Shown here piece after piece: positions 1-64,000 of a DNA stretch of 64,000 nt (its first letter is position 1; every line of letters begins with the position of its first letter). The stretch is from Hungatella effluvii (GTDB taxonomy: Bacteria > Bacillota > Clostridia > Lachnospirales > Lachnospiraceae), in the NCBI RefSeq assembly GCF_003201875.1, contig NZ_QJKD01000025.1, forward strand, positions 1 to 64,000, written 5' to 3'. The notes beneath the pieces were generated by a model. The model had not been told where the DNA came from, did no database searches, and saw only the letters and a program-made list of their open reading frames with translations. Made by a program: the position numbers and the translations under genes.

Positions 1-63
1 GATCCCTCCCCTCATAAGTACCACCATTTCGAGTGTCAGATTTTCATTTTCTGGAATATGCAT
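1..63 (-). CDS. Start of an unidentified gene, cut by the window edge
   Basis: An ATG at 63 opens a reading frame that runs off the left end of the window. The 21 visible residues begin MHIPENENLTLE. A purine-rich stretch, aggtaaaggg, sits just upstream. The start lies 4 bp after the stop of the APH-like kinase, so it looks like the next gene of the LacI-M42-kinase operon. Too little is visible to assign a function. Confidence 0.45.
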   Translation of the reverse strand, partial: MHIPENENLTLEMVVLMRGGI

Positions 64-67
64 CCCT

Positions 68-1051
68 TTACCTGATATTAACTAACTGACATTGGCCTCT
101 GAACAGTAACCTCATCTGCCTCTGCAGCAATTCGGTTCCGCGTTCATACATCTCCATGGTCTCATAGCGTCTGTATTCACATTCCAGAGACTGGAGAACC
201 GCCATATAGATATCATACCACAGCGCCCGGCGTTCCTCGGCTTCAGTAAGCGTCTCTTTCCCATATCCAGCTTTAAAATCGCTGTTGTCACCGAATGTCC
301 GGAATCCCACTTCCAGCAGCGGATCACCCCACAGGCTCCTCTCCCAGTCGATGATTCCAGTCACGTGTTTTCCGTCTGTGAAGATGTTCCCGGCCCAGAT
401 ATCCCAGTGCACCAGGCGGGGTTCTGTCACCTCTTCGAAAAACCGGCGGTCTTTTTCCAGACGCTCCCGGATCTCGCTGACGGGCAGCTTCAAATCAACC
501 GCTCTCGTCTCAGCGTCACAGAGGCCCATATCCATCATCCTTTTAAAAACGGGATACCACGCATCCCCCTGGCATTCCGTCTGTCCCGGAAGGCCGAAAC
601 GGGAGCAGATAATCTCATTGATTCTGCGGTTTATCGCACCGGTCTCCCTCATGAGCGCATGTACGGTTTCCTCTGCCAGCTCCTGACTCTGTGAATAGAG
701 ACTGTTTCCCCTCCGTTTTTCCATAAAGAAGTAGAAGGACGAACAGATACTCCTGCTGTCATCATAACCATATATCTCGGGAACCGGAATGAACGGGTCT
801 GCCGCCGCCCTCTTCATGGCTTCCACCTCGGCAAGCATGATATTTTTTTCGTAGGACATCACGGGGACGCCTTCCGGGGGCGCCACTTTTAAGATTACAC
901 GTCTTCCGCTCTCTAGCGCCACTTCGTATGCCACATTGAAGTAACCTTCCGTCAGTTCCTCATATTCCTTCAGAGGATCATATGGGAAATACTTCTCTGC
1001 CATCCTCCGAATCGTCTCTCTGCTCTGTTTATTCTTTGTCAGGCTTTCCAA
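68..1051 (-). CDS. Aminoglycoside phosphotransferase (APH)-family kinase
   Basis: The predicted protein is 327 aa, normal for APH-fold small-molecule kinases. A likely ATP-binding lysine lies in VILKVAP (about residue 55). The catalytic loop HWDIWAGN (H215, D217, N222) and the metal-binding IIDWE (D235) are intact. I chose the TTG at 1051 because AGGGAGGAA sits about 8 bases upstream; this gives a 23-bp overlap with the upstream aminopeptidase gene. A longer TTG start at 1087 has no good ribosome site. The substrate is unknown: the family phosphorylates antibiotics, sugars, choline, thiamine or homoserine, and the operon context points to metabolism rather than resistance. Confidence 0.8.
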   Translation of the reverse strand: MESLTKNKQSRETIRRMAEKYFPYDPLKEYEELTEGYFNVAYEVALESGRRVILKVAPPEGVPVMSYEKNIMLAEVEAMKRAAADPFIPVPEIYGYDDSRSICSSFYFFMEKRRGNSLYSQSQELAEETVHALMRETGAINRRINEIICSRFGLPGQTECQGDAWYPVFKRMMDMGLCDAETRAVDLKLPVSEIRERLEKDRRFFEEVTEPRLVHWDIWAGNIFTDGKHVTGIIDWERSLWGDPLLEVGFRTFGDNSDFKAGYGKETLTEAEERRALWYDIYMAVLQSLECEYRRYETMEMYERGTELLQRQMRLLFRGQCQLVNIR

Positions 1052-2090
1052 ATCCCGTATTCCTCCCTGGAATCTCCCATGAAACAAGGAACTCTGCGAT
1101 CAGGTCGATGCATCCTTCCACATCCTTTTCATCAGCCATCTCGGCCGGATGGTGCATGTAGCGAAGCGGAATCGACACCAGCACGGTGGGAATTCCTTCT
1201 CCGGCAAAATGAATCTTGTCCGCGTCGGTATAACTCAGTCTGCTGGCTGCCTCCGTCTGTACTTTTACCCCAATCCTGGATGCGCATTCCCTCATCTTAC
1301 GGTTCAGCCGTTTGGAGACGATGGGACTGTTGCAGAGTACCGGACCTCCGCCTAAGGTTACCTCACCGGAATCCGCGGCGTTCATGCCGATGCAGTCGCT
1401 GGAATACGTCACATCCACCACTACGGCCAGATCCGGTTTTACGCGGCTGGCCGTCCAGTACGCGCCGTTCTTCGTGGTCTCTTCCCCCACAGTGGCCGCG
1501 CTGTACACGCCGCAGGTGCATCCACGCTTCCGTGCCTTTTTAAAGGCCTCCATAATAATAAAAACGCCGAGCCTGTCATCCAGTGCCCGGCTTAAGAAAC
1601 GGCCTCCTGCCGCCTTGCAGAATCCGGTGTCCAGCACGACAGGCGCGCCGGGCTCCACCAATTCACACGCTTCTTCCTTCGAATCCACGCCGATATCGAT
1701 CAGAAAATCCGATGTCTTTAAGCCGCCTTCCTTTTTAAATAAATCACGGTACGATTCCACGACGCCGTATACCGGTCCCCGCTCTGTCATCACCTTGACA
1801 CGGTGGCCCGGGTAGGTTGCCGGGACGATCCCGCCGCGGTCGATCACCTGGAGACGGCCCTGCTCGTTTACTGTCGTCACCATAAGGCCGATCTCATCCA
1901 AATGAGCCGTCATCAAAATTCTGAAATCACGATCCGGCCCCAGTACGCATACGGTATCCCCAATATCATCAGTCCTCACCTCATCGGCCAGCGGTTCCAT
2001 ATATTTTCTGATGACGGCCTGTCCCTCTTCCTCATAGCCGGATACCGTCACCGCACCTAAAAGTTCTTCCAAAAATACTTCGTCTGTCAT
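1029..2090 (-). CDS. M42-family metallo-aminopeptidase (FrvX/PepA-like)
   Basis: The 353-aa product carries the dizinc M42 signature: AHLDEIG near residue 62, RALDDRLG near 170, and VGEETTKNGA near 203 with the paired glutamates. M42 enzymes are cytosolic aminopeptidases that form large tetrahedral assemblies and trim short peptides; some family members were first annotated as endoglucanases. The ATG at 2090 follows the LacI stop by 2 bp, so it is co-transcribed with that regulator. Coupling of a sugar-type regulator to a peptidase is unexplained here. The fold is certain, the physiological substrate is not. Confidence 0.88.
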   Translation of the reverse strand: MTDEVFLEELLGAVTVSGYEEEGQAVIRKYMEPLADEVRTDDIGDTVCVLGPDRDFRILMTAHLDEIGLMVTTVNEQGRLQVIDRGGIVPATYPGHRVKVMTERGPVYGVVESYRDLFKKEGGLKTSDFLIDIGVDSKEEACELVEPGAPVVLDTGFCKAAGGRFLSRALDDRLGVFIIMEAFKKARKRGCTCGVYSAATVGEETTKNGAYWTASRVKPDLAVVVDVTYSSDCIGMNAADSGEVTLGGGPVLCNSPIVSKRLNRKMRECASRIGVKVQTEAASRLSYTDADKIHFAGEGIPTVLVSIPLRYMHHPAEMADEKDVEGCIDLIAEFLVSWEIPGRNTGFGKPDKE

Positions 2091-2092
2091 CT

Positions 2093-3109
<1,017 letters not shown>

Positions 3110-3131
3110 TTATCCCCCATAAAAGTCAAAG

Positions 3132-3173
3132 ATCACGGCAGGCCAATGTCTTACAACGTGTTCCTGCCGTGAT
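3132..3173. terminator. Inverted repeat between pgmB and the LacI gene
   Basis: Perfect 11-bp arms, atcacggcagg (3132-3142) and cctgccgtgat (3163-3173), enclose a 20-bp loop. On the minus strand the hairpin is followed by ctttgactttta, only moderately T-rich. It lies about 70 bp after the pgmB stop and about 40 bp before the LacI start, so it may end the glycan operon or act as an operator. The loop contains ttacaacgtgtt, which has an ACG-type centre like many LacI-family sites. Confidence 0.45.
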
Positions 3174-3241
3174 ACGAGTGCCGCCGGACCTAGTGCCGTT
3201 TCTGAAGACCTCACTAAGTGTTTTTAGTATACCTCGAAGAT

Positions 3242-3883
3242 TTACGAATTGCAAGCCTCCAAAAGCTCTTCAAAGGATTTCAAATGGTACGCCGCAAGCT
3301 CGCAGTCCGATGCATCGCCGATCCCGGCGCCATCCATGCCTCCGGCCTTGGCTGCCATGAGACCGGCTCTGGCGTCCTCCACCACGAGGCAGTCTTCCTG
3401 CTTCTCATGGATCAGCTTCGCGGCCAGCAGAAAGACCTCCGGGTCCGGTTTGGAATGGGTGATCTGATTGCCGTCCGAAACGGCGTCGAAGTAACCGTCA
3501 AGTCCCAGCTGTCCCAGGATGAAGCAGGCATTTCTGCTGGAAGAACCGATAGCCAGCTTTAGGCCTCTCTCTCTCAGTTCATCCATGGTTGCCTTCACCT
3601 CCGGCGCCAGATCCGCCGGTGACATGTTCTTAAGCAGTTCTTTGTAGATTTCGTTCTTTTCCGCTGTATAGCGTTCCTTCTCTTCTTCGCTCATGGCGCC
3701 GTCATATCTCTCGAGAATAATCTCAAAACTTTCCATACGGCTCACTCCGCGCAGACGGTTGTTGATGGTCTCGTCAAAGTAGATTCCCAGCTGATCGGCT
3801 ACCTGTTTCCATGCCTGATAGTGGTATTTGTCTGTATGGCAGATCACGCCGTCCAGATCGAAGATAATTCCGCGGTATTTCAT
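3242..3883 (-). CDS. pgmB: Beta-phosphoglucomutase (HAD superfamily)
   Basis: The 213-aa protein has the HAD nucleophile motif FDLDGVICHT (D9 and D11), the beta-PGM cap sequence RLRGVSRMES, the motif II region IGSSSRN, and the C-terminal VVEDARAGLMAAKAGGM. Beta-PGM converts beta-glucose 1-phosphate to glucose 6-phosphate in the cytosol. Its partner is the GH65 phosphorylase two genes upstream, which releases beta-glucose 1-phosphate. It overlaps the EamA transporter gene by 4 bp (ATGA), so it is the last gene of the operon. Confidence 0.92.
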   Translation of the reverse strand: MKYRGIIFDLDGVICHTDKYHYQAWKQVADQLGIYFDETINNRLRGVSRMESFEIILERYDGAMSEEEKERYTAEKNEIYKELLKNMSPADLAPEVKATMDELRERGLKLAIGSSSRNACFILGQLGLDGYFDAVSDGNQITHSKPDPEVFLLAAKLIHEKQEDCLVVEDARAGLMAAKAGGMDGAGIGDASDCELAAYHLKSFEELLEACNS

Positions 3884-4785
3884 AATTCTACCCCCACTTT
3901 CTCTTTCTTTGGTTCTGTTTTTTCCAGCTCTTCCTTCTTCTCTCCGGAGTAGTTGGATAAGATCACGGCCGCCAGAATCAGTACACAGCCGCCGATCATC
4001 CGCATCGTCACATTTTCATGGAGCAGGATTACGGAAAACAGGGTGCCGAATACGGATTCCATGGAGAGAATGATGGCCGCCTTCGTCTCATCCACATACT
4101 TCTGACAGTTTGTCTGAAGAAGGTACGTAAGCGCAGTACTCACTGCCCCCAAGTATAACACACTGAGCCAGCCTGTGGAAGTAGCATGTACAGAAAATTG
4201 TCCCTGCGCCGCCAGAAATACGGCAGACAGAAGAAATGCCGTTGCCATCTGTACTGTATTTAAAACCTTAACCCGGTATTTCGGTGCAAACTCGCCCGTC
4301 AAAAAGATCTGGAACGCAAAGCCCACGGCGCCCACCAGAGTCAGCGCATCGCCGGCGCCCAGGGAGAGATTCCCGTTCAAAGACAGAATTCCCACTCCCA
4401 CAATGGCCATGACGGCTCCCACGATTCCATTCAGCCCTACCGTCTTCTTATAGACCAGGAAGGCGATAAAGGGCACCATCACCACATTTGTGGCCGTTAA
4501 AAACGCGTTTTTCGACGGTGTCGTGTACTGGAGACCCACGATCTGCAGGGCAAATCCGGCAAACAGAGCGCATCCCATGAAGAATCCGGCCCGAATCTCT
4601 TCTTTTTTAATGTCTTTCATGCCGGGCAGAGAGATTCCGCCCAGGATTACGGTTCCCAGGAAGAACCGGAAGGTCATGATCTGGAACGGGGTCAGGATCT
4701 CCAGCGCCATATCGCTGGCTACAAAGCCGCCGCCCCAGATCACGGTCACGAGGATCAGTCCGAATATTGACAGATATTTCTTCAT
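3880..4785 (-). CDS. EamA/DMT-superfamily membrane transporter
   Basis: The 301-aa protein has about ten hydrophobic helices in two repeats, typical of drug/metabolite transporters (for example VTVIWGGGFVASDMALEILTPFQIMTFRF at the start of repeat one, split here only by helix loops). The tail is charged (EKKEELEKTEPKKEK). The gene overlaps both the GH65 gene upstream and pgmB downstream by 4 bp each, so expression is tightly coupled to disaccharide phosphorolysis. The substrate is unknown; a sugar or sugar by-product exporter is an inference from context only. Confidence 0.85.
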   Translation of the reverse strand: MKKYLSIFGLILVTVIWGGGFVASDMALEILTPFQIMTFRFFLGTVILGGISLPGMKDIKKEEIRAGFFMGCALFAGFALQIVGLQYTTPSKNAFLTATNVVMVPFIAFLVYKKTVGLNGIVGAVMAIVGVGILSLNGNLSLGAGDALTLVGAVGFAFQIFLTGEFAPKYRVKVLNTVQMATAFLLSAVFLAAQGQFSVHATSTGWLSVLYLGAVSTALTYLLQTNCQKYVDETKAAIILSMESVFGTLFSVILLHENVTMRMIGGCVLILAAVILSNYSGEKKEELEKTEPKKEKVGVEL

Positions 4786-7202
4786 GACGGTCCTCCTGCT
4801 GCCTGGCCTGAGCCTTCCGGAACCATCGCCTCATCTGCCGGGCCTGACCCTTTCAGAACCATCGCCTCGCCATTTATGCGAACCGACACCGGACCGCCCT
4901 CCAGCACCGTCACCGTCACGCTGTTGTCCGGCAGGACAGTAATCTCCATCTTGGATCCTCTGTGATGCAGCTTAAAGGACAGGCCTTCCCACTCCTTCGG
5001 CATATGCGGACGGATATCCACGACGCCGTCTTCCGAAAATGACACGCCTGCAAAACCGAACACCACGGTCTGCCACACACCGCCTGCATTGGCCGCATGG
5101 ATGCCTTCCCTCGTGTTCTTCTGTAAATCGGTCAGATCGATGAACGCCGCCCTCCTCAAATAGCGGTAGGCCTTCGTCTCATCGCCCACATGGAGTCCCA
5201 TGACAGAATAGATGCTGGGGCTTAAAGAGGAGCCGTGAAGCGTCCGTTTTTCATAATACGTATAGTTCTTTCGCTTCGTCTCCTCGTCGAATTCTTCCCC
5301 GAGAAGATGGAGAAGCATCACCACATCCGCCTGTTTGATGATCTGGGTCTGCGTCTTAGGCACGGTCCTTAAAATCTCCGGGCGAATAGGCCAGTCGTTC
5401 TCATCGTAGGCCTCTATCGTCACTTCCTTCAGATCGAAGTATCCCTCGAACTGCTCCAGCAGGCCATTTTCCTTACCTTTTGGAAGGTACATTTTCTCCT
5501 TGACGTGAGACCAGCTCTCCAGTTCCTCGTCCCGGATATTCAGGCGGGCCTTCAGATCTTCATAGAGCCCCGTCCCGTCTTCCTTAAATTCCCTTAAAAG
5601 CTCCAGGACATAGCCTAAATTCCACCTTGCCAGGTAGTTGGTGTACAGATTGTTGTCCACCGATTCATGCCATTCGTCCGGCCCCGTGACGCGGCGGATC
5701 TCATAGCGGTCCATCTCCCGGTTGTATTCGCACCGGCTGGCCCAAAATCGGGCTGTCTCGATCAGGATCTCCGCGCCTTTTTCACGCAGGAAGCACCGGT
5801 CTCCGGTTATCTTCACGTAGTTGTAGATTCCATAGGCCACAGCGGCGGTCACATGGTGCTCGTAAACCGCCACGTAGCACCGGTAGCAGGTGCCATCCGG
5901 TTCGATGGTCCAGTCCGGGCACTGCTCCGTGCCGTCGTCCGCCGATTCCCAGGGATACTGGGCCCCGCGGTAGCCATTCTTTGCCGCATTGGCTCTTGCC
6001 GCATCCAGAAGGCGGTACCGGTAGTTTTCCAGATTCCTGGCCGTATCCGGGAACACGCAGGCAAAGAACGGCAGCATGAAAAGCTCCGTATCCCAGAACG
6101 CATGGCCTCCGTATTCCTCGCCGCTCAAAAGCTTGGCTCCCACGTTGACCCTGTCGTCGTGCTCGCTGCCCGCGCTCATCAGATGGAAGAGAGTAAAACG
6201 AACGGCGCGGTCCAGATCAAAATCACCCCGGATCTCGATGTTGGCCTCATCCCACATGCGGGCGTACACCTCGATGTGGCGGCTCATCTCCGTCTCGAAG
6301 CCGTCGGCGGCAAAGCCTTTGATCTCGTCTCTTACACGGCAGTGAAGCTCAGAACGGTCACTCGCACGCTCTGTGCACGAGTCACCGTGACAATCCGGGA
6401 CTTCGCGTTCCGTATAGACGGAGGCGTATTTTACCACCTCCACAGCCTTTCCCTCTTCCGCGTCAAAGTCCTGAAATTCCACGGCGGTTTCGCCAAACGC
6501 CCCGAAGCTCCGGTTCTTCATCACGGGTCTGCCCCCGGCGTAGGCCTCTATAAGGCTTCCGGTTCCCACGCAGAGCTTCCGGTCTCTCGTCGCCACCTCC
6601 ACATAGGCGCCTTTGTCGGTAAGCGGGCAGTTTGTGAGCAGCCTGGTATGCTTCACCTTAAAACGAGGCGCATCGCAGAAGTTTATGACGGAGCCATCGA
6701 TGATATTTTCCACCTCGATGATCCCGCTGTAGTTTAACGGCGTCACGAAGAGGCGGATTCCCATACGGTGGACGTTTGCCCGGCTTACCATCCGGATTCC
6801 CTCCACCTCGGTCCTCCTCCCCTTCTTATCTTCCAGGACAAACCGTTTGACCAGCAGCGCGTGCTTCATATCCAGAGCCCTGGAAAATTCCAGGACTCTG
6901 CACGTCTCAATGCCGATCAGCTCCTTCTCCACATAGAGCTTTATCCCCAGCCAGTCCGGTAAATTGGCCAGTTCTCTCATGAAGGTCTCCGATTTATCAA
7001 AAACGCCGTTAATATAGGTACAGGGAATACTCTTCGCCGCCCGTTCCTCGTAGGCGCCTCTCGTTCCCAGATATCCGTTGGAAAGGCAGAAAAGGCTTTC
7101 GTATTTTAAATTCTCCTCCGGATCGTAATGATCCTCGAGGATCATCCATGAGTCATCGCTTAAGTAATTCCTTATGTGTTCTGAAAATCGCTCTCTTATC
7201 AC
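4782..7202 (-). CDS. Glycoside hydrolase family 65 disaccharide phosphorylase
   Basis: The 806-aa product is full length for GH65. The general acid is E510 in VTGPDEWHESVDNN, and the conserved GHAFWDTE (366-373) and YPWESADDG segments are present, with a C-terminal beta-sandwich. GH65 phosphorylases use phosphate to split an alpha-glucobiose (maltose, trehalose, kojibiose or nigerose) into beta-glucose 1-phosphate and an acceptor, matching the pgmB gene downstream. The linkage specificity cannot be read by eye. The start is a GTG at 7202 with a weak ribosome site, 22 bp after lacZ; an ATG at codon 20 would remove conserved N-terminal sequence. Confidence 0.92.
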   Translation of the reverse strand: MIRERFSEHIRNYLSDDSWMILEDHYDPEENLKYESLFCLSNGYLGTRGAYEERAAKSIPCTYINGVFDKSETFMRELANLPDWLGIKLYVEKELIGIETCRVLEFSRALDMKHALLVKRFVLEDKKGRRTEVEGIRMVSRANVHRMGIRLFVTPLNYSGIIEVENIIDGSVINFCDAPRFKVKHTRLLTNCPLTDKGAYVEVATRDRKLCVGTGSLIEAYAGGRPVMKNRSFGAFGETAVEFQDFDAEEGKAVEVVKYASVYTEREVPDCHGDSCTERASDRSELHCRVRDEIKGFAADGFETEMSRHIEVYARMWDEANIEIRGDFDLDRAVRFTLFHLMSAGSEHDDRVNVGAKLLSGEEYGGHAFWDTELFMLPFFACVFPDTARNLENYRYRLLDAARANAAKNGYRGAQYPWESADDGTEQCPDWTIEPDGTCYRCYVAVYEHHVTAAVAYGIYNYVKITGDRCFLREKGAEILIETARFWASRCEYNREMDRYEIRRVTGPDEWHESVDNNLYTNYLARWNLGYVLELLREFKEDGTGLYEDLKARLNIRDEELESWSHVKEKMYLPKGKENGLLEQFEGYFDLKEVTIEAYDENDWPIRPEILRTVPKTQTQIIKQADVVMLLHLLGEEFDEETKRKNYTYYEKRTLHGSSLSPSIYSVMGLHVGDETKAYRYLRRAAFIDLTDLQKNTREGIHAANAGGVWQTVVFGFAGVSFSEDGVVDIRPHMPKEWEGLSFKLHHRGSKMEITVLPDNSVTVTVLEGGPVSVRINGEAMVLKGSGPADEAMVPEGSGQAAGGPS

Positions 7203-7224
7203 GTCTTTTCCACGCTTCCTTCCT

Positions 7225-10224
7225 TTAATCCAGATATTTTATTTTTGACTGTGCTACATCTTCTGCCGCATCGACTGCCCGCATGGTAAAGCTCAGGGCA
7301 AAATCCTGGCGTTTCACCTTATACGCCTCTTCCTGTTCCTGGCCGCAGCTGTTGCTTCCCAGGCCGGAATGGAGGTAGTCCATATGGATGATCACATCCT
7401 CCGCCTCCTTGATCTGCCACGGATACTTTGCTTCTTCCAGGCTCTCCTCCGTGTAATTGTGGATATTCAGCCCCAGAGGCCGATCCGCCGTCACCAGAAG
7501 ACTGCGTTCCCCGTCGCCAAGCGAGTACCAGGAGACCTCTTCCCGATGGCCGTTTTCCTGCGGATATACGTAATTGGTGGACATGCCGTCCACATCGGAA
7601 CGGTAGACTCCCATAAATGCCGCTTCCCTGCTGTCCGCATAATTCTCCTGGAAGCCCAGGCCATACCACGCGGCCTTCTGAAGGTCCTTTGACGCCTTCA
7701 GCCGGATTCCGATGCGGGGCAGAAATCCCGGCTCCGCTTTCCCGCGCTGAATCTGCTTTCCTTCCAGGCGGCAGGTCACAGCGCCGTCTCCGTACACCGT
7801 ATAGTGATAGTCGCACAAAAATCCCCACGACTGGTTTAAGCAGCCAAAATACGTACCGATCGTCACATCGACATGGTTCTCATGCTCTTCGGTCCTGAAA
7901 TACTCCATCTGCTCATCCGGAAGCTGTATGAAGTATTTGTTCATCCAGTCGTCCTTCTTATACATATCGTTGTCTATGGTTGCCCGGTAAACCGTCACCT
8001 CAGGCCCCGCCGTCACGTATGGCTTTCCATCCACCGTCCAGCGCTCCAGCCGGCCGTAGATCTTATGGAACACCACCTCCGACGACTTGCCTTTTACTTT
8101 GAATAAAATACCGTCATCCTCCGTCACAAAGCGGCCGCCTGCCTCATGGAGCACAGCTGTCTCCAGATGCTCCTTAAGCAGAAACTGCCCGCGGGATACC
8201 TCATGGCCCTTCCCGGCGTAGGGGACGTCTTGCTTCAGACAGACCGACACATTTAAGTAGTAATCCGTATTGCTCTCCGGCATAAACGGCCGGTATGGAA
8301 TTTCCAGACGGCAGCCCTCTCCCGGTCCGGCATTCAAATCTTCGATCACGCCCTCTTCCTGTACGGTCTCATCACAGGAAATCCACCATTTGACGCAGAG
8401 ATGGGACAGATCCTTAAAATCATACCAGTTTTTCAAAAGAATCTCGCGCCCGCTTCCTGTCTTCTTCCTGATTTCCACCGGGGCAATCACCTGCCGGTAC
8501 TCGGTAAGCGACGGCGACGGCGTGCGGTCCGGCATCAGAAGGCCGTCGATACAGAAATTCCCGTTGTTGGGGAAATCTCCGTAGCTGCCGCCGTACCGGT
8601 AATATTCATGGCCTTCCTCATCCTTTGTAAGGAATCCGTGGTCGTACCATTCCCAGATAAAACCGCCCTGCAGCCGTTTGTATTTGCGGAACAGGTCCTG
8701 GTAGGCCTTCAGACAGCCGGCTCCGTTTCCCATGGAATGGCCGTATTCGCACATGACATGGGGTTTTTGATTCCCCTTTTCGCCGCGGCCGATCTCTTCC
8801 AGCTTATCCAGCCAGGTGTACATGGTGGAGTAGACGTCCGCCGCCTCCGCCTCGAAATCGCCCTCGTAGTGGACCAGTCTGGACGGATCCACCGTCCGCA
8901 CAGCTTCCGCGCTCTTCACGAAATTACAGCCGAAGGCGGATTCATTGCCGAGGGACCACATGAGGATGGAGGGATGGTTGAAATCCCGTCTTACCATACG
9001 GACGGCACGGTCCACGTAGGCAGTCTCCCACGCAGGATCATCGGAGATCCAGGTATAGTTTTCCACCCATTCGAAACCGTGGCACTCCAGATCCGCCTCA
9101 TCGATCACATAGAGGCCGTATTCATCACACAGATCGTACAGGCAGTCGGCGGCCGGATAATGAGAACACCGCAGCGCGTTGATATTGTGCTGCTTCATCA
9201 GAATCACATCGGCCTTCATCTGCTCATACGTGACGGCGCGCCCCTCGGTCGGGCTGTAGTCGTGGTGGTTGACACCATTTAACAGGATGGCGGTTCCATT
9301 GACGGTAAAATTACCGTCTTTGATCTCTATGGTACGGAAACCGGTCCGGACCGTGATCTCATGGTTCTCAAACCGGATTCTGATCCGGTATAGGTAAGGG
9401 GTCTCCGCGGTCCACGGCCGCACCGTTCCGGCTTCGGCTGTGATTCCTATCTCCTTCTGGTCTCCGGAGGAGGTAAAATCCCCCTCTGCCATCAGGCGTT
9501 CCCCGTCAAGCAGGCTCCAGGTTCCGCTTCCGACTCCCTTTACCGTCAGGTCGATGGCGGCCCGGCCGCATTCGCAGGCCGTGTCCAGAACTGCCGTCAC
9601 GCGGCAGTCCAGGACCGCATTCTTAGGCTCGTTAATCAGTTCCACATCCCTGTAAATTCCGGAAAACCACCACATATCCTGGTCCTCCAGATACGTTCCG
9701 TCCGACCACTTGTATACACGGACTGTGACGTCATTTTCTCCCGGCTTCACCAAAGAGGTGACATCAAACTCTGCGGGCAGACGGCTCACCTTGCTGTAAC
9801 CGGCGTGGACGCCATTGACCCAGATGTCATATGCGCTGTCCACCCCGTGGAATTTGAGAATCGTATCTCCCGCAAACCAGGCGTCGTCCAGAACAAAGCT
9901 TCTCTTATAAATGCCTGTAGGATTCTTCGACGGTACGTATGGGGGATTGACCGGGAATAAGTACAGGACATCCGTATAGTGCATATGATCGTATCCGCGC
10001 ATCTGCCATACGGAGGGGACATCGATAGTATCCCATCCCGCCCCGCTTCCCGGCTCTTCAAAACCGGCCGGAGAAAATTCCGGCGCTTCCAGATACAGAA
10101 ATTTCCAGTCACCGTTTAAGCTCACATGTCTGGCAGAATCCCCGTAAAATGAGGTTCTGGCTTCGCGTCTTCCCACTCCTGTGATTGTCTCATCTTCCCA
10201 TCGTTTCTTTTTACGTCTTTCCAT
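7225..10224 (-). CDS. lacZ: Beta-galactosidase, GH2 (LacZ type)
   Basis: The 999-aa protein shows the five-domain LacZ plan: sugar-binding jelly roll (DIWVNGVHAGYSK near 133), Ig-like domains, TIM barrel and C-terminal Bgal_small domain. The acid/base is E428 in LGNESAFG and the nucleophile is E493 in MCEYGHSMGN. There is no signal peptide, so it hydrolyses imported beta-galactosides in the cytosol. The ATG follows a GGAG ribosome site and lies 12 bp after the permease stop. Its place between an ABC importer and a GH65 phosphorylase suggests the transported oligosaccharide carries a terminal beta-galactose. Confidence 0.95.
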   Translation of the reverse strand: MERRKKKRWEDETITGVGRREARTSFYGDSARHVSLNGDWKFLYLEAPEFSPAGFEEPGSGAGWDTIDVPSVWQMRGYDHMHYTDVLYLFPVNPPYVPSKNPTGIYKRSFVLDDAWFAGDTILKFHGVDSAYDIWVNGVHAGYSKVSRLPAEFDVTSLVKPGENDVTVRVYKWSDGTYLEDQDMWWFSGIYRDVELINEPKNAVLDCRVTAVLDTACECGRAAIDLTVKGVGSGTWSLLDGERLMAEGDFTSSGDQKEIGITAEAGTVRPWTAETPYLYRIRIRFENHEITVRTGFRTIEIKDGNFTVNGTAILLNGVNHHDYSPTEGRAVTYEQMKADVILMKQHNINALRCSHYPAADCLYDLCDEYGLYVIDEADLECHGFEWVENYTWISDDPAWETAYVDRAVRMVRRDFNHPSILMWSLGNESAFGCNFVKSAEAVRTVDPSRLVHYEGDFEAEAADVYSTMYTWLDKLEEIGRGEKGNQKPHVMCEYGHSMGNGAGCLKAYQDLFRKYKRLQGGFIWEWYDHGFLTKDEEGHEYYRYGGSYGDFPNNGNFCIDGLLMPDRTPSPSLTEYRQVIAPVEIRKKTGSGREILLKNWYDFKDLSHLCVKWWISCDETVQEEGVIEDLNAGPGEGCRLEIPYRPFMPESNTDYYLNVSVCLKQDVPYAGKGHEVSRGQFLLKEHLETAVLHEAGGRFVTEDDGILFKVKGKSSEVVFHKIYGRLERWTVDGKPYVTAGPEVTVYRATIDNDMYKKDDWMNKYFIQLPDEQMEYFRTEEHENHVDVTIGTYFGCLNQSWGFLCDYHYTVYGDGAVTCRLEGKQIQRGKAEPGFLPRIGIRLKASKDLQKAAWYGLGFQENYADSREAAFMGVYRSDVDGMSTNYVYPQENGHREEVSWYSLGDGERSLLVTADRPLGLNIHNYTEESLEEAKYPWQIKEAEDVIIHMDYLHSGLGSNSCGQEQEEAYKVKRQDFALSFTMRAVDAAEDVAQSKIKYLD

Positions 10225-10236
10225 AGTTGTCTCCTA

Positions 10237-11058
10237 TTATTTAATCGCTCCGCTCGTTCCCTCCACGATGTGTTTCTGTGCAAAGAGGAATACGATGATC
10301 GGGGGCAGAATCATAATGACTGTGATACAGAGCATCGGTATGATCTGTGTGCTGTGAACGCCCTTAAAGGATGCCAGCCCGAGTGCCAGGGTGAATTTAC
10401 TCCTGTCCTGTAAGAAAATGAGTGGTCCCAGGTAGTCGTTCCACACGGTGATCATATTCAAAACGCCGACTAAGATTAACTGCGGCTTCATGATCGGCAT
10501 AAAAATCCGCCAGTAAATCTGGAATGCATTGGCGCCGTCGATTCTGGCCGCCTCCTCAAAGTCCTTCGGCACGCCCATCAGGAACTGCCTCATCAGGAAA
10601 ATATAGTAGGCGGAACCGAACCAGGCTGGGACGATCAGAGGCTTTAATGTATTAATCCATCCAAATATCTTGAACTCCATGTACTGCGGGATCATCGTCA
10701 CATCCCAGGGGATCATCATGGTGGACAGCAGAATCATAAACAGGACATTTTTGCCTTTGAAATTATATCTTGCAAAACCATAGGCCACCAGCGAACAGGA
10801 GATAATCTGTCCCGCCGTGGTTCCGACCGTTACCACAATGGAATTCCAGAGGTAACGTCCGAAGGGCTGAGCGTTCCATGCATTTAAGTAGTTTTCCACC
10901 AGCCATTTCTTCGGGAACATCTTAGGCGGATAGGCGATGGCTTCCGCCTCCGTCTTAAATGTGGTAAACAGCATATAGACGAACGGCGACAGGAAATAGA
11001 GGGCCATAATGGTCAAAAGCACGTAGATGATGATCTTTGATTTTTTCGACATACTCAT
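10237..11058 (-). CDS. Carbohydrate ABC transporter permease, MalG type
   Basis: The 273-aa membrane protein has six predicted helices and the EAA loop (EEAARIDGANAFQIYWRIFMPIMKP, shown only in part) that contacts the ATPase. It ends KHIVEGTSGAIK, typical of CUT1-family MalG proteins. It pairs with the MalF-type permease 2 bp upstream and the lipoprotein binding component. No ATP-binding subunit is encoded in the window; CUT1 systems of Firmicutes commonly share one MsmK/MsiK-like ATPase encoded elsewhere. Confidence 0.93.
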   Translation of the reverse strand: MSMSKKSKIIIYVLLTIMALYFLSPFVYMLFTTFKTEAEAIAYPPKMFPKKWLVENYLNAWNAQPFGRYLWNSIVVTVGTTAGQIISCSLVAYGFARYNFKGKNVLFMILLSTMMIPWDVTMIPQYMEFKIFGWINTLKPLIVPAWFGSAYYIFLMRQFLMGVPKDFEEAARIDGANAFQIYWRIFMPIMKPQLILVGVLNMITVWNDYLGPLIFLQDRSKFTLALGLASFKGVHSTQIIPMLCITVIMILPPIIVFLFAQKHIVEGTSGAIK

Positions 11059-11060
11059 AA

Positions 11061-11984
11061 TTACTTCCTGCCTTTCTTGGTCTTCTTCGTGGAATTCTTG
11101 GCCTCGGTCTCATAGAATACCCATGCAGAGGAGGACTTGAATACGAGGGCTGTCAGGAACAGGATAATGACAAACATCACCCATGCGTTGGCACTTGCGT
11201 ATCCCAGCTTGTGGTGCTTGAACGCGTTGTTGTAGGTAAACATCCCGTAGAAATATGTAGATTTTAACGGTCCGCCGTTTGTGAGCAGCATGACGAGGGT
11301 CAGCTGCTGGAATGCGCTGATTAACGATGTAATCAAGTTAAACAGAATCGTCGGCGTGATAATCGGCAGTGTGATGGAAAAGAACTGTCTCGCCGGGCTG
11401 GCGCCATCCAGGGAAGCAGCCTCATATAAGTCGATGGGAATGCTCTTAATATCCGTATAGAATATCAGCATCATGGTCCCCACACCGAACGCGCTCGCCA
11501 GAATAACGGCCAGAAGCGCCCATGAAGGATCCACCAGCCAGTTAGGGCCTTCGATTCCCAGCAGAGAGAGCAGATAGTTTAACACACCGTAGTTGCCGTT
11601 TAAAATCCACCCCCAGATGATGGAGATGGCAACGCCGGATACGACTGCGGGGATATAGAAAATGGTTCTGTAAATTTTGACACCCTTTACCGGCTGCGTG
11701 ATCAGCATGGCCAGGAACAGGGCGATAATCATGTTAAGGGGTACGAAGATTGCGGCATATTTTAATGTGATGACCAGAGATTTGTAAAACTGTTTATCCT
11801 TTGTAAACATTTCCACATAATTCCCCAGTCCCCGGAACGTCGGCGTCGATGTGATCGGCCAGTCAAAGAAGCTCATCACCAGCGACAGAATTAAGGGACC
11901 TGCTGTAAAGACGATGAACCCGATGATCCACGGCAGGATGAACAGATAGGGAGTTGCCTTTCTAAGGAAACTTTTCTTCTCCAT
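11061..11984 (-). CDS. Carbohydrate ABC transporter permease, MalF type
   Basis: The 307-aa protein has a positively charged start (MEKKSFLRKATPYLF), six membrane helices and an EAA motif (YEAASLDGASPARQFF near residue 190). It forms the permease pair with the following MalG-type gene. The ATG is preceded by ATGGAGGTAAATC. The gap to the binding-protein stop is 60 bp. Like its partner it belongs to the CUT1 family for oligosaccharides. Confidence 0.93.
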   Translation of the reverse strand: MEKKSFLRKATPYLFILPWIIGFIVFTAGPLILSLVMSFFDWPITSTPTFRGLGNYVEMFTKDKQFYKSLVITLKYAAIFVPLNMIIALFLAMLITQPVKGVKIYRTIFYIPAVVSGVAISIIWGWILNGNYGVLNYLLSLLGIEGPNWLVDPSWALLAVILASAFGVGTMMLIFYTDIKSIPIDLYEAASLDGASPARQFFSITLPIITPTILFNLITSLISAFQQLTLVMLLTNGGPLKSTYFYGMFTYNNAFKHHKLGYASANAWVMFVIILFLTALVFKSSSAWVFYETEAKNSTKKTKKGRK

Positions 11985-12044
11985 GATTTACCTCCATTTA
12001 AGTTCCCCGCGCAGGGTTTGCCTGCCGCGGGGAATGTCTGCAGT

Positions 12045-13286
12045 TTACTGCATCTCGGATACCGCCTCATTCAGTACGGCTGCCGGATCTTCCATGGTAC
12101 TCGGGTTATAGACACGCTCAAAGGTCAGATCCAGGGTGTCCTTAAGCTCGGACCAGTTGTCTACAATAAAGCTTGCAGGTGTGTAACCGCTGCTCTGCTC
12201 CAGCATGGAGTAGAATGGAGCGTTGGCCGGATCGTCCAGGATCTTCTCGGACTCTACGACAGACTTTAAAGCCGGAAGCTCATAGCCGATTCTCGCCTTG
12301 TTCATCTCCTCGCCTGTCCAGTATTTCACAAACTCCCAGGCGACGTCTTTGTTCTTGGAATCCTTGGAAATCGATACACCTGAGGAGCTTAAGATGCTGA
12401 CAGAATCATGGCCCGCTCCTGCAAATGCCGGAATATCGACGATACCGTAGTTTAAGCCGTCCTCATTAAAGGTAGAAACAGACCATGCGCCGTAGATATA
12501 CATGGCAGTCTGGCCGCTTCGGAACTCATCTGTACCGTTCTTCTCCGTAGCCACCCCGTATCCGTCCTTTTCCATATTCTGGAACATGGCGACAGCGTCA
12601 ACCGCCTTGCCGGAGTTTAAATTTCCATCCAGTTTTCCGTCCTTATCCACAAACGCGGTTCCGTTGCTCCATAAATACATCTCATAATCGTATGGATCCG
12701 GCTTCATCTGGAAGGAAAAGCCCTTCACGCCGTCCACCTTCTCGGTGATCGTCTTCGCTGCCGCCATCAGATCGTCCCATGTCCAGTCGTTGGTCGGTTC
12801 AGCGACTCCCGCCTGTGTGAAAATATCCTTATTATAAAACAGCGCGTGTGTGGTAAAGCCTACCGGAATGCCATAGACCGAATCTCCCTTGGAGTTATAT
12901 GGCCATAACGCGTCGTAGAAGTTGTCCTTATAATCTGCGCCCTCTTTTTCTATGTAGGAATCCAGCGGTTCCAGGCCTTCATAGTAGGACGGGTAATCCC
13001 ACATGTAGAGCACGTCCGGCGTATCTCCCGATCCCATGCCGGCGCTGATCTTTGTATCATACTCGCTTCCGTAAGCTTCCAGTGAGACCTCGATGTCGTC
13101 GTGGCTGGCGTTGAACTGGTCTACCAGCGCCTGCTGCTTATCCAGATCCTCTGCATTGTCCCACGATGCAAAACGGATCTTTACCTTGCCGCCGTTTGCC
13201 TGGCTGTCAGCCTTCGCCCCACACCCGCTCAGTACTGTCACAGCCGCTACAGAAAGAGCTGCAATCACCGCAATTGTCTTTTTCAT
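12045..13286 (-). CDS. Sugar ABC transporter substrate-binding lipoprotein
   Basis: The 413-aa product begins with a lipoprotein signal (VTVLSGCG, lipobox cysteine at about residue 22) followed by an extracellular solute-binding fold of family 1 (for example KISAGMGSGDTPDVLYMWDYP). It captures the oligosaccharide at the cell surface and passes it to the two permeases. It is the first gene of the 3.2-13.3 kb operon, preceded by GAGGAAATAATT and an AT-rich control region rich in palindromes. Specificity is unknown; the downstream enzymes suggest a galactosyl/glucosyl oligosaccharide. Confidence 0.93.
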   Translation of the reverse strand: MKKTIAVIAALSVAAVTVLSGCGAKADSQANGGKVKIRFASWDNAEDLDKQQALVDQFNASHDDIEVSLEAYGSEYDTKISAGMGSGDTPDVLYMWDYPSYYEGLEPLDSYIEKEGADYKDNFYDALWPYNSKGDSVYGIPVGFTTHALFYNKDIFTQAGVAEPTNDWTWDDLMAAAKTITEKVDGVKGFSFQMKPDPYDYEMYLWSNGTAFVDKDGKLDGNLNSGKAVDAVAMFQNMEKDGYGVATEKNGTDEFRSGQTAMYIYGAWSVSTFNEDGLNYGIVDIPAFAGAGHDSVSILSSSGVSISKDSKNKDVAWEFVKYWTGEEMNKARIGYELPALKSVVESEKILDDPANAPFYSMLEQSSGYTPASFIVDNWSELKDTLDLTFERVYNPSTMEDPAAVLNEAVSEMQ

Positions 13287-13500
13287 ATAATTATTTCCTC
13301 CTTAACTTTTTGGTAAATACATCGTAGCATATCTTGGTAAAATATTCAATATTTTACTTAATAAAAATTACATTTTCAATATTATGCATGATTTTTACGC
13401 CTTGTTTTTGTGCATTATTTATAATAAATCTGACTATTTTTTAACTAAATATGCTCATCGTTATATTTTCAGTTTTTTATTAAGTAAAATTTTACCTTTA
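13287..13500 (-). promoter_or_regulatory. Promoter and palindromic sites of the glycan-uptake operon
   Basis: A minus-strand promoter TTGAAT (13344-13349), 17-bp spacer, TACGAT (13321-13326) sits about 35 bp before the binding-protein ATG. Its -35 box lies inside a 21-bp perfect palindrome, GTAAAATATT-C-AATATTTTAC (13337-13357). A 15-bp sequence, ttttacttaataaaa (13352-13366), recurs in inverted orientation at 13475-13489, next to a second palindrome GTAAAATTTTAC (13484-13495). The repeated TTTTAC half-sites look like binding sites for a local regulator; which one is not shown. Confidence 0.55.
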
Positions 13501-13644
13501 TTATCTCGATAATACTATTTTTTTACCGTGGTATAGTTTCTTCAGTTTTTTCTCGGTTTACGTGTTTTCCGAAGAAGGAAAAAATTACTGTTGAAAAGAA
13601 TTTGGCAGTTTTAAAGCAGTGGCTTAAACTTGCAGGAAAAGCGG

Positions 13645-13707
13645 ATAAAAATGACCGGGAGTGCCGGACACAGAATACATGTGTCCGGCACTCCCAGTCA
13701 TTTTTAT
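13645..13707. terminator. Very long bidirectional terminator hairpin
   Basis: Arms of 27 bp (13645-13671 and 13681-13707) with one mismatch enclose a 9-nt loop. Both outer ends are A/T runs (ataaaaatgac and gtcatttttat), so the hairpin ends in a U-tract on either strand. It lies 93 bp after the GH42 stop and separates that unit from the control region of the ABC/GH operon. Confidence 0.85.
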
Positions 13708-13799
13708 GGTTCTTTTATGGTTCATAACCAGAATTCAGAGGTTTTCGGCGGGCCGTGAACGCCCCCTAAGACAGCCTCTCTCATCATCAGAATCTCTGA

Positions 13800-15791
13800 T
13801 TATCTTAAATCTTCCCTCTCGAGTATCTGCACCTCATATCCATTAAGCTTCCCTGCCTCTTCACCATAGACCAGCCGGTAGGAGGAATCCACGGAGTAAG
13901 TCCTCTCCCTGTCTGTATGATTCATAGCAAAGATCCATCTGCGGTCAGCTTTTTCTCTGGCGGCAAGCTCTACACCTTCATCCGCATTTCCCAACGCTGC
14001 AATCCCCGCTGCATCTGTCATATACCGGACCAGGGCCGCCATGAACGCCTCGTCAGGCTCCGTTCCGATGTAGTAACAGCAGCCCTGTCCGTATTCATTC
14101 TTAGTAATGCAAGGCTCTCCAGCATAAAATTCACTGGCATAGACTGCAAGGACCTCCGCTCCCTCCTTCACGGTTATGATGTCACACCAGTTTCGGGCTG
14201 TGTGGCTTTCATTTTGAAAGACCGCCGATACTCTTGCATCTCTTAAGCAGTCATAATCCAATACCTCCGAACCCGTAAGCTCAGACAGCCGTCCCGGAAG
14301 TTCCCTGTCGGTCATACAGATATTGGTCTCATCCTTCACTCCGGTTCGCATGGTAAGGACTAAATGGCCGCCGTTTTTCACATAACGGAAGTAACGTTCC
14401 TCCAGTTCAGAATTCATCAGATACTGAAGCGGGGCGACAAGCAGCTTATATTTGCCGAAATCCCCGTCATCCGGTACGAAATCCACTGGGATCTGTCTGT
14501 CGTAAAATGCCCTGTAGTATTCCTGAATCTGCTCTGTATAAGACATATTGGGATTCTGCGGCTGAATCTGAAGGGCGTAATTCTGCCGGAACGAATATAC
14601 GATCCCGACTTTTGGAGCGGGCATGGAGCCCTCCATCTTTTCCATCAATGGGGCTGCCTTCTGTATCATTTCCTTTAACTCGTAGTATCTGCGGCCGGGA
14701 TTACCGCTGTGAGGCAGGATTCCGTGCCAGTACTGCTCCGTTCCCATCGCGCAGACTCTCCAGCGGAAATATACCACCGCATCGGCTCCGTGAGCCACCG
14801 ACTGGAGAGACCACAGGGAAAGCTGCCCCGGCGCCGGTGCGCGCCCCATCACTTCCCAGCCGGTAATTCCTGACTGCTGCTCCATGATCCAGAAGTTTTT
14901 ATTTTTGTAGCTTCTTACCACATCCAGGGTGGACGCCAGGATATCGCCGCGTCCGTGGGACTCATCGGCAAAAAATCCGCCGGGATACTGGTCATGACTG
15001 ACAAAATCCAGTTCTTTTCCCAAATCATAGTAGTCCACCTTATCGGCAAATCCCATATAATTGTGGGTGATAAAATGATTCGGGCAGTATTTGCGGATAA
15101 TATCGGTCTGCTCCTTCATGAAATCCACAATCAAGTCAGAACAGAAGCATTTCCAGTCCAGCATAGCGGATGGGTTCTCTCCTGTCACTGTAATCCCTGG
15201 TGTAAATACTTCCGAAAATTCATTGTACTCCTGGCTCCAGAAGGCATTGCCCCAGGCTTCGTTCAAGCGGTCCACTGTACCGTATTTCTTTTCGAGCCAT
15301 CCCTGGAAGTTCTTCCGGCAGCTTTCGCACATACACAAATCATGATGGCTGTTTCCCAGCTCATTGTCCGGCTGCCATCCGATGACATTCGGATTGTCTT
15401 TATAATGAACCGCCATAGCGGTCACAATTTTCCGCACAAACCCACGGTATACGGCATTGGACTGGCAGTCATGGTGACGCCCCCCGAAGCCTCTTACCCG
15501 TCCCTCCCTGTCCACCGGAAGAATCTCAAGATAGCGGTTTACCATCCAGGCAGGCGGAGCGGCCGTAGGCGTTCCCACAATCGTCCTGATTCCGTAGCGG
15601 CCCAGCAGATCGATGGCATCGTCCAGCCATGCAAAGTCATACTTTCCTTCCTGCGGTTCCAGCTTGTGCCAGGAAAATTCAGCCATTCGGACTACCGCAA
15701 GCCCCATCTCCTTCATCAGTTCAGCATCGGTCTCCCACCGATCTCTCTGCCAGTGTTCCGGGTAATAATCGACTCCAAAATGAATGCCCAT
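13800..15791 (-). CDS. Beta-galactosidase, GH42
   Basis: The 663-aa protein starts MGIHFGVDYYPEHW, a GH42 hallmark, followed by a TIM barrel with acid/base E144 (GWQPDNELG) and nucleophile E304 (FWIMEQQSGITGW). Trimerisation and C-terminal beta domains follow. The cysteines C153, C155 and C158 in LCMCESCRK, together with the earlier HHDC, resemble the metal-binding cluster known in several GH42 enzymes. There is no signal peptide, so it is intracellular. It lies 34 bp after a LacI-family gene, with a GGAG ribosome site, and forms a two-gene operon with it. Confidence 0.95.
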   Translation of the reverse strand: MGIHFGVDYYPEHWQRDRWETDAELMKEMGLAVVRMAEFSWHKLEPQEGKYDFAWLDDAIDLLGRYGIRTIVGTPTAAPPAWMVNRYLEILPVDREGRVRGFGGRHHDCQSNAVYRGFVRKIVTAMAVHYKDNPNVIGWQPDNELGNSHHDLCMCESCRKNFQGWLEKKYGTVDRLNEAWGNAFWSQEYNEFSEVFTPGITVTGENPSAMLDWKCFCSDLIVDFMKEQTDIIRKYCPNHFITHNYMGFADKVDYYDLGKELDFVSHDQYPGGFFADESHGRGDILASTLDVVRSYKNKNFWIMEQQSGITGWEVMGRAPAPGQLSLWSLQSVAHGADAVVYFRWRVCAMGTEQYWHGILPHSGNPGRRYYELKEMIQKAAPLMEKMEGSMPAPKVGIVYSFRQNYALQIQPQNPNMSYTEQIQEYYRAFYDRQIPVDFVPDDGDFGKYKLLVAPLQYLMNSELEERYFRYVKNGGHLVLTMRTGVKDETNICMTDRELPGRLSELTGSEVLDYDCLRDARVSAVFQNESHTARNWCDIITVKEGAEVLAVYASEFYAGEPCITKNEYGQGCCYYIGTEPDEAFMAALVRYMTDAAGIAALGNADEGVELAAREKADRRWIFAMNHTDRERTYSVDSSYRLVYGEEAGKLNGYEVQILEREDLR

Positions 15792-15825
15792 AGTATTTCG
15801 TCTCCTTTATGTATCATTGTTTTAT

Positions 15826-16845
15826 TTATAGTTTTTTTACAGAATTCCCCTCGCTCAAATACGGTTTGAAGGAGTTAAAATAGTTTACTTTGCGCCCCTC
15901 AATCATATCCAGCAGGGTACTGACGCAGCACTCCGCCTGCTCCCCGATGTTTAAAGACACAGAAGAAAGAAACGGCGTCACATACTTCCTGTTTTCGATC
16001 CCATCGATACCGAGAATCGATATATCTTCAGGAACCCTGATGTTCAGTTGTTCAAAACGCCTCAGCATTCCCAGAGCAAACTCATCATTAAAGCAGATGA
16101 TGGCGGTCGCCCCACAGTTTTGTTCGAGAAACCGGTCAGCACCGCTCATTCCCTCCTCGAAAAAATTCTCTCTAGCAAAAGCCGGTCTCGTGTTTCTGGC
16201 ATTATCGATTACGTAATCCCTAAATTGTTTTCCATAGACCGGCTTCATCTGATTACCAAAGGCCACATGCCTCGGATGTAAACGGCTGTCATGAAAGAAA
16301 TCATATAAAGTAGCAAAGGCAATCTTTTTATGTCCCATCTCTTTTAAGTAAGCAAGTCCAAGCTCTACCGCATCGTACGTATCCACATCCACATAGGGAA
16401 TCCGTTTTAAATTTTTAACCGGTACTCCGTAGGAGGCAGTAACAATCGGCATATAAAACGATTCTCCCAATAGTGCCTGCACCTCCTCCGCAACACTGTC
16501 GTTCTCCACAATCATTCCATCCATCAGCATGGTTTTTACCCGATCTACACTGAAATTAGAAAAGTAGAACAATGTGTACCCGCGATCCATGGCGTAATCG
16601 GACATTTTATTAAAAAGTTCTTTATAAAAGGAATTGTAGATATCTGAACCAAAAAAACACAACTGATAAGTCTGTCTGTTTTTCAGAGAGTTACTCAGGG
16701 GATTCGGCCTGTAGCCCAATTCCTCCACCGCTTTATAGATCGCTTCCTTCTTATCCTTTGCAACATATCCTCTGCCGTTCATTGCTCTGGAAACCGCGCT
16801 GACCGATACGCCGGCCCTCTTCGCTACATCTTCTCTCGTAATCAC
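15826..16845 (-). CDS. LacI-family regulator of the GH42 gene
   Basis: The 339-aa product has a LacI helix-turn-helix (REDVAKRAGVSVSAVSRAMN) and sugar-sensor domain (FNDEFALGML; ISILGIDGIE). The start is a GTG at 16845 preceded by GGAGGAAATAATCC. It is followed by the GH42 beta-galactosidase, which it most likely controls together with itself, through the dyad overlapping its promoter at 16918-16955. Confidence 0.9.
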   Translation of the reverse strand: MITREDVAKRAGVSVSAVSRAMNGRGYVAKDKKEAIYKAVEELGYRPNPLSNSLKNRQTYQLCFFGSDIYNSFYKELFNKMSDYAMDRGYTLFYFSNFSVDRVKTMLMDGMIVENDSVAEEVQALLGESFYMPIVTASYGVPVKNLKRIPYVDVDTYDAVELGLAYLKEMGHKKIAFATLYDFFHDSRLHPRHVAFGNQMKPVYGKQFRDYVIDNARNTRPAFARENFFEEGMSGADRFLEQNCGATAIICFNDEFALGMLRRFEQLNIRVPEDISILGIDGIENRKYVTPFLSSVSLNIGEQAECCVSTLLDMIEGRKVNYFNSFKPYLSEGNSVKKL

Positions 16846-17164
16846 CGGATTATTTCCTCCTTACTTTTTATTTTAATGAGTTCGTCATTTATTTCAATAA
16901 TTTCTTATGTGCACAGATGAGTCATAGTGTATATTGTACTATTTCATATGACTCACGTGAAGCATATTTCTTGTCTTTTTGTTGTTTATTTTTATATTTT
17001 GCACATAGCTTATAGAACTATGTTTATATATTTTTAACTTGTACTGTGAACAGGTCATACAGGGTTTCACTTGTATGTCTATGATTTTATCAAAAAGCAT
17101 ACGGAACAACGCCGGCCAAATACCGGCAGAACGCCCTGAAATAGCGAAAGCAAAAAACGAAAAG
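16846..17164 (-). promoter_or_regulatory. Promoter and dyad upstream of the LacI-GH42 operon
   Basis: A 9-bp inverted repeat, TGAGTCATA (16918-16926) and TATGACTCA (16947-16955), brackets a minus-strand -10 box TACAAT (16933-16938) whose -35 is TTCACG 17 bp upstream. This arrangement fits an autoregulatory operator. The rest of the gap up to 17164 is AT-rich and shows no convincing gene. Confidence 0.55.
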
Positions 17165-17210
17165 AAAAAACGCTGTGCTGTCCCTTTCCTCGGACAGCAC
17201 AGCGTTTTTT
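17165..17210. terminator. Rho-independent terminator after the beta-lactamase-like gene
   Basis: Perfect 19-bp arms (aaaaaacgctgtgctgtcc at 17165-17183 and its complement at 17192-17210) enclose an 8-nt loop, with A/T runs on both sides. It lies 8 bp past the stop of the gene at 17218-18747 and can act in both directions. Confidence 0.92.
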
Positions 17211-17217
17211 TCTTCTA

Positions 17218-18747
17218 TCAGCTTTCATACAGATTCGCAGCCTTCTTTACCAGCCTTTCCAGAAGCTTCTGCATATTTCCGATCACCGGGTGATCTCCCA
17301 GGCTGTATTCCTCCGCCACCGGTTTCATCTTAGGAAATGCCAGCCAGGTGCTTCCCGCCTCATCTTCCCATACCGCGATCTTAAGAGGAAGCTCCAGGGC
17401 GATGCTCTGGTCCGCCTGCATGAGTCCGGTTCCAACCTTCGGCGCTCCGAATACGAGAACTGTTGTCGGTCTCAGTTCCAATCCTGCCTCCGCCGCGTTC
17501 CCTGCATGATCGAATTTGGCAAACACCGGGATATCCAGTGCGTTTAACTGCTTCTCCAGCCTGTTTACCGTCTCGTCTGCCGAGAACTGGCCTTCCATCA
17601 GGAACAGCCGCGTATCATCGTAATTGGTGGACAGGAGATCTCCGAAGGCGCCGGCGATCTTTCTTCCCAGATTCGTGAAATCCACGCCCTCCTTGTTTGC
17701 CATCAGGGTAACGCATACCAGCTCCTCCGGATGGGTAAAGCGGCTTAAGAAAGAAGAAAATCCGGGTACGGAACCTTTGATGTCCATCAGGCCTCTGTGA
17801 TGGTAGAACTGCCATCCGGCACTGCCCGGAACGGTCCGTCCATCGGGAAGCGTCCATGACGCGTAGACAACCGCCCTGTCTTCCGGCTTTTTGATCAGGA
17901 CACCGCCAGCAAGACCGATATCCCAGAAGGAGATATCCTGCGCCGACGCCCACACGTCCCCAAAACCGCGGAGGGCGGAGGAATGCATCTGCGGAAACGC
18001 ACTTCCGTCGCTCTGGTAACTGACAGCCGTCTCCGCCGGATCAATATACCGGCCGTCGGTCTTAAAGATCTGGTGAACGTATTCACTCAAGGATAAATCC
18101 TCCTGATGAAATGCTGAGAGACCATCCGAAAACGATGTATGCTTAAGCCCAAGGAGTTCAAACTGATTCTTCCTGACGAATTCCTGGTACGCCATTTTGC
18201 TCACTCTCTCGACCACTTCGGTCAGAAGGAGGAAATTCGTTGCACTCTGAGCCACCTCTGTTCCGGGTTCAAACTGAAGAGGCAGATCTGCAGTCAGACC
18301 CATCAGTTCTTCAAACGTCCACTCTCTCGTAAGGCTGAATCCCTCCTGCTTCCTGTAATCCGCAAGTCCCGAAGCGTGATGAAGCAATTGACGAACCGTA
18401 ATGCTCTTCCACTGTTCCGGGAGTGGATCCACATACTCTGCGGCAGGAACGTCCAACTCCACACTTCCCTCCTCGTACAGCTGCATGACCGCCACTGCCG
18501 CATATCCCTGGGAAATAGGACCTGCCGGCCAAAGTGTATTCACCGATGCGAGACGCTTCTGTCCGGCATCTGAAAATCCGTATCCCACAACCCGCGGAAT
18601 ATAGGGAGCCTGAACAATTGCCAGGGTCAGTCCCGGGATCTCCTGTTCCTCCATAAACTCCCATACCATCTCATCCACGGTTCTTCCAAGATAAGATACA
18701 TCCGCGCTGCCCCTCATCTTCATCTCTGTGTGTTCTCTTGTGTTCAT
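17218..18747 (-). CDS. Beta-lactamase-like pseudoenzyme fused to a DUF302 domain
   Basis: The start is the ATG at 18747, preceded by AAAGGAG at 8-base spacing, giving 509 aa. Residues 20-370 follow the serine beta-lactamase / class C penicillin-binding fold (ITVRQLLHHASGLADY, PGTEVAQSATNFLLL, GSVPGFSSFLS). The catalytic residues are gone: the SxxK tetrad reads P77-I-S-Q80, and the YxN motif reads Q167-S-A169. Residues about 385-475 match the DUF302 pattern (KFDHAGNAAEAGLELRPT; LVFGAPKVGTGLMQ). No signal peptide is seen, so it is probably cytosolic. It cannot be a normal serine hydrolase; a binding or scaffold role is inferred. It is a single-gene unit with its own promoter and terminator. Confidence 0.8.
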   Translation of the reverse strand: MNTREHTEMKMRGSADVSYLGRTVDEMVWEFMEEQEIPGLTLAIVQAPYIPRVVGYGFSDAGQKRLASVNTLWPAGPISQGYAAVAVMQLYEEGSVELDVPAAEYVDPLPEQWKSITVRQLLHHASGLADYRKQEGFSLTREWTFEELMGLTADLPLQFEPGTEVAQSATNFLLLTEVVERVSKMAYQEFVRKNQFELLGLKHTSFSDGLSAFHQEDLSLSEYVHQIFKTDGRYIDPAETAVSYQSDGSAFPQMHSSALRGFGDVWASAQDISFWDIGLAGGVLIKKPEDRAVVYASWTLPDGRTVPGSAGWQFYHHRGLMDIKGSVPGFSSFLSRFTHPEELVCVTLMANKEGVDFTNLGRKIAGAFGDLLSTNYDDTRLFLMEGQFSADETVNRLEKQLNALDIPVFAKFDHAGNAAEAGLELRPTTVLVFGAPKVGTGLMQADQSIALELPLKIAVWEDEAGSTWLAFPKMKPVAEEYSLGDHPVIGNMQKLLERLVKKAANLYES

Positions 18748-18922
18748 ACTGAATACTCCTTTCGTTTTGGACCGGTCGCCTCTCGTTTCACGCACTGACA
18801 ATCCCGCCAGTTCTCTATGGTGAACTCTGTGGCCGTATACTTAGACTTGTTTTGCTGTTGCTGGTGTGTTACTGCTGTTGTTACTACTGCCGTCATCGCT
18901 GTCACTACTGTTATAATTTAAG

Positions 18923-18969
18923 TTACAGTTTATACTGTAATAATACATGTTACAGTATAAACTGTCAAC
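18923..18969 (-). promoter_or_regulatory. Strong promoter overlaid by nested palindromic operators
   Basis: On the minus strand TTGACA (18963-18968), 17-bp spacer and TATTAT (18940-18945) form a near-consensus promoter. Two palindromes cover it: TTACAGT-TTAT-ACTGTAA (18923-18940), and TTACAGT-ATAA-ACTGTCA (18950-18967). The two are also inverted copies of each other, giving a larger nested dyad. They sit in the spacer and at the start-point region, the usual place for repressor binding. The half-site recalls BlaI/CopY-type TACA...TGTA boxes, but no regulator gene is adjacent. A leader of about 180 nt, rich in CTG/TTG/TAC triplets, precedes the start codon. Confidence 0.7.
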
Positions 18970-19350
18970 AGTTTTTTAATATTTTATTGATTAAAAGAAT
19001 AGAAAACGTATTATAAGTGCTTTTAGGTCTGGAAGTTTACGATGAATGGCTCAGCAGCGGCTTTTTTTACAATTGTCAGGAACGACACAGAAACGGATAC
19101 TCGTTTTAAAACTATCGATATTTTAGCAAGGTATTTGGGATTATGAATTTTGTAGGATGAGCATATTCATGGCGGAGACAGCAGCGCCATCCGCTCTCCA
19201 GCCCCTTTCACTTACTTTCTTCCAAGCAAAAGCGCTTATAAAGAAAGATTCTTCAGAAACTGCGCTCCCCAGCGGATACAGAAACGGAGCACCGTCTCCG
19301 GTACTCCGTTTCCCATCATGCACACAAAACTGCGCATTCTCTTTTATGCA
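18970..19350. other. Intergenic spacer with one hairpin after rnfB
   Basis: No convincing gene is present. At 19281-19312 arms gaaacggagcacc and ggtactccgtttc pair over 12 of 13 bp around a 6-nt loop. It lies about 40 bp after the rnfB stop and could end the rnf transcript, although no clear U-tract follows on the minus strand. Confidence 0.4.
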
Positions 19351-20139
19351 TTAAATAATAACCTTCACCGGACATTTCGCCGCGCACTTTCCACAGTTGG
19401 TACACTTCTCATAGTCGATGACCGCCACATTATTATCCATGTGGATCGCATCGAACTCACACTGCTTCGTACATAAGGTACAGGCGATACAGCCTGATTC
19501 ACATTTTGCCTTTACATCTTTGCCCTTGTCATGGGAATTGCACTGAACAAGGTGCTCTGCAGAATACGGTACCAGATCGATCAGATGGTTCGGACAGGAG
19601 GCCACACATTTGCCGCAGGCCACACACTTCTCCTTATCGACAACAGCCACACCGTCAACTACGTGAATCGCGTCAAAGGCACAGGCCTTGACACAGGAAC
19701 CGTATCCCATACAGCCGTAAACGCAGGCCTTTTCTCCGGCGCCTGGGACGACTGCGACTTTTTTACAGTCATCCATGCCATAGTAGTTGTACTGGACCTT
19801 CGTCTTATCGCAGGTACCCTTACATTTTACAAAAGCCACTTTCTTCTCCGCGCTTGTGCCGTCCACGCCCATGATGGCGCCGATTCTGCCTGCAACTGCC
19901 GCTCCGCCTACCGGACAGGCATCCACGGATGCGTCACCCGCGGCGATTGCCTTTGCCAAAGCATCACAGCCCGCATATCCGCAGCCGCCGCAGTTGTTGC
20001 CCGGCAGCTCGTTGCGCACGAGAATCTCTTTTTCATCTGTTTCTACTTTAAATTTTTCGCTGGCTACACCTAAGAAGACACCAATCAGAATACCTAGGAT
20101 ACCTACTACGGCTGCCGCTATGATAATACCTGTTATCAT
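19351..20139 (-). CDS. rnfB: Rnf complex subunit B, multi-cluster ferredoxin subunit
   Basis: The 262-aa protein has an N-terminal membrane helix (about 1-25), then C50, C53, C58 and C75 for the RnfB-type 4Fe-4S cluster (CGGCGYAGC). The C-terminal half holds several ferredoxin motifs, including CVACGKCVASCP, CIACTLCTKQC and CTNCGKCAAKCP. RnfB is the likely entry point for electrons from reduced ferredoxin. It is the last gene of the rnfCDGEAB operon, 15 bp after rnfA, the usual clostridial order. Confidence 0.97.
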   Translation of the reverse strand: MITGIIIAAAVVGILGILIGVFLGVASEKFKVETDEKEILVRNELPGNNCGGCGYAGCDALAKAIAAGDASVDACPVGGAAVAGRIGAIMGVDGTSAEKKVAFVKCKGTCDKTKVQYNYYGMDDCKKVAVVPGAGEKACVYGCMGYGSCVKACAFDAIHVVDGVAVVDKEKCVACGKCVASCPNHLIDLVPYSAEHLVQCNSHDKGKDVKAKCESGCIACTLCTKQCEFDAIHMDNNVAVIDYEKCTNCGKCAAKCPVKVII

Positions 20140-20154
20140 TTTCGTCTCCTCCCC

Positions 20155-20730
20155 TTAAATTAATCCGGAAAATCCGAAAAACGCGATTGCCATCAGTCCC
20201 GCGGTAATCAGTACAATCGGCGACCCCTTGAAAGAATACGGAACGTCGTTGTTCTCAATCCGCTCCCGGATACCTGCCAGCATAACGATGGCAATGGTAA
20301 ATCCGACAGATGTACCAATACCGTTAATTACGCTTTCCAGGATCGAGTAATCATACTGTACGTTGTTTAAAGCCACACCGAGAACGGCACAGTTCGTCGT
20401 AATCAGAGGAAGATAGACCCCCAGCGCCTCGTAAAGAGGCGGCATGGACTTCTTTAAGAACATCTCTACGAACTGAACCAGAGCGGCAATAACCAGGATA
20501 AATACGATTGTCCGCAGGAATTCCAGGTTTAAATTAACCAGAATCCCTTTATAAATAACGCTTGTCACAAATGATGCAATAGTAATAACGAAAATTACAG
20601 CTGCGCCCATACCGGCAGAAGTTTTCACGTTCTTGGAAACGCCAAGGAATGGACAAAGACCGAGGAACTGGCTTAAGACTACGTTATTTACGAGAGCCGA
20701 GCCGACCGCGATTAAAAACAGTTCTTTCAT
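20155..20730 (-). CDS. rnfA: Rnf complex subunit A (membrane)
   Basis: The 191-aa protein has six predicted helices and the conserved starts LVNNVVLSQFLGLCPFLGVS and TTNCAVLGVALNN, carrying the cysteines (C26 and C113) proposed to ligate the intramembrane iron-sulfur centre shared with RnfE. Length is standard. The gene lies 12 bp after rnfE. Confidence 0.97.
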   Translation of the reverse strand: MKELFLIAVGSALVNNVVLSQFLGLCPFLGVSKNVKTSAGMGAAVIFVITIASFVTSVIYKGILVNLNLEFLRTIVFILVIAALVQFVEMFLKKSMPPLYEALGVYLPLITTNCAVLGVALNNVQYDYSILESVINGIGTSVGFTIAIVMLAGIRERIENNDVPYSFKGSPIVLITAGLMAIAFFGFSGLI

Positions 20731-20742
20731 CTATCCATCCTC

Positions 20743-21534
20743 CTATTCTTCTTTTTTCGAGGTCGCGGCCTTTAGCTCCGCTTCCTTTTTGGCAAGATCT
20801 GCCTTCTTGGATGCAAGCGAATCTTCCACCGCCTGTCTCTTTCTGGTCTCTAAAATCTCATGATTGGACATGCAGGAAGAGCCGGAACAGTTCATGCAGT
20901 CACCGCCGCACGCCAGCTTGGACTGCGGTACGGAACCGTTGGTGGCCGACGGAGCCTTGAATTTATTCTGAAGAGCTGTTAAGACTGCCAGAACAAAGAA
21001 AGCGCCCGGTGCCAGAACGAAGATGGAAATATGGAAATCCTCCGGTATAAACGCAATTCCGAAGAATGAGCCTGCGCCTAAAATCTCACGCACCAGACCG
21101 ATACAGGTCAGCGCGATCGTAAAGCCTAATCCCATACCGATTCCGTCAAAGGTAGAGGCTGCAACCGGATTCTTGGAGGCATAGGACTCTGCACGGCCAA
21201 GGATGATACAGTTTACCACGATTAACGGGATGTAGATGCCCAGAGCCGAATTAAGGCTGGGCACATAAGCCTCCAGCAGCAGCTGCACGATGGTAACCAG
21301 CGTTGCCACAATAACGATATAAGCCGGAATTCTGACACGGTCCGGAATCACCTTTCTGAGGGCTGCAATAAGCATATTGGAAAACATTAAAACCACGGTT
21401 GTGGAAAGCCCCATACCAAGGCCGTTGATGGCTGACGAGGTTACGGCCAGAGTCGGACACATACCCAGCATCAGGACGAAGGTAGGGTTTTCTTTTACGA
21501 TACCGTTATATAAACGTTCTGTACATTTATTCAT
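20743..21534 (-). CDS. rnfE: Rnf complex subunit E with an extra cysteine-bearing tail
   Basis: Residues 1-195 are a normal RnfE membrane domain of six helices, with conserved C26 (MLGMCPTLAV) and C109 (VVNCIILGRAE). The remaining roughly 68 residues are an extension past the usual length of about 200 aa. It holds C209, C213, C216 and C221 in ACGGDCMNCSGSSC, followed by a charged helix rich in Lys, Glu and Ala. The spacing suits a metal or Fe-S site, but that is inference. The gene sits 11 bp after rnfG with a GAGGTGGG ribosome site. Confidence 0.95.
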   Translation of the reverse strand: MNKCTERLYNGIVKENPTFVLMLGMCPTLAVTSSAINGLGMGLSTTVVLMFSNMLIAALRKVIPDRVRIPAYIVIVATLVTIVQLLLEAYVPSLNSALGIYIPLIVVNCIILGRAESYASKNPVAASTFDGIGMGLGFTIALTCIGLVREILGAGSFFGIAFIPEDFHISIFVLAPGAFFVLAVLTALQNKFKAPSATNGSVPQSKLACGGDCMNCSGSSCMSNHEILETRKRQAVEDSLASKKADLAKKEAELKAATSKKEE

Positions 21535-21545
21535 AATCCCACCTC

Positions 21546-22166
21546 CTATTGCGGTATGCAGTTAGCTGCGAAATAGAGTGCCGCATCCACTGCATGAGTC
21601 ACTGCGTTTGAAGTGATGGTCGCGCCGCTGATCGAATCAATCTCAGAATCAGAGGTACTGCCCGTCTTCGTCACAGTAAATTCTTCTACTGTCTTGTCTT
21701 TATACTGATCTTTGAATGCAGGCTCGGTCGCCTTCATTCCAAGACCTGGCGTATCGCTGATTTCAAGGACCTCAACGCCGGTGATCATGCCTTCCTTCGT
21801 AATACCCACGGAAACCTTTACCGTACCGCCGTAGCTGTCGGCTGAGGAGGCCGTAATGATATGGCCGATCACGTTGCCGGAGGCATCCACAGCGTTTAAC
21901 GCCACGTTCACCTCAACGTTGCCGTATTCAGGCTTCTGCTCCGCCAAAGTCTCTTTGGAGACAACAACCTGATCCTGAATCGCCTGATCGAAGATGAAAT
22001 CCGTTGCATCCGGATAGGCCTGCTGGTATTTGTGAAGGCTCTCCTTCGCCTGCGCCATCTGGATCGGAACCTTGGTGATCTGATACACAGCGCCCAGGAG
22101 CAGACCGGAAATCAGGGTAATTGCAAATAAAATCAATGCGTCTTTCATGAATCCGCCTTTTTTCAT
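21546..22166 (-). CDS. rnfG: Rnf complex subunit G, covalent FMN flavoprotein
   Basis: The ATG at 22166 is preceded by GGAGGG at 8-base spacing, giving 206 aa; the longer upstream reading frame overlaps rnfD and is not used. One membrane helix (about 8-28) anchors an extracytoplasmic FMN-binding domain. The flavinylation motif SISGATITS places the modified threonine at about T183. In the family this FMN is attached by ApbE, which is not encoded in the window. Only 1 bp separates it from the rnfD stop. Confidence 0.95.
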   Translation of the reverse strand: MKKGGFMKDALILFAITLISGLLLGAVYQITKVPIQMAQAKESLHKYQQAYPDATDFIFDQAIQDQVVVSKETLAEQKPEYGNVEVNVALNAVDASGNVIGHIITASSADSYGGTVKVSVGITKEGMITGVEVLEISDTPGLGMKATEPAFKDQYKDKTVEEFTVTKTGSTSDSEIDSISGATITSNAVTHAVDAALYFAANCIPQ

Positions 22167-22167
22167 C

Positions 22168-23091
22168 TTACTTGCCCTCCTTTCCAAACGCCTTTGGAAG
22201 GGTAATCTTCTCAATCAGCGGTACCAGAATATTGCTGATGATGATCGCATAGGAAACGCCCTCTGCGGAACCGCCGAACAACCGGAACAGTCCTGTCAGC
22301 ACGCCCAGAAGAATACCGAACAGGATCTGCCCCTTCGGTGTGATTGGGCTGGTCACATAGTCGGTCGCCATGAAGAACGCGCCGAAAATAATGCCGCCGC
22401 CGCATAAATGCGCAAGCACATACATCAGATCATGCTGTCCGAAAACGAATACGAAAACTGCAAAGGTAATTAAGTAGGCCGCCGGAATCCGGATGGTAAT
22501 AACCTTCTTAATCAGTAAGTAAGCTGCACCTATTAACAGGGCGATCACAGACACTTCACCGATGGTTCCCGGAATCTTGCCGATGAACATGGCCGGAATA
22601 TCCACTGCCTGTCCTGCCTTTAATGCTGCAAGCGGCGTCGGGCTGACGACCGCGTCATTATATGTGAATGTGGTCATCTTGCCTGCGAACGCAATCAGTA
22701 AGAAGCATCTCGCCGCCAGAGCCGGGTTCATAAAGTTCTGGCCAAGACCGCCGTATAACTGCTTCACAACGATGATTGCAAAGATACCGCCCAGTACCGG
22801 CATCCACAGCGGAATGGTGGGGGGCATGTTTAACGCCAGAATGAGGCCCGTTACCAGGGCGCTTCCGTCGCTGATGGTGACCGGTTTTCCCATGAGCGTC
22901 TCATACACGTATTCGCTGAGCACACAGGAAAGTACTGTCACAAGAATGACAAGTGCTGCTTTTATTCCAAATTGATATACACCATACGCAGTCGCAGGAA
23001 TCATGGCAATCGCAACATCCAGCATGATATTACTTGTTGTCACCTGGTCCCTGACATGAGGTGATGATGATACGTTTAATAATTTACTCAT
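22168..23091 (-). CDS. rnfD: Rnf complex subunit D (membrane, FMN-bearing)
   Basis: The 307-aa protein has about nine to ten helices. The segment NDAVVSPTPLAALKAG contains T152 at the position of the covalently flavinylated threonine of RnfD/NqrB. The start SD is GGAGGGTG. It follows rnfC by 11 bp. RnfD is thought to be part of the Na+ or H+ translocating core. Confidence 0.96.
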   Translation of the reverse strand: MSKLLNVSSSPHVRDQVTTSNIMLDVAIAMIPATAYGVYQFGIKAALVILVTVLSCVLSEYVYETLMGKPVTISDGSALVTGLILALNMPPTIPLWMPVLGGIFAIIVVKQLYGGLGQNFMNPALAARCFLLIAFAGKMTTFTYNDAVVSPTPLAALKAGQAVDIPAMFIGKIPGTIGEVSVIALLIGAAYLLIKKVITIRIPAAYLITFAVFVFVFGQHDLMYVLAHLCGGGIIFGAFFMATDYVTSPITPKGQILFGILLGVLTGLFRLFGGSAEGVSYAIIISNILVPLIEKITLPKAFGKEGK

Positions 23092-23102
23092 TCTTCACCC
23101 TC

Positions 23103-24425
23103 CTACGCTTTCTTCCTGCTTGCCGCAACTGTTTTACGCATTTCCTTGAAGGCCTGGGTTAAAGGTCTCTTCGCAGGACATACATACGTACAGCAGCCGC
23201 ATTCGCAGCATTCCATACCATTTAATGCGGTAAAACGTTCGATATCGGAGCGTTCCGCCGCATCCATCATCATCTGGGGAACCACATGGCTCGGACAGAC
23301 GCTTACGCATCTTCCGCAGCGGATACAGGCGGAAGGAGCATGAACTGCCACCTCATCCTTTGTCATACAGGTAAGCGCTGAAGAGGTCTTTGTAACCGGA
23401 ATCTCTAAATTGAACAGCGCCTGACCCATCATAGGACCGCCGGAAATCACCTTCTCCGGTTCCGTCTTGAAGCCGCCGGAAGCCTCTAAAAGTTCTTTGT
23501 AACTGGTTCCGGTCCGCACACTGTAGTTCTGAGGATTCGCTATCGCGTCTCCCGTCACCGTAATGATTCTGCGGATCAGCGGGGTTGTCTTGCATACAGC
23601 ATTATAAATAGAAATAACCGTATCCACGTTGTCCACGATGCAGCCCGCGTCCGCCGGAAGCATGGAGGAGTTGATCTTTCTGCCGGTAACCGCATAAATC
23701 AAAGAACGCTCTCCGCCCTGCGGGTACTTGGTGAGGAGCGGACACACGGTAATTCTCGGTTCGTCCTTTACCAGCTCCGTCATCTTTTTAATGGCCTCCG
23801 GTTTGTTGTTCTCAATACCGATAACCCCTTTTGCGTTGTCAAACAACTGAAGGATGACGTTCAGTCCTTTGATAATGCTCTCCGGTTCTTCCAGCATCAT
23901 ACGGTAATCCGAAGTCAGGTACGGTTCACACTCCACGCCGTTTACGATGATTGTGTCGATCGCGGATTCATCTTTTGGCGTCAGCTTTACATGGGTCGGG
24001 AAACCTGCTCCACCCAGACCAACGATGCCTGCCTCTTTTACAATATTACGGATCTCTTCCTTGGATAAGGTCTTCGGATCACGGTCCCTGCCGAAGCCCT
24101 CCACCGTCTCATACTCGCCATCATTCTCCACAATGATGGAAGGCACCATGGCGCCGTTTGCAACCATTCTCGGTTCCAGAGCCTTTACCGTTCCGGAAAC
24201 GGAGCTGATGACGCAGGCCGATATAAATCCGCCCGGCTCACCGATCTTCTGTCCAACCAATACATGGTCGCCCTTTGCCACAAGTGGCTTCGCGGGCGCG
24301 CCAATATGCTGGGACAGCGGGAAAACCATCTCGCCTTTTGGCTGCAGTACCGATACTGGTTTACTCTCCGACAGTTCCTTGCCCTCGTAAGGGTGGATGC
24401 CGCCTTTAAATGTAGCCAAACCCAT
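23103..24425 (-). CDS. rnfC: Rnf complex subunit C, NADH-binding iron-sulfur subunit
   Basis: The 440-aa protein has the RnfC barrel-sandwich start (FKGGIHPYEGKELSE), a glycine-rich NAD(H)/FMN segment (GIVGLGGAGFPTHVKL near 133), an SLBB-type region and two 4Fe-4S motifs, CIRCGRCVSVCP and CCECGCCTYVCPAKRP. It hands electrons to NAD+. It is the first gene of the operon; the promoter lies 75-105 bp upstream. Confidence 0.97.
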   Translation of the reverse strand: MGLATFKGGIHPYEGKELSESKPVSVLQPKGEMVFPLSQHIGAPAKPLVAKGDHVLVGQKIGEPGGFISACVISSVSGTVKALEPRMVANGAMVPSIIVENDGEYETVEGFGRDRDPKTLSKEEIRNIVKEAGIVGLGGAGFPTHVKLTPKDESAIDTIIVNGVECEPYLTSDYRMMLEEPESIIKGLNVILQLFDNAKGVIGIENNKPEAIKKMTELVKDEPRITVCPLLTKYPQGGERSLIYAVTGRKINSSMLPADAGCIVDNVDTVISIYNAVCKTTPLIRRIITVTGDAIANPQNYSVRTGTSYKELLEASGGFKTEPEKVISGGPMMGQALFNLEIPVTKTSSALTCMTKDEVAVHAPSACIRCGRCVSVCPSHVVPQMMMDAAERSDIERFTALNGMECCECGCCTYVCPAKRPLTQAFKEMRKTVAASRKKA

Positions 24426-24500
24426 CTAACTAACCCTCTTTCTATACAGTCTTAATCTCTCCCGGCAAAATATGACAATCGCATTTTTGCCATCTCGTAC

Positions 24501-24529
24501 AGTATAACATAATTCAGGAATCGAAACAA
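24501..24529 (-). promoter_or_regulatory. Probable promoter of the rnf operon
   Basis: TTGTTT (24524-24529), a 17-bp spacer and TATACT (24501-24506) lie about 75 bp upstream of the rnfC start on the minus strand. The AT-rich remainder of the 24426-24866 gap, including runs such as ttaaaatattt, contains no gene that I can support. Confidence 0.55.
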
Positions 24530-24866
24530 TTGAAACTTACACATTGTATACTGTGTTCTTTATGGAAATTCTTCCATTTATCAGATAAATACAGGGATGG
24601 AACACAAGAATTCCTTGTTAAAAGTGTGACGAAACTTATTAACCCAGGTTATGTCTTGTATTTATATAAATACAATTATCTTAAAATATTTCTGCTGCAG
24701 TGCCGCCGATCCCCTTTTTATTTGATAAATCGATTCTGCCGCTGAAATTTCCATTGTGAAATTTTTATTCAATTCCTTTGTCTGATCCCAGCTTCAGAGA
24801 GGATAATCTAATAATTATTTAGGTATTTAAGGTGATTATATATTAGAAAATTTAATAAATACGCCA

Positions 24867-25613
24867 CTATCTGACAGAGGAAAGCAGCTCAGCCACCTTA
24901 TCTCTCGCCACCGCCTCAAAGCAGGCTGCGTGCTGGGAATCCGCGTAGGAGTAGGATACTTCCTCTCCCACAGTGGTTGGATCGGCGATCCAGTCCTTGC
25001 AGGAACTGTGGACCTGCGCAATGCCGGTTTTCTCCGTCAGCTCTTTCGCGTTGCCCGCGTTGATGCCGCTGCCTGCGAGTATCTCAATCCTGTCTCCAAA
25101 ACGATCCTGGAGCTCTTTTAACAGCTGCCAGCCATCGGGAGCCTTGCTTTTCAGTCCGCTGGTCAGAATCCGGTCCACGCCCAGTGAAATCAGCTGCTCC
25201 GCGGCCTCAAACGGATTCTTCACACAGTCGAATGCACGGTGAAACACCGCTTCTCCGCCCTTTTCCCGGATGGCCTTCACCATCAGTTCCGTCTGAGATA
25301 AATCGATGGTTCCGTCCGCCTTCAGGCAGCCGAATGCGATTCCATCCGCTCCGTGTCCCATCATCATCTGGCAGTCAAAAAACATCTGTTTGAAGTCCGA
25401 TACCCCATAACAGAAACCGGCGCCTCTCGGTCTCGCCATGGCGATGACTTTTAGAGGTGTTTTCTGTTTTACCAGCAGAAGTTCGGCCATAGAAGGGGTC
25501 AGCCCTCCCAGTGCCAGCGCGCTGTTTAATTCAATTCTCTCCGCGCCTCCGGCTGCCGCCTCCAGCGCATCATAATAACTCCCGCAGCAGATTTCTACCG
25601 TAATTTGTCCCAT
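24867..25613 (-). CDS. cutC: CutC family protein
   Basis: The 248-aa TIM-barrel protein starts TVEICCGSYYDALEAAAGGA and contains VFHRAFD, RILTSG and ILAGSGIN, all typical of CutC. The family was named for copper homeostasis in E. coli, but its biochemical role is unsettled. It is a single-gene unit starting at the ATG at 25613 behind AAGGAA. It is unrelated in context to its neighbours. Confidence 0.93.
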   Translation of the reverse strand: MGQITVEICCGSYYDALEAAAGGAERIELNSALALGGLTPSMAELLLVKQKTPLKVIAMARPRGAGFCYGVSDFKQMFFDCQMMMGHGADGIAFGCLKADGTIDLSQTELMVKAIREKGGEAVFHRAFDCVKNPFEAAEQLISLGVDRILTSGLKSKAPDGWQLLKELQDRFGDRIEILAGSGINAGNAKELTEKTGIAQVHSSCKDWIADPTTVGEEVSYSYADSQHAACFEAVARDKVAELLSSVR

Positions 25614-25749
25614 TTTTTCCTTCCTTTCTCCATTTCACCGCCGGAAATAAGCACGCATTTCTTAAGGAAACGCGCGCCTCCGCCTTCCGGTTCATGAACG
25701 GCACACAGGGACAGTATATCAGTTTGAAAATACCATGTCAATTTTTGAC

Positions 25750-25758
25750 GGGGGGGGG
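25750..25758. repeat. Nine-base G homopolymer
   Basis: A run of nine G follows atttttgac in the non-coding spacer upstream of cutC. It is the longest G run I noticed in the window. Being outside any gene, it does not suggest translational phase variation, though it could alter promoter spacing for cutC. Confidence 0.6.
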
Positions 25759-25899
25759 TGGATTGAAGAAACGTGGACTTTTGCGTAGGGTATTGAGGAA
25801 AAGGGCGCGCGGGAGGCAGGGAGAGAAAGGTTCAGGGATTCCGAGGGGGTGGGACTAAGGGAGAATAACCCCCTCCGCAGGGGTCCCGGGCAATTCGAC

Positions 25900-25980
25900 C
25901 GAACGCCTGATGCGTTCGCTCTCAGTGCCCGCAAAATCGCGTCCTGAAAACGCGATTTTGCCCCTGCTCCGGCGGGCACT
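25900..25980. repeat. Cruciform-forming structured sequence
   Basis: Three perfect dyads are packed together: cgaacgc/gcgttcg (25900-25918), agtgcccgc/gcgggcact (25924-25932 with 25972-25980) and, inside it, gcaaaatcgcg/cgcgattttgc (25931-25941 with 25951-25961). There is no credible gene here. The packing suggests a structured RNA or an intergenic repeat element. Confidence 0.55.
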
Positions 25981-26080
25981 TGGCTCCACAAGGAATGGAG
26001 GAACATAAATGGCCTTCCATTGGGGAACTGTGAACTCTGGATTAGACTATTGTTTTTTATCTTAAGGAGCCAATACACAG

Positions 26081-26370
26081 CCAAAGAGCCTGAGGAGAGC
26101 AGGAAGGGGACGGGGGCAGACGAACAAAAGGGTTCCTTTTCCGAGGTTCGCAGGAAGTTAAGCAGAAAGACAGGAAAAAAGGGTGGTGAAATCTGGCCTC
26201 CAAGCCAGATTTCAAGTGGACACGGATGAGAAGTCCTTCAGGAGTTCTCCGTAGTTTGCACGATCCGCCCTTTTTTCCTGTCTTTCTGCTTTACTTCCTG
26301 CCACCGAGGAAACAAGAACCCTTTTGTTCGTCTGCCCCCGTCCCCCTCCTGCTCTCCTCAGGCTCTTTGG
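26081..26370. repeat. 290-bp hairpin element with 103-bp inverted arms
   Basis: Left arm 26081-26183 and right arm 26268-26370 match as inverted repeats over roughly 93 of 103 bp, with most mismatches in one internal block (about 26136-26150). The central 84 bp hold two further hairpins: gaaatctggc/gccagatttc (26188-26213), and an imperfect one at 26248-26269 of the form gagaa-tcc/gga-ttctc located at 26228... within the loop. No flanking direct repeat was found. It ends 18 bp before the DUF4097 stop. Confidence 0.7.
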
Positions 26371-26388
26371 CGTAGCATTCTCCCCCCA

Positions 26389-27468
26389 CTATTTTGTCAA
26401 GATCCGCATCGATCCGTCGTTTGCCGTCATAGCGATGTTTTTGTCCGCTCCGTTATTCTCTCTCATATCTTTTTCGCTCGTATTCCTGCCGTTTAAGTTA
26501 ATATCTCCGTACTTCATCATGAGATCAAAATTATAATCCTTCTCGGCGCCTGTGAGCTCCAGAGTGATGTCGCCGTACTTGTTTTCAAAGTCTCCGTTCT
26601 TTATATCAGCCATTCTGATATCGCAGGACCCGTCTGACTGCTTCATGGTCAGTGAATCCGAAACTACTGCGCTGCCCTTGATGCTTCCATATTTATTGGT
26701 CACGGTAATATTCTTGGACACGATATCCTTTAATACAATCTGGCTGTCGGAGGCATCAATATCCAGGCGGTCAGCCTCAATACTATTTAAATCCGTTTCT
26801 CCATACTTGTTGATGATATCGAGAGAAGTAAACGTACCGCTGTCACAGTGAATGGTCCCGTCGGAAGCGGTAAAGTAAGCCGTTTCAGCCTTTATGCCAT
26901 TTAAATCGATGCTGCCGTACTTCGATGTGATATCCAGCGTTTTGGTATCCGGTCCATCGTAGATTACGCTGCTGTCGCTGGTATAGAGTTTTACTGCATC
27001 CATGGGAGTGTCCTTCGGCACGTAAATCGTTACGCTGCCATCCTCCCGGTCGTGTACATAACTTCCCTCTATCACCAGGAAACCGGCCGATCCCCATGTC
27101 TCGCTGTTAGTTGATTCCGGGACACAGGTAAAGCTCAGAATTCCATTCTTTACCGTGTATTCAGGCTCTTTATTTCTTATATAGAGATGGTATTCCAGAT
27201 AGAAGAAATCATCTTCTGACGGTTTTATCTTAATGCCGTTATAATTCACCCGGACATCCATGGAGGTGAACGGATCAATCTTTGTTTTCTCAAGCTCAAC
27301 CAGCTTTTCAGCATTTAAATTCCGCGCCTGCTGGTTGGTATACATCCCATTCCGGCCGATCCAGAAGCCCGGCTCTCCGCCCATGGCATATCCGGCCAGA
27401 GACAGTCCCAGACCAGCCACGATGCAGACACCCGCAACAGCCATGGTAACCTTCATGATTTTCTTCAT
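26389..27468 (-). CDS. DUF4097-type beta-helix membrane-anchored protein
   Basis: The 359-aa protein has an N-terminal membrane helix (about 7-28) and a long repetitive beta-solenoid with recurring KYGSIDLNG / KYGETDLNS / KYGDITLEL units roughly every 40 residues. This is the DUF4097/DUF4098 putative adhesin pattern. Its ATG overlaps the DUF1700 stop by 4 bp. PadR-DUF1700-DUF4097 operons are common in Firmicutes and are linked to envelope stress; the specific role here is unknown. Confidence 0.85.
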   Translation of the reverse strand: MKKIMKVTMAVAGVCIVAGLGLSLAGYAMGGEPGFWIGRNGMYTNQQARNLNAEKLVELEKTKIDPFTSMDVRVNYNGIKIKPSEDDFFYLEYHLYIRNKEPEYTVKNGILSFTCVPESTNSETWGSAGFLVIEGSYVHDREDGSVTIYVPKDTPMDAVKLYTSDSSVIYDGPDTKTLDITSKYGSIDLNGIKAETAYFTASDGTIHCDSGTFTSLDIINKYGETDLNSIEADRLDIDASDSQIVLKDIVSKNITVTNKYGSIKGSAVVSDSLTMKQSDGSCDIRMADIKNGDFENKYGDITLELTGAEKDYNFDLMMKYGDINLNGRNTSEKDMRENNGADKNIAMTANDGSMRILTK

Positions 27469-28055
27469 TTTTTGTCCCCCCTCGTCAGCAGTCTTTTTGT
27501 AAAACCGGCCATGCCCTGATAAATATACTTACAGCTTGCACATCCGGCGCAGATCAGAAGCAGTCCCACTCCCGATTCTCCCAGTGCCGTGCCGAGTATG
27601 AAGATTCCGCTGGCCAGCTGAGACGGAATGAAATAGAAACCTGCCACGATACTCACGATTCCAACAGCCACGAATACTACTCCGCTGAGGAAAAGCGCAA
27701 CGAAAATGGAAAAGACCATAAGCACCATGGCCAGGCCGAAGACCACAACGAGCAGCAGGAGGGGCAGTCCGATGGGAGCCGCACACAGTGCCAGAAGCAC
27801 GATCCAGAGCGTGGACAATCCTTTCCTGGCGGCCCGTTCCGGCTTGGGCTCCTCCAGACGCTTGAGGGCCAGTTCCTTTACAATCTGAGCCGCACTCTCC
27901 TTTGCGTCACCCAGCTCCTCTATGACTTCCGCTTCCCGTTCAGGTCCCGCATCATCAAAATATTCGTTATAATAGGAAAGAGCCTCCTCCCGTTCCGCCT
28001 TCGGAAGACGCCTAAGCGCCAGCTCCAGCTCTTTCATATACTCATTCCTGCTCAT
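27465..28055 (-). CDS. DUF1700 membrane protein
   Basis: The ATG at 28055, behind GGAGGTG, gives 196 aa. The first 70 residues are the conserved DUF1700 helical region (MSRNEYMKELELALRRLP; ALSYYNEYFDDAG; IEELGDAKESAAQIV). A block of four hydrophobic helices follows (about 85-180). It overlaps padR by 14 bp upstream and the DUF4097 gene by 4 bp downstream, so the three genes are translationally coupled. Confidence 0.85.
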   Translation of the reverse strand: MSRNEYMKELELALRRLPKAEREEALSYYNEYFDDAGPEREAEVIEELGDAKESAAQIVKELALKRLEEPKPERAARKGLSTLWIVLLALCAAPIGLPLLLLVVVFGLAMVLMVFSIFVALFLSGVVFVAVGIVSIVAGFYFIPSQLASGIFILGTALGESGVGLLLICAGCASCKYIYQGMAGFTKRLLTRGDKK

Positions 28056-28368
28056 CTTCTTCACCTCCAATGAGAATTTCGTCAGCCGCAGTCTTAAACT
28101 CATCCCACTCTTTCCGGTAGAATAAAAGCTGCCCTCTGCCCGCCTCTGTAATCTTATAATATCTTCTGTTTCTTCCCTGGTACTCCTGGTCATACGTCTC
28201 CAGGAACCCCGCCTCCAAAAGTCTCTTTAAAACCGGGTACAGGGAGGACTCCTTCTGACTCGCTATGTTCCGCAGCCGCTGGGCGATCATGTAGCCGTAG
28301 GCATCTTCTCCCTCTGCGATCGCCAGTACCATGGCGTCCAACAGCGCCGGTGTCAATTGATACACCAT
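28042..28368 (-). CDS. PadR-family transcriptional regulator
   Basis: The start is the ATG at 28368 (GGAGG 9 bases upstream), giving 108 aa. The winged-helix PadR pattern is clear: AIAEGEDAYGYMIAQRL, SLYPVLKRLLEAGFLETY and RRYYKITEAGR. It is the short form without a long C-terminal helix pair. It leads the DUF1700-DUF4097 operon and likely represses it from the dyad over its promoter. Confidence 0.93.
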   Translation of the reverse strand: MVYQLTPALLDAMVLAIAEGEDAYGYMIAQRLRNIASQKESSLYPVLKRLLEAGFLETYDQEYQGRNRRYYKITEAGRGQLLFYRKEWDEFKTAADEILIGGEEDEQE

Positions 28369-28464
28369 ACCGTCCTGCCTCCTCTCATTATTTCTGAACA
28401 ATTATTTCTGAACAGCCGATTTTTAATCACATTTATGTGTTTTATATATATACTTCATATACGT

Positions 28465-28495
28465 ATATTATATTCCATATAATATATAATGTCAA
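28465..28495 (-). promoter_or_regulatory. Consensus promoter of the padR operon with overlapping dyad
   Basis: TTGACA (28490-28495), a 17-bp spacer and TATAAT (28467-28472) form a perfect consensus promoter on the minus strand. An 8-bp dyad, ATATTATA (28465-28472) and TATAATAT (28478-28485), overlaps the -10 box. The leader to padR is about 90 nt. Confidence 0.75.
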
Positions 28496-28610
28496 CGGAT
28501 ATATCTAATGATAAACTATGCTTTTTCTTAAGTAATTCTTAATCATGTAAATGATGCGCGATTTTAAAATGGCGGTATCATGAGAGCGGCGGCGGGTCTT
28601 ACGGCAAAGA

Positions 28611-28656
28611 AAAAGCAGGCGGGACACGGCTGTGGTTCAGCCGCGTATCCGCCTGC
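28611..28656 (-). terminator. Terminator of the marR-ABC operon
   Basis: A GC-rich stem (gcaggcgg...ccgcctgc, with inner cggctg/cagccg) is followed on the minus strand by a T-rich tail from aaaag. It lies about 45 bp past the stop of the second ABC gene. Confidence 0.8.
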
Positions 28657-28699
28657 ATAGTAATCATTCAATCATTTTTCGCACTGGTGTAAGAATGCT

Positions 28700-30574
28700 T
28701 TAATCCAATTCCTTCACTCCGGTATAGAGTTCGTAATACCGGCCCTTCTGAGCCAACAGATCGTCGTGATCCCCGCGCTCAATGATCTCTCCGTTTTCCA
28801 GTACCATAATGGCATTGGCGTTGCGCACCGTGGAAAGGCGGTGGGCAATGACAAATGTAGTTCTGTCTGCCATCAGACGGTCCATACCGTGCTCGATATG
28901 TTTCTCTGTACGGGTATCGACCGAGCTGGTGGCCTCATCGAGAATCAGAATCGGCGCCTTGGAGATGGCCGCTCTGGCGATATTTAAAAGCTGCCTCTGG
29001 CCCTGGCTTAGGTTCGCTCCGTCGCCTTCCAGCACAGTGTCGAAGCCGTGGGGCAGACGCATGATAAAGGAATACGCCGAGGCCGTCTTTGCCGCCTGGA
29101 TTACCTCCTCATCGGTGGCCTCCAGTCTGCCGTACCGGATATTTTCCATGACCGTCCCCGTAAATAAATGGGTATCCTGAAGAACCATGGCGATATTCTG
29201 GCGCAGATTGTCGCGGTTGATATGACGGATATTGACACCGTCGATGGTGATAGAACCGCTCTGAATATCGTAGAACCGGTTCAATAAGTTGGTAATCGTC
29301 GTCTTGCCTGCTCCCGTGGAACCTACAAAGGCGATCTTCTGTCCCGGTTTCGCATAGAGGCTGATATCCTTCAGAATTGTCTTATCCGGGTTATAGCCAA
29401 AGGTAACATCCTTCAGCTCCACATAGCCCTTCATTGGATTCAGCACCGCCGCGTCGCCGTCATCCACCGGCTCCGGCTCCTCATCCATAACCGCAAACAC
29501 ACGTTCCGCACCGGCCAGCGCCGAGAAAACGTTGCTGATCTGCATGGAGATCTCATTGATCGGCCTGGAGAACTGTCTGGAGAAGTTTAAAAATACGGTT
29601 AGGCCGCCGACGTCAAATCCTCTCAGCACACAGAGCAGACCGCCGATCGCCGCTGTCAGCGTGTAGTTCAGCTGGCTTAAGTTGCTCATAACAGGACCCA
29701 TCATGCCGCCGAAGAACTGCGCCTTGATCATGTTGTCACGTAAATCTTCATTTAAAATCTCAAACTCTTCTTCCGCGATGTCCTCGTGACAGAAGACCTT
29801 CACGACCTTCTGGCCGCTGATCGTCTCCTCGATATAACCGTTGACGGCGCCGAGGGAGGTTTGCTGTGCGGAGAAATACTTCTGGCTCTTTCCCGCCACA
29901 TAACCGCCGGCCTTCATCATCAGCGGAATCATAAAGATGGTCACCAGGGTCAGCCAGATGTTGGTGTAAATCATCAGGGCCAGCGTGCCGACTATGCTTA
30001 AAGCGCCTGAGAACAGCTGCACAAGCGTGCTGCTCAGCATCTGTCCCACGGTATCCACATCGTTGGTAAAACGGCTCATTAGGTCACCATTGTTGTTCGT
30101 ATCGTAAAAACGTACCGGCAGCTTCTGCATCTTTGTAAAGAGCTCATCCCTGATCTTCTGCAGTGCGTTCTGTGCCACAGTCAGCATGACCCTCGACTGC
30201 GCATAGTTTGCGATTACGCCGATGAAGTAGATGGCTGCCATGAATACCAGGGAAGCGGCCAGACCGCCAACGCTTCCGCGGCTTCCATCCATGGGAGCGA
30301 TATATTTATTGATAATTGGTCTCAGCATATAGGAACCGGTTAAGGTCGCCACCGTATTGACGATGACACAAAAAAATGCCAGCCCCATGTGAAGCTTATA
30401 TCCATTTAAGTAGGACAGCAGCCGTCTGATGGTCTCCCTGCTGTTTTTCGGCATTCCGCCCTTACCGTGCTGTCTTCCGTGGCCCGGACCGCCCATGGGG
30501 CCGCGCCTTTTTGCCGGGGCTACATTTCTGCCGTAGCGCCTTTTTAAACTCTCTACCCGTTTCTGATTGTCCAT
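28700..30574 (-). CDS. ABC exporter half-transporter, second subunit
   Basis: The 624-aa protein has a basic N-terminal extension rich in Gly, His and Lys (residues 1-40), six membrane helices and an ATPase domain with Walker A GSTGAGKTT, signature LSQGQRQ, and Walker B ILILDEATS. Its start overlaps the previous stop by 1 bp (TAATG). Together with that gene it forms a heterodimeric multidrug-type exporter of the LmrCD/BmrCD class. The substrate is unknown. Confidence 0.93.
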   Translation of the reverse strand: MDNQKRVESLKRRYGRNVAPAKRRGPMGGPGHGRQHGKGGMPKNSRETIRRLLSYLNGYKLHMGLAFFCVIVNTVATLTGSYMLRPIINKYIAPMDGSRGSVGGLAASLVFMAAIYFIGVIANYAQSRVMLTVAQNALQKIRDELFTKMQKLPVRFYDTNNNGDLMSRFTNDVDTVGQMLSSTLVQLFSGALSIVGTLALMIYTNIWLTLVTIFMIPLMMKAGGYVAGKSQKYFSAQQTSLGAVNGYIEETISGQKVVKVFCHEDIAEEEFEILNEDLRDNMIKAQFFGGMMGPVMSNLSQLNYTLTAAIGGLLCVLRGFDVGGLTVFLNFSRQFSRPINEISMQISNVFSALAGAERVFAVMDEEPEPVDDGDAAVLNPMKGYVELKDVTFGYNPDKTILKDISLYAKPGQKIAFVGSTGAGKTTITNLLNRFYDIQSGSITIDGVNIRHINRDNLRQNIAMVLQDTHLFTGTVMENIRYGRLEATDEEVIQAAKTASAYSFIMRLPHGFDTVLEGDGANLSQGQRQLLNIARAAISKAPILILDEATSSVDTRTEKHIEHGMDRLMADRTTFVIAHRLSTVRNANAIMVLENGEIIERGDHDDLLAQKGRYYELYTGVKELD

Positions 30575-32313
30575 TACGCGCTCGCCTCCTTCTCCCGGTC
30601 TCTCTGTGAATAATAAATCTCCTGGTAAGCTTCGCAGGATTTAATCAGTTCTTCGTGGGTTCCCATTCCCACGATCTTTCCGTCATCCAGAACAATAATC
30701 TTATCCGCACTCTCTACAGAACCGATTCTCTGGGCGATAATAAACTTTGTCGTATCTTTTAATGTGGTCTGGAAGCATTCGCGGATCTTTGCCTCTGTAG
30801 CCGTATCGACAGCCGATGTGCTGTCATCCAGAATCAGGATCTTCGGCTTCTTTAACAGGGCGCGCGCAATACAGAGCCTCTGCTTCTGGCCGCCGGAGAC
30901 GTTGACGCCGCCCTGGCCCAAATCCATCTCGTATCCATCCTTAAAGGATGTGACGAATCCATCTGCCTGAGCACTCTCGGCCACTGCACGGATCTCTTCC
31001 ATGGTCGCGTCATCACTGCCCCACTGCAGGTTTTCTGCAATCGTTCCGGAGAACAGGACATTTTTCTGAAGAACCATGCCGACGCCCTCTCTTAAATTCC
31101 GGATGGAATAATCCCGGACGTCGATACCGTCCACCAGCACCTGGCCGCGGTCCGCGTCATACAGTCTGGGGATCAACTGGACGAGGGACGTCTTTCCGCT
31201 TCCCGTGGAACCGATGATACCGATGGTCTCTCCCGGATTGGCGGTAAAATTAATATGATCCAGCACCATCTCGTCGGTGTCCTTCGCATACTGGAAACAG
31301 ACATCTCTAAATTCAATCCGGCCTTCCGTCACGACAGCGTCCTTTCTTGCCGCGTGCTCATCCGTTAAGTCGATCTCCGTATCCAGGACTTCCCGGACAC
31401 GCTTTAACGACGCCATGGCACGGGAGGCCTGTAAGAACACCATGGATACCATCATGAGGGACATCAGGATCTGAACGATGTATGTGGTAAATGCGGTCAA
31501 ATCACCGACCGGCATGGAGCCGCCGATAATTAAGTTTCCGCCGTACCAGACGACGGCCAGCGTCGTCACGTTCATGGCCAGCATCATGACAGGCATGGTC
31601 GCAATTACGATCTTCATGGCCCGCAGGCTGCCTTCCTTCAAGTCTTCGTTGGTCCGGCGGAATTTTACTTCCTCATAGTCTTCCCGGACAAAGGATTTGA
31701 TGACGCGCACATTGGTAAGCGCTTCCTGAACGCCTGAGTTTAACCGGTCGATCTTCTTCTGCATCACTTCGAACCGCGGAAAAGCCGTCTTCAAAATAAT
31801 GGCAATCGCGATCAGCAGAAGCGGAATCACGACCAGAAGAATCGTCACAAGCCTGGGGTTCATTAAGTACGCCATGATCAGGCCGCCGATCAGCATGCCG
31901 GGCGCGCGGAACATCATACGAAGGCTCATCATCAGCACGTTCTGAATCTGCTGAACATCATTGGTCAGCCTGGTTACAAGGGAACCGCTGCTGAAATCGT
32001 CTATGTTCTTAAAGGAAAACTGCTGTACCTTGTCAAATACGTCTTTTCTCAAATCGGAGCTGAAACAGATGGAGGCCTTTGATGAAAAATAGGCCGCTCC
32101 GATTCCGCCCGCGGCCATAACAAAGGCCGTAACCACCATCACGCCGCCCACGGCTATGATATAGCTGGTGTCCCTGTTTGCTACACCGTTGTTAATGATC
32201 AGTGACATCAGCTTTGGAAGCATGATCTCACCAAATACCTCTGTCAGCATCAAAAGCGGTGCCAGCAGAAATGAGCCCCAATAGGGCTTTATATATTTCC
32301 AGTATCGCTTCAC
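30574..32313 (-). CDS. ABC exporter half-transporter, first subunit
   Basis: The 579-aa protein has six membrane helices and an ATPase domain with Walker A GSTGSGKTS, signature VSGGQKQR, and Walker B ILILDDSTS. The catalytic glutamate after Walker B is aspartate (LDDST), as in the degenerate site of heterodimeric exporters, whereas its partner has LDEATS. This supports an asymmetric pair. It starts 1 bp after the marR stop. Confidence 0.93.
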   Translation of the reverse strand: MKRYWKYIKPYWGSFLLAPLLMLTEVFGEIMLPKLMSLIINNGVANRDTSYIIAVGGVMVVTAFVMAAGGIGAAYFSSKASICFSSDLRKDVFDKVQQFSFKNIDDFSSGSLVTRLTNDVQQIQNVLMMSLRMMFRAPGMLIGGLIMAYLMNPRLVTILLVVIPLLLIAIAIILKTAFPRFEVMQKKIDRLNSGVQEALTNVRVIKSFVREDYEEVKFRRTNEDLKEGSLRAMKIVIATMPVMMLAMNVTTLAVVWYGGNLIIGGSMPVGDLTAFTTYIVQILMSLMMVSMVFLQASRAMASLKRVREVLDTEIDLTDEHAARKDAVVTEGRIEFRDVCFQYAKDTDEMVLDHINFTANPGETIGIIGSTGSGKTSLVQLIPRLYDADRGQVLVDGIDVRDYSIRNLREGVGMVLQKNVLFSGTIAENLQWGSDDATMEEIRAVAESAQADGFVTSFKDGYEMDLGQGGVNVSGGQKQRLCIARALLKKPKILILDDSTSAVDTATEAKIRECFQTTLKDTTKFIIAQRIGSVESADKIIVLDDGKIVGMGTHEELIKSCEAYQEIYYSQRDREKEASA

Positions 32314-32314
32314 G

Positions 32315-32818
32315 TTATGAATCCTCCTTTTTTGTCGTTGTCTTAGTCGTTATGTCGGATAAATTCGCATAAATGCGCTCCAGATACCCTTCCATGGCCT
32401 GAAACTCTTCCTCCGTGAATCCCAGAAACATCTGATTCTCCACGTTTTTAAAAAACTGCCGGCTGTGTTCCACGACATCGAGCCCTTCCTCCGTCAGACA
32501 GAGTTTGTTGTACCGGTTGTCTTCCTGGTCCACAATTCTCGTGATATAGCCGCCCTTTTCCAGTTTTTTCACCGACACCGCTATGGTTGCTGCGGTGACG
32601 TTTAAATATTCCGCGATTTCCTTCTGGGACGCGTTGGAATGTTCCGCCAGGGTCGTTAAAATCTGATGCTGGCTCCTGTAGACTCCTGTCTTATTCAGCC
32701 GCTGCTCCAGAATGCTCCGGTGCAGCTTCATAATTCTGATGTACTGCGTCAGCACGTGATGAGCCGAAGAATCCAGCCACTTGCTGTCATGGCATGGCCC
32801 GCTGCCACAAGATTTCAT
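32315..32818 (-). CDS. MarR-family regulator
   Basis: The 167-aa protein has a MarR winged helix (NASQKEIAEYLNVTAATIAVSVKKLEKGGYITRIVDQEDNRYN, quoted from about residue 68, shortened in use) and a cysteine- and histidine-bearing N-terminus (MKSCGSGPCHD). It is the first gene of the exporter operon. It probably represses the operon from the palindrome just downstream of the -10 box. Confidence 0.9.
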   Translation of the reverse strand: MKSCGSGPCHDSKWLDSSAHHVLTQYIRIMKLHRSILEQRLNKTGVYRSQHQILTTLAEHSNASQKEIAEYLNVTAATIAVSVKKLEKGGYITRIVDQEDNRYNKLCLTEEGLDVVEHSRQFFKNVENQMFLGFTEEEFQAMEGYLERIYANLSDITTKTTTKKEDS

Positions 32819-32874
32819 GTTTTTCCGCCTCCCTTCCTCATCATATAGGGAATAATTAGTTATGTGATAGTTAG

Positions 32875-32920
32875 CTAATTAATAATTAGGTATTATACTC
32901 TTTCTCAATAAGGATTACAA
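32875..32920 (-). promoter_or_regulatory. marR-ABC promoter and operator
   Basis: TTGTAA (32915-32920), a 17-bp spacer and TATAAT (32892-32897) form the promoter. Immediately downstream lies the palindrome CTAATT-AAT-AATTAG (32875-32889), typical in size and AT content of MarR sites, placed to block transcription. Confidence 0.65.
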
Positions 32921-32951
32921 TAGGGTAATTATGAAATTTCTGTGAAATATA

Positions 32952-32999
32952 GAAAAAAAAGAGGCCAAAAGGCCCCTTCGTGTCACGCTCCAGGCGTGA
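32952..32999 (-). terminator. Terminator of the small gene at 33048-33194
   Basis: On the minus strand a tcacgc/gcgtga hairpin (32983-32999) is followed by aggggcc-tttt-ggcctc and eight T (32952-32976). This gives the 48-aa gene upstream its own transcription end. Confidence 0.8.
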
Positions 33000-33047
33000 T
33001 CATAAATATAGATATAAATATAAATATGTAGGATTATATAGCTGCTG

Positions 33048-33194
33048 TTACATTTCCAGCGTAACCACGGTCCACCTGCTGTTCTGCATTATGAGGAAGC
33101 AGGGCCGCTTCATTTTATAGCGATAGTAGCGTTCCATACAGTTTACAAACAAACGGTATCTCATCAGGCTTGTACAAACAGGATAAATTGTCAT
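33048..33194 (-). CDS. Small cationic protein, 48 aa, unknown
   Basis: The ATG at 33194 is preceded by GGGAGGGAAAACC, an excellent ribosome site, and the frame stops at TAA 33048. The product (beginning MTIYPVCTSLMRYRLFV) is rich in Arg, Lys, Tyr and Cys with no obvious membrane helix. A strong terminator follows. Good start signal plus its own terminator support a real gene. I recognise no family. Confidence 0.55.
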   Translation of the reverse strand: MTIYPVCTSLMRYRLFVNCMERYYRYKMKRPCFLIMQNSRWTVVTLEM

Positions 33195-33289
33195 GGTTTT
33201 CCCTCCCATATCATTCTGTTATAGTTTATGCGAAAAGTGCGTCTGTTATGACCATTTTTTCGGCACATCCACTTATTTTCAGTCAGAAA

Positions 33290-33315
33290 GCCGGAGACCG
33301 TAAACAGTCTCCGGC
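33290..33315. terminator. Terminator of the 101-aa gene
   Basis: Perfect 9-bp arms gccggagac (33290-33298) and gtctccggc (33307-33315) enclose an 8-nt loop. On the minus strand it is followed by tttct. It lies 10 bp after the stop at 33325. Confidence 0.75.
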
Positions 33316-33324
33316 TCTCCGGCA

Positions 33325-33630
33325 TCACCACGTGATCCAGCCGTAGGTTTTGTAATCATGAGGAATCACGTGATCATATGCTTCATTGAAGATTTCCCGT
33401 TTCAGCTTCCTGCGAAGTTTCTTAGACGTCTGCTTTTTCACGTACCGGCACTCATGGTCATAAAACCACTTCGTTTTTCTGTGGTGGCGGTAATCTTCCA
33501 TCACTTCTTTTCTGGGATCCCGGTAATTCTTTTCAGTCTTATACATCCGCTTCCTATTGCGGCAGTATAACTCCATCTCCCATTCTTCAAGTTCTTTCTG
33601 AATCTCTCTTTCCAATTCTATCCCTGGCAT
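33325..33630 (-). CDS. Hypothetical charged protein, 101 aa
   Basis: The protein is extremely rich in Lys, Arg, Glu and Tyr and starts MPGIELEREIQKELEEWEME. It has no signal peptide, helix of membrane type or motif I recognise. The chosen ATG has no clear ribosome site, so the true start may be internal (for example the methionine at codon 19). A possible promoter TGGAAA-17-TATAGT lies near 33737-33765, leaving a leader of over 100 nt, and a terminator follows the stop. Confidence 0.6.
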   Translation of the reverse strand: MPGIELEREIQKELEEWEMELYCRNRKRMYKTEKNYRDPRKEVMEDYRHHRKTKWFYDHECRYVKKQTSKKLRRKLKREIFNEAYDHVIPHDYKTYGWITW

Positions 33631-33863
33631 GGGTTTTATATTTGCCCGTTACGGACACTTGCTCCACACCTAGAACAGATACATACGGTAATATAGCATC
33701 ATCGCATTCCCCTCTCTCATGATACCTGCTTCTTTTTTTCGACTATACCATACCGGACAGTCATTTTCCATATACGGAAGCTTACAAACAATTACAATAT
33801 CTTTACGGATGGCGTTCTGTGAAGGTCTCCGGCAGGCTTCCTAAATCGTAATACTTTTGCTAC
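33631..33863. other. Leader and spacer upstream of the 101-aa gene
   Basis: This gap holds a possible minus-strand promoter near 33740-33765 and a 10-codon mini-ORF (33670-33702, MMLYYRMYLF) behind GAGAGGGG. Nothing else is evident. The mini-ORF could be a leader peptide or chance. Confidence 0.3.
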
Positions 33864-33892
33864 TTGTTTTTCATCAGTCCATCCCCTACAAT
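33864..33892 (+). promoter_or_regulatory. Promoter of the 48-aa membrane protein gene
   Basis: TTGTTT (33864-33869), 17-bp spacer and TACAAT (33887-33892) lie 40 bp upstream of the small plus-strand gene. Confidence 0.65.
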
Positions 33893-33931
33893 GATACTAT
33901 AAAATTGTAAGCGAAAAGGAGGGCCGCATTG

Positions 33932-34078
33932 ATGAGTATTGCTTTTTGGATTATCTATGTCATAGTTATTATCGCCGTACCTGTAGTCTTCTTTGTCCTG
34001 GGTTATTATCTAATAAAAAAAGCCGTTAAAAATGGAATTCTGGAAGCCTACAAAGAGATTCACAAGGACCAGCAGTAA
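33932..34078 (+). CDS. Small single-pass membrane protein, 48 aa
   Basis: The ATG at 33932 follows AAAAGGAGGG. Residues 4-28 form one hydrophobic helix (beginning AFWIIYVIVIIAVPVVFFV), followed by a charged tail with KKAVKNGILEAYKEI. It is the only plus-strand gene in the first 36 kb, with its own promoter and a terminator. The helix plus amphipathic KKAVKxGIxEAY tail recalls the DUF6019-type small proteins, but I am not certain. Function unknown. Confidence 0.75.
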   Translation: MSIAFWIIYVIVIIAVPVVFFVLGYYLIKKAVKNGILEAYKEIHKDQQ

Positions 34079-34095
34079 GTGAAAGGCGCCATCTC

Positions 34096-34131
34096 AAAAA
34101 AGGACGATCCCATACCGGGTATCGTCCTTTT
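34096..34131. terminator. Bidirectional terminator
   Basis: Arms aaaaggacgat (34098-34108) and atcgtcctttt (34121-34131) enclose a 12-nt loop. It serves both the plus-strand 48-aa gene and the minus-strand codBA operon, which converge here. Confidence 0.88.
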
Positions 34132-34141
34132 CCTTTTGCCT

Positions 34142-35377
34142 CTAAAATAACACGTTTTTCTCAGCCGGCTTCGTACTGGCGATCAGCCTGCCTTCCCGGT
34201 AGCTAAAGAGTACCTCGCTCTGTTTGTTCAGCGCCTGATAGAAATCCTTCTGGTTCAGCACAATAAAGTCAGCCGGATTTCCCACCTTGATTCCATAGGT
34301 ATCTCCCAGATTCAGCGTCCGCGCCGCGTTATGGGTAATCAGCTTATAGCTGTTTAAAATCTCCTCGTATCCCATCATCTGGCACACGTGAAGGCCCATG
34401 TGGACCACGCTCATCATATTGCCGTCGCCCAGGGGATACCAGGGATCGAAGATATCGTCGTGACCCATGGAAACGTTATTGCCGTTGGCCAGCAGCTCCT
34501 TCACCCGGGTAACGCCGCGGCGGCGCGGGTAATTGTCAAATCTTCCCTGTAAATGGGTGTTTACCAGAGGATTGCTGACAAAGTTAATGTCGCTCATCTT
34601 AAGCAGACGGAACAGCTTACTGCAGTAAGCGTTGTTATAGCTGTGCATGGCCGTGGTGTGGCTGGCGGTTACACGGTCCTTCAGTCCGCTTTCTAAAGCG
34701 CGGCAGGCCAGAACCTCCAGTCCCTTGGACTGCTCATCGTCGATCTCATCGCAGTGGACATCCACCAGACGGTCGTATCGCTCCGCCAGCTCCATGCAGT
34801 AATTGACACTCTCCACGGCGTATTCTCTGGTAAATTCAAAATGAGGGATCGCGCCCACGCAGTCCGCTCCCATCTTCACCGCATTTTCCAGCAGTTCTTT
34901 GCCATTTGGATAGCTTAAGATCCCCTCCTGAGGAAACGCGACGATCTGAATGGTCACATAGTCCCTCAGTTCCTCCTTCAGTTCCAGCATGGCTTCCATG
35001 GCTGTCAGTGATGGGTCTGTCACATCGACATGGGTTCTTACGTACTGAACGCCACCCGCCGCCTGCATCTGCACCGCCCTCCGGGCGCGCTCCTTGACGT
35101 CCTGCCTGCTCAGCTTTTCCTTCCGCTTCGACCAGCACTCAATCCCCTCGAACAGGGTGCCCGACATATTCCACACCGGGTCCCCGGCCGTTAAGCAGGT
35201 ATCTAAGTGAACGTGGCTTTCGATAAACGGCGGAAATGCAGACTTCCCGGTACCGTCGATCACTTCCTCACCCGGAAGCGGTTCCAATGCAGGCGCAATC
35301 GCTTCAAATACTCCGTTAGACACGCGGATATCGGAAGCCTCTTTTCCATTTTCAATCAAGATCTGTTTTATAAGCAT
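34142..35377 (-). CDS. codA: Cytosine deaminase
   Basis: The 411-aa amidohydrolase has metal ligands H55 and H57 in ESHVHLD, the HCDEIDDEQ motif (catalytic Glu and Asp region), and [18 protein letters not shown] with the metal-binding aspartate. It converts cytosine to uracil in the cytosol. It lies 15 bp after the cytosine permease gene, in the classical codBA order. Confidence 0.95.
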
Positions 35378-35392
35378 AACGGTTCTCCTCTC

Positions 35393-36640
35393 CTATCTAG
35401 TACAGCGTTTTCCAAAAATACGGTCGATGATCACAAAAATCACAGCCGCAACCAGCAAAGAATTCAGCGGCTTAATCCCCCACTGGACAAAGATTCCTAC
35501 AAGCGCTCCGCCGGCCACCGCTAAAATCCCGCCCGGATTCACTGCTGTATGCGGATAGGACTCGTCCATATAATCCTTTTTGTGGAAGAAGTAATGGAGA
35601 ATGATCACCGCGCCGACAGGAGGAATCATCCCGCTCAGCAGATTTAAAAAACCGACGAAATTATAGTAGAGCCAGACAGCCGTCGCCGTTCCTACCAGAC
35701 CTCCCGCTAAAACCATGGGCTTCATGGGAACCTTGGTAATATTGGATACTCCGAGGCCGGCTGTGTAAAGCGCGTTATTATTGGTCGTCCAGATGTTGAG
35801 TCCCAGCGTAATTATCGCCGGTACCGCCAGTCCCTGTAAAATCAGAATATTAAAGATATCCGCAACTCCCGTAACAGCGCCGCCGACGGCTCCAAATATC
35901 ATCATGATGGAATTTCCTACGAAGAAAGCTACCACCGTCGCCGTGACCGCAGTCTTCGGCGTCCTGGAAAATCTGGTGAAGTTTGGCGTCGCCGTTCCTC
36001 CCGAGATAAAAGATCCAACCACGATGGCAATGCCAGCCGCCAGCGAAATCGGATTCTCCGGGTTCTGTGCGAAGACATTCGCAAAACCGTGAACCTCCCT
36101 GACACCCCAGCTGACAGAATAAATACCCAGAATGGCAATGAGCGGAACCGCAATGGATCCAAGAACCGCCAGCGCCTTGATACCGAAATAGGCGGTAAGC
36201 GTCATCACGATGCCCGTAATGATAATCAGAATCGCAACCGGCACATGAGTCAGCTCCGATACCGGGATCGCAAAAATGGCGACACCCACGCCAAACCATC
36301 CGATCTGTGTGAAGCTGATTAAGGCTGATGGGAGAAAGGAACCGACCTCACCGAAAGATCGGTGCGCCAGTAAATCCAGCGTCAGCCCCGTCTTCTGCCC
36401 GATATACCCCAATATACCACAGTAAATCCCTAAAAAGATGTTGCCGATCAGCATTGCCGCCACAAATCCGGCTGCGTTCATGCCGATTCCTAAATTTCCT
36501 CCCGCAGTCATGCTGGGCGTGAAAAATGTGAACCCCACCAGCACTACCATTGCAGCCCACAGCCCCTGACGCTTCAGCTGAGGCGGTACGGCGGTAAGTG
36601 AAAATTCGGTATCCTTTGCCGTTGCCTTTTCCTTTGTCAT
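35393..36640 (-). CDS. codB: Cytosine permease (NCS1 family)
   Basis: The ATG at 36640 behind GAGGTG gives 415 aa; an upstream extension in the same frame lacks a ribosome site. The protein has about twelve helices and the NCS1 pattern (GNLGIGMNAAGFVAAMLIGN, TGLTLDLLAHRSFG). It imports cytosine for the deaminase that follows. Confidence 0.94.
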   Translation of the reverse strand: MTKEKATAKDTEFSLTAVPPQLKRQGLWAAMVVLVGFTFFTPSMTAGGNLGIGMNAAGFVAAMLIGNIFLGIYCGILGYIGQKTGLTLDLLAHRSFGEVGSFLPSALISFTQIGWFGVGVAIFAIPVSELTHVPVAILIIITGIVMTLTAYFGIKALAVLGSIAVPLIAILGIYSVSWGVREVHGFANVFAQNPENPISLAAGIAIVVGSFISGGTATPNFTRFSRTPKTAVTATVVAFFVGNSIMMIFGAVGGAVTGVADIFNILILQGLAVPAIITLGLNIWTTNNNALYTAGLGVSNITKVPMKPMVLAGGLVGTATAVWLYYNFVGFLNLLSGMIPPVGAVIILHYFFHKKDYMDESYPHTAVNPGGILAVAGGALVGIFVQWGIKPLNSLLVAAVIFVIIDRIFGKRCTR

Positions 36641-36723
36641 TGCGCACCTCGTCTTCTTATTTATAATATTGTCTCCAGAGCGCATCTGATCATTCAATCG
36701 GAATGCGTTCTTTTCCGTAGACT

Positions 36724-36752
36724 ACTATACAAATCTTTTTATGGAATGTCAA
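36724..36752 (-). promoter_or_regulatory. codBA promoter
   Basis: TTGACA (36747-36752), 17-bp spacer and TATAGT (36724-36729) lie about 85 bp before codB. No purine or other riboswitch pattern was seen in the leader. Confidence 0.75.
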
Positions 36753-36772
36753 TCAAATCTATTTTTATCCAG

Positions 36773-36814
36773 TGAATATTGTTCATTGACTTTTGTTCAC
36801 TCGAGTGCTACAAT
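36773..36814 (+). promoter_or_regulatory. tetR promoter with operator
   Basis: TTGACT (36786-36791), a 17-bp spacer and TACAAT (36809-36814) form the promoter. Immediately upstream lies TGAAT-ATT-GTTCA (36773-36785), a near copy of the perfect palindrome TGAAC-ATT-GTTCA at 37462-37474 before the SDR gene. The shared box points to the TetR protein as its ligand. Confidence 0.7.
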
Positions 36815-36839
36815 GATTTAAGAGAAGAGAGGTGATACT

Positions 36840-37421
36840 GTGAAGGAAGAAAAAATAAGGATTTCCAAGCCGCCGGAGGAACGAAAACAGGAAATTATGG
36901 ACGCCGCCATGCAGGCATTTACAGAAAAGGGATATGAACAAACGACTATGCGGGATATTGCTGCAGTGATCGGCGTCGTTCCCGGCCTCTGTTACCGGTA
37001 TTTTAATTCGAAGCAGGAATTATTTGACAGCGCCGTCTCCCAGTATGTTCTGGACTACTGCGCCCCCATCGTTCAGGCTTTAAAGAGATACCGCGGGGAC
37101 ATCGACGGATTACTGGACTGCGTTGCGGACTTATTCCTGGACCGCGACGGCAAAGAGAAATACCATGAATTTTTCCATCAGGCTGAAAATAAAACCTTTC
37201 ACAGCCTGCTGTTTCTGTCCAACTGCGATTATTTATTTCCTTATGTAAAGTCTTTTTTCGACAGCCTGAATGAGAATGGAACCGCGGCGGTCGCCGATAC
37301 CGCTTCCTTTTCCAAATTTGTACTTTATGGTCTGTTTCCGATCCTGAATGATGACGAACTGTCTCCGGAAAGGAAAACAGAATTGGCCAGAGGCTATATT
37401 ACCGGGCTGCTGAAGCTGTAA
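36840..37421 (+). CDS. TetR-family regulator
   Basis: The 193-aa protein starts at a GTG behind GAGAGGTG. The helix-turn-helix is standard (AFTEKGYEQTTMRDIAAVIG, then PGLCYRYFNSKQELFDSAV). The C-terminal half is a ligand-binding domain without recognised family. It lies 70 bp before the SDR gene and diverges from codBA. Operator copies at both promoters suggest autoregulation and control of the SDR gene. Confidence 0.92.
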   Translation: MKEEKIRISKPPEERKQEIMDAAMQAFTEKGYEQTTMRDIAAVIGVVPGLCYRYFNSKQELFDSAVSQYVLDYCAPIVQALKRYRGDIDGLLDCVADLFLDRDGKEKYHEFFHQAENKTFHSLLFLSNCDYLFPYVKSFFDSLNENGTAAVADTASFSKFVLYGLFPILNDDELSPERKTELARGYITGLLKL

Positions 37422-37461
37422 TAGCACAGATATTGACAGGGGAGGCATTTCGGGCAGCGAG

Positions 37462-37474
37462 TGAACATTGTTCA
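37462..37474. promoter_or_regulatory. Operator before the SDR gene
   Basis: The perfect palindrome TGAAC-ATT-GTTCA lies 18 bp before the SDR start codon and 40 bp past the tetR stop. It matches the box at the tetR promoter in 12 of 13 positions. Confidence 0.65.
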
Positions 37475-37492
37475 ATGAGAGGAGTCTTATCA

Positions 37493-38281
37493 ATGAGTAA
37501 AACAGCATTAATCACCGGCGCAACCAGCGGTCTTGGGCTCAGCTATGCCAGATACTTTGCTTCCAAAGGATGCAATTTAATCATAACCGGACGGCGGGAA
37601 GACATCATCAGGGAAAATGCGGAAAGCCTGCAAAATCAATTCCATGTGAACGTGGAGGTCATCATCGCAGAGCTGTCCAGCTTAGACGGGATCAATCGGT
37701 TCCTCGCCCAAATCGGAGATCGAACCATCGATATTTTGGTGAACAACGCGGGCTTCGGGCTAAAACCTTCCTTTGTCGATACCCCGGAAACGGATGTGGA
37801 AAAGATGCTTTATCTGCAGGTCTGGTGTGTGACGAAGCTGACCCAGTTTGTACTAAAGGGCATGGTACGGAGGAATTCCGGAGCCATCATTAACATTTCA
37901 TCGGACGGAGCCTTTGCCGTTCTCCCGCACAATGTTCTTTATTCGTCCACGAAGCTCTATATTATAAATTTTACCGAAGGCTTACATATGGAGCTCTCCG
38001 GCACGGACATAAGGGTACAGGCCGTCTGCCCCGGATTTATTGATTCACATTTTCATGAAAGCGCTGAAATGCATATGGATAAGAGCAGGAAGGGATTATT
38101 CGGTTTTCGCGATCCCGATGCCATCGTCGCCGACGCCATGAAAGATTTCGCTAAGAAAAAGGTCATCTCCGTACCCGACACCGGTGCAAAGATGATACGG
38201 ACTCTCGTCAGGTTCTTACCCAGGAACCTGTTTTACCGGATGGCGGCCAGGTTTTCCAGCAGTCTCTCCGGCAAGAAATAA
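37493..38281 (+). CDS. Short-chain dehydrogenase/reductase
   Basis: The ATG at 37493 behind GAGAGGAG gives 262 aa. The Rossmann motif TGATSGLGLSYAR (residues 8-20), NNAG, the catalytic Ser/Tyr/Lys region (NISSDGAFAVLPHNVLYSSTKLY) and VCPGFIDSHF are present. This is a classical SDR resembling the DltE/YqjQ-type group. The substrate is unknown, but regulation by the adjacent TetR protein suggests a response to a xenobiotic or lipid-like compound. Confidence 0.9.
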   Translation: MSKTALITGATSGLGLSYARYFASKGCNLIITGRREDIIRENAESLQNQFHVNVEVIIAELSSLDGINRFLAQIGDRTIDILVNNAGFGLKPSFVDTPETDVEKMLYLQVWCVTKLTQFVLKGMVRRNSGAIINISSDGAFAVLPHNVLYSSTKLYIINFTEGLHMELSGTDIRVQAVCPGFIDSHFHESAEMHMDKSRKGLFGFRDPDAIVADAMKDFAKKKVISVPDTGAKMIRTLVRFLPRNLFYRMAARFSSSLSGKK

Positions 38282-38323
38282 ACGGCCACGGTAAACAGCC
38301 ACGGTCAGTTGCGTGTTCTGAAA

Positions 38324-38361
38324 CAGAATAGAGAGTCCGGCAAGCCTGACTCTCTATTCTG
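38324..38361. terminator. Convergent terminator, SDR and GNAT genes
   Basis: Perfect 14-bp arms cagaatagagagtc (38324-38337) and gactctctattctg (38348-38361) enclose a 10-nt loop between two converging genes. U-tracts are poor, so termination strength is uncertain. Confidence 0.7.
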
Positions 38362-38391
38362 CTGCATTTTCAAACAGCTCAAACCGGTCTG

Positions 38392-38934
38392 TTATAATCG
38401 TTTCATCATCCAATATGCGTCTGCATAAGTCCCATCCTTATACTTCATATTGTTCGGAAATGTCCCGAAGATTTCGAATCCCATCTTCTTATAGAGGGCT
38501 ATCGCTCTCTGATTATCGGCTACAACCTCCAGCTCAATCTGTTCAAATTGATGCTCTCTCGCAATTTCAATCAGCTTTCCGATCATCGCCTTTCCAATGC
38601 CGCGGCCGGTATACTTTTGATACAGCGCGATTCCCAGGCTGACGCGATGCTTAAATCTGCCCTGTTCCATCCCCATCAGGGAACAGTTTCCGACATACTC
38701 TCCATCGACAAATCCAAGAAGCATGATATTTTGTTTCGACTCATTCTGATTATGTATGAATTTTCGCTCGTCATCCAGCGTTAAATCGATCTCTTCCGGT
38801 TCTTTCACAAGAAACCTGGTCTCGCCGCACGTTGTTTTTAAGCATTCCAGCAGCATTTCGGCATCCTCTTCTCCGGCATTTCTAAGAAGCAGCTGATGTT
38901 CGCCCAGATCGATGATTTCGTCCTCTATTCTCAT
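38392..38934 (-). CDS. GNAT-family N-acetyltransferase
   Basis: The 180-aa protein contains the acetyl-CoA-binding motif region YTGRGIGKAMIGKLIEIA (motif A, about residues 108-125) and the C-terminal NQRAIALYKKMGFEIFG. The family acetylates amines, ribosomal proteins or small molecules; the target here is unknown. It is 18 bp upstream-adjacent to the ACT-domain gene on the same strand and may be cotranscribed with it. Confidence 0.9.
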   Translation of the reverse strand: MRIEDEIIDLGEHQLLLRNAGEEDAEMLLECLKTTCGETRFLVKEPEEIDLTLDDERKFIHNQNESKQNIMLLGFVDGEYVGNCSLMGMEQGRFKHRVSLGIALYQKYTGRGIGKAMIGKLIEIAREHQFEQIELEVVADNQRAIALYKKMGFEIFGTFPNNMKYKDGTYADAYWMMKRL

Positions 38935-38952
38935 AGTAATCCTCCCATATTC

Positions 38953-39360
38953 CTAAGAGACTACCGTAAACCCTTTTCCCGCCAGACACGCCTCGACCGC
39001 CCGGATATCATCTGCGTGAAAAATCAGGATCGGCTTGTTGGAATCACGGTTAAATGACAGATAAACGTAATCCACATTGATGTTGCTCTCTGAGAGAGCC
39101 ATCAAAAGGTGATGAAGGTTTCCCACTTCATCCGCCATCTCAACGCCCACCACGTCAGTCAGTTTGCATAAATAGTCCGCCTTCTCAAGTGCCGTTACCG
39201 CCTTGTCCGGAGCTGATACAACCATGCGGATAATTCCATACTCTGCACTGTCATTGGTTACGGAACCAAGGATATTGATGTTCTCCTCCTCAAGAATTCC
39301 GGTGACGTGCTTAAATGTGCCTTTTCTATTCTCTGCGTAAATCGATAATTGCTTCAGCAT
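38953..39360 (-). CDS. Tandem ACT-domain protein
   Basis: The 135-aa protein consists of two ACT domains (LKQLSIYAENRKGTFKHVTG and, in the second half, VEMADEVGNLHHLLMALSE). Such stand-alone proteins bind amino acids and often regulate their metabolism. The length is typical. It precedes the GNAT gene on the same strand. Confidence 0.88.
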   Translation of the reverse strand: MLKQLSIYAENRKGTFKHVTGILEEENINILGSVTNDSAEYGIIRMVVSAPDKAVTALEKADYLCKLTDVVGVEMADEVGNLHHLLMALSESNINVDYVYLSFNRDSNKPILIFHADDIRAVEACLAGKGFTVVS

Positions 39361-39449
39361 AACTTATCCTCCTGATTGTTTACTTTCGCCTTATGGCTCG
39401 CTGATTAACAGATTATACCATAAACCTGTCCATTCTGAAACCACCTCTG

Positions 39450-39668
39450 TTATAGAAGTTCTCCCAGAATCTCTTTCAGATTCTTCATCTCCTCTTCGGA
39501 CAGCGTCGTTCCCTTTCCCATCTTTTCGTGATCCGGCGCCCAGTCACGGATGTCATACTTCGGGGCACCGCCGTTCCAGCTGATCAGATTCACTTCTTTT
39601 CTCCAGCCTTTGGCATTCTCGGACAGCACGCCAAACTCTTTTACAATATCAAACTTAATATCCGCCAT
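39450..39668 (-). CDS. YdbC-like PC4-fold nucleic-acid-binding protein
   Basis: The 72-aa protein matches the YdbC/PC4 pattern (FDIVKEFGVLSENAKGW, VNLISWNGGAPKYDIRDW, GTTLSEEEMKNL). Members of this family bind single-stranded DNA or RNA. It overlaps the preceding 129-aa gene by 14 bp, implying coupled translation. Confidence 0.88.
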   Translation of the reverse strand: MADIKFDIVKEFGVLSENAKGWRKEVNLISWNGGAPKYDIRDWAPDHEKMGKGTTLSEEEMKNLKEILGELL

Positions 39669-40044
39669 TCTCTGCCCCTCTTTCCCGTTTCTTTATTTCC
39701 TCCGCAGTCGGAAGTTCCAGATCCTCTTTTATATCGACATCCGCCTCCATGACCGCTTTATAGTACTGATGGATCGTTTTATTGACAGAAATAATCCGGC
39801 TTTTGGGATTAATCCGTTTTACTGCCTCATCAAAATCCTGTGTCCCGCCCTTTTCCATGGCGTCTTTGATCTGCAGGTAATACATAATCAGGTGTTCCCG
39901 CTTCTCACCCGGAATCAGTTCTTCCAGAAGCCTTCCCACCTTGTTTCTGTGCTTCGCACCGTAACGGAAATAATGGTGCAGGGCTTCCTCTTCCCGCTTT
40001 CTCTGTTCTTCCCTGCTTTCTATGGTAAATCCCATAAATTTCAT
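39655..40044 (-). CDS. Hypothetical protein, 129 aa
   Basis: The ATG at 40044 is preceded by GGAGG at 8-base spacing; a GTG three codons upstream overlaps that site and is rejected. The protein is helical and charged (MKFMGFTIESREEQRKREEE, then LLEELIPGEKREHLIMYYL). No motif is recognised. It is coupled to the YdbC-like gene. Confidence 0.7.
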   Translation of the reverse strand: MKFMGFTIESREEQRKREEEALHHYFRYGAKHRNKVGRLLEELIPGEKREHLIMYYLQIKDAMEKGGTQDFDEAVKRINPKSRIISVNKTIHQYYKAVMEADVDIKEDLELPTAEEIKKRERGAENGGY

Positions 40045-40196
40045 AATAATCACCTCCGTATGCTGTCCGGTCGTCCTGAGTATCAGCCGCGTGCTTTCAG
40101 AATATCAGCCTTTTTATGATCTGTCAATCACCGGATCAGCAGTTCATCGCTTATCCGGACTGTGAACCGCAGAATATGGGAACACGGTATACTCAT

Positions 40197-40296
40197 AGAA
40201 TAAAGAGTCCGGCGAGCCGGAGTCGCGCGCCGGAGCGCGGCTGCTTCAGCGGCCATACTTCCTTAGCGCGGAGTGCGCCTCCTGCCAGGAGGGCTT
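40197..40296 (+). ncRNA. Candidate small structured RNA with terminator
   Basis: This very GC-rich stretch folds into successive hairpins on the plus strand: tccggc-ga-gccgga (40209-40222), an inner ggctgcttcagcggcc, and finally gcctcctgccaggagggc followed by six T (about 40277-40296). A TATACT box at 40188-40193 could be its -10, though no good -35 was found. No credible protein is encoded. A second dyad, tgtaacagga/tcctgttaca (40302-40327), follows. Confidence 0.4.
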
Positions 40297-40330
40297 TTTT
40301 GTGTAACAGGAGCACTTTCCTGTTACATAA

Positions 40331-40365
40331 AAAAAAGAAAAGGCCCAGTAAATACTGAGCCTTTT
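40331..40365 (-). terminator. ssrA terminator
   Basis: On the minus strand aaggctcagta/tactgggcctt forms an 11-bp stem with a short loop, followed by cttttttttt. It lies directly after the tmRNA 3' end. Confidence 0.93.
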
Positions 40366-40368
40366 GAG

Positions 40369-40708
40369 TGGAGTAGACGGGATTTGAACCCGTGTCCAAA
40401 AACCAATTCCCTGTTCTTCTACTATCATAGTCAGTTATTTTACATTCCCTCTGTCACCCGAAAACTGACACCCTGGTGAGTTCAGTAGCTTCATCATACG
40501 CCCATATGCTCAAAGCTTTGCATAAGTCGTTTCTCACATCGTCGATGCCGGATTCTTAAGGTGTGAGTGCCCTAAGGCCGACAAGCAGCATTAAGCTGCC
40601 AGTGCTAATTCGTTATTGTTAGCGTTTATATTTAAGTTTGCCATTTAACGCATCGCATGCGGATAGCTTCACCAGCTGCATGACCCCTGTCGAAACCAGT
40701 ACTACCCC
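40369..40708 (-). ncRNA. ssrA: Transfer-messenger RNA (tmRNA)
   Basis: Ends were set by the tRNA-like acceptor stem: 5' GGGGTAG pairs with 3' CTACTCC, followed by discriminator A; CCA is not encoded. The T-arm ACGGGTTCAAATCCCGT and the 5' segment ACTGGTTTCGACAGGGG are diagnostic. The tag frame (40591-40641) reads ANLNINANNNELALAA then TAA. tmRNA rescues stalled ribosomes and tags nascent chains for proteolysis. A TTGACA-17-TAGTAT promoter precedes it. Confidence 0.97.
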
Positions 40709-40736
40709 GGACTGGTGCCTCTTTTGAGGTATCCTT

Positions 40737-40765
40737 ATACTAGCACGAAACAGGAACGCTGTCAA
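40737..40765 (-). promoter_or_regulatory. ssrA promoter
   Basis: TTGACA (40760-40765), 17-bp spacer and TAGTAT (40737-40742) lie 30 bp upstream of the tmRNA 5' end. Confidence 0.85.
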
Positions 40766-40805
40766 GAGTGCTGCCCAAGATTCCGGATTTTGGAACTGCC
40801 GTCAA

Positions 40806-41090
40806 ATCCCGTTCTCAGGCCCGCCGTCCTCGGCCTCCCGTTCGGCCACGGCTGGCTCCTGCGCCCTTTCCAGTGACTTTGCAGGGTATTAGCAATTCTT
40901 AACGCGCAGGATTTTTCGTTCAGGGGAAATGACCACCTGTCTGAGCGCAGCGAGTTTGGTCATTTTCTCTGGTTTTTAGAAAAATTCTGCACGTTTAGAA
41001 GTGCTTATGCCCGAAACTGGAACTGGAAAGGGCGCAGGAGCCAGCCGTGACCGAACGGGAGGCCGAGGACGGCGGGCCTGGGAACGGGAT
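40806..41090. repeat. 285-bp hairpin element, copy 1
   Basis: Outer arms 40806-40874 and 41022-41090 pair over 67 of 69 bp. The inner region (40866-41030) is homologous, in the opposite orientation, to 45083-45249 of copy 2, but the outer arms of the two copies differ almost completely in sequence. Inside the core further stems form: ttcttaacgcgcaggattttt with its near-complement, and aaatgacca/tggtcattt around a conserved tip containing ctgagcgcagcgagt. The element fills the gap between ssrA and the lipase-like gene, ending 9 bp from the latter's stop. No transposase is encoded. Confidence 0.8.
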
Positions 41091-41099
41091 CTGCTAATC

Positions 41100-42491
41100 C
41101 TAAAAACCTTTTTTTACCAGTTCTGAAACGATCTGGACATAGCATTCCACCACATCGAAGCCTTTATAATCTTCCCTTTTCAAGTCAATCATATCCCCGT
41201 GAGATATCCCGCGGTGGCCGCTGCTGGCAAACACGGTGCGGAATTCTCCCCAGCGGGCAGACTCCGTGCTCACCAGGCCGTCATTGTCCCCCTCCAGAGG
41301 CTTTATGAGGCAGTAGGGAATCCACAGCAGCGGATCGCTGAAACAGTCGCGCATCTTCGAAGCATAGCTCTGATAGAAGACACCGGACGCATCGGGAACC
41401 GACTCATTAAATGCTCTGCTGGACTCTGTGGAAAACTGATGGGTCGCGGTATAGAAATCCGGGTTCTTATCCCCAAACCGGGAAAATGTCCGGTCAAAGC
41501 ATTTGGCAACCAGACGGTATAAGCCTTCCGGTAAGCGGACGGCGTAGTCAACGAACCGGCATCCGTGATGCGGGGTACTGACTGTCGTAAGTGACGCCGT
41601 GTATGGCGCCATCCCCAGCTTGCTGATGGCATAGCGCGCATCCAGTCCGCCCTTTGAGTGTGCAATGATGTTGACCTTTTCACATCCGGTCTCCTTCACC
41701 ACCTCCAGGATCTTCTTCCGAATGTCCTCTGCGTTGTAGGTAATGGTCCCCAGCGCCTCCTGATTGCCATAGTAGACGGTGGCCCCTAGCCGCGTCAGTT
41801 CCCGGGGAATTCTTCCCCAGTAGTTAAAGTAACGAAGGTCGCGGAAGCCGACTCCATGCACCATAATGAGCGGATACTTCGTCCGGCAGAGATTGGACTC
41901 CACGCGGGTCGACCGGACGGATTCCTTGTAGCAGGCAAAATCATACTCCGCCCGTACCAGTCTCATGGCATGGAGCAGCACAGCCAGATTGACAATCGGA
42001 ATCCACATGGCCAGCAGCATCAGGACCCGCATTCTCACGCGAAGACGCGCCGACGTAAGATACATCCTCAGAATTCCATTCCACAGAAGAACCAGAAGAG
42101 CCGCTGCCGCAAATACCATATTGCCGATCAGGACACCCACCGGCCATTCCGCTGTCTCAGCGCTGCCGCTGAGCAGACGGGGATATAGGACAAATGCAAT
42201 CAGGCACTGTGCCAGAATTCCGTAAATCGCAGCAAATCCAAGAGTCCGTCCACCGCGCATGATAACGAGACGCAGCTTTGCATGGTTCTTGTCATGGTAC
42301 GGTCTTATATTAAAATAAAGCCAGCAAATGCTTAAGAGAATGGCCCCAACAACTGCCGCTGCGGGCTGTGCCGGTATCGTCCCTTCCATGAGGCGTCCGG
42401 TAAATAAGCCGTACACAAGCAGCGGAAGATTCGATACCGCCGCAATCATAAGCGCCAGATACAGCTTCCTTAATAATCTTTTTGCCTTCAT
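41100..42491 (-). CDS. Membrane-anchored alpha/beta hydrolase (lipase-like)
   Basis: The 463-aa protein has about six hydrophobic helices in its first 180 residues, then an alpha/beta-hydrolase domain with the oxyanion-hole start PLIMVHGVGFRDLRYFNYWG (207-226), nucleophile S279 in IIAHSKGGLDARY, and STPHHGCRF. The C-terminal SSGHRGISHGDM probably supplies the catalytic histidine. It resembles bacterial class I/II lipases in this domain. The multi-helix N-terminal module is unusual and suggests action at the membrane. Function is inferred. Confidence 0.75.
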   Translation of the reverse strand: MKAKRLLRKLYLALMIAAVSNLPLLVYGLFTGRLMEGTIPAQPAAAVVGAILLSICWLYFNIRPYHDKNHAKLRLVIMRGGRTLGFAAIYGILAQCLIAFVLYPRLLSGSAETAEWPVGVLIGNMVFAAAALLVLLWNGILRMYLTSARLRVRMRVLMLLAMWIPIVNLAVLLHAMRLVRAEYDFACYKESVRSTRVESNLCRTKYPLIMVHGVGFRDLRYFNYWGRIPRELTRLGATVYYGNQEALGTITYNAEDIRKKILEVVKETGCEKVNIIAHSKGGLDARYAISKLGMAPYTASLTTVSTPHHGCRFVDYAVRLPEGLYRLVAKCFDRTFSRFGDKNPDFYTATHQFSTESSRAFNESVPDASGVFYQSYASKMRDCFSDPLLWIPYCLIKPLEGDNDGLVSTESARWGEFRTVFASSGHRGISHGDMIDLKREDYKGFDVVECYVQIVSELVKKGF

Positions 42492-42552
42492 GAGTTTACT
42501 CCCCTCTGTCTTCTTCTGTTATCCGCCGATGATTCCCACTGATACCTGCTTT

Positions 42553-43545
42553 CTAACGTTCTTCTCCGTATCCGCGGCCCTCTTGAATATCCAGATCCCG
42601 GAACAGCGAGGCGACGGCAGCTTCATACTCCGCGGCCCGCTCCGCCTTGCGAATCTTCTTTCCGTATTTTTCCGATCCTGGAAACAGAAACAGCAGGTAA
42701 AACCAGAGTTCCTTCATCTTAAACAGGACATTCCGGTTGCCGGATATGGTCTCCCGGTAACCCTGGTAAATCATATCGTGAAATTCCTTAATCCGGCCTT
42801 TGTCCGGAAAACCGAATCCCTTAATCTCACCAGCCAGTCCGGGATTTGCGATCAGGCCCCGGCCCAGCATAATACAGTCCACCTCCGGAAATCCGGCGTG
42901 GAACTCCTCCCAGTCCCCGGGAGTAAAGATGTCTCCATTGTACCATACCTCATTTCTGCTGGCTTTCAGAGCCTTTTGAAATGCGGCGCGGTCAGGCGTA
43001 CTCTTATAGAAATCACTTCTCACCCGCGGATGGATTATCAATTCTTTTAAGGGATATTTATTGTAAATTTCAAGGAGTTCCTCAAATTCATCCGGCGATG
43101 CCATTCCCAGCCTTGTTTTTACGGAAAGACGGATATGGATTCCCGCACATACCTCATCAAGAAATGCATCCAGCGCTTCCTTTTTCGCCAGAAAACCGGC
43201 TCCCTTATATTTCGTAACCACCGTTCCGGACGGACATCCCAGATTTAAATTCACCTCGTCATACCCCAGCGCCTCAAGCTCACCCGCCATCCAGATAAAG
43301 TCTTCCGCACGGTTTGTGAGAATCTGAGGAATCAGGGTAATTCCTTTGTTATGTTCCGGAAGCACATCATTTCGCTCTCTCGAAGCGAAGCGGTGATTCT
43401 GGTTCGGCTGTAAAAATGGAGTAAAATACCGGTCCACATGGGGAAACAGCGCGTGATGGGCGCTCCGGTATACATAGCCTGTAATCCCCTCCATCGGGGC
43501 AAAACAGCAGCATGGTTCCTTATGATCTTCTCTCTTTTCAATCAC
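42553..43545 (-). CDS. tRNA-dihydrouridine synthase family protein
   Basis: The 330-aa TIM-barrel flavoprotein starts CFAPMEGITGYVYRSAHH. It contains EVNLNLGCPSGTVVTKYKGAG (catalytic Cys in NLGCP), SVKTRLG, ELIIHPRVRSDFYK and NGDIFTPGDW, plus MLGRGLIANPGLAGEIKG. Dus enzymes reduce uridines in tRNA. The start is a GTG at 43545 overlapping the MATE gene by 8 bp. Which tRNA site it modifies is not visible. Confidence 0.92.
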   Translation of the reverse strand: MIEKREDHKEPCCCFAPMEGITGYVYRSAHHALFPHVDRYFTPFLQPNQNHRFASRERNDVLPEHNKGITLIPQILTNRAEDFIWMAGELEALGYDEVNLNLGCPSGTVVTKYKGAGFLAKKEALDAFLDEVCAGIHIRLSVKTRLGMASPDEFEELLEIYNKYPLKELIIHPRVRSDFYKSTPDRAAFQKALKASRNEVWYNGDIFTPGDWEEFHAGFPEVDCIMLGRGLIANPGLAGEIKGFGFPDKGRIKEFHDMIYQGYRETISGNRNVLFKMKELWFYLLFLFPGSEKYGKKIRKAERAAEYEAAVASLFRDLDIQEGRGYGEER

Positions 43546-44896
43546 CAGACTCGTCTCCGCCTTTCAATCCTTTTATTCTCACAAAATAGCTGACGACCAG
43601 CACCACATCCGCGCCGATCCAGGCCAGGATCTCTGCATAAAAAATGCCCTCCTGCCCGAAGGCCCGCGGTAGAAACAGCGCAGCTCCCGTTCTCATTAAA
43701 AATTCCACCACGCCGGACAGCATGGGCAGAACTGTATCTCCCATCCCCTGGATGGATGAGCGAACCACGTGAAGCAGGTAAAGGATAGGGAGACAGACGC
43801 TCATGATTGCCAGATAATGGTAGGCGATTTCCATAGTCCTGGCCGCCTCTTCGGGTGTTCCCGTGATGAAGCATCCGAGAATCGCCTGCCCGAAGACCAG
43901 CATCACGGCCGCGATCACAGCCGAGGTGAGCATGGCTAAGAGAAGCCCTGATTTCATCCCCTGCCTGATGCGCCTGATCTTTCCGGCGCCCAGATTCTGG
44001 CCCACATAAGTAGTCATGGCATAGCCATAGGAGGTCGCGGCGATCTCCAGCAGTCCATACAGCTTGTTGGTCGCCGTAAATCCAGCGATGAAGAGAACTC
44101 CGAATCCATTGACCACCGACTGCACAATCATACCGCCCACAGCGATGATTCCATTCTGGAATGCCATGGGAATTCCCAGGGTCATCAGCTTTCTGCAAAG
44201 ATACGGTTCCAGGTGAAAATCCTTCTTTTCAAATGAAAGAATCGACACCTTTAACAGGCTCTTTAAACAGTATAAACTGGAGCAGGCCTGCGCGATCAGC
44301 GTGGCCGCGGCCGCACCGCCGATCCCCCAGTGAAAGACAAGTACAAACAGCAGGTCCAGGCCGATGTTGACCGCGGATGCCACCACCATAGCGTGGAGCG
44401 GTGTTTTCCCGTCTCCCATGGCCCGAAGGATGGAGGCCAGAACATTATATGCCATCACAATGGGAATTCCCCAGAACATGATCCTTAAATACAAAAGACT
44501 CCGCCCGATGATTTCATCCGGCGTATTCAAAAGCAGCAGGACCGGCCGCGCGGCCGCCTGCATGAGAGCTAACATGACCACGGATCCAAGACAGGCCAGA
44601 ATCGCCGAATTTGCGATTACCTGCCGAAGCTTTCTGTAATCTCCAGCCCCGAATTCGTAGGCCATCAGTATGGCAAATCCCTGGGATATGCCCTGAATCA
44701 TCCCCAACACCATCCAGTTCAGCCAGTCCGCGGCCCCCAGCGCAGCCAACGCGCCGACGCCCAGGGCCTGACCAACCACCATGGTGTCCACCACGGTATA
44801 AAACTGCTGAAATACATTGCCAAACATCAGAGGCAGTGAAAACGCGAAAATAAGCTTCAGCGGATGCCCCTCCGTCATTGTCCTAATTTTGGCCAT
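43538..44896 (-). CDS. MATE-family efflux transporter
   Basis: The ATG at 44896 behind AGGAGA gives 452 aa with twelve predicted helices in two repeats (MTEGHPLKLIFAFSLPLMFGN; VVDTMVVGQALGVGALAALG). MATE proteins export cationic drugs or metabolites using Na+ or H+ gradients. Translational overlap with the dus gene downstream implies an operon, a chance pairing as far as function goes. Confidence 0.93.
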   Translation of the reverse strand: MAKIRTMTEGHPLKLIFAFSLPLMFGNVFQQFYTVVDTMVVGQALGVGALAALGAADWLNWMVLGMIQGISQGFAILMAYEFGAGDYRKLRQVIANSAILACLGSVVMLALMQAAARPVLLLLNTPDEIIGRSLLYLRIMFWGIPIVMAYNVLASILRAMGDGKTPLHAMVVASAVNIGLDLLFVLVFHWGIGGAAAATLIAQACSSLYCLKSLLKVSILSFEKKDFHLEPYLCRKLMTLGIPMAFQNGIIAVGGMIVQSVVNGFGVLFIAGFTATNKLYGLLEIAATSYGYAMTTYVGQNLGAGKIRRIRQGMKSGLLLAMLTSAVIAAVMLVFGQAILGCFITGTPEEAARTMEIAYHYLAIMSVCLPILYLLHVVRSSIQGMGDTVLPMLSGVVEFLMRTGAALFLPRAFGQEGIFYAEILAWIGADVVLVVSYFVRIKGLKGGDESGD

Positions 44897-45013
44897 TTTA
44901 ATTTTCTCCTGATTTCTTTTTCCTTTTATCAATACCGTATATTTCCAGAATGATTATAACCTGTCAAGGCAAAAAGTGCAATCCGATTCCGGAAAGTGTC
45001 CGGCCGGAGGGCG

Positions 45014-45318
45014 AAGCGGACGTTACAATTCACTCCCCACCAGGGGCACCGCAGTCCGGTTCGGCCGGGCAGGCTTCCTCAGCCTTTCCAGTTCCGGTTT
45101 CGGGCATAAGAAGTTCTAAACGTGCAGAATTTTTCTAAAAACCAGGTGAAAATCCCAAACTCGCTGCGCTCAGACAAGTGGGAATTTCACCTGAACGAAA
45201 AATTTTGCGCGTTAAGAACTTCTAATACCCTGCAAAGTCACCGGAAAGACTGAGGAAGCCTGCCCGGCCGAACCGGACTGCGGTGCCCCTGGTGGGGAGT
45301 GAATTGTAACAAGCGGAC
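45014..45318. repeat. Hairpin element, copy 2, with flanking 8-bp direct repeats
   Basis: The element 45022-45310 has outer arms of 68 bp (45022-45089 and 45243-45310) that pair with a single mismatch. Its core is homologous in inverted orientation to copy 1 at 40866-41030. The core stem reads ggtgaaaatccca/tgggaatttcacc here versus a different but again complementary pair in copy 1. Exactly abutting both ends is aagcggac (45014-45021 and 45311-45318), as expected of a target-site duplication. No protein is encoded. The rest of the gap 44897-45391 shows nothing else. Confidence 0.8.
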
Positions 45319-45391
45319 GCAAAAATACCACTGCTCATGACGGCTGCATGGGCGGTGGTATTTTACGGAATGCAGTGGATTTCAAACACCA

Positions 45392-46954
45392 TTATGGGTG
45401 AAACTGTACCGGGGGCACGTCCGGTGTCAGGGGTTCCATCCGGTATTCCGGGAACTGATCAATCAGATCGTTCAAACAGAGTGCTGTGCTGTGGACAATG
45501 TCATGGGCCAGCATCACCACGTGTTTTCTTCCCAGCGCCGTCTCCCGGGCGTTCGCAATCAGTTCTTCCGGCTCGGATTTCTTTAATGCATCCTCCAGGC
45601 TGGCATTCCAATCGAAATAAATGAAGCCTCTGGCCGTCATCTCTTTGATAATATCCTGATATACCGGTTTATTGTATGCATTAATGCTTCCGCCCGGAAA
45701 ACGAAAGAGCGTTACTCTCACTCCGGTCACTTCAAGCACAGTTTTGTAGGCCTCGTTGAAATCTTCAAGATAGCTGGCTGTGCTTTGATAAATCTGCTCG
45801 TAATCATGGCGGTTGCAGTGGATTCCAATGGTATGGCCTTCCGCTGTGATCCGCTTTGCCACCTCCGGATTTTTCCTGACGTTTTCGCCTACCAGGAAAA
45901 ATGTCGCCTTTATGTTCCGGGCTTTCAGCACATCCAGAACGGCGGCGGTATTTTCCGCAGAAGGCCCGTCATCAAAGGTTAAATACATGGTTTTGGGGTG
46001 GAAGAAGGCGTCGATCCCTCCCGCAATGCCCTCCGCCAGCTTCTCCTGATATTCCGCCTGGGTAAGCTTTCCGCGTTCCTCCGGGCTGGACAGGAAACCG
46101 GTCTCGATCAGGCACGCAGGCATCTTCGTCCAGCCTGTCACCACAAAACCCGCGTCGCCCCGCAGTTCCCTCTCCTTGGCTCCAGTACGCTTCACCGTTT
46201 CCTCATGAATCAGGAGAGCCAGCCGCCTGCTGTCACGGGAGGGGTCCGTTCCGTCGTACCACGTCTCGATTCCGGTTGGCTCTTCCTCTTCATACGTATT
46301 CTGATGAATGCTCACAAAGGCATTGGCACCATAGCGGTTCGCCGCTTCCGCCCGCTGCTCCTTCGTCATATAGGTATCAGTTTCCCGGGTCAGAATCACC
46401 CTGTAGCCCGATTCCACCAGCTCCTCCCGAAGCTTCTTTGCGATTTCCAGATTGATGTCCTTTTCCAGTACCCCGTCTGCGTAACAGCCCTCATCGGTCC
46501 CTCCGTGGCCCGGATCTACTATAATAAGCGGATGTTCCGGGTCGCTATCTGTGGTTTGGAAAACTGTTTGTTTCTCCGTCCTGCTCTGTACATCAGTTTC
46601 CTGCCATGTGCTGCTTCTATCCTTCTTGCCTGCTGCCTCCAACTGGTATTCTGCTAATTTTCTTATTTCCGATGCCGGCAGAGTCTGTAATACTGCCGGA
46701 TTCATGGCTGCCGCCTGGCTCTCAGTTACTGGTAGATTCGCCGCTGCCGCCTGGCTCCCGGTCGCCGCCTGCGCCTCAGCCGTTACCGGGCTCACCGCCG
46801 CATTACCTCCCGGAAACATCCCCATCGTCTCCATTGCAGTAAACAGAAACACAGCCGCAATTCCGCCAGCCGCTGCCGCAGCACAATCCTCCAGCCATCT
46901 TCTTCTCGTATTTCTCCCGTTTTTTCTGCAACGGGTTTCTCGTTCGTATCTCAT
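45392..46954 (-). CDS. Fused N-acetylmuramoyl-L-alanine amidase / polysaccharide deacetylase
   Basis: The ATG at 46954 behind GGGAGGAG gives 520 aa. An N-terminal membrane helix (about 24-45) is followed by an Ala/Thr-rich linker. Amidase_3 domain (about 142-318): H150 in DPGHGG, E164, H217 in SIHQN, and E284 in LIETGF are the zinc and catalytic residues. NodB deacetylase domain (about 320-510): TFDDG (D328, D329) and H379-CNR-H383. Both act on cell-wall glycan or peptide bonds outside the membrane. All catalytic residues I can check are present in both halves. Confidence 0.9.
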   Translation of the reverse strand: MRYERETRCRKNGRNTRRRWLEDCAAAAAGGIAAVFLFTAMETMGMFPGGNAAVSPVTAEAQAATGSQAAAANLPVTESQAAAMNPAVLQTLPASEIRKLAEYQLEAAGKKDRSSTWQETDVQSRTEKQTVFQTTDSDPEHPLIIVDPGHGGTDEGCYADGVLEKDINLEIAKKLREELVESGYRVILTRETDTYMTKEQRAEAANRYGANAFVSIHQNTYEEEEPTGIETWYDGTDPSRDSRRLALLIHEETVKRTGAKERELRGDAGFVVTGWTKMPACLIETGFLSSPEERGKLTQAEYQEKLAEGIAGGIDAFFHPKTMYLTFDDGPSAENTAAVLDVLKARNIKATFFLVGENVRKNPEVAKRITAEGHTIGIHCNRHDYEQIYQSTASYLEDFNEAYKTVLEVTGVRVTLFRFPGGSINAYNKPVYQDIIKEMTARGFIYFDWNASLEDALKKSEPEELIANARETALGRKHVVMLAHDIVHSTALCLNDLIDQFPEYRMEPLTPDVPPVQFHP

Positions 46955-47034
46955 TGTACAGCTCCTCCCTCGCCAGGGCATGTTTGAAAATTCATTTCTG
47001 CCGTCTGCACGCCCTGCGAAACCGATCCGGAAGG

Positions 47035-47153
47035 CTTTTGTGCAGTCAAACACCTGCCGCAGCCAGCGGCACATTAAAATGTCCCTTTCTGCTGCACAAA
47101 AGCTCCTGTGTCATCCGTCTCAATATTCATTGATTCCAGATTACACAGGAGCT
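47035..47153. other. Two adjacent inverted repeats in the 46955-47189 gap
   Basis: Arms cttttgtgcag (47035-47045) and ctgcacaaaag (47092-47102), and agctcctgtgt (47101-47111) and acacaggagct (47143-47153), share their junction. On the minus strand the second hairpin precedes a short T run and may end the upstream four-gene operon; the first could be a control site for the amidase gene. Confidence 0.45.
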
Positions 47154-47189
47154 GCATCAAAAGATCATCATTTTTGCATCATAGTTGCA

Positions 47190-48020
47190 TCATCTCGATA
47201 TTTTTACAAATAATTCCTGGATACCGTCATAATAACCGACCGTCGCAGTCGTATTTCCTTTTCCAGTTCCGGGAAACACGTACTTCTTAAAATACGGTGT
47301 CATTTCCATCAGCGGATTGTTTCCCTCATAGGGTTGCGGAGCTTCCAGTCCCAAATATCCGCTCCACTTCCCGGCGATCTCGTCCGGATCCATGTCAGCC
47401 CAGGTGCGTTCCGTCCGGACATAAAACTCATATAGTTTTCCATCGTCCGCGTCGATATAGGCATCGATCAGGCGGTTTCCCCGGTCGTTGTTTTTCTGAA
47501 TGTTGGAAAGGCTGACCTTCCACACTGCCACGTTATTCCGAGGCTCCAGCACGTCGATCGCGGAATAGAGGACAGCGTCGTAGGCGGAACGATCGGCTTC
47601 TCTCACGGAATCAGGAAGAATTCCCAGTTTTTTCAGCGTTTCAAGGCCCTCGTTTACGACCCCAAACAGCTCCTCCTCTTTGATCTCACGGTCGGACGGT
47701 CCTCTGTGATTGACGATAAACGCATACGTTCCCGCCGTCTCTCCGTAGGCTTCACCGGAAGCCTCCTGCCTCTCCCCGGCATACGATTCGCTCTCAGAAA
47801 GCGTCTGGCTGTTTAAAGCCTCCGCCAGGATAAACAGCTTATCACTGCGGCTTAAGGAGTATCGGTACCCCTCGCCTTCTCCCTCCCCGTCTTTTACGTG
47901 GATCTCATTCAAAACCGATTTGTCGCGGTATCCGGATATGGCTTCCGGCCCCCAGATAGCCAGAGCCATGACCAGTGCAGCAAACAGAAGCAGCAAGAAA
48001 TTTACAGCTGTTTTTTTCAT
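47190..48020 (-). CDS. Hypothetical membrane-anchored extracellular protein, 276 aa
   Basis: An N-terminal helix (about 5-25) anchors an otherwise soluble domain with no family I recognise (for example VAVWKVSLSNIQKNND; AYIDADDGKLYEFYVRTERTW). It overlaps the histidine kinase stop by 4 bp (ATGA) and is the last gene of a four-gene operon. Position next to a sensor kinase, and the general look, recall YycH/YycI-like kinase modulators, but I see no direct sequence match. Function unknown. Confidence 0.75.
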   Translation of the reverse strand: MKKTAVNFLLLLFAALVMALAIWGPEAISGYRDKSVLNEIHVKDGEGEGEGYRYSLSRSDKLFILAEALNSQTLSESESYAGERQEASGEAYGETAGTYAFIVNHRGPSDREIKEEELFGVVNEGLETLKKLGILPDSVREADRSAYDAVLYSAIDVLEPRNNVAVWKVSLSNIQKNNDRGNRLIDAYIDADDGKLYEFYVRTERTWADMDPDEIAGKWSGYLGLEAPQPYEGNNPLMEMTPYFKKYVFPGTGKGNTTATVGYYDGIQELFVKISR

Positions 48021-49465
48021 GCTTCGCCACCTCCTTCACCGTCGCTCCGCCAGGCGGCAGGAGCGCCGTCTTCCCACGGGAGGACAAAGCTGAAGCAGGA
48101 GCCTTTTCCCGGCTCGCTCTCGATTTCCAGCCTGCTGTGATGAAGAAGCAGTATCTCCTCACAGAGAGCCAGCCCCAGTCCGGCTCCGTTTCTGCTCCTG
48201 GAACGGGATTTATCCACCATGTAAAATGCCTTCGTTATCTTGTAAACTTCCTCCTCCGGAATCCCGACACCGTGATCCTTAACGGAAAAGCGGTAGCCCT
48301 CCGAAACGGCATACCCATCCACATCGATGCGGCTGCCTGGCTCTGAGGCCTTGCAGGCGTTGTCCAGAAGATTGATGAGCACAGATTTTATCAGGCTAGC
48401 GTCACACCGGATCATCCCTTCGTCGTAAGTAAAATGAAAATCCATATTTTTCTTCGCCGCGTACATATCATACAGGTAGAAAAACAGCGATTCCGCAGAG
48501 ACCATCTGAAGCTCGATCTCCTGGCGTTTCGTCACAATGATGTCTAACAGCCGAAGCGACATTGTCTCCAGACGCCGTCCTTCTGTATAAATGTAATTGG
48601 CGCACATAAAACTCTTCTCCTCATCCAGCCGGTGAGACCGCAGCATATCCGCATAACCGATGATCGCGGTGAGCGGCGTCTTAAGCTCATGGGCAAAGGC
48701 CCCCACGAAGTCTTCCCTCGCCCGGATCTCTTCTTCCAGCTTAATGATATTATCTTCCAGTGCGTTGGCCATACGGTTAAAATCCGCTGTCAGCTGCCCC
48801 AGCTCATCATCGCTTACGAGCCTGGCGCGATAGTCGTAGTCGCCTGCCGCCATCCGTTTCGTGGCCCGCGTCAGCAGCCGGATCGGCCTTGTCAGCCAGG
48901 AAGAAATGAGATGCATGAGAACCGTTCCCAGAAGCAGAATCACGACCGTCACTCTCCGGTAAACCACAAAGCCTGTAGCCCGGTCATGAAACACCTCTGT
49001 GACGTCTCTCATCGTCTCTAAATAAAGGCTCTTATCCAGCGCCTCTACCCGGGCGGCCGTCTGAATATAATAGCTGTCCTCCAGCCGGATCACCCGGTAG
49101 GTCTTCGTATTTTCGTCAAGTGCGAGAAGCAGCCCGTCATCGGCCGTGAAGCCGTCGGCTGCGTAAAGCACCTGTTTCTGATCATCGGAAATCCGCAGCA
49201 TACGTCCCGTGTCCTGCCCGCCTGCCTCTAAGTTGGAGGCGATCTGACGTGTCGTGTCTTCCTGCAGCACATCATATTTGGCCGGGACATTGAGCGCGGC
49301 CGTCTCAAATGCAAACTTCAGGATGCTGCTCTCATCGAGCGCCTGCCCGGCTTCCCGGTCCAGTGCACGCTCAAACACGTAATTAACGAAATAAAAACCG
49401 CTGAATCCAAATGCGGCCGCCATGACAATCATGGTCCATAAAAGCAGTTTCAGTGAAAATTTCAT
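48017..49465 (-). CDS. Sensor histidine kinase
   Basis: The 482-aa protein has two membrane helices (about 7-27 and 170-190) enclosing an extracellular sensor of about 140 residues, then HAMP, HisKA (H-box FAHELKTPLTAIIGYADML) and HATPase_c (NLLDNACKA; DHGVGIP; GAGLGLALCEEIL). It overlaps the response regulator by 4 bp. The signal is unknown; flanking exported proteins in the same operon are candidates for sensing partners. Confidence 0.95.
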   Translation of the reverse strand: MKFSLKLLLWTMIVMAAAFGFSGFYFVNYVFERALDREAGQALDESSILKFAFETAALNVPAKYDVLQEDTTRQIASNLEAGGQDTGRMLRISDDQKQVLYAADGFTADDGLLLALDENTKTYRVIRLEDSYYIQTAARVEALDKSLYLETMRDVTEVFHDRATGFVVYRRVTVVILLLGTVLMHLISSWLTRPIRLLTRATKRMAAGDYDYRARLVSDDELGQLTADFNRMANALEDNIIKLEEEIRAREDFVGAFAHELKTPLTAIIGYADMLRSHRLDEEKSFMCANYIYTEGRRLETMSLRLLDIIVTKRQEIELQMVSAESLFFYLYDMYAAKKNMDFHFTYDEGMIRCDASLIKSVLINLLDNACKASEPGSRIDVDGYAVSEGYRFSVKDHGVGIPEEEVYKITKAFYMVDKSRSRSRNGAGLGLALCEEILLLHHSRLEIESEPGKGSCFSFVLPWEDGAPAAWRSDGEGGGEA

Positions 49466-50133
49466 CGCCCTACCTCAAGCCGGTACCCCACCTTATATAC
49501 GGCCACCAGCCGTGGAAATTCGCCGTTTTCCCAGTTCAGCTTCTTCCGGAGACGCTGTACATGCAAATCCAGCGTACGGCTGTCGCCGGAGTATTCGCCC
49601 TCCCACACCTTCTCGTACAGAGTTTCCCGAAACAGCGCCACATTCCGGTTCCGCAAAAAAAGGACCAGGAGCAAAAATTCCTTATTGGTCAGCTCCACCG
49701 GCCTTCCGGCCTTCACGACGGTCCGCGCCTCCACATCGACCACCACATCGCCCGCGGACAGACGCCTCTCCGTCTTATTATATCTGCGCAGAACCGCCTC
49801 CACTCTGGCCACCAGCTCAACCACATCAAAGGGCTTCACCAGATAATCATCGGCCCCCAGTTTAAGCCCCTTCACCCGGTCTCTCACCTCATATTTTGCG
49901 GTAATGAAAATGACGGGTATCTCCATGGGGCGTATGTATTCCATGATGTCGAAGCCGTCAATCCCCGGCAGCATGATATCCAGTAAAATGAGGTCAAATT
50001 TCTCATTTTCTATGATTCTTAGCGCCTCCGCCCCATCCTGAACCGCCGTGCAGTGGTATCCGGCCTCCGACAGGTTCAAATCGATCAGATCGCAAATCGG
50101 TTTCTCGTCGTCCACTATCAGTATTTTTATCAT
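49462..50133 (-). CDS. OmpR/PhoB-type response regulator
   Basis: The ATG at 50133 gives 223 aa. The receiver domain has DDE (residues 8-10 region), phospho-acceptor aspartate in LILLDIMLPG (about D52) and K in FITAKYE. The C-terminal winged helix contains GDSRTLDLHVQRLRKKL. It overlaps its neighbours by 4 bp on both sides. It partners the kinase encoded next. Confidence 0.95.
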   Translation of the reverse strand: MIKILIVDDEKPICDLIDLNLSEAGYHCTAVQDGAEALRIIENEKFDLILLDIMLPGIDGFDIMEYIRPMEIPVIFITAKYEVRDRVKGLKLGADDYLVKPFDVVELVARVEAVLRRYNKTERRLSAGDVVVDVEARTVVKAGRPVELTNKEFLLLVLFLRNRNVALFRETLYEKVWEGEYSGDSRTLDLHVQRLRKKLNWENGEFPRLVAVYKVGYRLEVGR

Positions 50134-51239
50134 GATTCCTGTCTCCACCCCCAATATGCCCTGGCCTTTTCCACCAGTTCCTCCATCGTGCTGTCGTCTT
50201 TGCTCTGGTACTGTTTCTTAAATTCTGTTTCCGGATAGAATCCGCCTGTCTTCTGATAATAGATGGAATAATCATTTTCCAGGATCGTCTCACCGTCTTT
50301 TCCCTCATAGCTGTACCGCGCCAGAACCGCCAGATCCTTCATCCCGTCGCCGTCAATGTCTCGGCAGGCGACTCCCTTCAGCGCATACAGATTTTCATAG
50401 TCGCCCATGGGCTGGAAGCTCCATACGATGTAGCCCTGCTCATTGACGAGATAGACCATAAATACGGTATATTCCGCCATCCGGTACGTTCCCGGAACCA
50501 CAAGAAGGTTCCCCAGCTTCTCGAACCTGCGCCAGTAACTCTGCTCGGATACCACCGTGAATCCATGTTCCTTTAATTCATCCAGCGTGGCGGCTGTATA
50601 CAGGAATTCCGTTGAATAACCGTCCTCTAAAAAAGAGGCAATAAACCGGATACTCTTGTTCATTCCAAACCGGTTAATCTTGTCGGAGAGGCGCCAGTCA
50701 CGGTAAAAACCATTTTCATTCTGAAACAGCACATCTCCAACCTTATATGCCCTGCCTGCGGCGGAATCTTCCTTTTCACAGGAAGTAATCAGCAGAATGT
50801 CTGTCTTTCCGTCTCCGTTTAAATCCTGAAAAGAGACGGCGGAAATACCCTGATTGAGCTGATTAAGCTCCCCTCTGACCTGATTGTTTGTCTCCAGCTG
50901 ATCCGTATGATAGACCGTGTTTCCGTCTTCATCTGCAAAAAAAAGGACGAGGCGGCGATACGTCCGGTCAATGGCCGGAATCATTGAGACATCCCCAAAT
51001 GCTTTAACCGTCATGGTAAATACCTGGTTCTCTATAATATCGAAACCGCTTGCTGCGATATCCGCCTCTTTCTTCACACCTTCAAGTCGTTTCTGATAGG
51101 CATTGTAGGCGTAAAGCGTACTTTGCTCCTCCTCCGCCTGCACGGTAAAGCGGCCGGGACAGGCCGCAGAAAACAGGGAGAAGCACAGTAGGCCTGCCGC
51201 GGTGCGGACAAATAATTTTCTGTATTTCAAAGGGATCAC
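50130..51239 (-). CDS. Exported protein with FG-GAP/VCBS-like calcium loops, 369 aa
   Basis: A signal sequence (about 1-35, LLCFSLFSAACPGRFTVQAEE) may be a lipobox-type or Sec signal. Two Asp-rich loops, FQDLNGDGKTDILLI and CRDIDGDGMKDLAVL, resemble FG-GAP/VCBS repeat calcium sites. It is first in the operon that continues into the response regulator, kinase and the 276-aa protein. An envelope signal-related role is inferred from position only. Confidence 0.8.
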   Translation of the reverse strand: MIPLKYRKLFVRTAAGLLCFSLFSAACPGRFTVQAEEEQSTLYAYNAYQKRLEGVKKEADIAASGFDIIENQVFTMTVKAFGDVSMIPAIDRTYRRLVLFFADEDGNTVYHTDQLETNNQVRGELNQLNQGISAVSFQDLNGDGKTDILLITSCEKEDSAAGRAYKVGDVLFQNENGFYRDWRLSDKINRFGMNKSIRFIASFLEDGYSTEFLYTAATLDELKEHGFTVVSEQSYWRRFEKLGNLLVVPGTYRMAEYTVFMVYLVNEQGYIVWSFQPMGDYENLYALKGVACRDIDGDGMKDLAVLARYSYEGKDGETILENDYSIYYQKTGGFYPETEFKKQYQSKDDSTMEELVEKARAYWGWRQES

Positions 51240-51373
51240 CTGCCTTTTTCTTCGGAATCAGACGTAATTCGTGTACATTGATATTTTATCAGACATAGCG
51301 GGAAAATGGAATGGCGAAAGCAAAAAAGCGGGAACCGCCCTCCTGACATATTCGATGATTCGGTGGATCACTA

Positions 51374-51745
51374 TCACCTGGCTTCGCTTAACCCGAAAAA
51401 GCCTTCCTGAACTCTTCGTATGATATAGTTTCCGCTGTCACTGTCGCTTTCTCCCTGACGCCGCAGGATTCCCGCCAGTTCACTGCTCTCCACCGCAAAT
51501 TTTGCTTCGCTGACCGCGTGGCGGAACAACACGCCCTCTGTCTCCCATTCATCGATGGAGCTTCCGCCTTCCTCACACGGAATCAGGCCTATCTTTTCAT
51601 CCTGATTTTCGCGGCACCAGGCTTCTGCAAAGGACGCTGCCATGCTTACGCCTGCAACCGGCCATTCATAGTTTATCGGCTCAGTCATCATCTGCCATCT
51701 TCCGCTGCGCAGCATTTCGATTCTTTCATTATAGATATGGGGCAT
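51374..51745 (-). pseudogene. Remnant of a SASA-type carbohydrate acetylesterase
   Basis: The 123-residue frame matches the middle of sialic-acid-specific acetylesterase-like (SASA) proteins: PVAGVSMAASFAEAW, IGLIPCEEGGSSIDEW and ILRRQGESDSDSGNY. The N-terminal GQSN block with the nucleophile serine is missing, and the protein stops soon after the QGESD block, before the catalytic His region. Full-length members are over 250 aa. No ribosome site is evident. It is best read as a decayed fragment. Confidence 0.75.
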
Positions 51746-51958
51746 TTCATGGATTCCTGCCTCCGTTACAACAAATCATTTTTTCCTATAAGCTTCCTTC
51801 GCATTGTGAGCGAAAAAAATCAGGGCGGTAACCGGTCCTGTTGTATCCAGTATACCATGACCGGAATAAAATTTCAGCAGTTTTTGGCTTTACCGTAGTT
51901 CACAACGCTGTCTTTCTGTTTTATAATGAACCTGTAAGTACACATACGGAGGATGTCT

Positions 51959-52753
51959 ATGAACGAACGAATCGTGGAATACATCAACATTTTAGGGGGA
52001 TTTTGCGGAAAAAGAGACGTTTCCGAACTGTCTCCGGAAGAGTTAAAGAAGACCTACGGAATCAATCAGGCAGACGTCATGGTGCTGTTTGGCGGCAGCA
52101 TCCTGTGCGGCGGCGATGTGCTGGCCCAGGCGATGCAGAACCATGCCGCGAAAAAGTACGTCATTGTAGGCGGAGCAGGCCATACCACGGAAGCGCTGCG
52201 AATCCGGGTCCATCAGGAATTCCCTGATATCGAGACGGCAGGACTGCCGGAAGCCAGGGTCTTTGCTTCCTATCTGAAGGCACGCTATGGGCTGGAGGCC
52301 GATCTTCTGGAATGCAGCTCCACCAACTGCGGCAACAATATCACGTATCTTCTTGATCTGCTGCGGGAAAATCAGATTTCCTTCCGCTCCATCATCCTGG
52401 CGCAGGATGCCACCATGCAGCACCGCATGGAAGCCGGACTGCGCAAGTACGTCTCGAATGACGTCATCATCATAAATTATGCCGTCTACCAGGCAAACGT
52501 CATCATGAAGGACGGGAAGCCTGCCTATGATACAGAAATCTATGGCATGTGGGACATCGACCGTTATCTCACGCTCCTCATGGGGGAAATCCCGCGTCTC
52601 ACTGATGGTCCGGAGGGATACGGACCCCTGGGCAAAAATTATATTGCGCATGTCGACATTCCCGACAGCGTCGCCGCCGCTTTTGATGAGCTTCAGCACA
52701 CCTGCCGCGGCATGGTGCGGCAGGCCAATCCGCTGTATGCCTCCCGGGACTAG
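51959..52753 (+). CDS. YdcF/ElyC-like DUF218 protein
   Basis: Start ATG 51959 lies 6 bases after CGGAGG; the ATG at 51953 overlaps that site. The 264-aa protein contains VMVLFGGSILCGGDVLAQAM, KYVIVGGAGHT and SFRSIILAQDATMQHRMEAGLRKY, matching the DUF218 pattern. The fold binds nucleotides or cofactors, and family members have been linked to cell-envelope metabolism, but the activity is unsettled. No membrane segment is present, so this is the cytosolic YdcF type. Confidence 0.85.
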   Translation: MNERIVEYINILGGFCGKRDVSELSPEELKKTYGINQADVMVLFGGSILCGGDVLAQAMQNHAAKKYVIVGGAGHTTEALRIRVHQEFPDIETAGLPEARVFASYLKARYGLEADLLECSSTNCGNNITYLLDLLRENQISFRSIILAQDATMQHRMEAGLRKYVSNDVIIINYAVYQANVIMKDGKPAYDTEIYGMWDIDRYLTLLMGEIPRLTDGPEGYGPLGKNYIAHVDIPDSVAAAFDELQHTCRGMVRQANPLYASRD

Positions 52754-52827
52754 CGGCCGCTCACCACTGCCCTGTTACAGGCTTTGCCAGTCCCCGCACC
52801 CGGGTCTCCGTTACGGGTCTCATAATG

Positions 52828-52888
52828 AAAAGCAGGATAGGATTACCGGCTTGTAATGATTCTGCCGGTCATTCTACCCTGCTTTTTT
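52828..52888. terminator. Terminator after the YdcF-like gene
   Basis: A long imperfect stem (aaagcagg...ccctgcttt with inner accggc/gccggt) ends in six T on the plus strand. It lies 75 bp past the YdcF-like stop and may also serve the converging nuclease gene. Confidence 0.8.
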
Positions 52889-52919
52889 CTATCTGAATTA
52901 ATCCCAAAATAGATTGTAC

Positions 52920-53939
52920 TTACGTATTCTCCGCCCGTTTAGCAAGTTCCCGCCTAAGAAGTTCCAACTCATCGTCTTTTGCTCTCAGTTCTTCTTTATT
53001 AAGCCTTAGTTCTTCTTCCCTCTTCTGCGCCTCCTCTTCCAGCCTCCTGATCTCTTCCTGCTGCTCTTCAATCATCAGTTCCACCGTGTTCTTATCATAT
53101 AATGCCAGCGTCTCATTATACATCGCTATCAACTCCTCCGGTTTTCTCTGAAACTCTGCGATCTCCATGTATAGTTCCCGAAAAGCCGGATACGCCTCTG
53201 TCACCCGGATCATATCTTCCGGTTTGTCTGAACTCAAAAAATACAGCCAGGCATCCAACTCTTTATCTATATTGTGAGTGATTTCCTGAAAAATGTCAAG
53301 TGCTATAAAGATATACTCCTGCAGTAATTCCAACTCCAGTCCGGTGTCAAATTTCTGGCTGGAACGGTGAATATACTGGTCAGGAATCTGATGGAACTCT
53401 CTGGAACTGTGCTCTACCAGCACGATTGTATAGACCTTCTGAAGATCGCGGTAGGAAAACTTTTTCTTCTTCAAACTCTTCTGCCGGTCATATTGCCGGA
53501 TGATCAGATCTGAGGAGTAACAGGCACTTCGTTGTCCTGGAAAATGGTAGCCAACCTTCTGGATTTCCACATTAGCCAACGCTCCCGATTCCAGCTCCAC
53601 AACAATATCCATAATGATCAGCGACGCTTCCGCCGCCAGTCGTTTGGACTGTGACGGCAAAACCTGTTTTACCGTTACTTTCTGACCGATTATTACAGTT
53701 AAAAGCCGCGACAGCCTCTCCCCGTGAATCACCGGATCAAATATGTGCTAAAAAAACGGGTCATACTTTATCTTAAGCCCTCTCGTTCCTTTGACAAAGT
53801 CGAGAAGTTCTCTCTGCATATCCTCTGTCAGTGATAAGTACTGTCCATAAGCAGGCGATTGTTCTAAAATTCCTAATGCCTCTTTTTCGGACAGCACAAG
53901 TCCGCCCATGCAATTTGATGGTTGCTTTGTGTTCCTCAT
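52920..53939 (-). pseudogene. Rpn/PD-(D/E)XK nuclease-family gene split by an amber codon
   Basis: Two pieces lie in one reading frame: 53748-53939 (63 aa, ending KYDPFF) and 52920-53747 (continuing HIFDPVIHGERLSRLL). They are separated only by TAG at 53748-53750. In related proteins the region reads YDPFFKHIFDP, so one A-to-T change (AAG to TAG) explains the stop. The second piece holds the nuclease-like core (IIMDIVVELESGALANVEIQKVGYHF, with E and Q-K in place of ExK) and a long Glu/Lys coiled tail. The family includes recombination-promoting nucleases and transposase-like proteins. Readthrough is possible but nothing shows it. Confidence 0.8.
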
Positions 53940-54000
53940 ACGCTTTTTCTCCTTATTCAGATATGATTGGTTGAAATAAGTGGCGAAATGTCAGACAACA

Positions 54001-54037
54001 AAGCCCCATATTTTCATCATCTGAAAATACGGGGCTT
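54001..54037. terminator. Terminator of the maturase gene
   Basis: Arms aagccccatattttca (54001-54016) and tgaaaatacggggctt (54022-54037) pair with one mismatch around a 5-nt loop. On the minus strand tttgttgt follows. It lies 24 bp after the maturase stop. Confidence 0.88.
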
Positions 54038-54060
54038 CTGACTTAAATCCTCTGTATTCT

Positions 54061-55170
54061 TTATCCGCGTCCAATCCTCTCTGCAATCTCCACAAGACTA
54101 GGCAGACAGGCGTCAAAGAACATCTTATACGACTGACAGAAGTACTGATGATTCCCGTGATCCTCCTGTCTGGTTCTCCGGCAGCCGCCGCGGCAGAGCA
54201 TTGCATATCGGCAGTCTGCACACGCCTCCTCTTTCTGAAGGGATTTCTCAATAAATTTTATCTCTTCCCGCTTCTTATCTATCATCTCCACCGTATCCGT
54301 CCGGAAATTCCCCAGACGGTACTCGTCCAGAACATAGAAATCACATGGATATACGGTTCCATCCGCCTCAACCACGTACTGCATTCCGCAGGTCCCGCGC
54401 ATGTCGCAGGATTCCGGCATCTGGCCCAGCAGAATCGCGATATAATTCTCAAACTGCCGGATATACGGCTGTTTTCCCTCCTTCAGATCACGAAACCACA
54501 GTTCGAACAAATCGATCAGAAACGTTCCGTACGCCTCCGGTGTCAGCGAATAATCCCGACCCCCCGGTTCTTCCATGAGCGGATCGAGACAGGCGATAAA
54601 CTGCAGGTAATTTAACTGGTTTTTACGGTAAAACTCATACGTTTTTTTAATATGAGGCGCGGTTCTCGCGTGCACCACGGAAAGTATGTTGAAGTCCACT
54701 CCGGTCTTCTTAAGCATTTCAATATTTTCCATGATCCGGGTAAAACTGCCTTTTCCTGCGGGAGTTTTCCGGTAATAATCATGCTGCTTCGGTCCTCCAT
54801 CCAGGGATACGCCCACAAGGAAATGATTTCTCACAAAGAATTCCGCCCACTTCTTATCCAAAAGCGAACCATTCGTCTGGATTGCATTGAAAATCTTCAC
54901 GTTGTTGACATTGTATTTTTCCTGAAATTCGATGGATTTTTCAAAGAACGGAAGCCCGCTGAGCGTCGGCTCGCCTCCCTGATACGCGATCGTGCAGCTT
55001 CCCTCCGAATAAGCCAGAACCTGGCGGATCACAGCCTCTAGTGTCTCAACTGACATAAACCCGTAGGCCCCCTGTTCCCGTTTGGACATCGTATCATAAT
55101 AAAAACAGTATTCACACCGCAGGTTGCAATTTCCTGACGATGGTTTAATCAGTACACTGATTGGCGGCAT
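54061..55170 (-). CDS. Anaerobic sulfatase-maturating enzyme (radical SAM)
   Basis: The ATG at 55170 behind GGGAGGGTG gives 369 aa. The radical-SAM cluster cysteines are C15, C19 and C22 (CNLRCEYC). The C-terminal SPASM-type clusters are marked by CDMRGTCGMQYVVEADGTVYPC and CADCRYAMLCRGGCRR (quoted in parts). The enzyme oxidises the Cys or Ser of a sulfatase to formylglycine without oxygen. Both neighbouring sulfatases carry the Cys form. It has its own promoter (TTGTAC-17-TATAAT) 262 bp from the symporter. Confidence 0.95.
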   Translation of the reverse strand: MPPISVLIKPSSGNCNLRCEYCFYYDTMSKREQGAYGFMSVETLEAVIRQVLAYSEGSCTIAYQGGEPTLSGLPFFEKSIEFQEKYNVNNVKIFNAIQTNGSLLDKKWAEFFVRNHFLVGVSLDGGPKQHDYYRKTPAGKGSFTRIMENIEMLKKTGVDFNILSVVHARTAPHIKKTYEFYRKNQLNYLQFIACLDPLMEEPGGRDYSLTPEAYGTFLIDLFELWFRDLKEGKQPYIRQFENYIAILLGQMPESCDMRGTCGMQYVVEADGTVYPCDFYVLDEYRLGNFRTDTVEMIDKKREEIKFIEKSLQKEEACADCRYAMLCRGGCRRTRQEDHGNHQYFCQSYKMFFDACLPSLVEIAERIGRG

Positions 55171-55236
55171 AAGCACCCTCCCTCTTTCGTACCGGCAATC
55201 ATGCCGGCGGCCATTTTCATAAACACACTGATAAAT

Positions 55237-55265
55237 ATTATAATGGTTTCTTACCGTAAGTACAA
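55237..55265 (-). promoter_or_regulatory. Promoter of the maturase gene
   Basis: TTGTAC (55260-55265), a 17-bp spacer and TATAAT (55237-55242) lie about 67 bp upstream of the maturase ATG, so it can be expressed apart from the sulfatase operon. Confidence 0.75.
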
Positions 55266-55432
55266 GAGTAAACTTAAGCCACCAGGACAAACGCAGTAAC
55301 AGTCCAGCCTTAAAATAGGGATTTAGTGGATGAAAGATACGCCTGAAAGAGAGGGGGAGTGGAGGCGGGGGAAGGGGAGGAACCTGTCGTCCGCCCCGCG
55401 CTGTTGCCTGCTCCCGCTATTTGTCATAGTTT

Positions 55433-56785
55433 TCAACCCTTCTTTCTCTCGTCCAGTTCCGTGCGGATTTGGGAGTATTTCTCATTGGTAATCTCATAGA
55501 ATGCCATGGAAATCAGGGATGCTATGTAACCGAGTACCGGCATTCCGAAACGCAGGAACACGATCATATTTAATACCTGCGGAGTCTGCTCCTGATTTGC
55601 CACAAAGCCGACCAGTCCCATGAAGAAGCTGGCGATAAATCCACCGATCGCCATGCCGAACTTGTTGATAAATGTCAGGGAGGAGGACATCAGGCCATCT
55701 GCTCTCTGACCAAATTTCCACTCGCCGTAATCAGAACACTCCGGAAGCATCGCCCAGCCAAGGTTGCTTGGAATACGGGAAATGAATCCGAATACAGCCA
55801 TCATACTCATAAGAATCGTAACCGATGCCGTAGGCCTCAGCCACATGACCACCAGCGGTACGATGGAGAACAGGCTTCCTAACCAGTACAGGCGCTTTTT
55901 CCCAAACACTTTGGAGAGTGCAGGAAGCAGCGGAAGGAGAATGATTCCGGCAAACAGAATGGCGGAGGCAACCTTGGGAACTAAATCTACCCGGTTTAAC
56001 ACATACTTAAAGTAATACATATTTACAGCGCTGTAGGTCGCGTTGGCCAGTACATCCGTACCGAAGGCGATCATGAGCATCAGCATGGGTTTGTTTTTCA
56101 CCAGCAGCTTCAAATCTTTTGCCATGTTCATCGGAACGCGTTCTTTTTCCATATCACAGACATCGTACTTCTTTCCGCCCCATGCGCAGATCCAGAATGC
56201 GGCAGTTGTCAAAATACCGATGAGCGCGCCATAGATGGCCCATCCCTGTTTACCGCCGCCAAATGCCTCTACCAGTGGAAGTGCCATGATGGTGATAATA
56301 AACTGGGATACGGTTCCCATGCCCTGCTTCCATGAAACGATGACCGTTCTCTGATACGGATCCTGAGACATAACCGGCGTCAGGGAATGATACGGGATAT
56401 TTACTACGGTTGAGGCCAGAGAATATGCGATGTAGACCGCATAGACGTAGACCACTTTCATATTCGGTGATAAGTCCGGCGCGGTGAAAAGAAGGAAGAT
56501 GAGGAATCCAAGGACCGGAGCTCCCCAGATAATCCATGGCCTGTATTTTCCCATTTTCGAGCGGGTATGGTCGCCCATCATTCCCATAATCGGATCGGTA
56601 AATGCGTCGATAAATCTGGATATCAGCATGAGGCCGGAAACCACCATGGAGCTGATTCCAAAGATATCGGTGTAAAAGAATGTAAGATAAGACATTACAA
56701 GAAAGAATGCGAGGTTTGACCCCAGTCCCCCAAATGAATATTTGAAAACATCCAAAAACTTTGCTTTTGCATACTTCGTTTCCAT
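55433..56785 (-). CDS. GPH-family sugar:cation symporter (MelB-like)
   Basis: The ATG at 56785 behind AAGGAG gives 450 aa with twelve helices. Conserved MelB features are DAFTDPIMGMMGDHTRSKMGKYRPWI in helix 2-loop (here shortened), and FGFISRIPSNLGWAMLPECSDYGEWKFGQRADG. It imports glycosides, pentosides or hexuronides with Na+ or H+. It lies 14 bp after the first sulfatase, so it likely imports the desulfated or sulfated sugar used by this locus. Confidence 0.93.
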   Translation of the reverse strand: METKYAKAKFLDVFKYSFGGLGSNLAFFLVMSYLTFFYTDIFGISSMVVSGLMLISRFIDAFTDPIMGMMGDHTRSKMGKYRPWIIWGAPVLGFLIFLLFTAPDLSPNMKVVYVYAVYIAYSLASTVVNIPYHSLTPVMSQDPYQRTVIVSWKQGMGTVSQFIITIMALPLVEAFGGGKQGWAIYGALIGILTTAAFWICAWGGKKYDVCDMEKERVPMNMAKDLKLLVKNKPMLMLMIAFGTDVLANATYSAVNMYYFKYVLNRVDLVPKVASAILFAGIILLPLLPALSKVFGKKRLYWLGSLFSIVPLVVMWLRPTASVTILMSMMAVFGFISRIPSNLGWAMLPECSDYGEWKFGQRADGLMSSSLTFINKFGMAIGGFIASFFMGLVGFVANQEQTPQVLNMIVFLRFGMPVLGYIASLISMAFYEITNEKYSQIRTELDERKKG

Positions 56786-56799
56786 ACGTTTCTTCTCCT

Positions 56800-58287
56800 T
56801 TATAAACAAATGTTTCGTGTAAAATCCTTTTCCATTCTGGTGTCTTTTTGAAATGGAACGACATCACACGTATCCTGGTAAAATTCCAGAAGCTTTTCCT
56901 TCATCTCCGCGATCATGGGTGCATATTCAGGACTTCCGATGCGGTTTTGAGTCTCCTTCGGGTCCATCCTCAAATCGTAGAACTCGTCTTCCTCATAAAG
57001 TCTTCTGATATATTTGTAATCCCCTGTACGGCACATCGTGGCTTTTCCGTTGTACATCTCATCGGAGGCCTGTAAAAACTGTCTCGGATAGTACTGACCG
57101 CCCGGATCCGGTACGGCCTGGCCCCCCGTCTCCTTGCAGTGGTCCTCTCCCTTTCGGAAACCGCCCTCACAGAACACCGCCTGGCGAAGCGCCTCTTCCC
57201 GCTGTTCCATATAAGGAATCAGGGATTTTCCAAAATGTGTGTGCTCGGCGGGCAGCTCGGCCACCGCCTCCGCAGTTGCGTAGAAGTCAACCAGCTCCGT
57301 CATTTCCTGACTGACGCCATGGCGTTTCTGCATCGCGGCGGGCAGCTTCACAAGAAACGGGACATTGGTCAGGCAGTCCTCAAAACAGTTCTGAACCTTC
57401 TCCACCAGACCGTAATCTCCGGTATAATCTCCGTGATCGCTGAAAAAGAAGACGGCAGTATCATCGTAGATGCCTTTTTCCTTCAATGCACGGACGATCT
57501 GTCCCGTCAAGTCATCCACCTTGCTGCACATCCCTAAGTAAACCGCCCGCAGCTCATCGTACTCCTCTTCACTCCAGTCCTTCATGTTCTGCAGTACCGC
57601 CAGTTCCCTCTGCATTCTGGATTTTCCCATGTATCCCTCCGGAGGCAGAATTCGTTCCGGCAGCTTCTTACGGTCAATGCGGCTGAAATACGGCTCGCTG
57701 ATCTGATAGGTCGGGTGGGGAAGCATCAGGGGCAGAAAGATGCAGAATGGCCGTTCTTCCTCATAGTCCCGGATAAATTCTGCCGCGCCCTCCGTCCAGA
57801 CCTGATCCAGGTCTTTATGCTCCGGCAGCTTCCCCCGGTAAAAGGAATAGAAATTCTTTCCTCCCGGTTCTCCCCGGAATGACTCCCTGGGAAGTGCATC
57901 CGGTTTTCGATCTTTTCCGACAGTAAAATAAGTATCACAATAGCTTTTATAATACTCTGGATTCTGTGCCGGCAGCAAGTCATTTCGCTGGTTCATCCAG
58001 ACATGGTACCCGTGCTCCTTCAGACGCTTTAAGAGAACCGGCTCGTGCTCATGCATCATGTGATTCATGGTACGGTGTCCTGCGACATGGGGATACCAGC
58101 CGCTCATAAAGCTGCACCGCGAGGGGGTGCACACCGGATTCTGACAGAATGCATGTGCGAAGGATACCCCCTCTTTTGCCAATTCATCCAGATTTGGCGT
58201 AACCGCCGCCGGATTTCCCAGATGGAACATGGAATCCGCCCGCATCTGATCCGGATTGATAATCACTATGTTCGGGCGTTTTTTCAT
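56800..58287 (-). CDS. Sulfatase (alkaline-phosphatase superfamily, type I)
   Basis: The ATG at 58287 behind GGGAGG gives 495 aa. The formylglycine signature is C53-T-P-S-R57 in NPVCTPSRCSFMSG. Metal ligands are seen in NPDQMRAD and FFSDHGDYTGDYGLVEK. There is no signal peptide, so it is cytosolic and would act on imported sulfated saccharides. It overlaps the second sulfatase by 4 bp. Confidence 0.93.
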   Translation of the reverse strand: MKKRPNIVIINPDQMRADSMFHLGNPAAVTPNLDELAKEGVSFAHAFCQNPVCTPSRCSFMSGWYPHVAGHRTMNHMMHEHEPVLLKRLKEHGYHVWMNQRNDLLPAQNPEYYKSYCDTYFTVGKDRKPDALPRESFRGEPGGKNFYSFYRGKLPEHKDLDQVWTEGAAEFIRDYEEERPFCIFLPLMLPHPTYQISEPYFSRIDRKKLPERILPPEGYMGKSRMQRELAVLQNMKDWSEEEYDELRAVYLGMCSKVDDLTGQIVRALKEKGIYDDTAVFFFSDHGDYTGDYGLVEKVQNCFEDCLTNVPFLVKLPAAMQKRHGVSQEMTELVDFYATAEAVAELPAEHTHFGKSLIPYMEQREEALRQAVFCEGGFRKGEDHCKETGGQAVPDPGGQYYPRQFLQASDEMYNGKATMCRTGDYKYIRRLYEEDEFYDLRMDPKETQNRIGSPEYAPMIAEMKEKLLEFYQDTCDVVPFQKDTRMEKDFTRNICL

Positions 58288-59798
58288 AACGGCCTCCCTT
58301 CCTCGAACCCCAGACGGCAAAAGAGCTCTTTCGGGGCGTCATTTTTCTCCATATATTCCCGGATGTAAGCCTTCATCTGTGCGCGCACGGCCTCGTCCTC
58401 CAGGGAATGTTCCTGATCCGGGTCCTCTTTTAAATCGAACAGCAGAGAACCGAATGACGTCGTGTCTCCCATATGGTCCTTACTCTCAATCTTCATGACC
58501 CTGCAGCCCTTCGTGAAGGAAAATGGCTCCGCCAGTTCCAGCCCCGCCAGTTCCTCCAGGCGGAACATGCACCGCATATGGGTAGGCATCAGCGTATACT
58601 CACAGACGGGAATCTCGGGATGCTCCGCCGCATGCATGTACACATACCTGCCGTCTGTCACATCCACCTGACTTCCATGGTATCCGAACACCGCGTATTT
58701 CCGGATAGGTTCATCGGAATCCATTACCCCGGCAAGCGGCTTTCCTTCCATGTCCTCCGGTATTTCCATCCCGAAAAATTCTAACAGCGTCGGCGCCAGA
58801 TCGATGGTCTGTACGATCGCATTTCTGCGGATTCCGGCGCACTCCTTTCTGCGGGGATCGTAAATATACAGCGGTGTATGGGAAATCTCTTCGTAGATCG
58901 GCATGCTGGTCTTTCCCCACCATCCGTGCTCTCCCAGCAGAAAGCCGTGATCCGTATTGACGATAAGCATGGTATCGTCCCACAGGTGGTATTGGTCCAT
59001 CATATCCAGAACCTTTCCCAGATACCGGTCGCACTTGGAAAGCAGCGCCGCGTATTCGTAACGAACGTGCTGAACCGTATTCTCATCTTCCGCAACCGTC
59101 GCGTAAGGCGGCCAGTCGGCTTCCGCTGCTGCATCTCCCAGAAATGTATGGGGATAGAGCGCTTTGTCCTCTTTCAGTGAATAGAACGGTTCATGGGGAT
59201 CGAAGGTCTCGATCTGCAGGAACCAGTTGTCCTCCCCGTGGTTCTTCTCGATGAATTCCAGCCCCTGGTGAAATGTAACCGCCTGGGAGGTCTTTTCTTC
59301 TGTATCCATATAGCTGCGGTTGACCGCGTCCTGAGCCATCATTCGTCTGTAAGGCGGATAACTCAGCATGACCTCCTTGTTCTTAAATACGGTGCCGCGG
59401 TCATAGCGGTATGACAAATCCGCTTTCCACAGATCCCCCTCCTGCCCCCTGGAAATCTCCCAGGATGAATACCGGTTGTGGTAGGTACAGCCCCCATCCT
59501 CCCAGTAGTGCTGATGGTCGCTGACGAGATGGGTGTAGACACCTCCCTTTTTCAGAATCTCCGGCATCGAGTCGTCGAACGGCTCCATCGGCCCCCAGCT
59601 TCTGTGGAAAAAATTGATTCTGCCCGTGTGCAGCTCCCTTCTCGCCGGCATACATGGCATGCTTCCCACATAACAATTTTCAAATTGGACGCTTAAATCC
59701 GCCAGCCTTTTGAAATTCGGCGTCTTCGTCCAGTCACAACCGTATGATTCCAGTAAATCGCGTCTCAGGGAATCATACATCACCATAATTGCCTTCAT
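58284..59798 (-). CDS. Sulfatase/phosphonate-hydrolase-like enzyme
   Basis: The 504-aa protein has the signature C49-M-P-A-R53 in MPCMPARRELHTG, with Ala in place of the usual Ser. NTDHGFLLGEHGWWGK carries the metal-binding DH. C-x-P-x-R variants are found both in sulfatases and in phosphonate monoester hydrolases, so the substrate class is less certain than for its neighbour. No signal peptide is visible. It is the first gene of the operon. Its leader carries cre-like palindromes near 59960-59985. Confidence 0.88.
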   Translation of the reverse strand: MKAIMVMYDSLRRDLLESYGCDWTKTPNFKRLADLSVQFENCYVGSMPCMPARRELHTGRINFFHRSWGPMEPFDDSMPEILKKGGVYTHLVSDHQHYWEDGGCTYHNRYSSWEISRGQEGDLWKADLSYRYDRGTVFKNKEVMLSYPPYRRMMAQDAVNRSYMDTEEKTSQAVTFHQGLEFIEKNHGEDNWFLQIETFDPHEPFYSLKEDKALYPHTFLGDAAAEADWPPYATVAEDENTVQHVRYEYAALLSKCDRYLGKVLDMMDQYHLWDDTMLIVNTDHGFLLGEHGWWGKTSMPIYEEISHTPLYIYDPRRKECAGIRRNAIVQTIDLAPTLLEFFGMEIPEDMEGKPLAGVMDSDEPIRKYAVFGYHGSQVDVTDGRYVYMHAAEHPEIPVCEYTLMPTHMRCMFRLEELAGLELAEPFSFTKGCRVMKIESKDHMGDTTSFGSLLFDLKEDPDQEHSLEDEAVRAQMKAYIREYMEKNDAPKELFCRLGFEEGRPL

Positions 59799-59959
59799 GA
59801 TACTCCTCCTGTCTTATCTTATTTTTCTGTACCTGCTGTACTCTTTTATCCGCTCTCTTTCTGATGAAGATTTTCAATTCGCCTTGCGAATTGGTGCAAG
59901 CGCCCGTCATGCCTGTATAACCGAATACCTTTGGGGTGCTTTGTACATCCATCATTATT

Positions 59960-59985
59960 TGAAAACGCTTTCAGAAAACGTTTTC
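59960..59985. promoter_or_regulatory. Paired LacI-type operators before the sulfatase operon
   Basis: TGAAAACGCTTTCA (59960-59973) and the perfect palindrome GAAAACGTTTTC (59974-59985) lie back to back about 160 bp upstream of the first sulfatase. The same box as GAAAGCGTTTTC occurs upstream of the LacI gene (61080-61091). This pattern is typical of LacI-family sites and also resembles catabolite-response elements. Confidence 0.75.
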
Positions 59986-60012
59986 AAAAAAGAGCGATCA
60001 AAAGGCTGCTCT

Positions 60013-61041
60013 TTAAAGCTGCCTTATTGATTCTCTGTCAAAAAACTTTGTTTCATATTCCCTGGAAGTCTCCTCCAGCGGGCAGTCTTCTATCATGTCC
60101 AGCAGCAGCTCTGCCGCTCCGCTGCCCATATCCTTCGCGGGTACAAAGAACGCTGAAATCTGGGGAAACAACCGCCGCCCTTCGCCAATCTTATGTTCAA
60201 CGGACAGGATCGACACGGTCTCCGGCACAGAAAGCCGCAGCTCTCCGCACACACTCAATATAATCTGGGTCGTCTCAATGCCCGGCGAACAGATGGCAGT
60301 ACAGCCGCCGCCTATTACATACTTTCTGAAATCTGCTATAAGGTCCGGCCGGATATCGGTCATATGTGAGAGCACGATCGGAATCAGTTCCAGTTCTTCC
60401 AGCTCTTCTTTTGCCTTTTTTACAATGCCGGTCAGATAATTCTCATGAGTCGTGTAAAAATAGAGGACGATCTTCCGGTGCCCGTCTGCATACAGTGTTT
60501 CAATCATCTGATGCATATAGCTTTCGAACTGAGCGTAAACATTAATTCCCTTCTTGTGAAACTTTTTCCCTATGTATACCACAGGATACTCTTCATCCAG
60601 GATTTGTTTCAGCGCCTCTTCATCCATGGATTTGCCGTTCAGTCCGCTTAAGAGAAGACCGTCAATCCTTCTCTGCCTGACATACTCCATGAAACGCGGA
60701 CTCCCCTTCACCCGGTTTGAGTATTCCTCCGACTCACTGATTAATACCATACTGTAATTATGTCTTGTCAGAACCCTCTCGATTCCCTTTAACAATTCCA
60801 GAGTGTAGGAGGATTCGAACACCGATCCGGAGTGAAATGGAGTATAGACTCCTATCATATTGGACCTCTGCTTTACCAGTCCTCTTCCGAACTGATTCGG
60901 TTCATACTGGTAATATTCCATCGCCTCTTTTACGGCCTGTACCTTCTTATCACTTACATTGGCGCTGTTATTCAAAATCCTGGAAACGGTTGAGATAGAA
61001 ACTCCCGCCCGCTTTGCTACGTCGTAAATCGATGCTGTCAT
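60013..61041 (-). CDS. LacI-family regulator of the sulfatase operon
   Basis: The 342-aa protein starts ASIYDVAKRAGVSISTVSRILNNS, a standard LacI DNA-binding head, followed by a sugar-sensor domain (VVYIGKKFHKKG; CSPGIETTQII). It lies directly upstream of the sulfatase operon (about 210 bp). It likely binds the GAAAACGTTTTC-type boxes that flank it on both sides. Confidence 0.92.
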   Translation of the reverse strand: MTASIYDVAKRAGVSISTVSRILNNSANVSDKKVQAVKEAMEYYQYEPNQFGRGLVKQRSNMIGVYTPFHSGSVFESSYTLELLKGIERVLTRHNYSMVLISESEEYSNRVKGSPRFMEYVRQRRIDGLLLSGLNGKSMDEEALKQILDEEYPVVYIGKKFHKKGINVYAQFESYMHQMIETLYADGHRKIVLYFYTTHENYLTGIVKKAKEELEELELIPIVLSHMTDIRPDLIADFRKYVIGGGCTAICSPGIETTQIILSVCGELRLSVPETVSILSVEHKIGEGRRLFPQISAFFVPAKDMGSGAAELLLDMIEDCPLEETSREYETKFFDRESIRQL

Positions 61042-61079
61042 GTTTTACCTCAATGCTGTCATGTTTTGCATTCATTTTT

Positions 61080-61091
61080 TGAAAGCGTTTT
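61080..61091. promoter_or_regulatory. LacI-type operator before the sulfatase-locus regulator
   Basis: GAAAGCGTTTTC, nested in TTTGAAAGCGTTTTCAAA (61077-61094), lies about 40 bp before the LacI start, consistent with autoregulation. The rest of the 61042-61316 gap is AT-rich spacer. Confidence 0.7.
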
Positions 61092-61241
61092 CAAAGTTCC
61101 TGGACTTATAATAACAAAAAGAGAAATTGTACACAATATGATTTTTATACAAAAAATCGTCTTTTATTTGTGCATATTCTACATTTTTTTCCAACTCACT
61201 TCTTTCAACTTTCATCCCTTGTTTTTCTCTTCCATGCATGC

Positions 61242-61275
61242 AAAAAGGAACCGGCAAATGGGTCTCCGGCTCCTT
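61242..61275 (-). terminator. Terminator of the GH51 gene
   Basis: On the minus strand aggagccgg and ccggttcct form a stem followed by five T. It lies 42 bp past the GH51 stop. Confidence 0.75.
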
Positions 61276-61316
61276 CTGTTCGTGCTGTTATTATCTCACT
61301 GTTTCATAATTCTTTA

Positions 61317-62954
<1,638 letters not shown>

Positions 62955-63010
62955 TTACTCATATCTTATCAGGTCCAGGAGAAAAAACCAGTGACTTTTC
63001 TCCGAAGCAT

Positions 63011-63039
63011 TTGATTTTTTCTCCGATTATGTTTATACT
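63011..63039 (+). promoter_or_regulatory. Promoter of the AraC-family gene
   Basis: TTGATT (63011-63016), 17-bp spacer and TATACT (63034-63039) lie 75 bp upstream of the regulator start. Confidence 0.75.
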
Positions 63040-63114
63040 GTTATCATCCTATAAAGAATGAAACGAAACGACCAGACGGCAGATGTATGAGAATTAGAAT
63101 CAGGAGGAAGGGCC

Positions 63115-63912
63115 ATGCTCAATTTTGAAATACATTTCTGTGAATACAACCGGCAGAATCCCCCAAAAGACAGGATTTACCGGCCGGGAGGCAGCGGTGA
63201 CCACTTATTCCTGCTGCTGAAAACTCCGATGAAATTCTACTTGAATAAAGAACTCACACTGGCCCGGGAAAATGCCTGCATCCTGTATACGCCTCAGACC
63301 ATGCAGCATTATGAGGCTGTTCAAAAATTCCGGAACAGTTATATCCATTTTTCGTGCTCCGACACTCTCATCGAACGCTTTAAAATTCCGTTAAACTCCA
63401 TTTTTTATCCTGGAAATCCGGATGAAATCGATGAGTACATCAGAAAGCTTCAGGAAGAACGGATCGCGTCCCGCCCGTTTGCTGAGGAAAAAGAATATTT
63501 TCTGCTGAATGAGATGTTTATTGCCATAGCCCGGGCCATGGCCGGGGAGAATACTGACATTGTGGAGAACCGGGAGCTGTATGAGATCTTCTTAAGTCTC
63601 CGTCTCGATATGCTCCGTAACTATGAAAAGCCCTGGACAACAGAAGATCTGTGCCGCAGGGCAAACCTGGAGAAGAGTCAGTTTTTTGCCTGTTACCAGA
63701 AATTTTTCCAGAGTACCCCTCATGCAGACCTTCTCTCCGTCCGCCTGGAAAAAGCCAAGAATCTGCTCACAAATGAGGCGCTTCCGATTAATCTGGCGGC
63801 CCGGCAATGCGGATTTTCCGATATCACCCACTTTTCCCGGTATTTTAAAAAAGAATGCGGGTGTTCTCCTAAGGAGTACGCCCGCAGATGGAAAGAAAAT
63901 TGTCTGCCATAG
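63115..63912 (+). CDS. AraC-family regulator
   Basis: The 265-aa protein has an N-terminal cupin-like sensor (FLLLKTPMKFYLNKELTLARENACILYTP region) and a C-terminal pair of helix-turn-helix motifs (TTEDLCRRANLEKSQFFACYQKFF; INLAARQCGFSDITHFSRYFKKECGCSPKEYA, quoted in part). The ATG follows CAGGAGGAAGGGCC. It diverges from the GH51 gene and is the likely activator of arabinoside use. Confidence 0.92.
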   Translation: MLNFEIHFCEYNRQNPPKDRIYRPGGSGDHLFLLLKTPMKFYLNKELTLARENACILYTPQTMQHYEAVQKFRNSYIHFSCSDTLIERFKIPLNSIFYPGNPDEIDEYIRKLQEERIASRPFAEEKEYFLLNEMFIAIARAMAGENTDIVENRELYEIFLSLRLDMLRNYEKPWTTEDLCRRANLEKSQFFACYQKFFQSTPHADLLSVRLEKAKNLLTNEALPINLAARQCGFSDITHFSRYFKKECGCSPKEYARRWKENCLP

Positions 63913-63953
63913 AATTCGTATATTTAAGAGTGCTGCTGCGAAACGGCTCAGAC

Positions 63954-63991
63954 CCGGAGCAGCTTTCTCACCAGAGAAAGAACCGCTCCGG
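63954..63991. terminator. Stem-loop after the AraC gene
   Basis: ccggagc (63954-63960) and gctccgg (63985-63991) enclose a second stem ctttctc/gagaaag. It lies 42 bp past the stop; the window ends before any U-tract can be seen. Confidence 0.5.
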
Positions 63992-64000
63992 CAGTGCTGC

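Follow-up and report, generated by a model that had tools for sequence, protein, structure and literature searches.

Covariation is the usual proof that a structure is functional. The window analysed here, a stretch of 64,000 nucleotides from Hungatella effluvii, contains two hairpins whose arms differ between copies and pair almost perfectly within each copy, which raises the question of whether such paired change reflects selection on structure or copying of one arm from the other. The sequence-only reading of the window had named both explanations side by side. We find that they divide along the molecule: the outer arms fit templated copying, and the core fits selection on a single-strand fold.

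Two oppositely oriented hairpins share a core and have diverged arms

The features discussed are as follows.

40806..41090, plus strand: element copy 1, with ends decayed from the consensus and no recognised target duplication
40806..40874, plus strand: left arm of copy 1, 67 of 69 bases paired with the right arm
41022..41090, plus strand: right arm of copy 1, partner of the left arm
40870..41028, plus strand: core query of 159 bp, conserved among copies
40938..40956, plus strand: hairpin tip of copy 1, also conserved in other genera: TGTCTGAGCGCAGCGAGTT, apex GC-GCA-GC
45022..45310, minus strand: element copy 2, with ends GTTACAATTCAC
45022..45089, minus strand: 3' arm of copy 2, 67 of 68 bases paired with the other arm
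45243..45310, minus strand: 5' arm of copy 2, partner of the 3' arm
45158..45176, minus strand: hairpin tip of copy 2
45014..45021, strand not assigned: target duplication AAGCGGAC, left of copy 2
45311..45318, strand not assigned: target duplication AAGCGGAC, right of copy 2
62865..62945: 81-bp type B derivative with the same ends (GTAACAGTTCAG) and a different interior, flanked on both sides by GTATATTC (62857-62864 and 62946-62953)

Both hairpins were located where the sequence-only reading had placed them, inverted relative to each other (inverted repeat 40850-41046 / 45068-45264, 84% complementary), and our pairing counts for the arms are exactly those it gave. Folded as DNA, copies 1 and 2 have z scores of –22.89 and –22.84, and none of 200 shuffles folded equally well. 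The homology claimed for the central region holds, with the two cores identical at 140 of 158 columns in an alignment of 102 copies. So does the paired replacement in the core: the stem aaatgacca/tggtcattt of copy 1 is changed on both sides in copy 2, while the tip ctgagcgcagcgagt is unchanged. The outer arms had been called unrelated; they do differ in sequence, but they are homologous and diverged, as 25 of the 50 arm pairs scored are the same in both copies, 23 show a two-sided change with pairing kept, and 2 show other differences. Nor are the arms private to each copy, because two further copies (L063 and L065) carry nearly the arms of copy 2; judged by the refuting condition set in the sequence-only reading, arms shared with other copies, these are subfamily sequences. 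Neither copy contains an open reading frame of at least 80 amino acids.

The window hairpins belong to a MITE-like mobile element

Searching with the core, as the sequence-only reading had suggested, yielded the 102 aligned copies: 63 in the genome of the window, 10 in Hungatella hathewayi DSM 13479, and 29 in Clostridium sp. chh4-2. The element is about 289 bp long and ends in the inverted terminal consensus GTWACAGTTCA. Of 73 copies, 48 are flanked by a target duplication of 8 bp in which no more than one base mismatches, compared with 2 to 5 of 73 in five shuffled controls; in the window, copy 2 has one and copy 1 does not. Elements that differ in length and interior share these ends and duplications. 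Both window hairpins thus represent a mobile element that is MITE-like and non-autonomous. The duplication of 8 bp of target on insertion suggests a putative transposase, probably acting in trans. Mobility, visible from the 8-bp duplications and roughly 60 copies, lay beyond the view of the sequence-only reading.

The element resembles bacterial MITEs in being short, multi-copy and intergenic, in its terminal inverted repeats and fixed-length (8-bp) target duplication, and in the absence of an open reading frame of at least 80 amino acids from the window copies. It departs from them in forming a single hairpin over its full length, in which arms of 66 bp change in step around a core that is folded and conserved. 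We found no parent transposon, defined as an inverted pair of ends 0.35 to 6 kb apart, among the 100 places listed out of 116 in genome G000 and 36 in genome G001. Matches to Y1_Tnp, the transposase class of RAYTs, occur at three places in G000, all broken or fragmentary, and as three open frames of 166 amino acids in G001. IS66 elements have GTAA ends and make 8-bp duplications. We rejected IS66 as the driver because L207, the sole resident copy with recognisable ends (GTAATCGCCAAGTATTAGGGTG / GTAAGCGCCAAGTATCAGGGTG), does not match the element ends; the comparison rests on L207, as ends were not found for the other two IS66 matches.

Other candidate roles and carriers were also set aside. 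GC skew gives a striking replication-strand bias of 9:1 in H. hathewayi, which the other two genomes do not repeat (39:24, p = 0.08; 14:15). A role as terminator gains no support: by crude ORF calls, converging genes flank just 3 of 61 intergenic copies. Plasmid records gave no match, and the ORFs of the sole matching phage record, MT837089, appear bacterial by eye. Two viral-contig matches to an inner motif look like chance; apart from those in H. hathewayi and chh4-2, its matches in GTDB do so too. Searches of open-access papers by word and motif string showed nothing on the element among the papers listed.

The core behaves as if selected for a single-strand fold, and its tip recurs across genera

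Covariation in the core is 0.723, compared with 0.214 ± 0.018 in shuffles (15 hairpins, 12 genomes). The unpaired loops and the tip are conserved among copies, and G-U outnumbers A-C both on tip branches (53:17) and on inner ones (24:1). One-sided variants seen once look neutral (11 G-U and 12 A-C columns). The conserved loops, the preference for G-U over A-C, and the covariation across 12 genomes together point to selection on the core for a single-strand fold.

A model-based search places the tip, together with covarying stems, in 39 of the 391 Clostridia genomes covered, with the tip checked in 29. The apical loop is GNA or GNNA in 22 of 29 model-found loci, and the other seven lack such a loop. 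At 11 short-match loci in other genomes, the tip is present in five, four belonging to G011 and one to G092, and absent in six. Beyond Hungatella the outer arms vary from copy to copy, and a common end or consistent duplication was not seen. Against Rfam 15 at the curated threshold, tmRNA alone matched in the window, and 20 loci of other genera gave three matches, none on the hairpins. MIR7533 spans copy 1 below threshold (90.5 bits, E 6.7e-19, gathering score 230), which we read as a match to a generic long hairpin. The hairpin family is widespread in gut bacteria, was left unmatched at threshold by these Rfam scans, and points to a mobile system.

We tentatively think it more likely that the core acts as single-stranded DNA recognised during propagation than as a host RNA, as hinted by the GNA/GNNA apical loops and by the balanced orientation of the element relative to same-direction neighbour genes (20:22). 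G-U tolerance suits RNA as much as single-stranded DNA, so an RNA role is still compatible with the data. GNA and GNNA loops are those of very stable DNA mini-hairpins, employed in a designed aptamer (PMC4686876); the apex GC-GNA-GC of the element is of this kind, although the aptamer part was designed and here the motif is the natural tip of a widespread hairpin. Integron attC sites, which IntI recombines as folded single strands, are another possible comparison. A broader reading, which we offer tentatively and hold to be somewhat less probable than its negation, is that the core belongs to an ancient, uncatalogued family of folded hairpins across Clostridia and other Bacillota. Its members would work in single-stranded DNA form, using conserved internal loops and a tip made of a GNA mini-hairpin; they would have genus-specific stems and be mobilised by machinery not yet recognised; their arms would be self-templating, so that shape is inherited and sequence is free.

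The arms change in step and fit hairpin-templated copying

Paired changes dominate the arms even between very similar copies. Among nearest neighbours below 10% divergence (24 pairs), we counted 42 paired and 25 one-sided arm changes, where about 0.04 paired changes are expected by chance; below 20% divergence, 70 of 181 paired changes are double transversions. Tree parsimony on tip branches gave 279 two-sided changes against 103 one-sided losses of pairing, although these counts, like our base-wise tests, ignore shared ancestry. The target duplications provide a built-in neutral clock. Their mismatch rate, computed after removing copies with more than two mismatches, is 7.7% (46/600), and that of the outermost 11 bp of the arms is 7.2% (59/825). 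Further inside, mismatch falls to 2.2-2.4% (2.3%, 58/2475, in the bins that cover 22-55 bp inward of the end; p = 7e-9 versus the duplications). Outermost mismatches show no G-T bias over A-C (21:22), while inner-arm mismatches lean to G-T (52:30, p = 0.02), so some strand-specific selection may reach the arms too. Arm mismatch is flat over duplication-mismatch classes 0 to 4 (3.6, 5.0, 4.1, 3.8, and 3.2%). It is 12.5% in the 10 copies with at least five duplication mismatches, perhaps because these have wrong ends or are old copies that no longer pair.

This pattern fits hairpin-templated recopying better than stepwise compensation: paired changes prevail at low divergence, many are double transversions, inner pairing is better kept, and the outermost mismatches lack a G-T bias. 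Taken with the core, we judge it likely that the hairpins are a MITE-like element whose arms are renewed by template switching and whose core is selected as a strand-specific single-strand fold. On insertion, probably by a transposase in trans, 8 bp of target is duplicated, and each copy can fold into one long hairpin. A mutation in one arm would then prompt a template switch within the hairpin (quasipalindrome correction) that either updates the other arm or reverts the mutation. Arms would thereby drift in sequence and stay complementary, with correction weaker toward the outer end; the pattern and its gradient are observed, and the enzymatic route is our proposal. The core would follow a second regime, in which lineages still spreading seem to be selected for the fold.

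That selection alone explains everything, with a functional RNA or DNA hairpin in which ordinary compensatory mutations maintain the pairing and no copying passes between arms, seems unlikely to us. It would account for the conserved core loops, the stems covarying across genera and the inner-arm preference for G-T, and compensatory changes are known in REPIN spacers as well (PMC3116915). It sits poorly with the prevalence of paired changes in very close copies and with double transversions, which cannot arise via G-U, and it needs strong selection on all of the roughly 60 scattered intergenic insertions over 60-odd base pairs free in sequence.

Two further explanations are much less probable still. 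Arms might be renewed only at transposition, by fill-in of a hairpin intermediate, with resident copies merely decaying; each new copy would begin with perfect arms, and the neutral-looking core variants seen once agree with this. Arms and duplications would then be identical at the start, yet mismatches are about a third as frequent in the inner arms as in the duplications, and across duplication-mismatch classes 0 to 4 the arms show no increase. Slightly less probable again is that the core lands at the tip of palindromes already present, their unrelated arms being the targets. The copy-specific outer arms and missing common end beyond Hungatella are in keeping with this, as are the arms-only hairpins of 72-91 bp that exist. 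But in Hungatella the arms align between copies, diverge gradually, and stop at a common motif beside the 8-bp duplication, and in L190, an arms-only element of 81 bp, unequal stretches of the two arms are joined, which reads by eye like an internal deletion. As to copying in place, L091 and L180, the one candidate for an insertion common to two species, occupy the same gap in the same orientation; we regard this as doubtful proof, as the nearest relatives of L180 are other chh4-2 copies.

One molecule thus appears to combine two regimes, with arm changes best explained by DNA copying and core changes resembling true selection on a fold, and it makes the share of template switching in apparent compensatory change directly testable. 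REPINs, which are mobilised by RAYTs, are likewise dispersed, extragenic, non-autonomous hairpins with two-sided compensatory changes (PMC3116915). They keep their ends and vary the centre, whereas the Hungatella element keeps its core and varies its arms; the element also yields 8-bp duplications, and the phrase 'target site duplication' is absent from the main text of that paper. Quasipalindrome correction, in which an imperfect inverted repeat becomes more perfect by synthesis on the wrong template, yields paired changes that resemble compensation (PMC7202029, PMC8794818), as those in the arms of the element do. It is known there from reporters, hotspots and RNA genes, whereas here it could be followed in about 100 natural copies that carry their own clock.

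The hairpin unit as a mobile element

The window holds two inverted copies of a MITE-like element of ~289 bp, each with self-complementary outer arms of ~66 bp around a 159-bp core whose apex is a conserved 19-nt tip. As DNA, copy 1 folds at -131.9 kcal/mol (shuffled mean -47.2) and copy 2 at -133.5 kcal/mol (shuffled mean -41). The sequence-only reading had counted 67/69 (copy 1) and 67/68 (copy 2) paired arm positions, which we reproduced. Its description of the outer arms as unrelated did not hold: the copies group into subfamilies, and across 50 arm pairs copies 1 and 2 are the same at 25, show paired change at 23 and differ otherwise at 2, while the copy at locus L063 differs from copy 2 at 1 of 50.

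Element copies and neighbouring features in the window
40806-41090, + strand: element copy 1, long hairpin
45022-45310, - strand: element copy 2, long hairpin
40368-40708, - strand: tmRNA gene, one neighbour of copy 1
41100-42491, - strand: ORF whose 3' end flanks copy 1 on the side opposite the tmRNA gene
43538-44932, - strand: ORF, one neighbour of copy 2
45392-47074, - strand: ORF, other neighbour of copy 2
62865-62945: element with the same ends and another interior (type B, ~151 bp, or deletion derivative), GTATATTC duplicated

Elements end in GTTACAGTTCAC or GTAACAGTTCAG, followed by 8-bp direct repeats. This duplication has at most one mismatch in 48 of 73 copies and is exact in 30 of 73; exchanging right flanks among copies as a control gave 3, 3, 2, 2 and 5 of 73. 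Copy 2 has AAGCGGAC on both sides; the ends of copy 1 have decayed, and no duplication flanks it. The case that the hairpin unit is a mobile element is strong. The same ends also enclose other interiors, in type B elements (151 bp) and minis (36-91 bp). Type B elements or deletion derivatives with these ends and 8-bp duplications lie at L087, L184, L189, L196, L211, L214, L218 and L221, and type B stems likewise differ on both sides between copies. No inverted end pair 0.35-6 kb apart was found at the 100 of 116 H. effluvii places that were listed, nor at 36 places in Hungatella hathewayi DSM 13479 (G001). Matches to Y1 transposases are interrupted or fragmentary in H. effluvii (L322, L324, L326) and open in H. 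hathewayi (L321, L323, L325). Structurally the element is a MITE, but one without a known parent; REPINs, the nearest analogue, have the reverse architecture (PMC3116915). The matches listed in searches of open-access papers showed no description of the element or its tip.

Copy number and sampling

With copy 1 as query, the H. effluvii genome (6.86 Mb, 49 contigs) yielded at least 40 distinct places (40 of 79 candidates scored), and a tip-pattern scan allowing 3 mismatches gave 58 matches against 5 for the reversed control. Core matches in stretches around these places numbered 73, of which 63 were in H. effluvii and 10 in G001; the latter was counted with CP102274.1 as one genome (H. hathewayi DSM 13479) because identical elements (L118/L181, L121/L127) are common to both. 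The core also turned up in Clostridium sp. chh4-2 when GTDB genomes were scanned by pattern. The working alignment (n = 102) comprised 63 copies from H. effluvii, 10 from H. hathewayi and 29 from chh4-2, and excluded matches below 150 bits (including L109), copies truncated by a locus end and duplicate H. hathewayi loci.

Copies L075, L083 and L121, from two species, carry an extra ~36 bp at one common core position, perhaps an older core form. In the chh4-2 draft, L128, L130, L132, L133, L151, L161 and L172 hold only 42-46 bp of core, some near the locus end, and look as if the assembly had broken within the hairpin.

How the arms change

In 24 nearest-neighbour pairs with <10% arm divergence, we counted 42 paired and 25 one-sided changes, where independent mutation predicts ~0.04 paired changes; double transversions made up 70 of 181 paired changes between neighbours at <20% divergence. 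At the lowest divergence (all pairs <5%) one-sided changes were ahead of paired ones, 16 to 11. By tree parsimony, 279 tip-branch and 152 inner-branch changes affected both sides of a pair; one-sided losses of Watson-Crick pairing came to 103 and 38, respectively. Recognisable ends were present in 91 of 101 copies, and mismatch along the arms was traced in the 75 copies whose duplications had at most 2 mismatches. Duplications mismatched at 7.7% (10.3% when up to 4 mismatches were allowed) and arms, in 11-bp bins counted inward from the outer end, at 7.2, 4.1, 2.4, 2.2 and 2.4%; a sixth bin (9.4%), which overlaps the core's fixed mismatches, was left out. Compared with the duplications, the outermost bin gave p = 0.76 and bins 3-5 gave p = 7e-9. 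The base-wise tests in this section assume independence of linked sites and of related copies. Since arms and duplications are both identical at the start, correction or selection has preserved the pairing of the inner arms since insertion.

The paired and one-sided counts, the tree parsimony and the mismatch gradient support copying between arms. Counting against it, arm mismatch reaches 12.5% in the 10 copies with at least 5 duplication mismatches, and the sole candidate for a shared insertion (L091/L180) is doubtful. As for selection, outermost arm mismatches comprise 21 G-T and 22 A-C, like neutral DNA, and inner ones 52 G-T and 30 A-C (p = 0.02), a lean that leaves some room for selection on the arms. 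We conclude that there are good grounds for arms kept paired through copying. Template switching that perfects quasipalindromes has been documented in E. coli (PMC7202029) and put forward for RNA genes (PMC8794818).

Probable selection on the core fold

The 159-bp core differs from the arms: its unpaired loops and mismatches persist, although copying without restraint would remove them. Its departures from Watson-Crick pairing favoured G-U over A-C, by 53:17 for tip branches and 24:1 for inner branches. Across 43 core pairs, G-U was present in at least two copies at 15 and A-C at 2; in exactly one copy, G-U was present at 11 and A-C at 12, and such single-copy variants look neutral. Given the G-U excess on branches and in multi-copy columns, spreading lineages behave as if the plus-strand fold were selected, and we regard the case for selection of the core for a single-strand fold as good. 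G-T is the mildest mismatch in ssDNA too, so the G-U preference alone does not imply RNA.

A wider hairpin family

MT837089, a contig filed as phage, and several genomes contain hairpins that share the loops or the tip but have other stems. Among 299 genomes of the host's family, 29 carry TGTYTGAGCGMAGCGAGTTT at up to one mismatch (reversed control, 9 matches in 7 genomes); the exact 19-mer TGTYTGAGCGNAGCGAGTT is present in 14 of the 398 Bacillota genomes (0 among the matches listed for the reversed control). For 15 hairpins from 12 genomes, chosen by eye for common loops from those collected, paired cells reached 93.8% (shuffles 67.4 +/- 1.3), 34 of 42 pairs had changed on both sides, and the covariation score was 0.723 (shuffles 0.214 +/- 0.018; slid partners 0.09-0.16). 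A covariance model built from this set matched 39 of 391 Clostridia genomes, in 31 of 223 genera. Because long hairpins can score 31-54 bits with this model, as seen on opposite strands of members, we inspected the tip in 29 non-own loci, one per genome, out of 38 other matched genomes. A permissive pattern recognised the tip flanks in all 29; apical loops were GNA in 19, GNNA in 3 and other in 7. DNA mini-hairpins with GNA or GNNA loops are extraordinarily stable (PMC4686876); these loops hint towards ssDNA, and we favour ssDNA over RNA with weak to moderate confidence. Rfam gave no match at threshold for the window hairpins or for the hairpins at 20 loci from other genera; MIR7533 aligned to copy 1 below threshold.

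Hairpin ends outside Hungatella were crudely scanned in 52 rows, with some places represented twice; 9 rows had a direct repeat of 6-8 nt nearby, at scattered offsets. With repeats so few and scattered, the wider family need not share the mobility route. The exact tip also occurs in three virus-collection contigs (L258-L260), with flanks that we take to be reminiscent of Bacteroidota; L259 and L260 match the covariance model at 35.6 and 34.5 bits.

Genomic place and other hairpins in the window

By crude ORF calls, 61 of 62 H. effluvii copies lie outside ORFs of at least 100 aa, 42 between same-direction, 16 between diverging and 3 between converging genes. Where both neighbours point the same way, the element shares their strand in 20 cases and has the opposite one in 22. 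The 3 converging gaps and the 20:22 orientation speak against the element acting in flanking transcripts or terminating transcription.

A second, different long hairpin lies at 26080-26371 (107-bp arms, 90% complementary), with a core that differs from that of copies 1 and 2; it recurs at 12 places in the H. effluvii genome, itself included, at E 3e-39 or better. A short near-perfect hairpin at 13645-13707 (28-bp arms, 96%) is perhaps a terminator.
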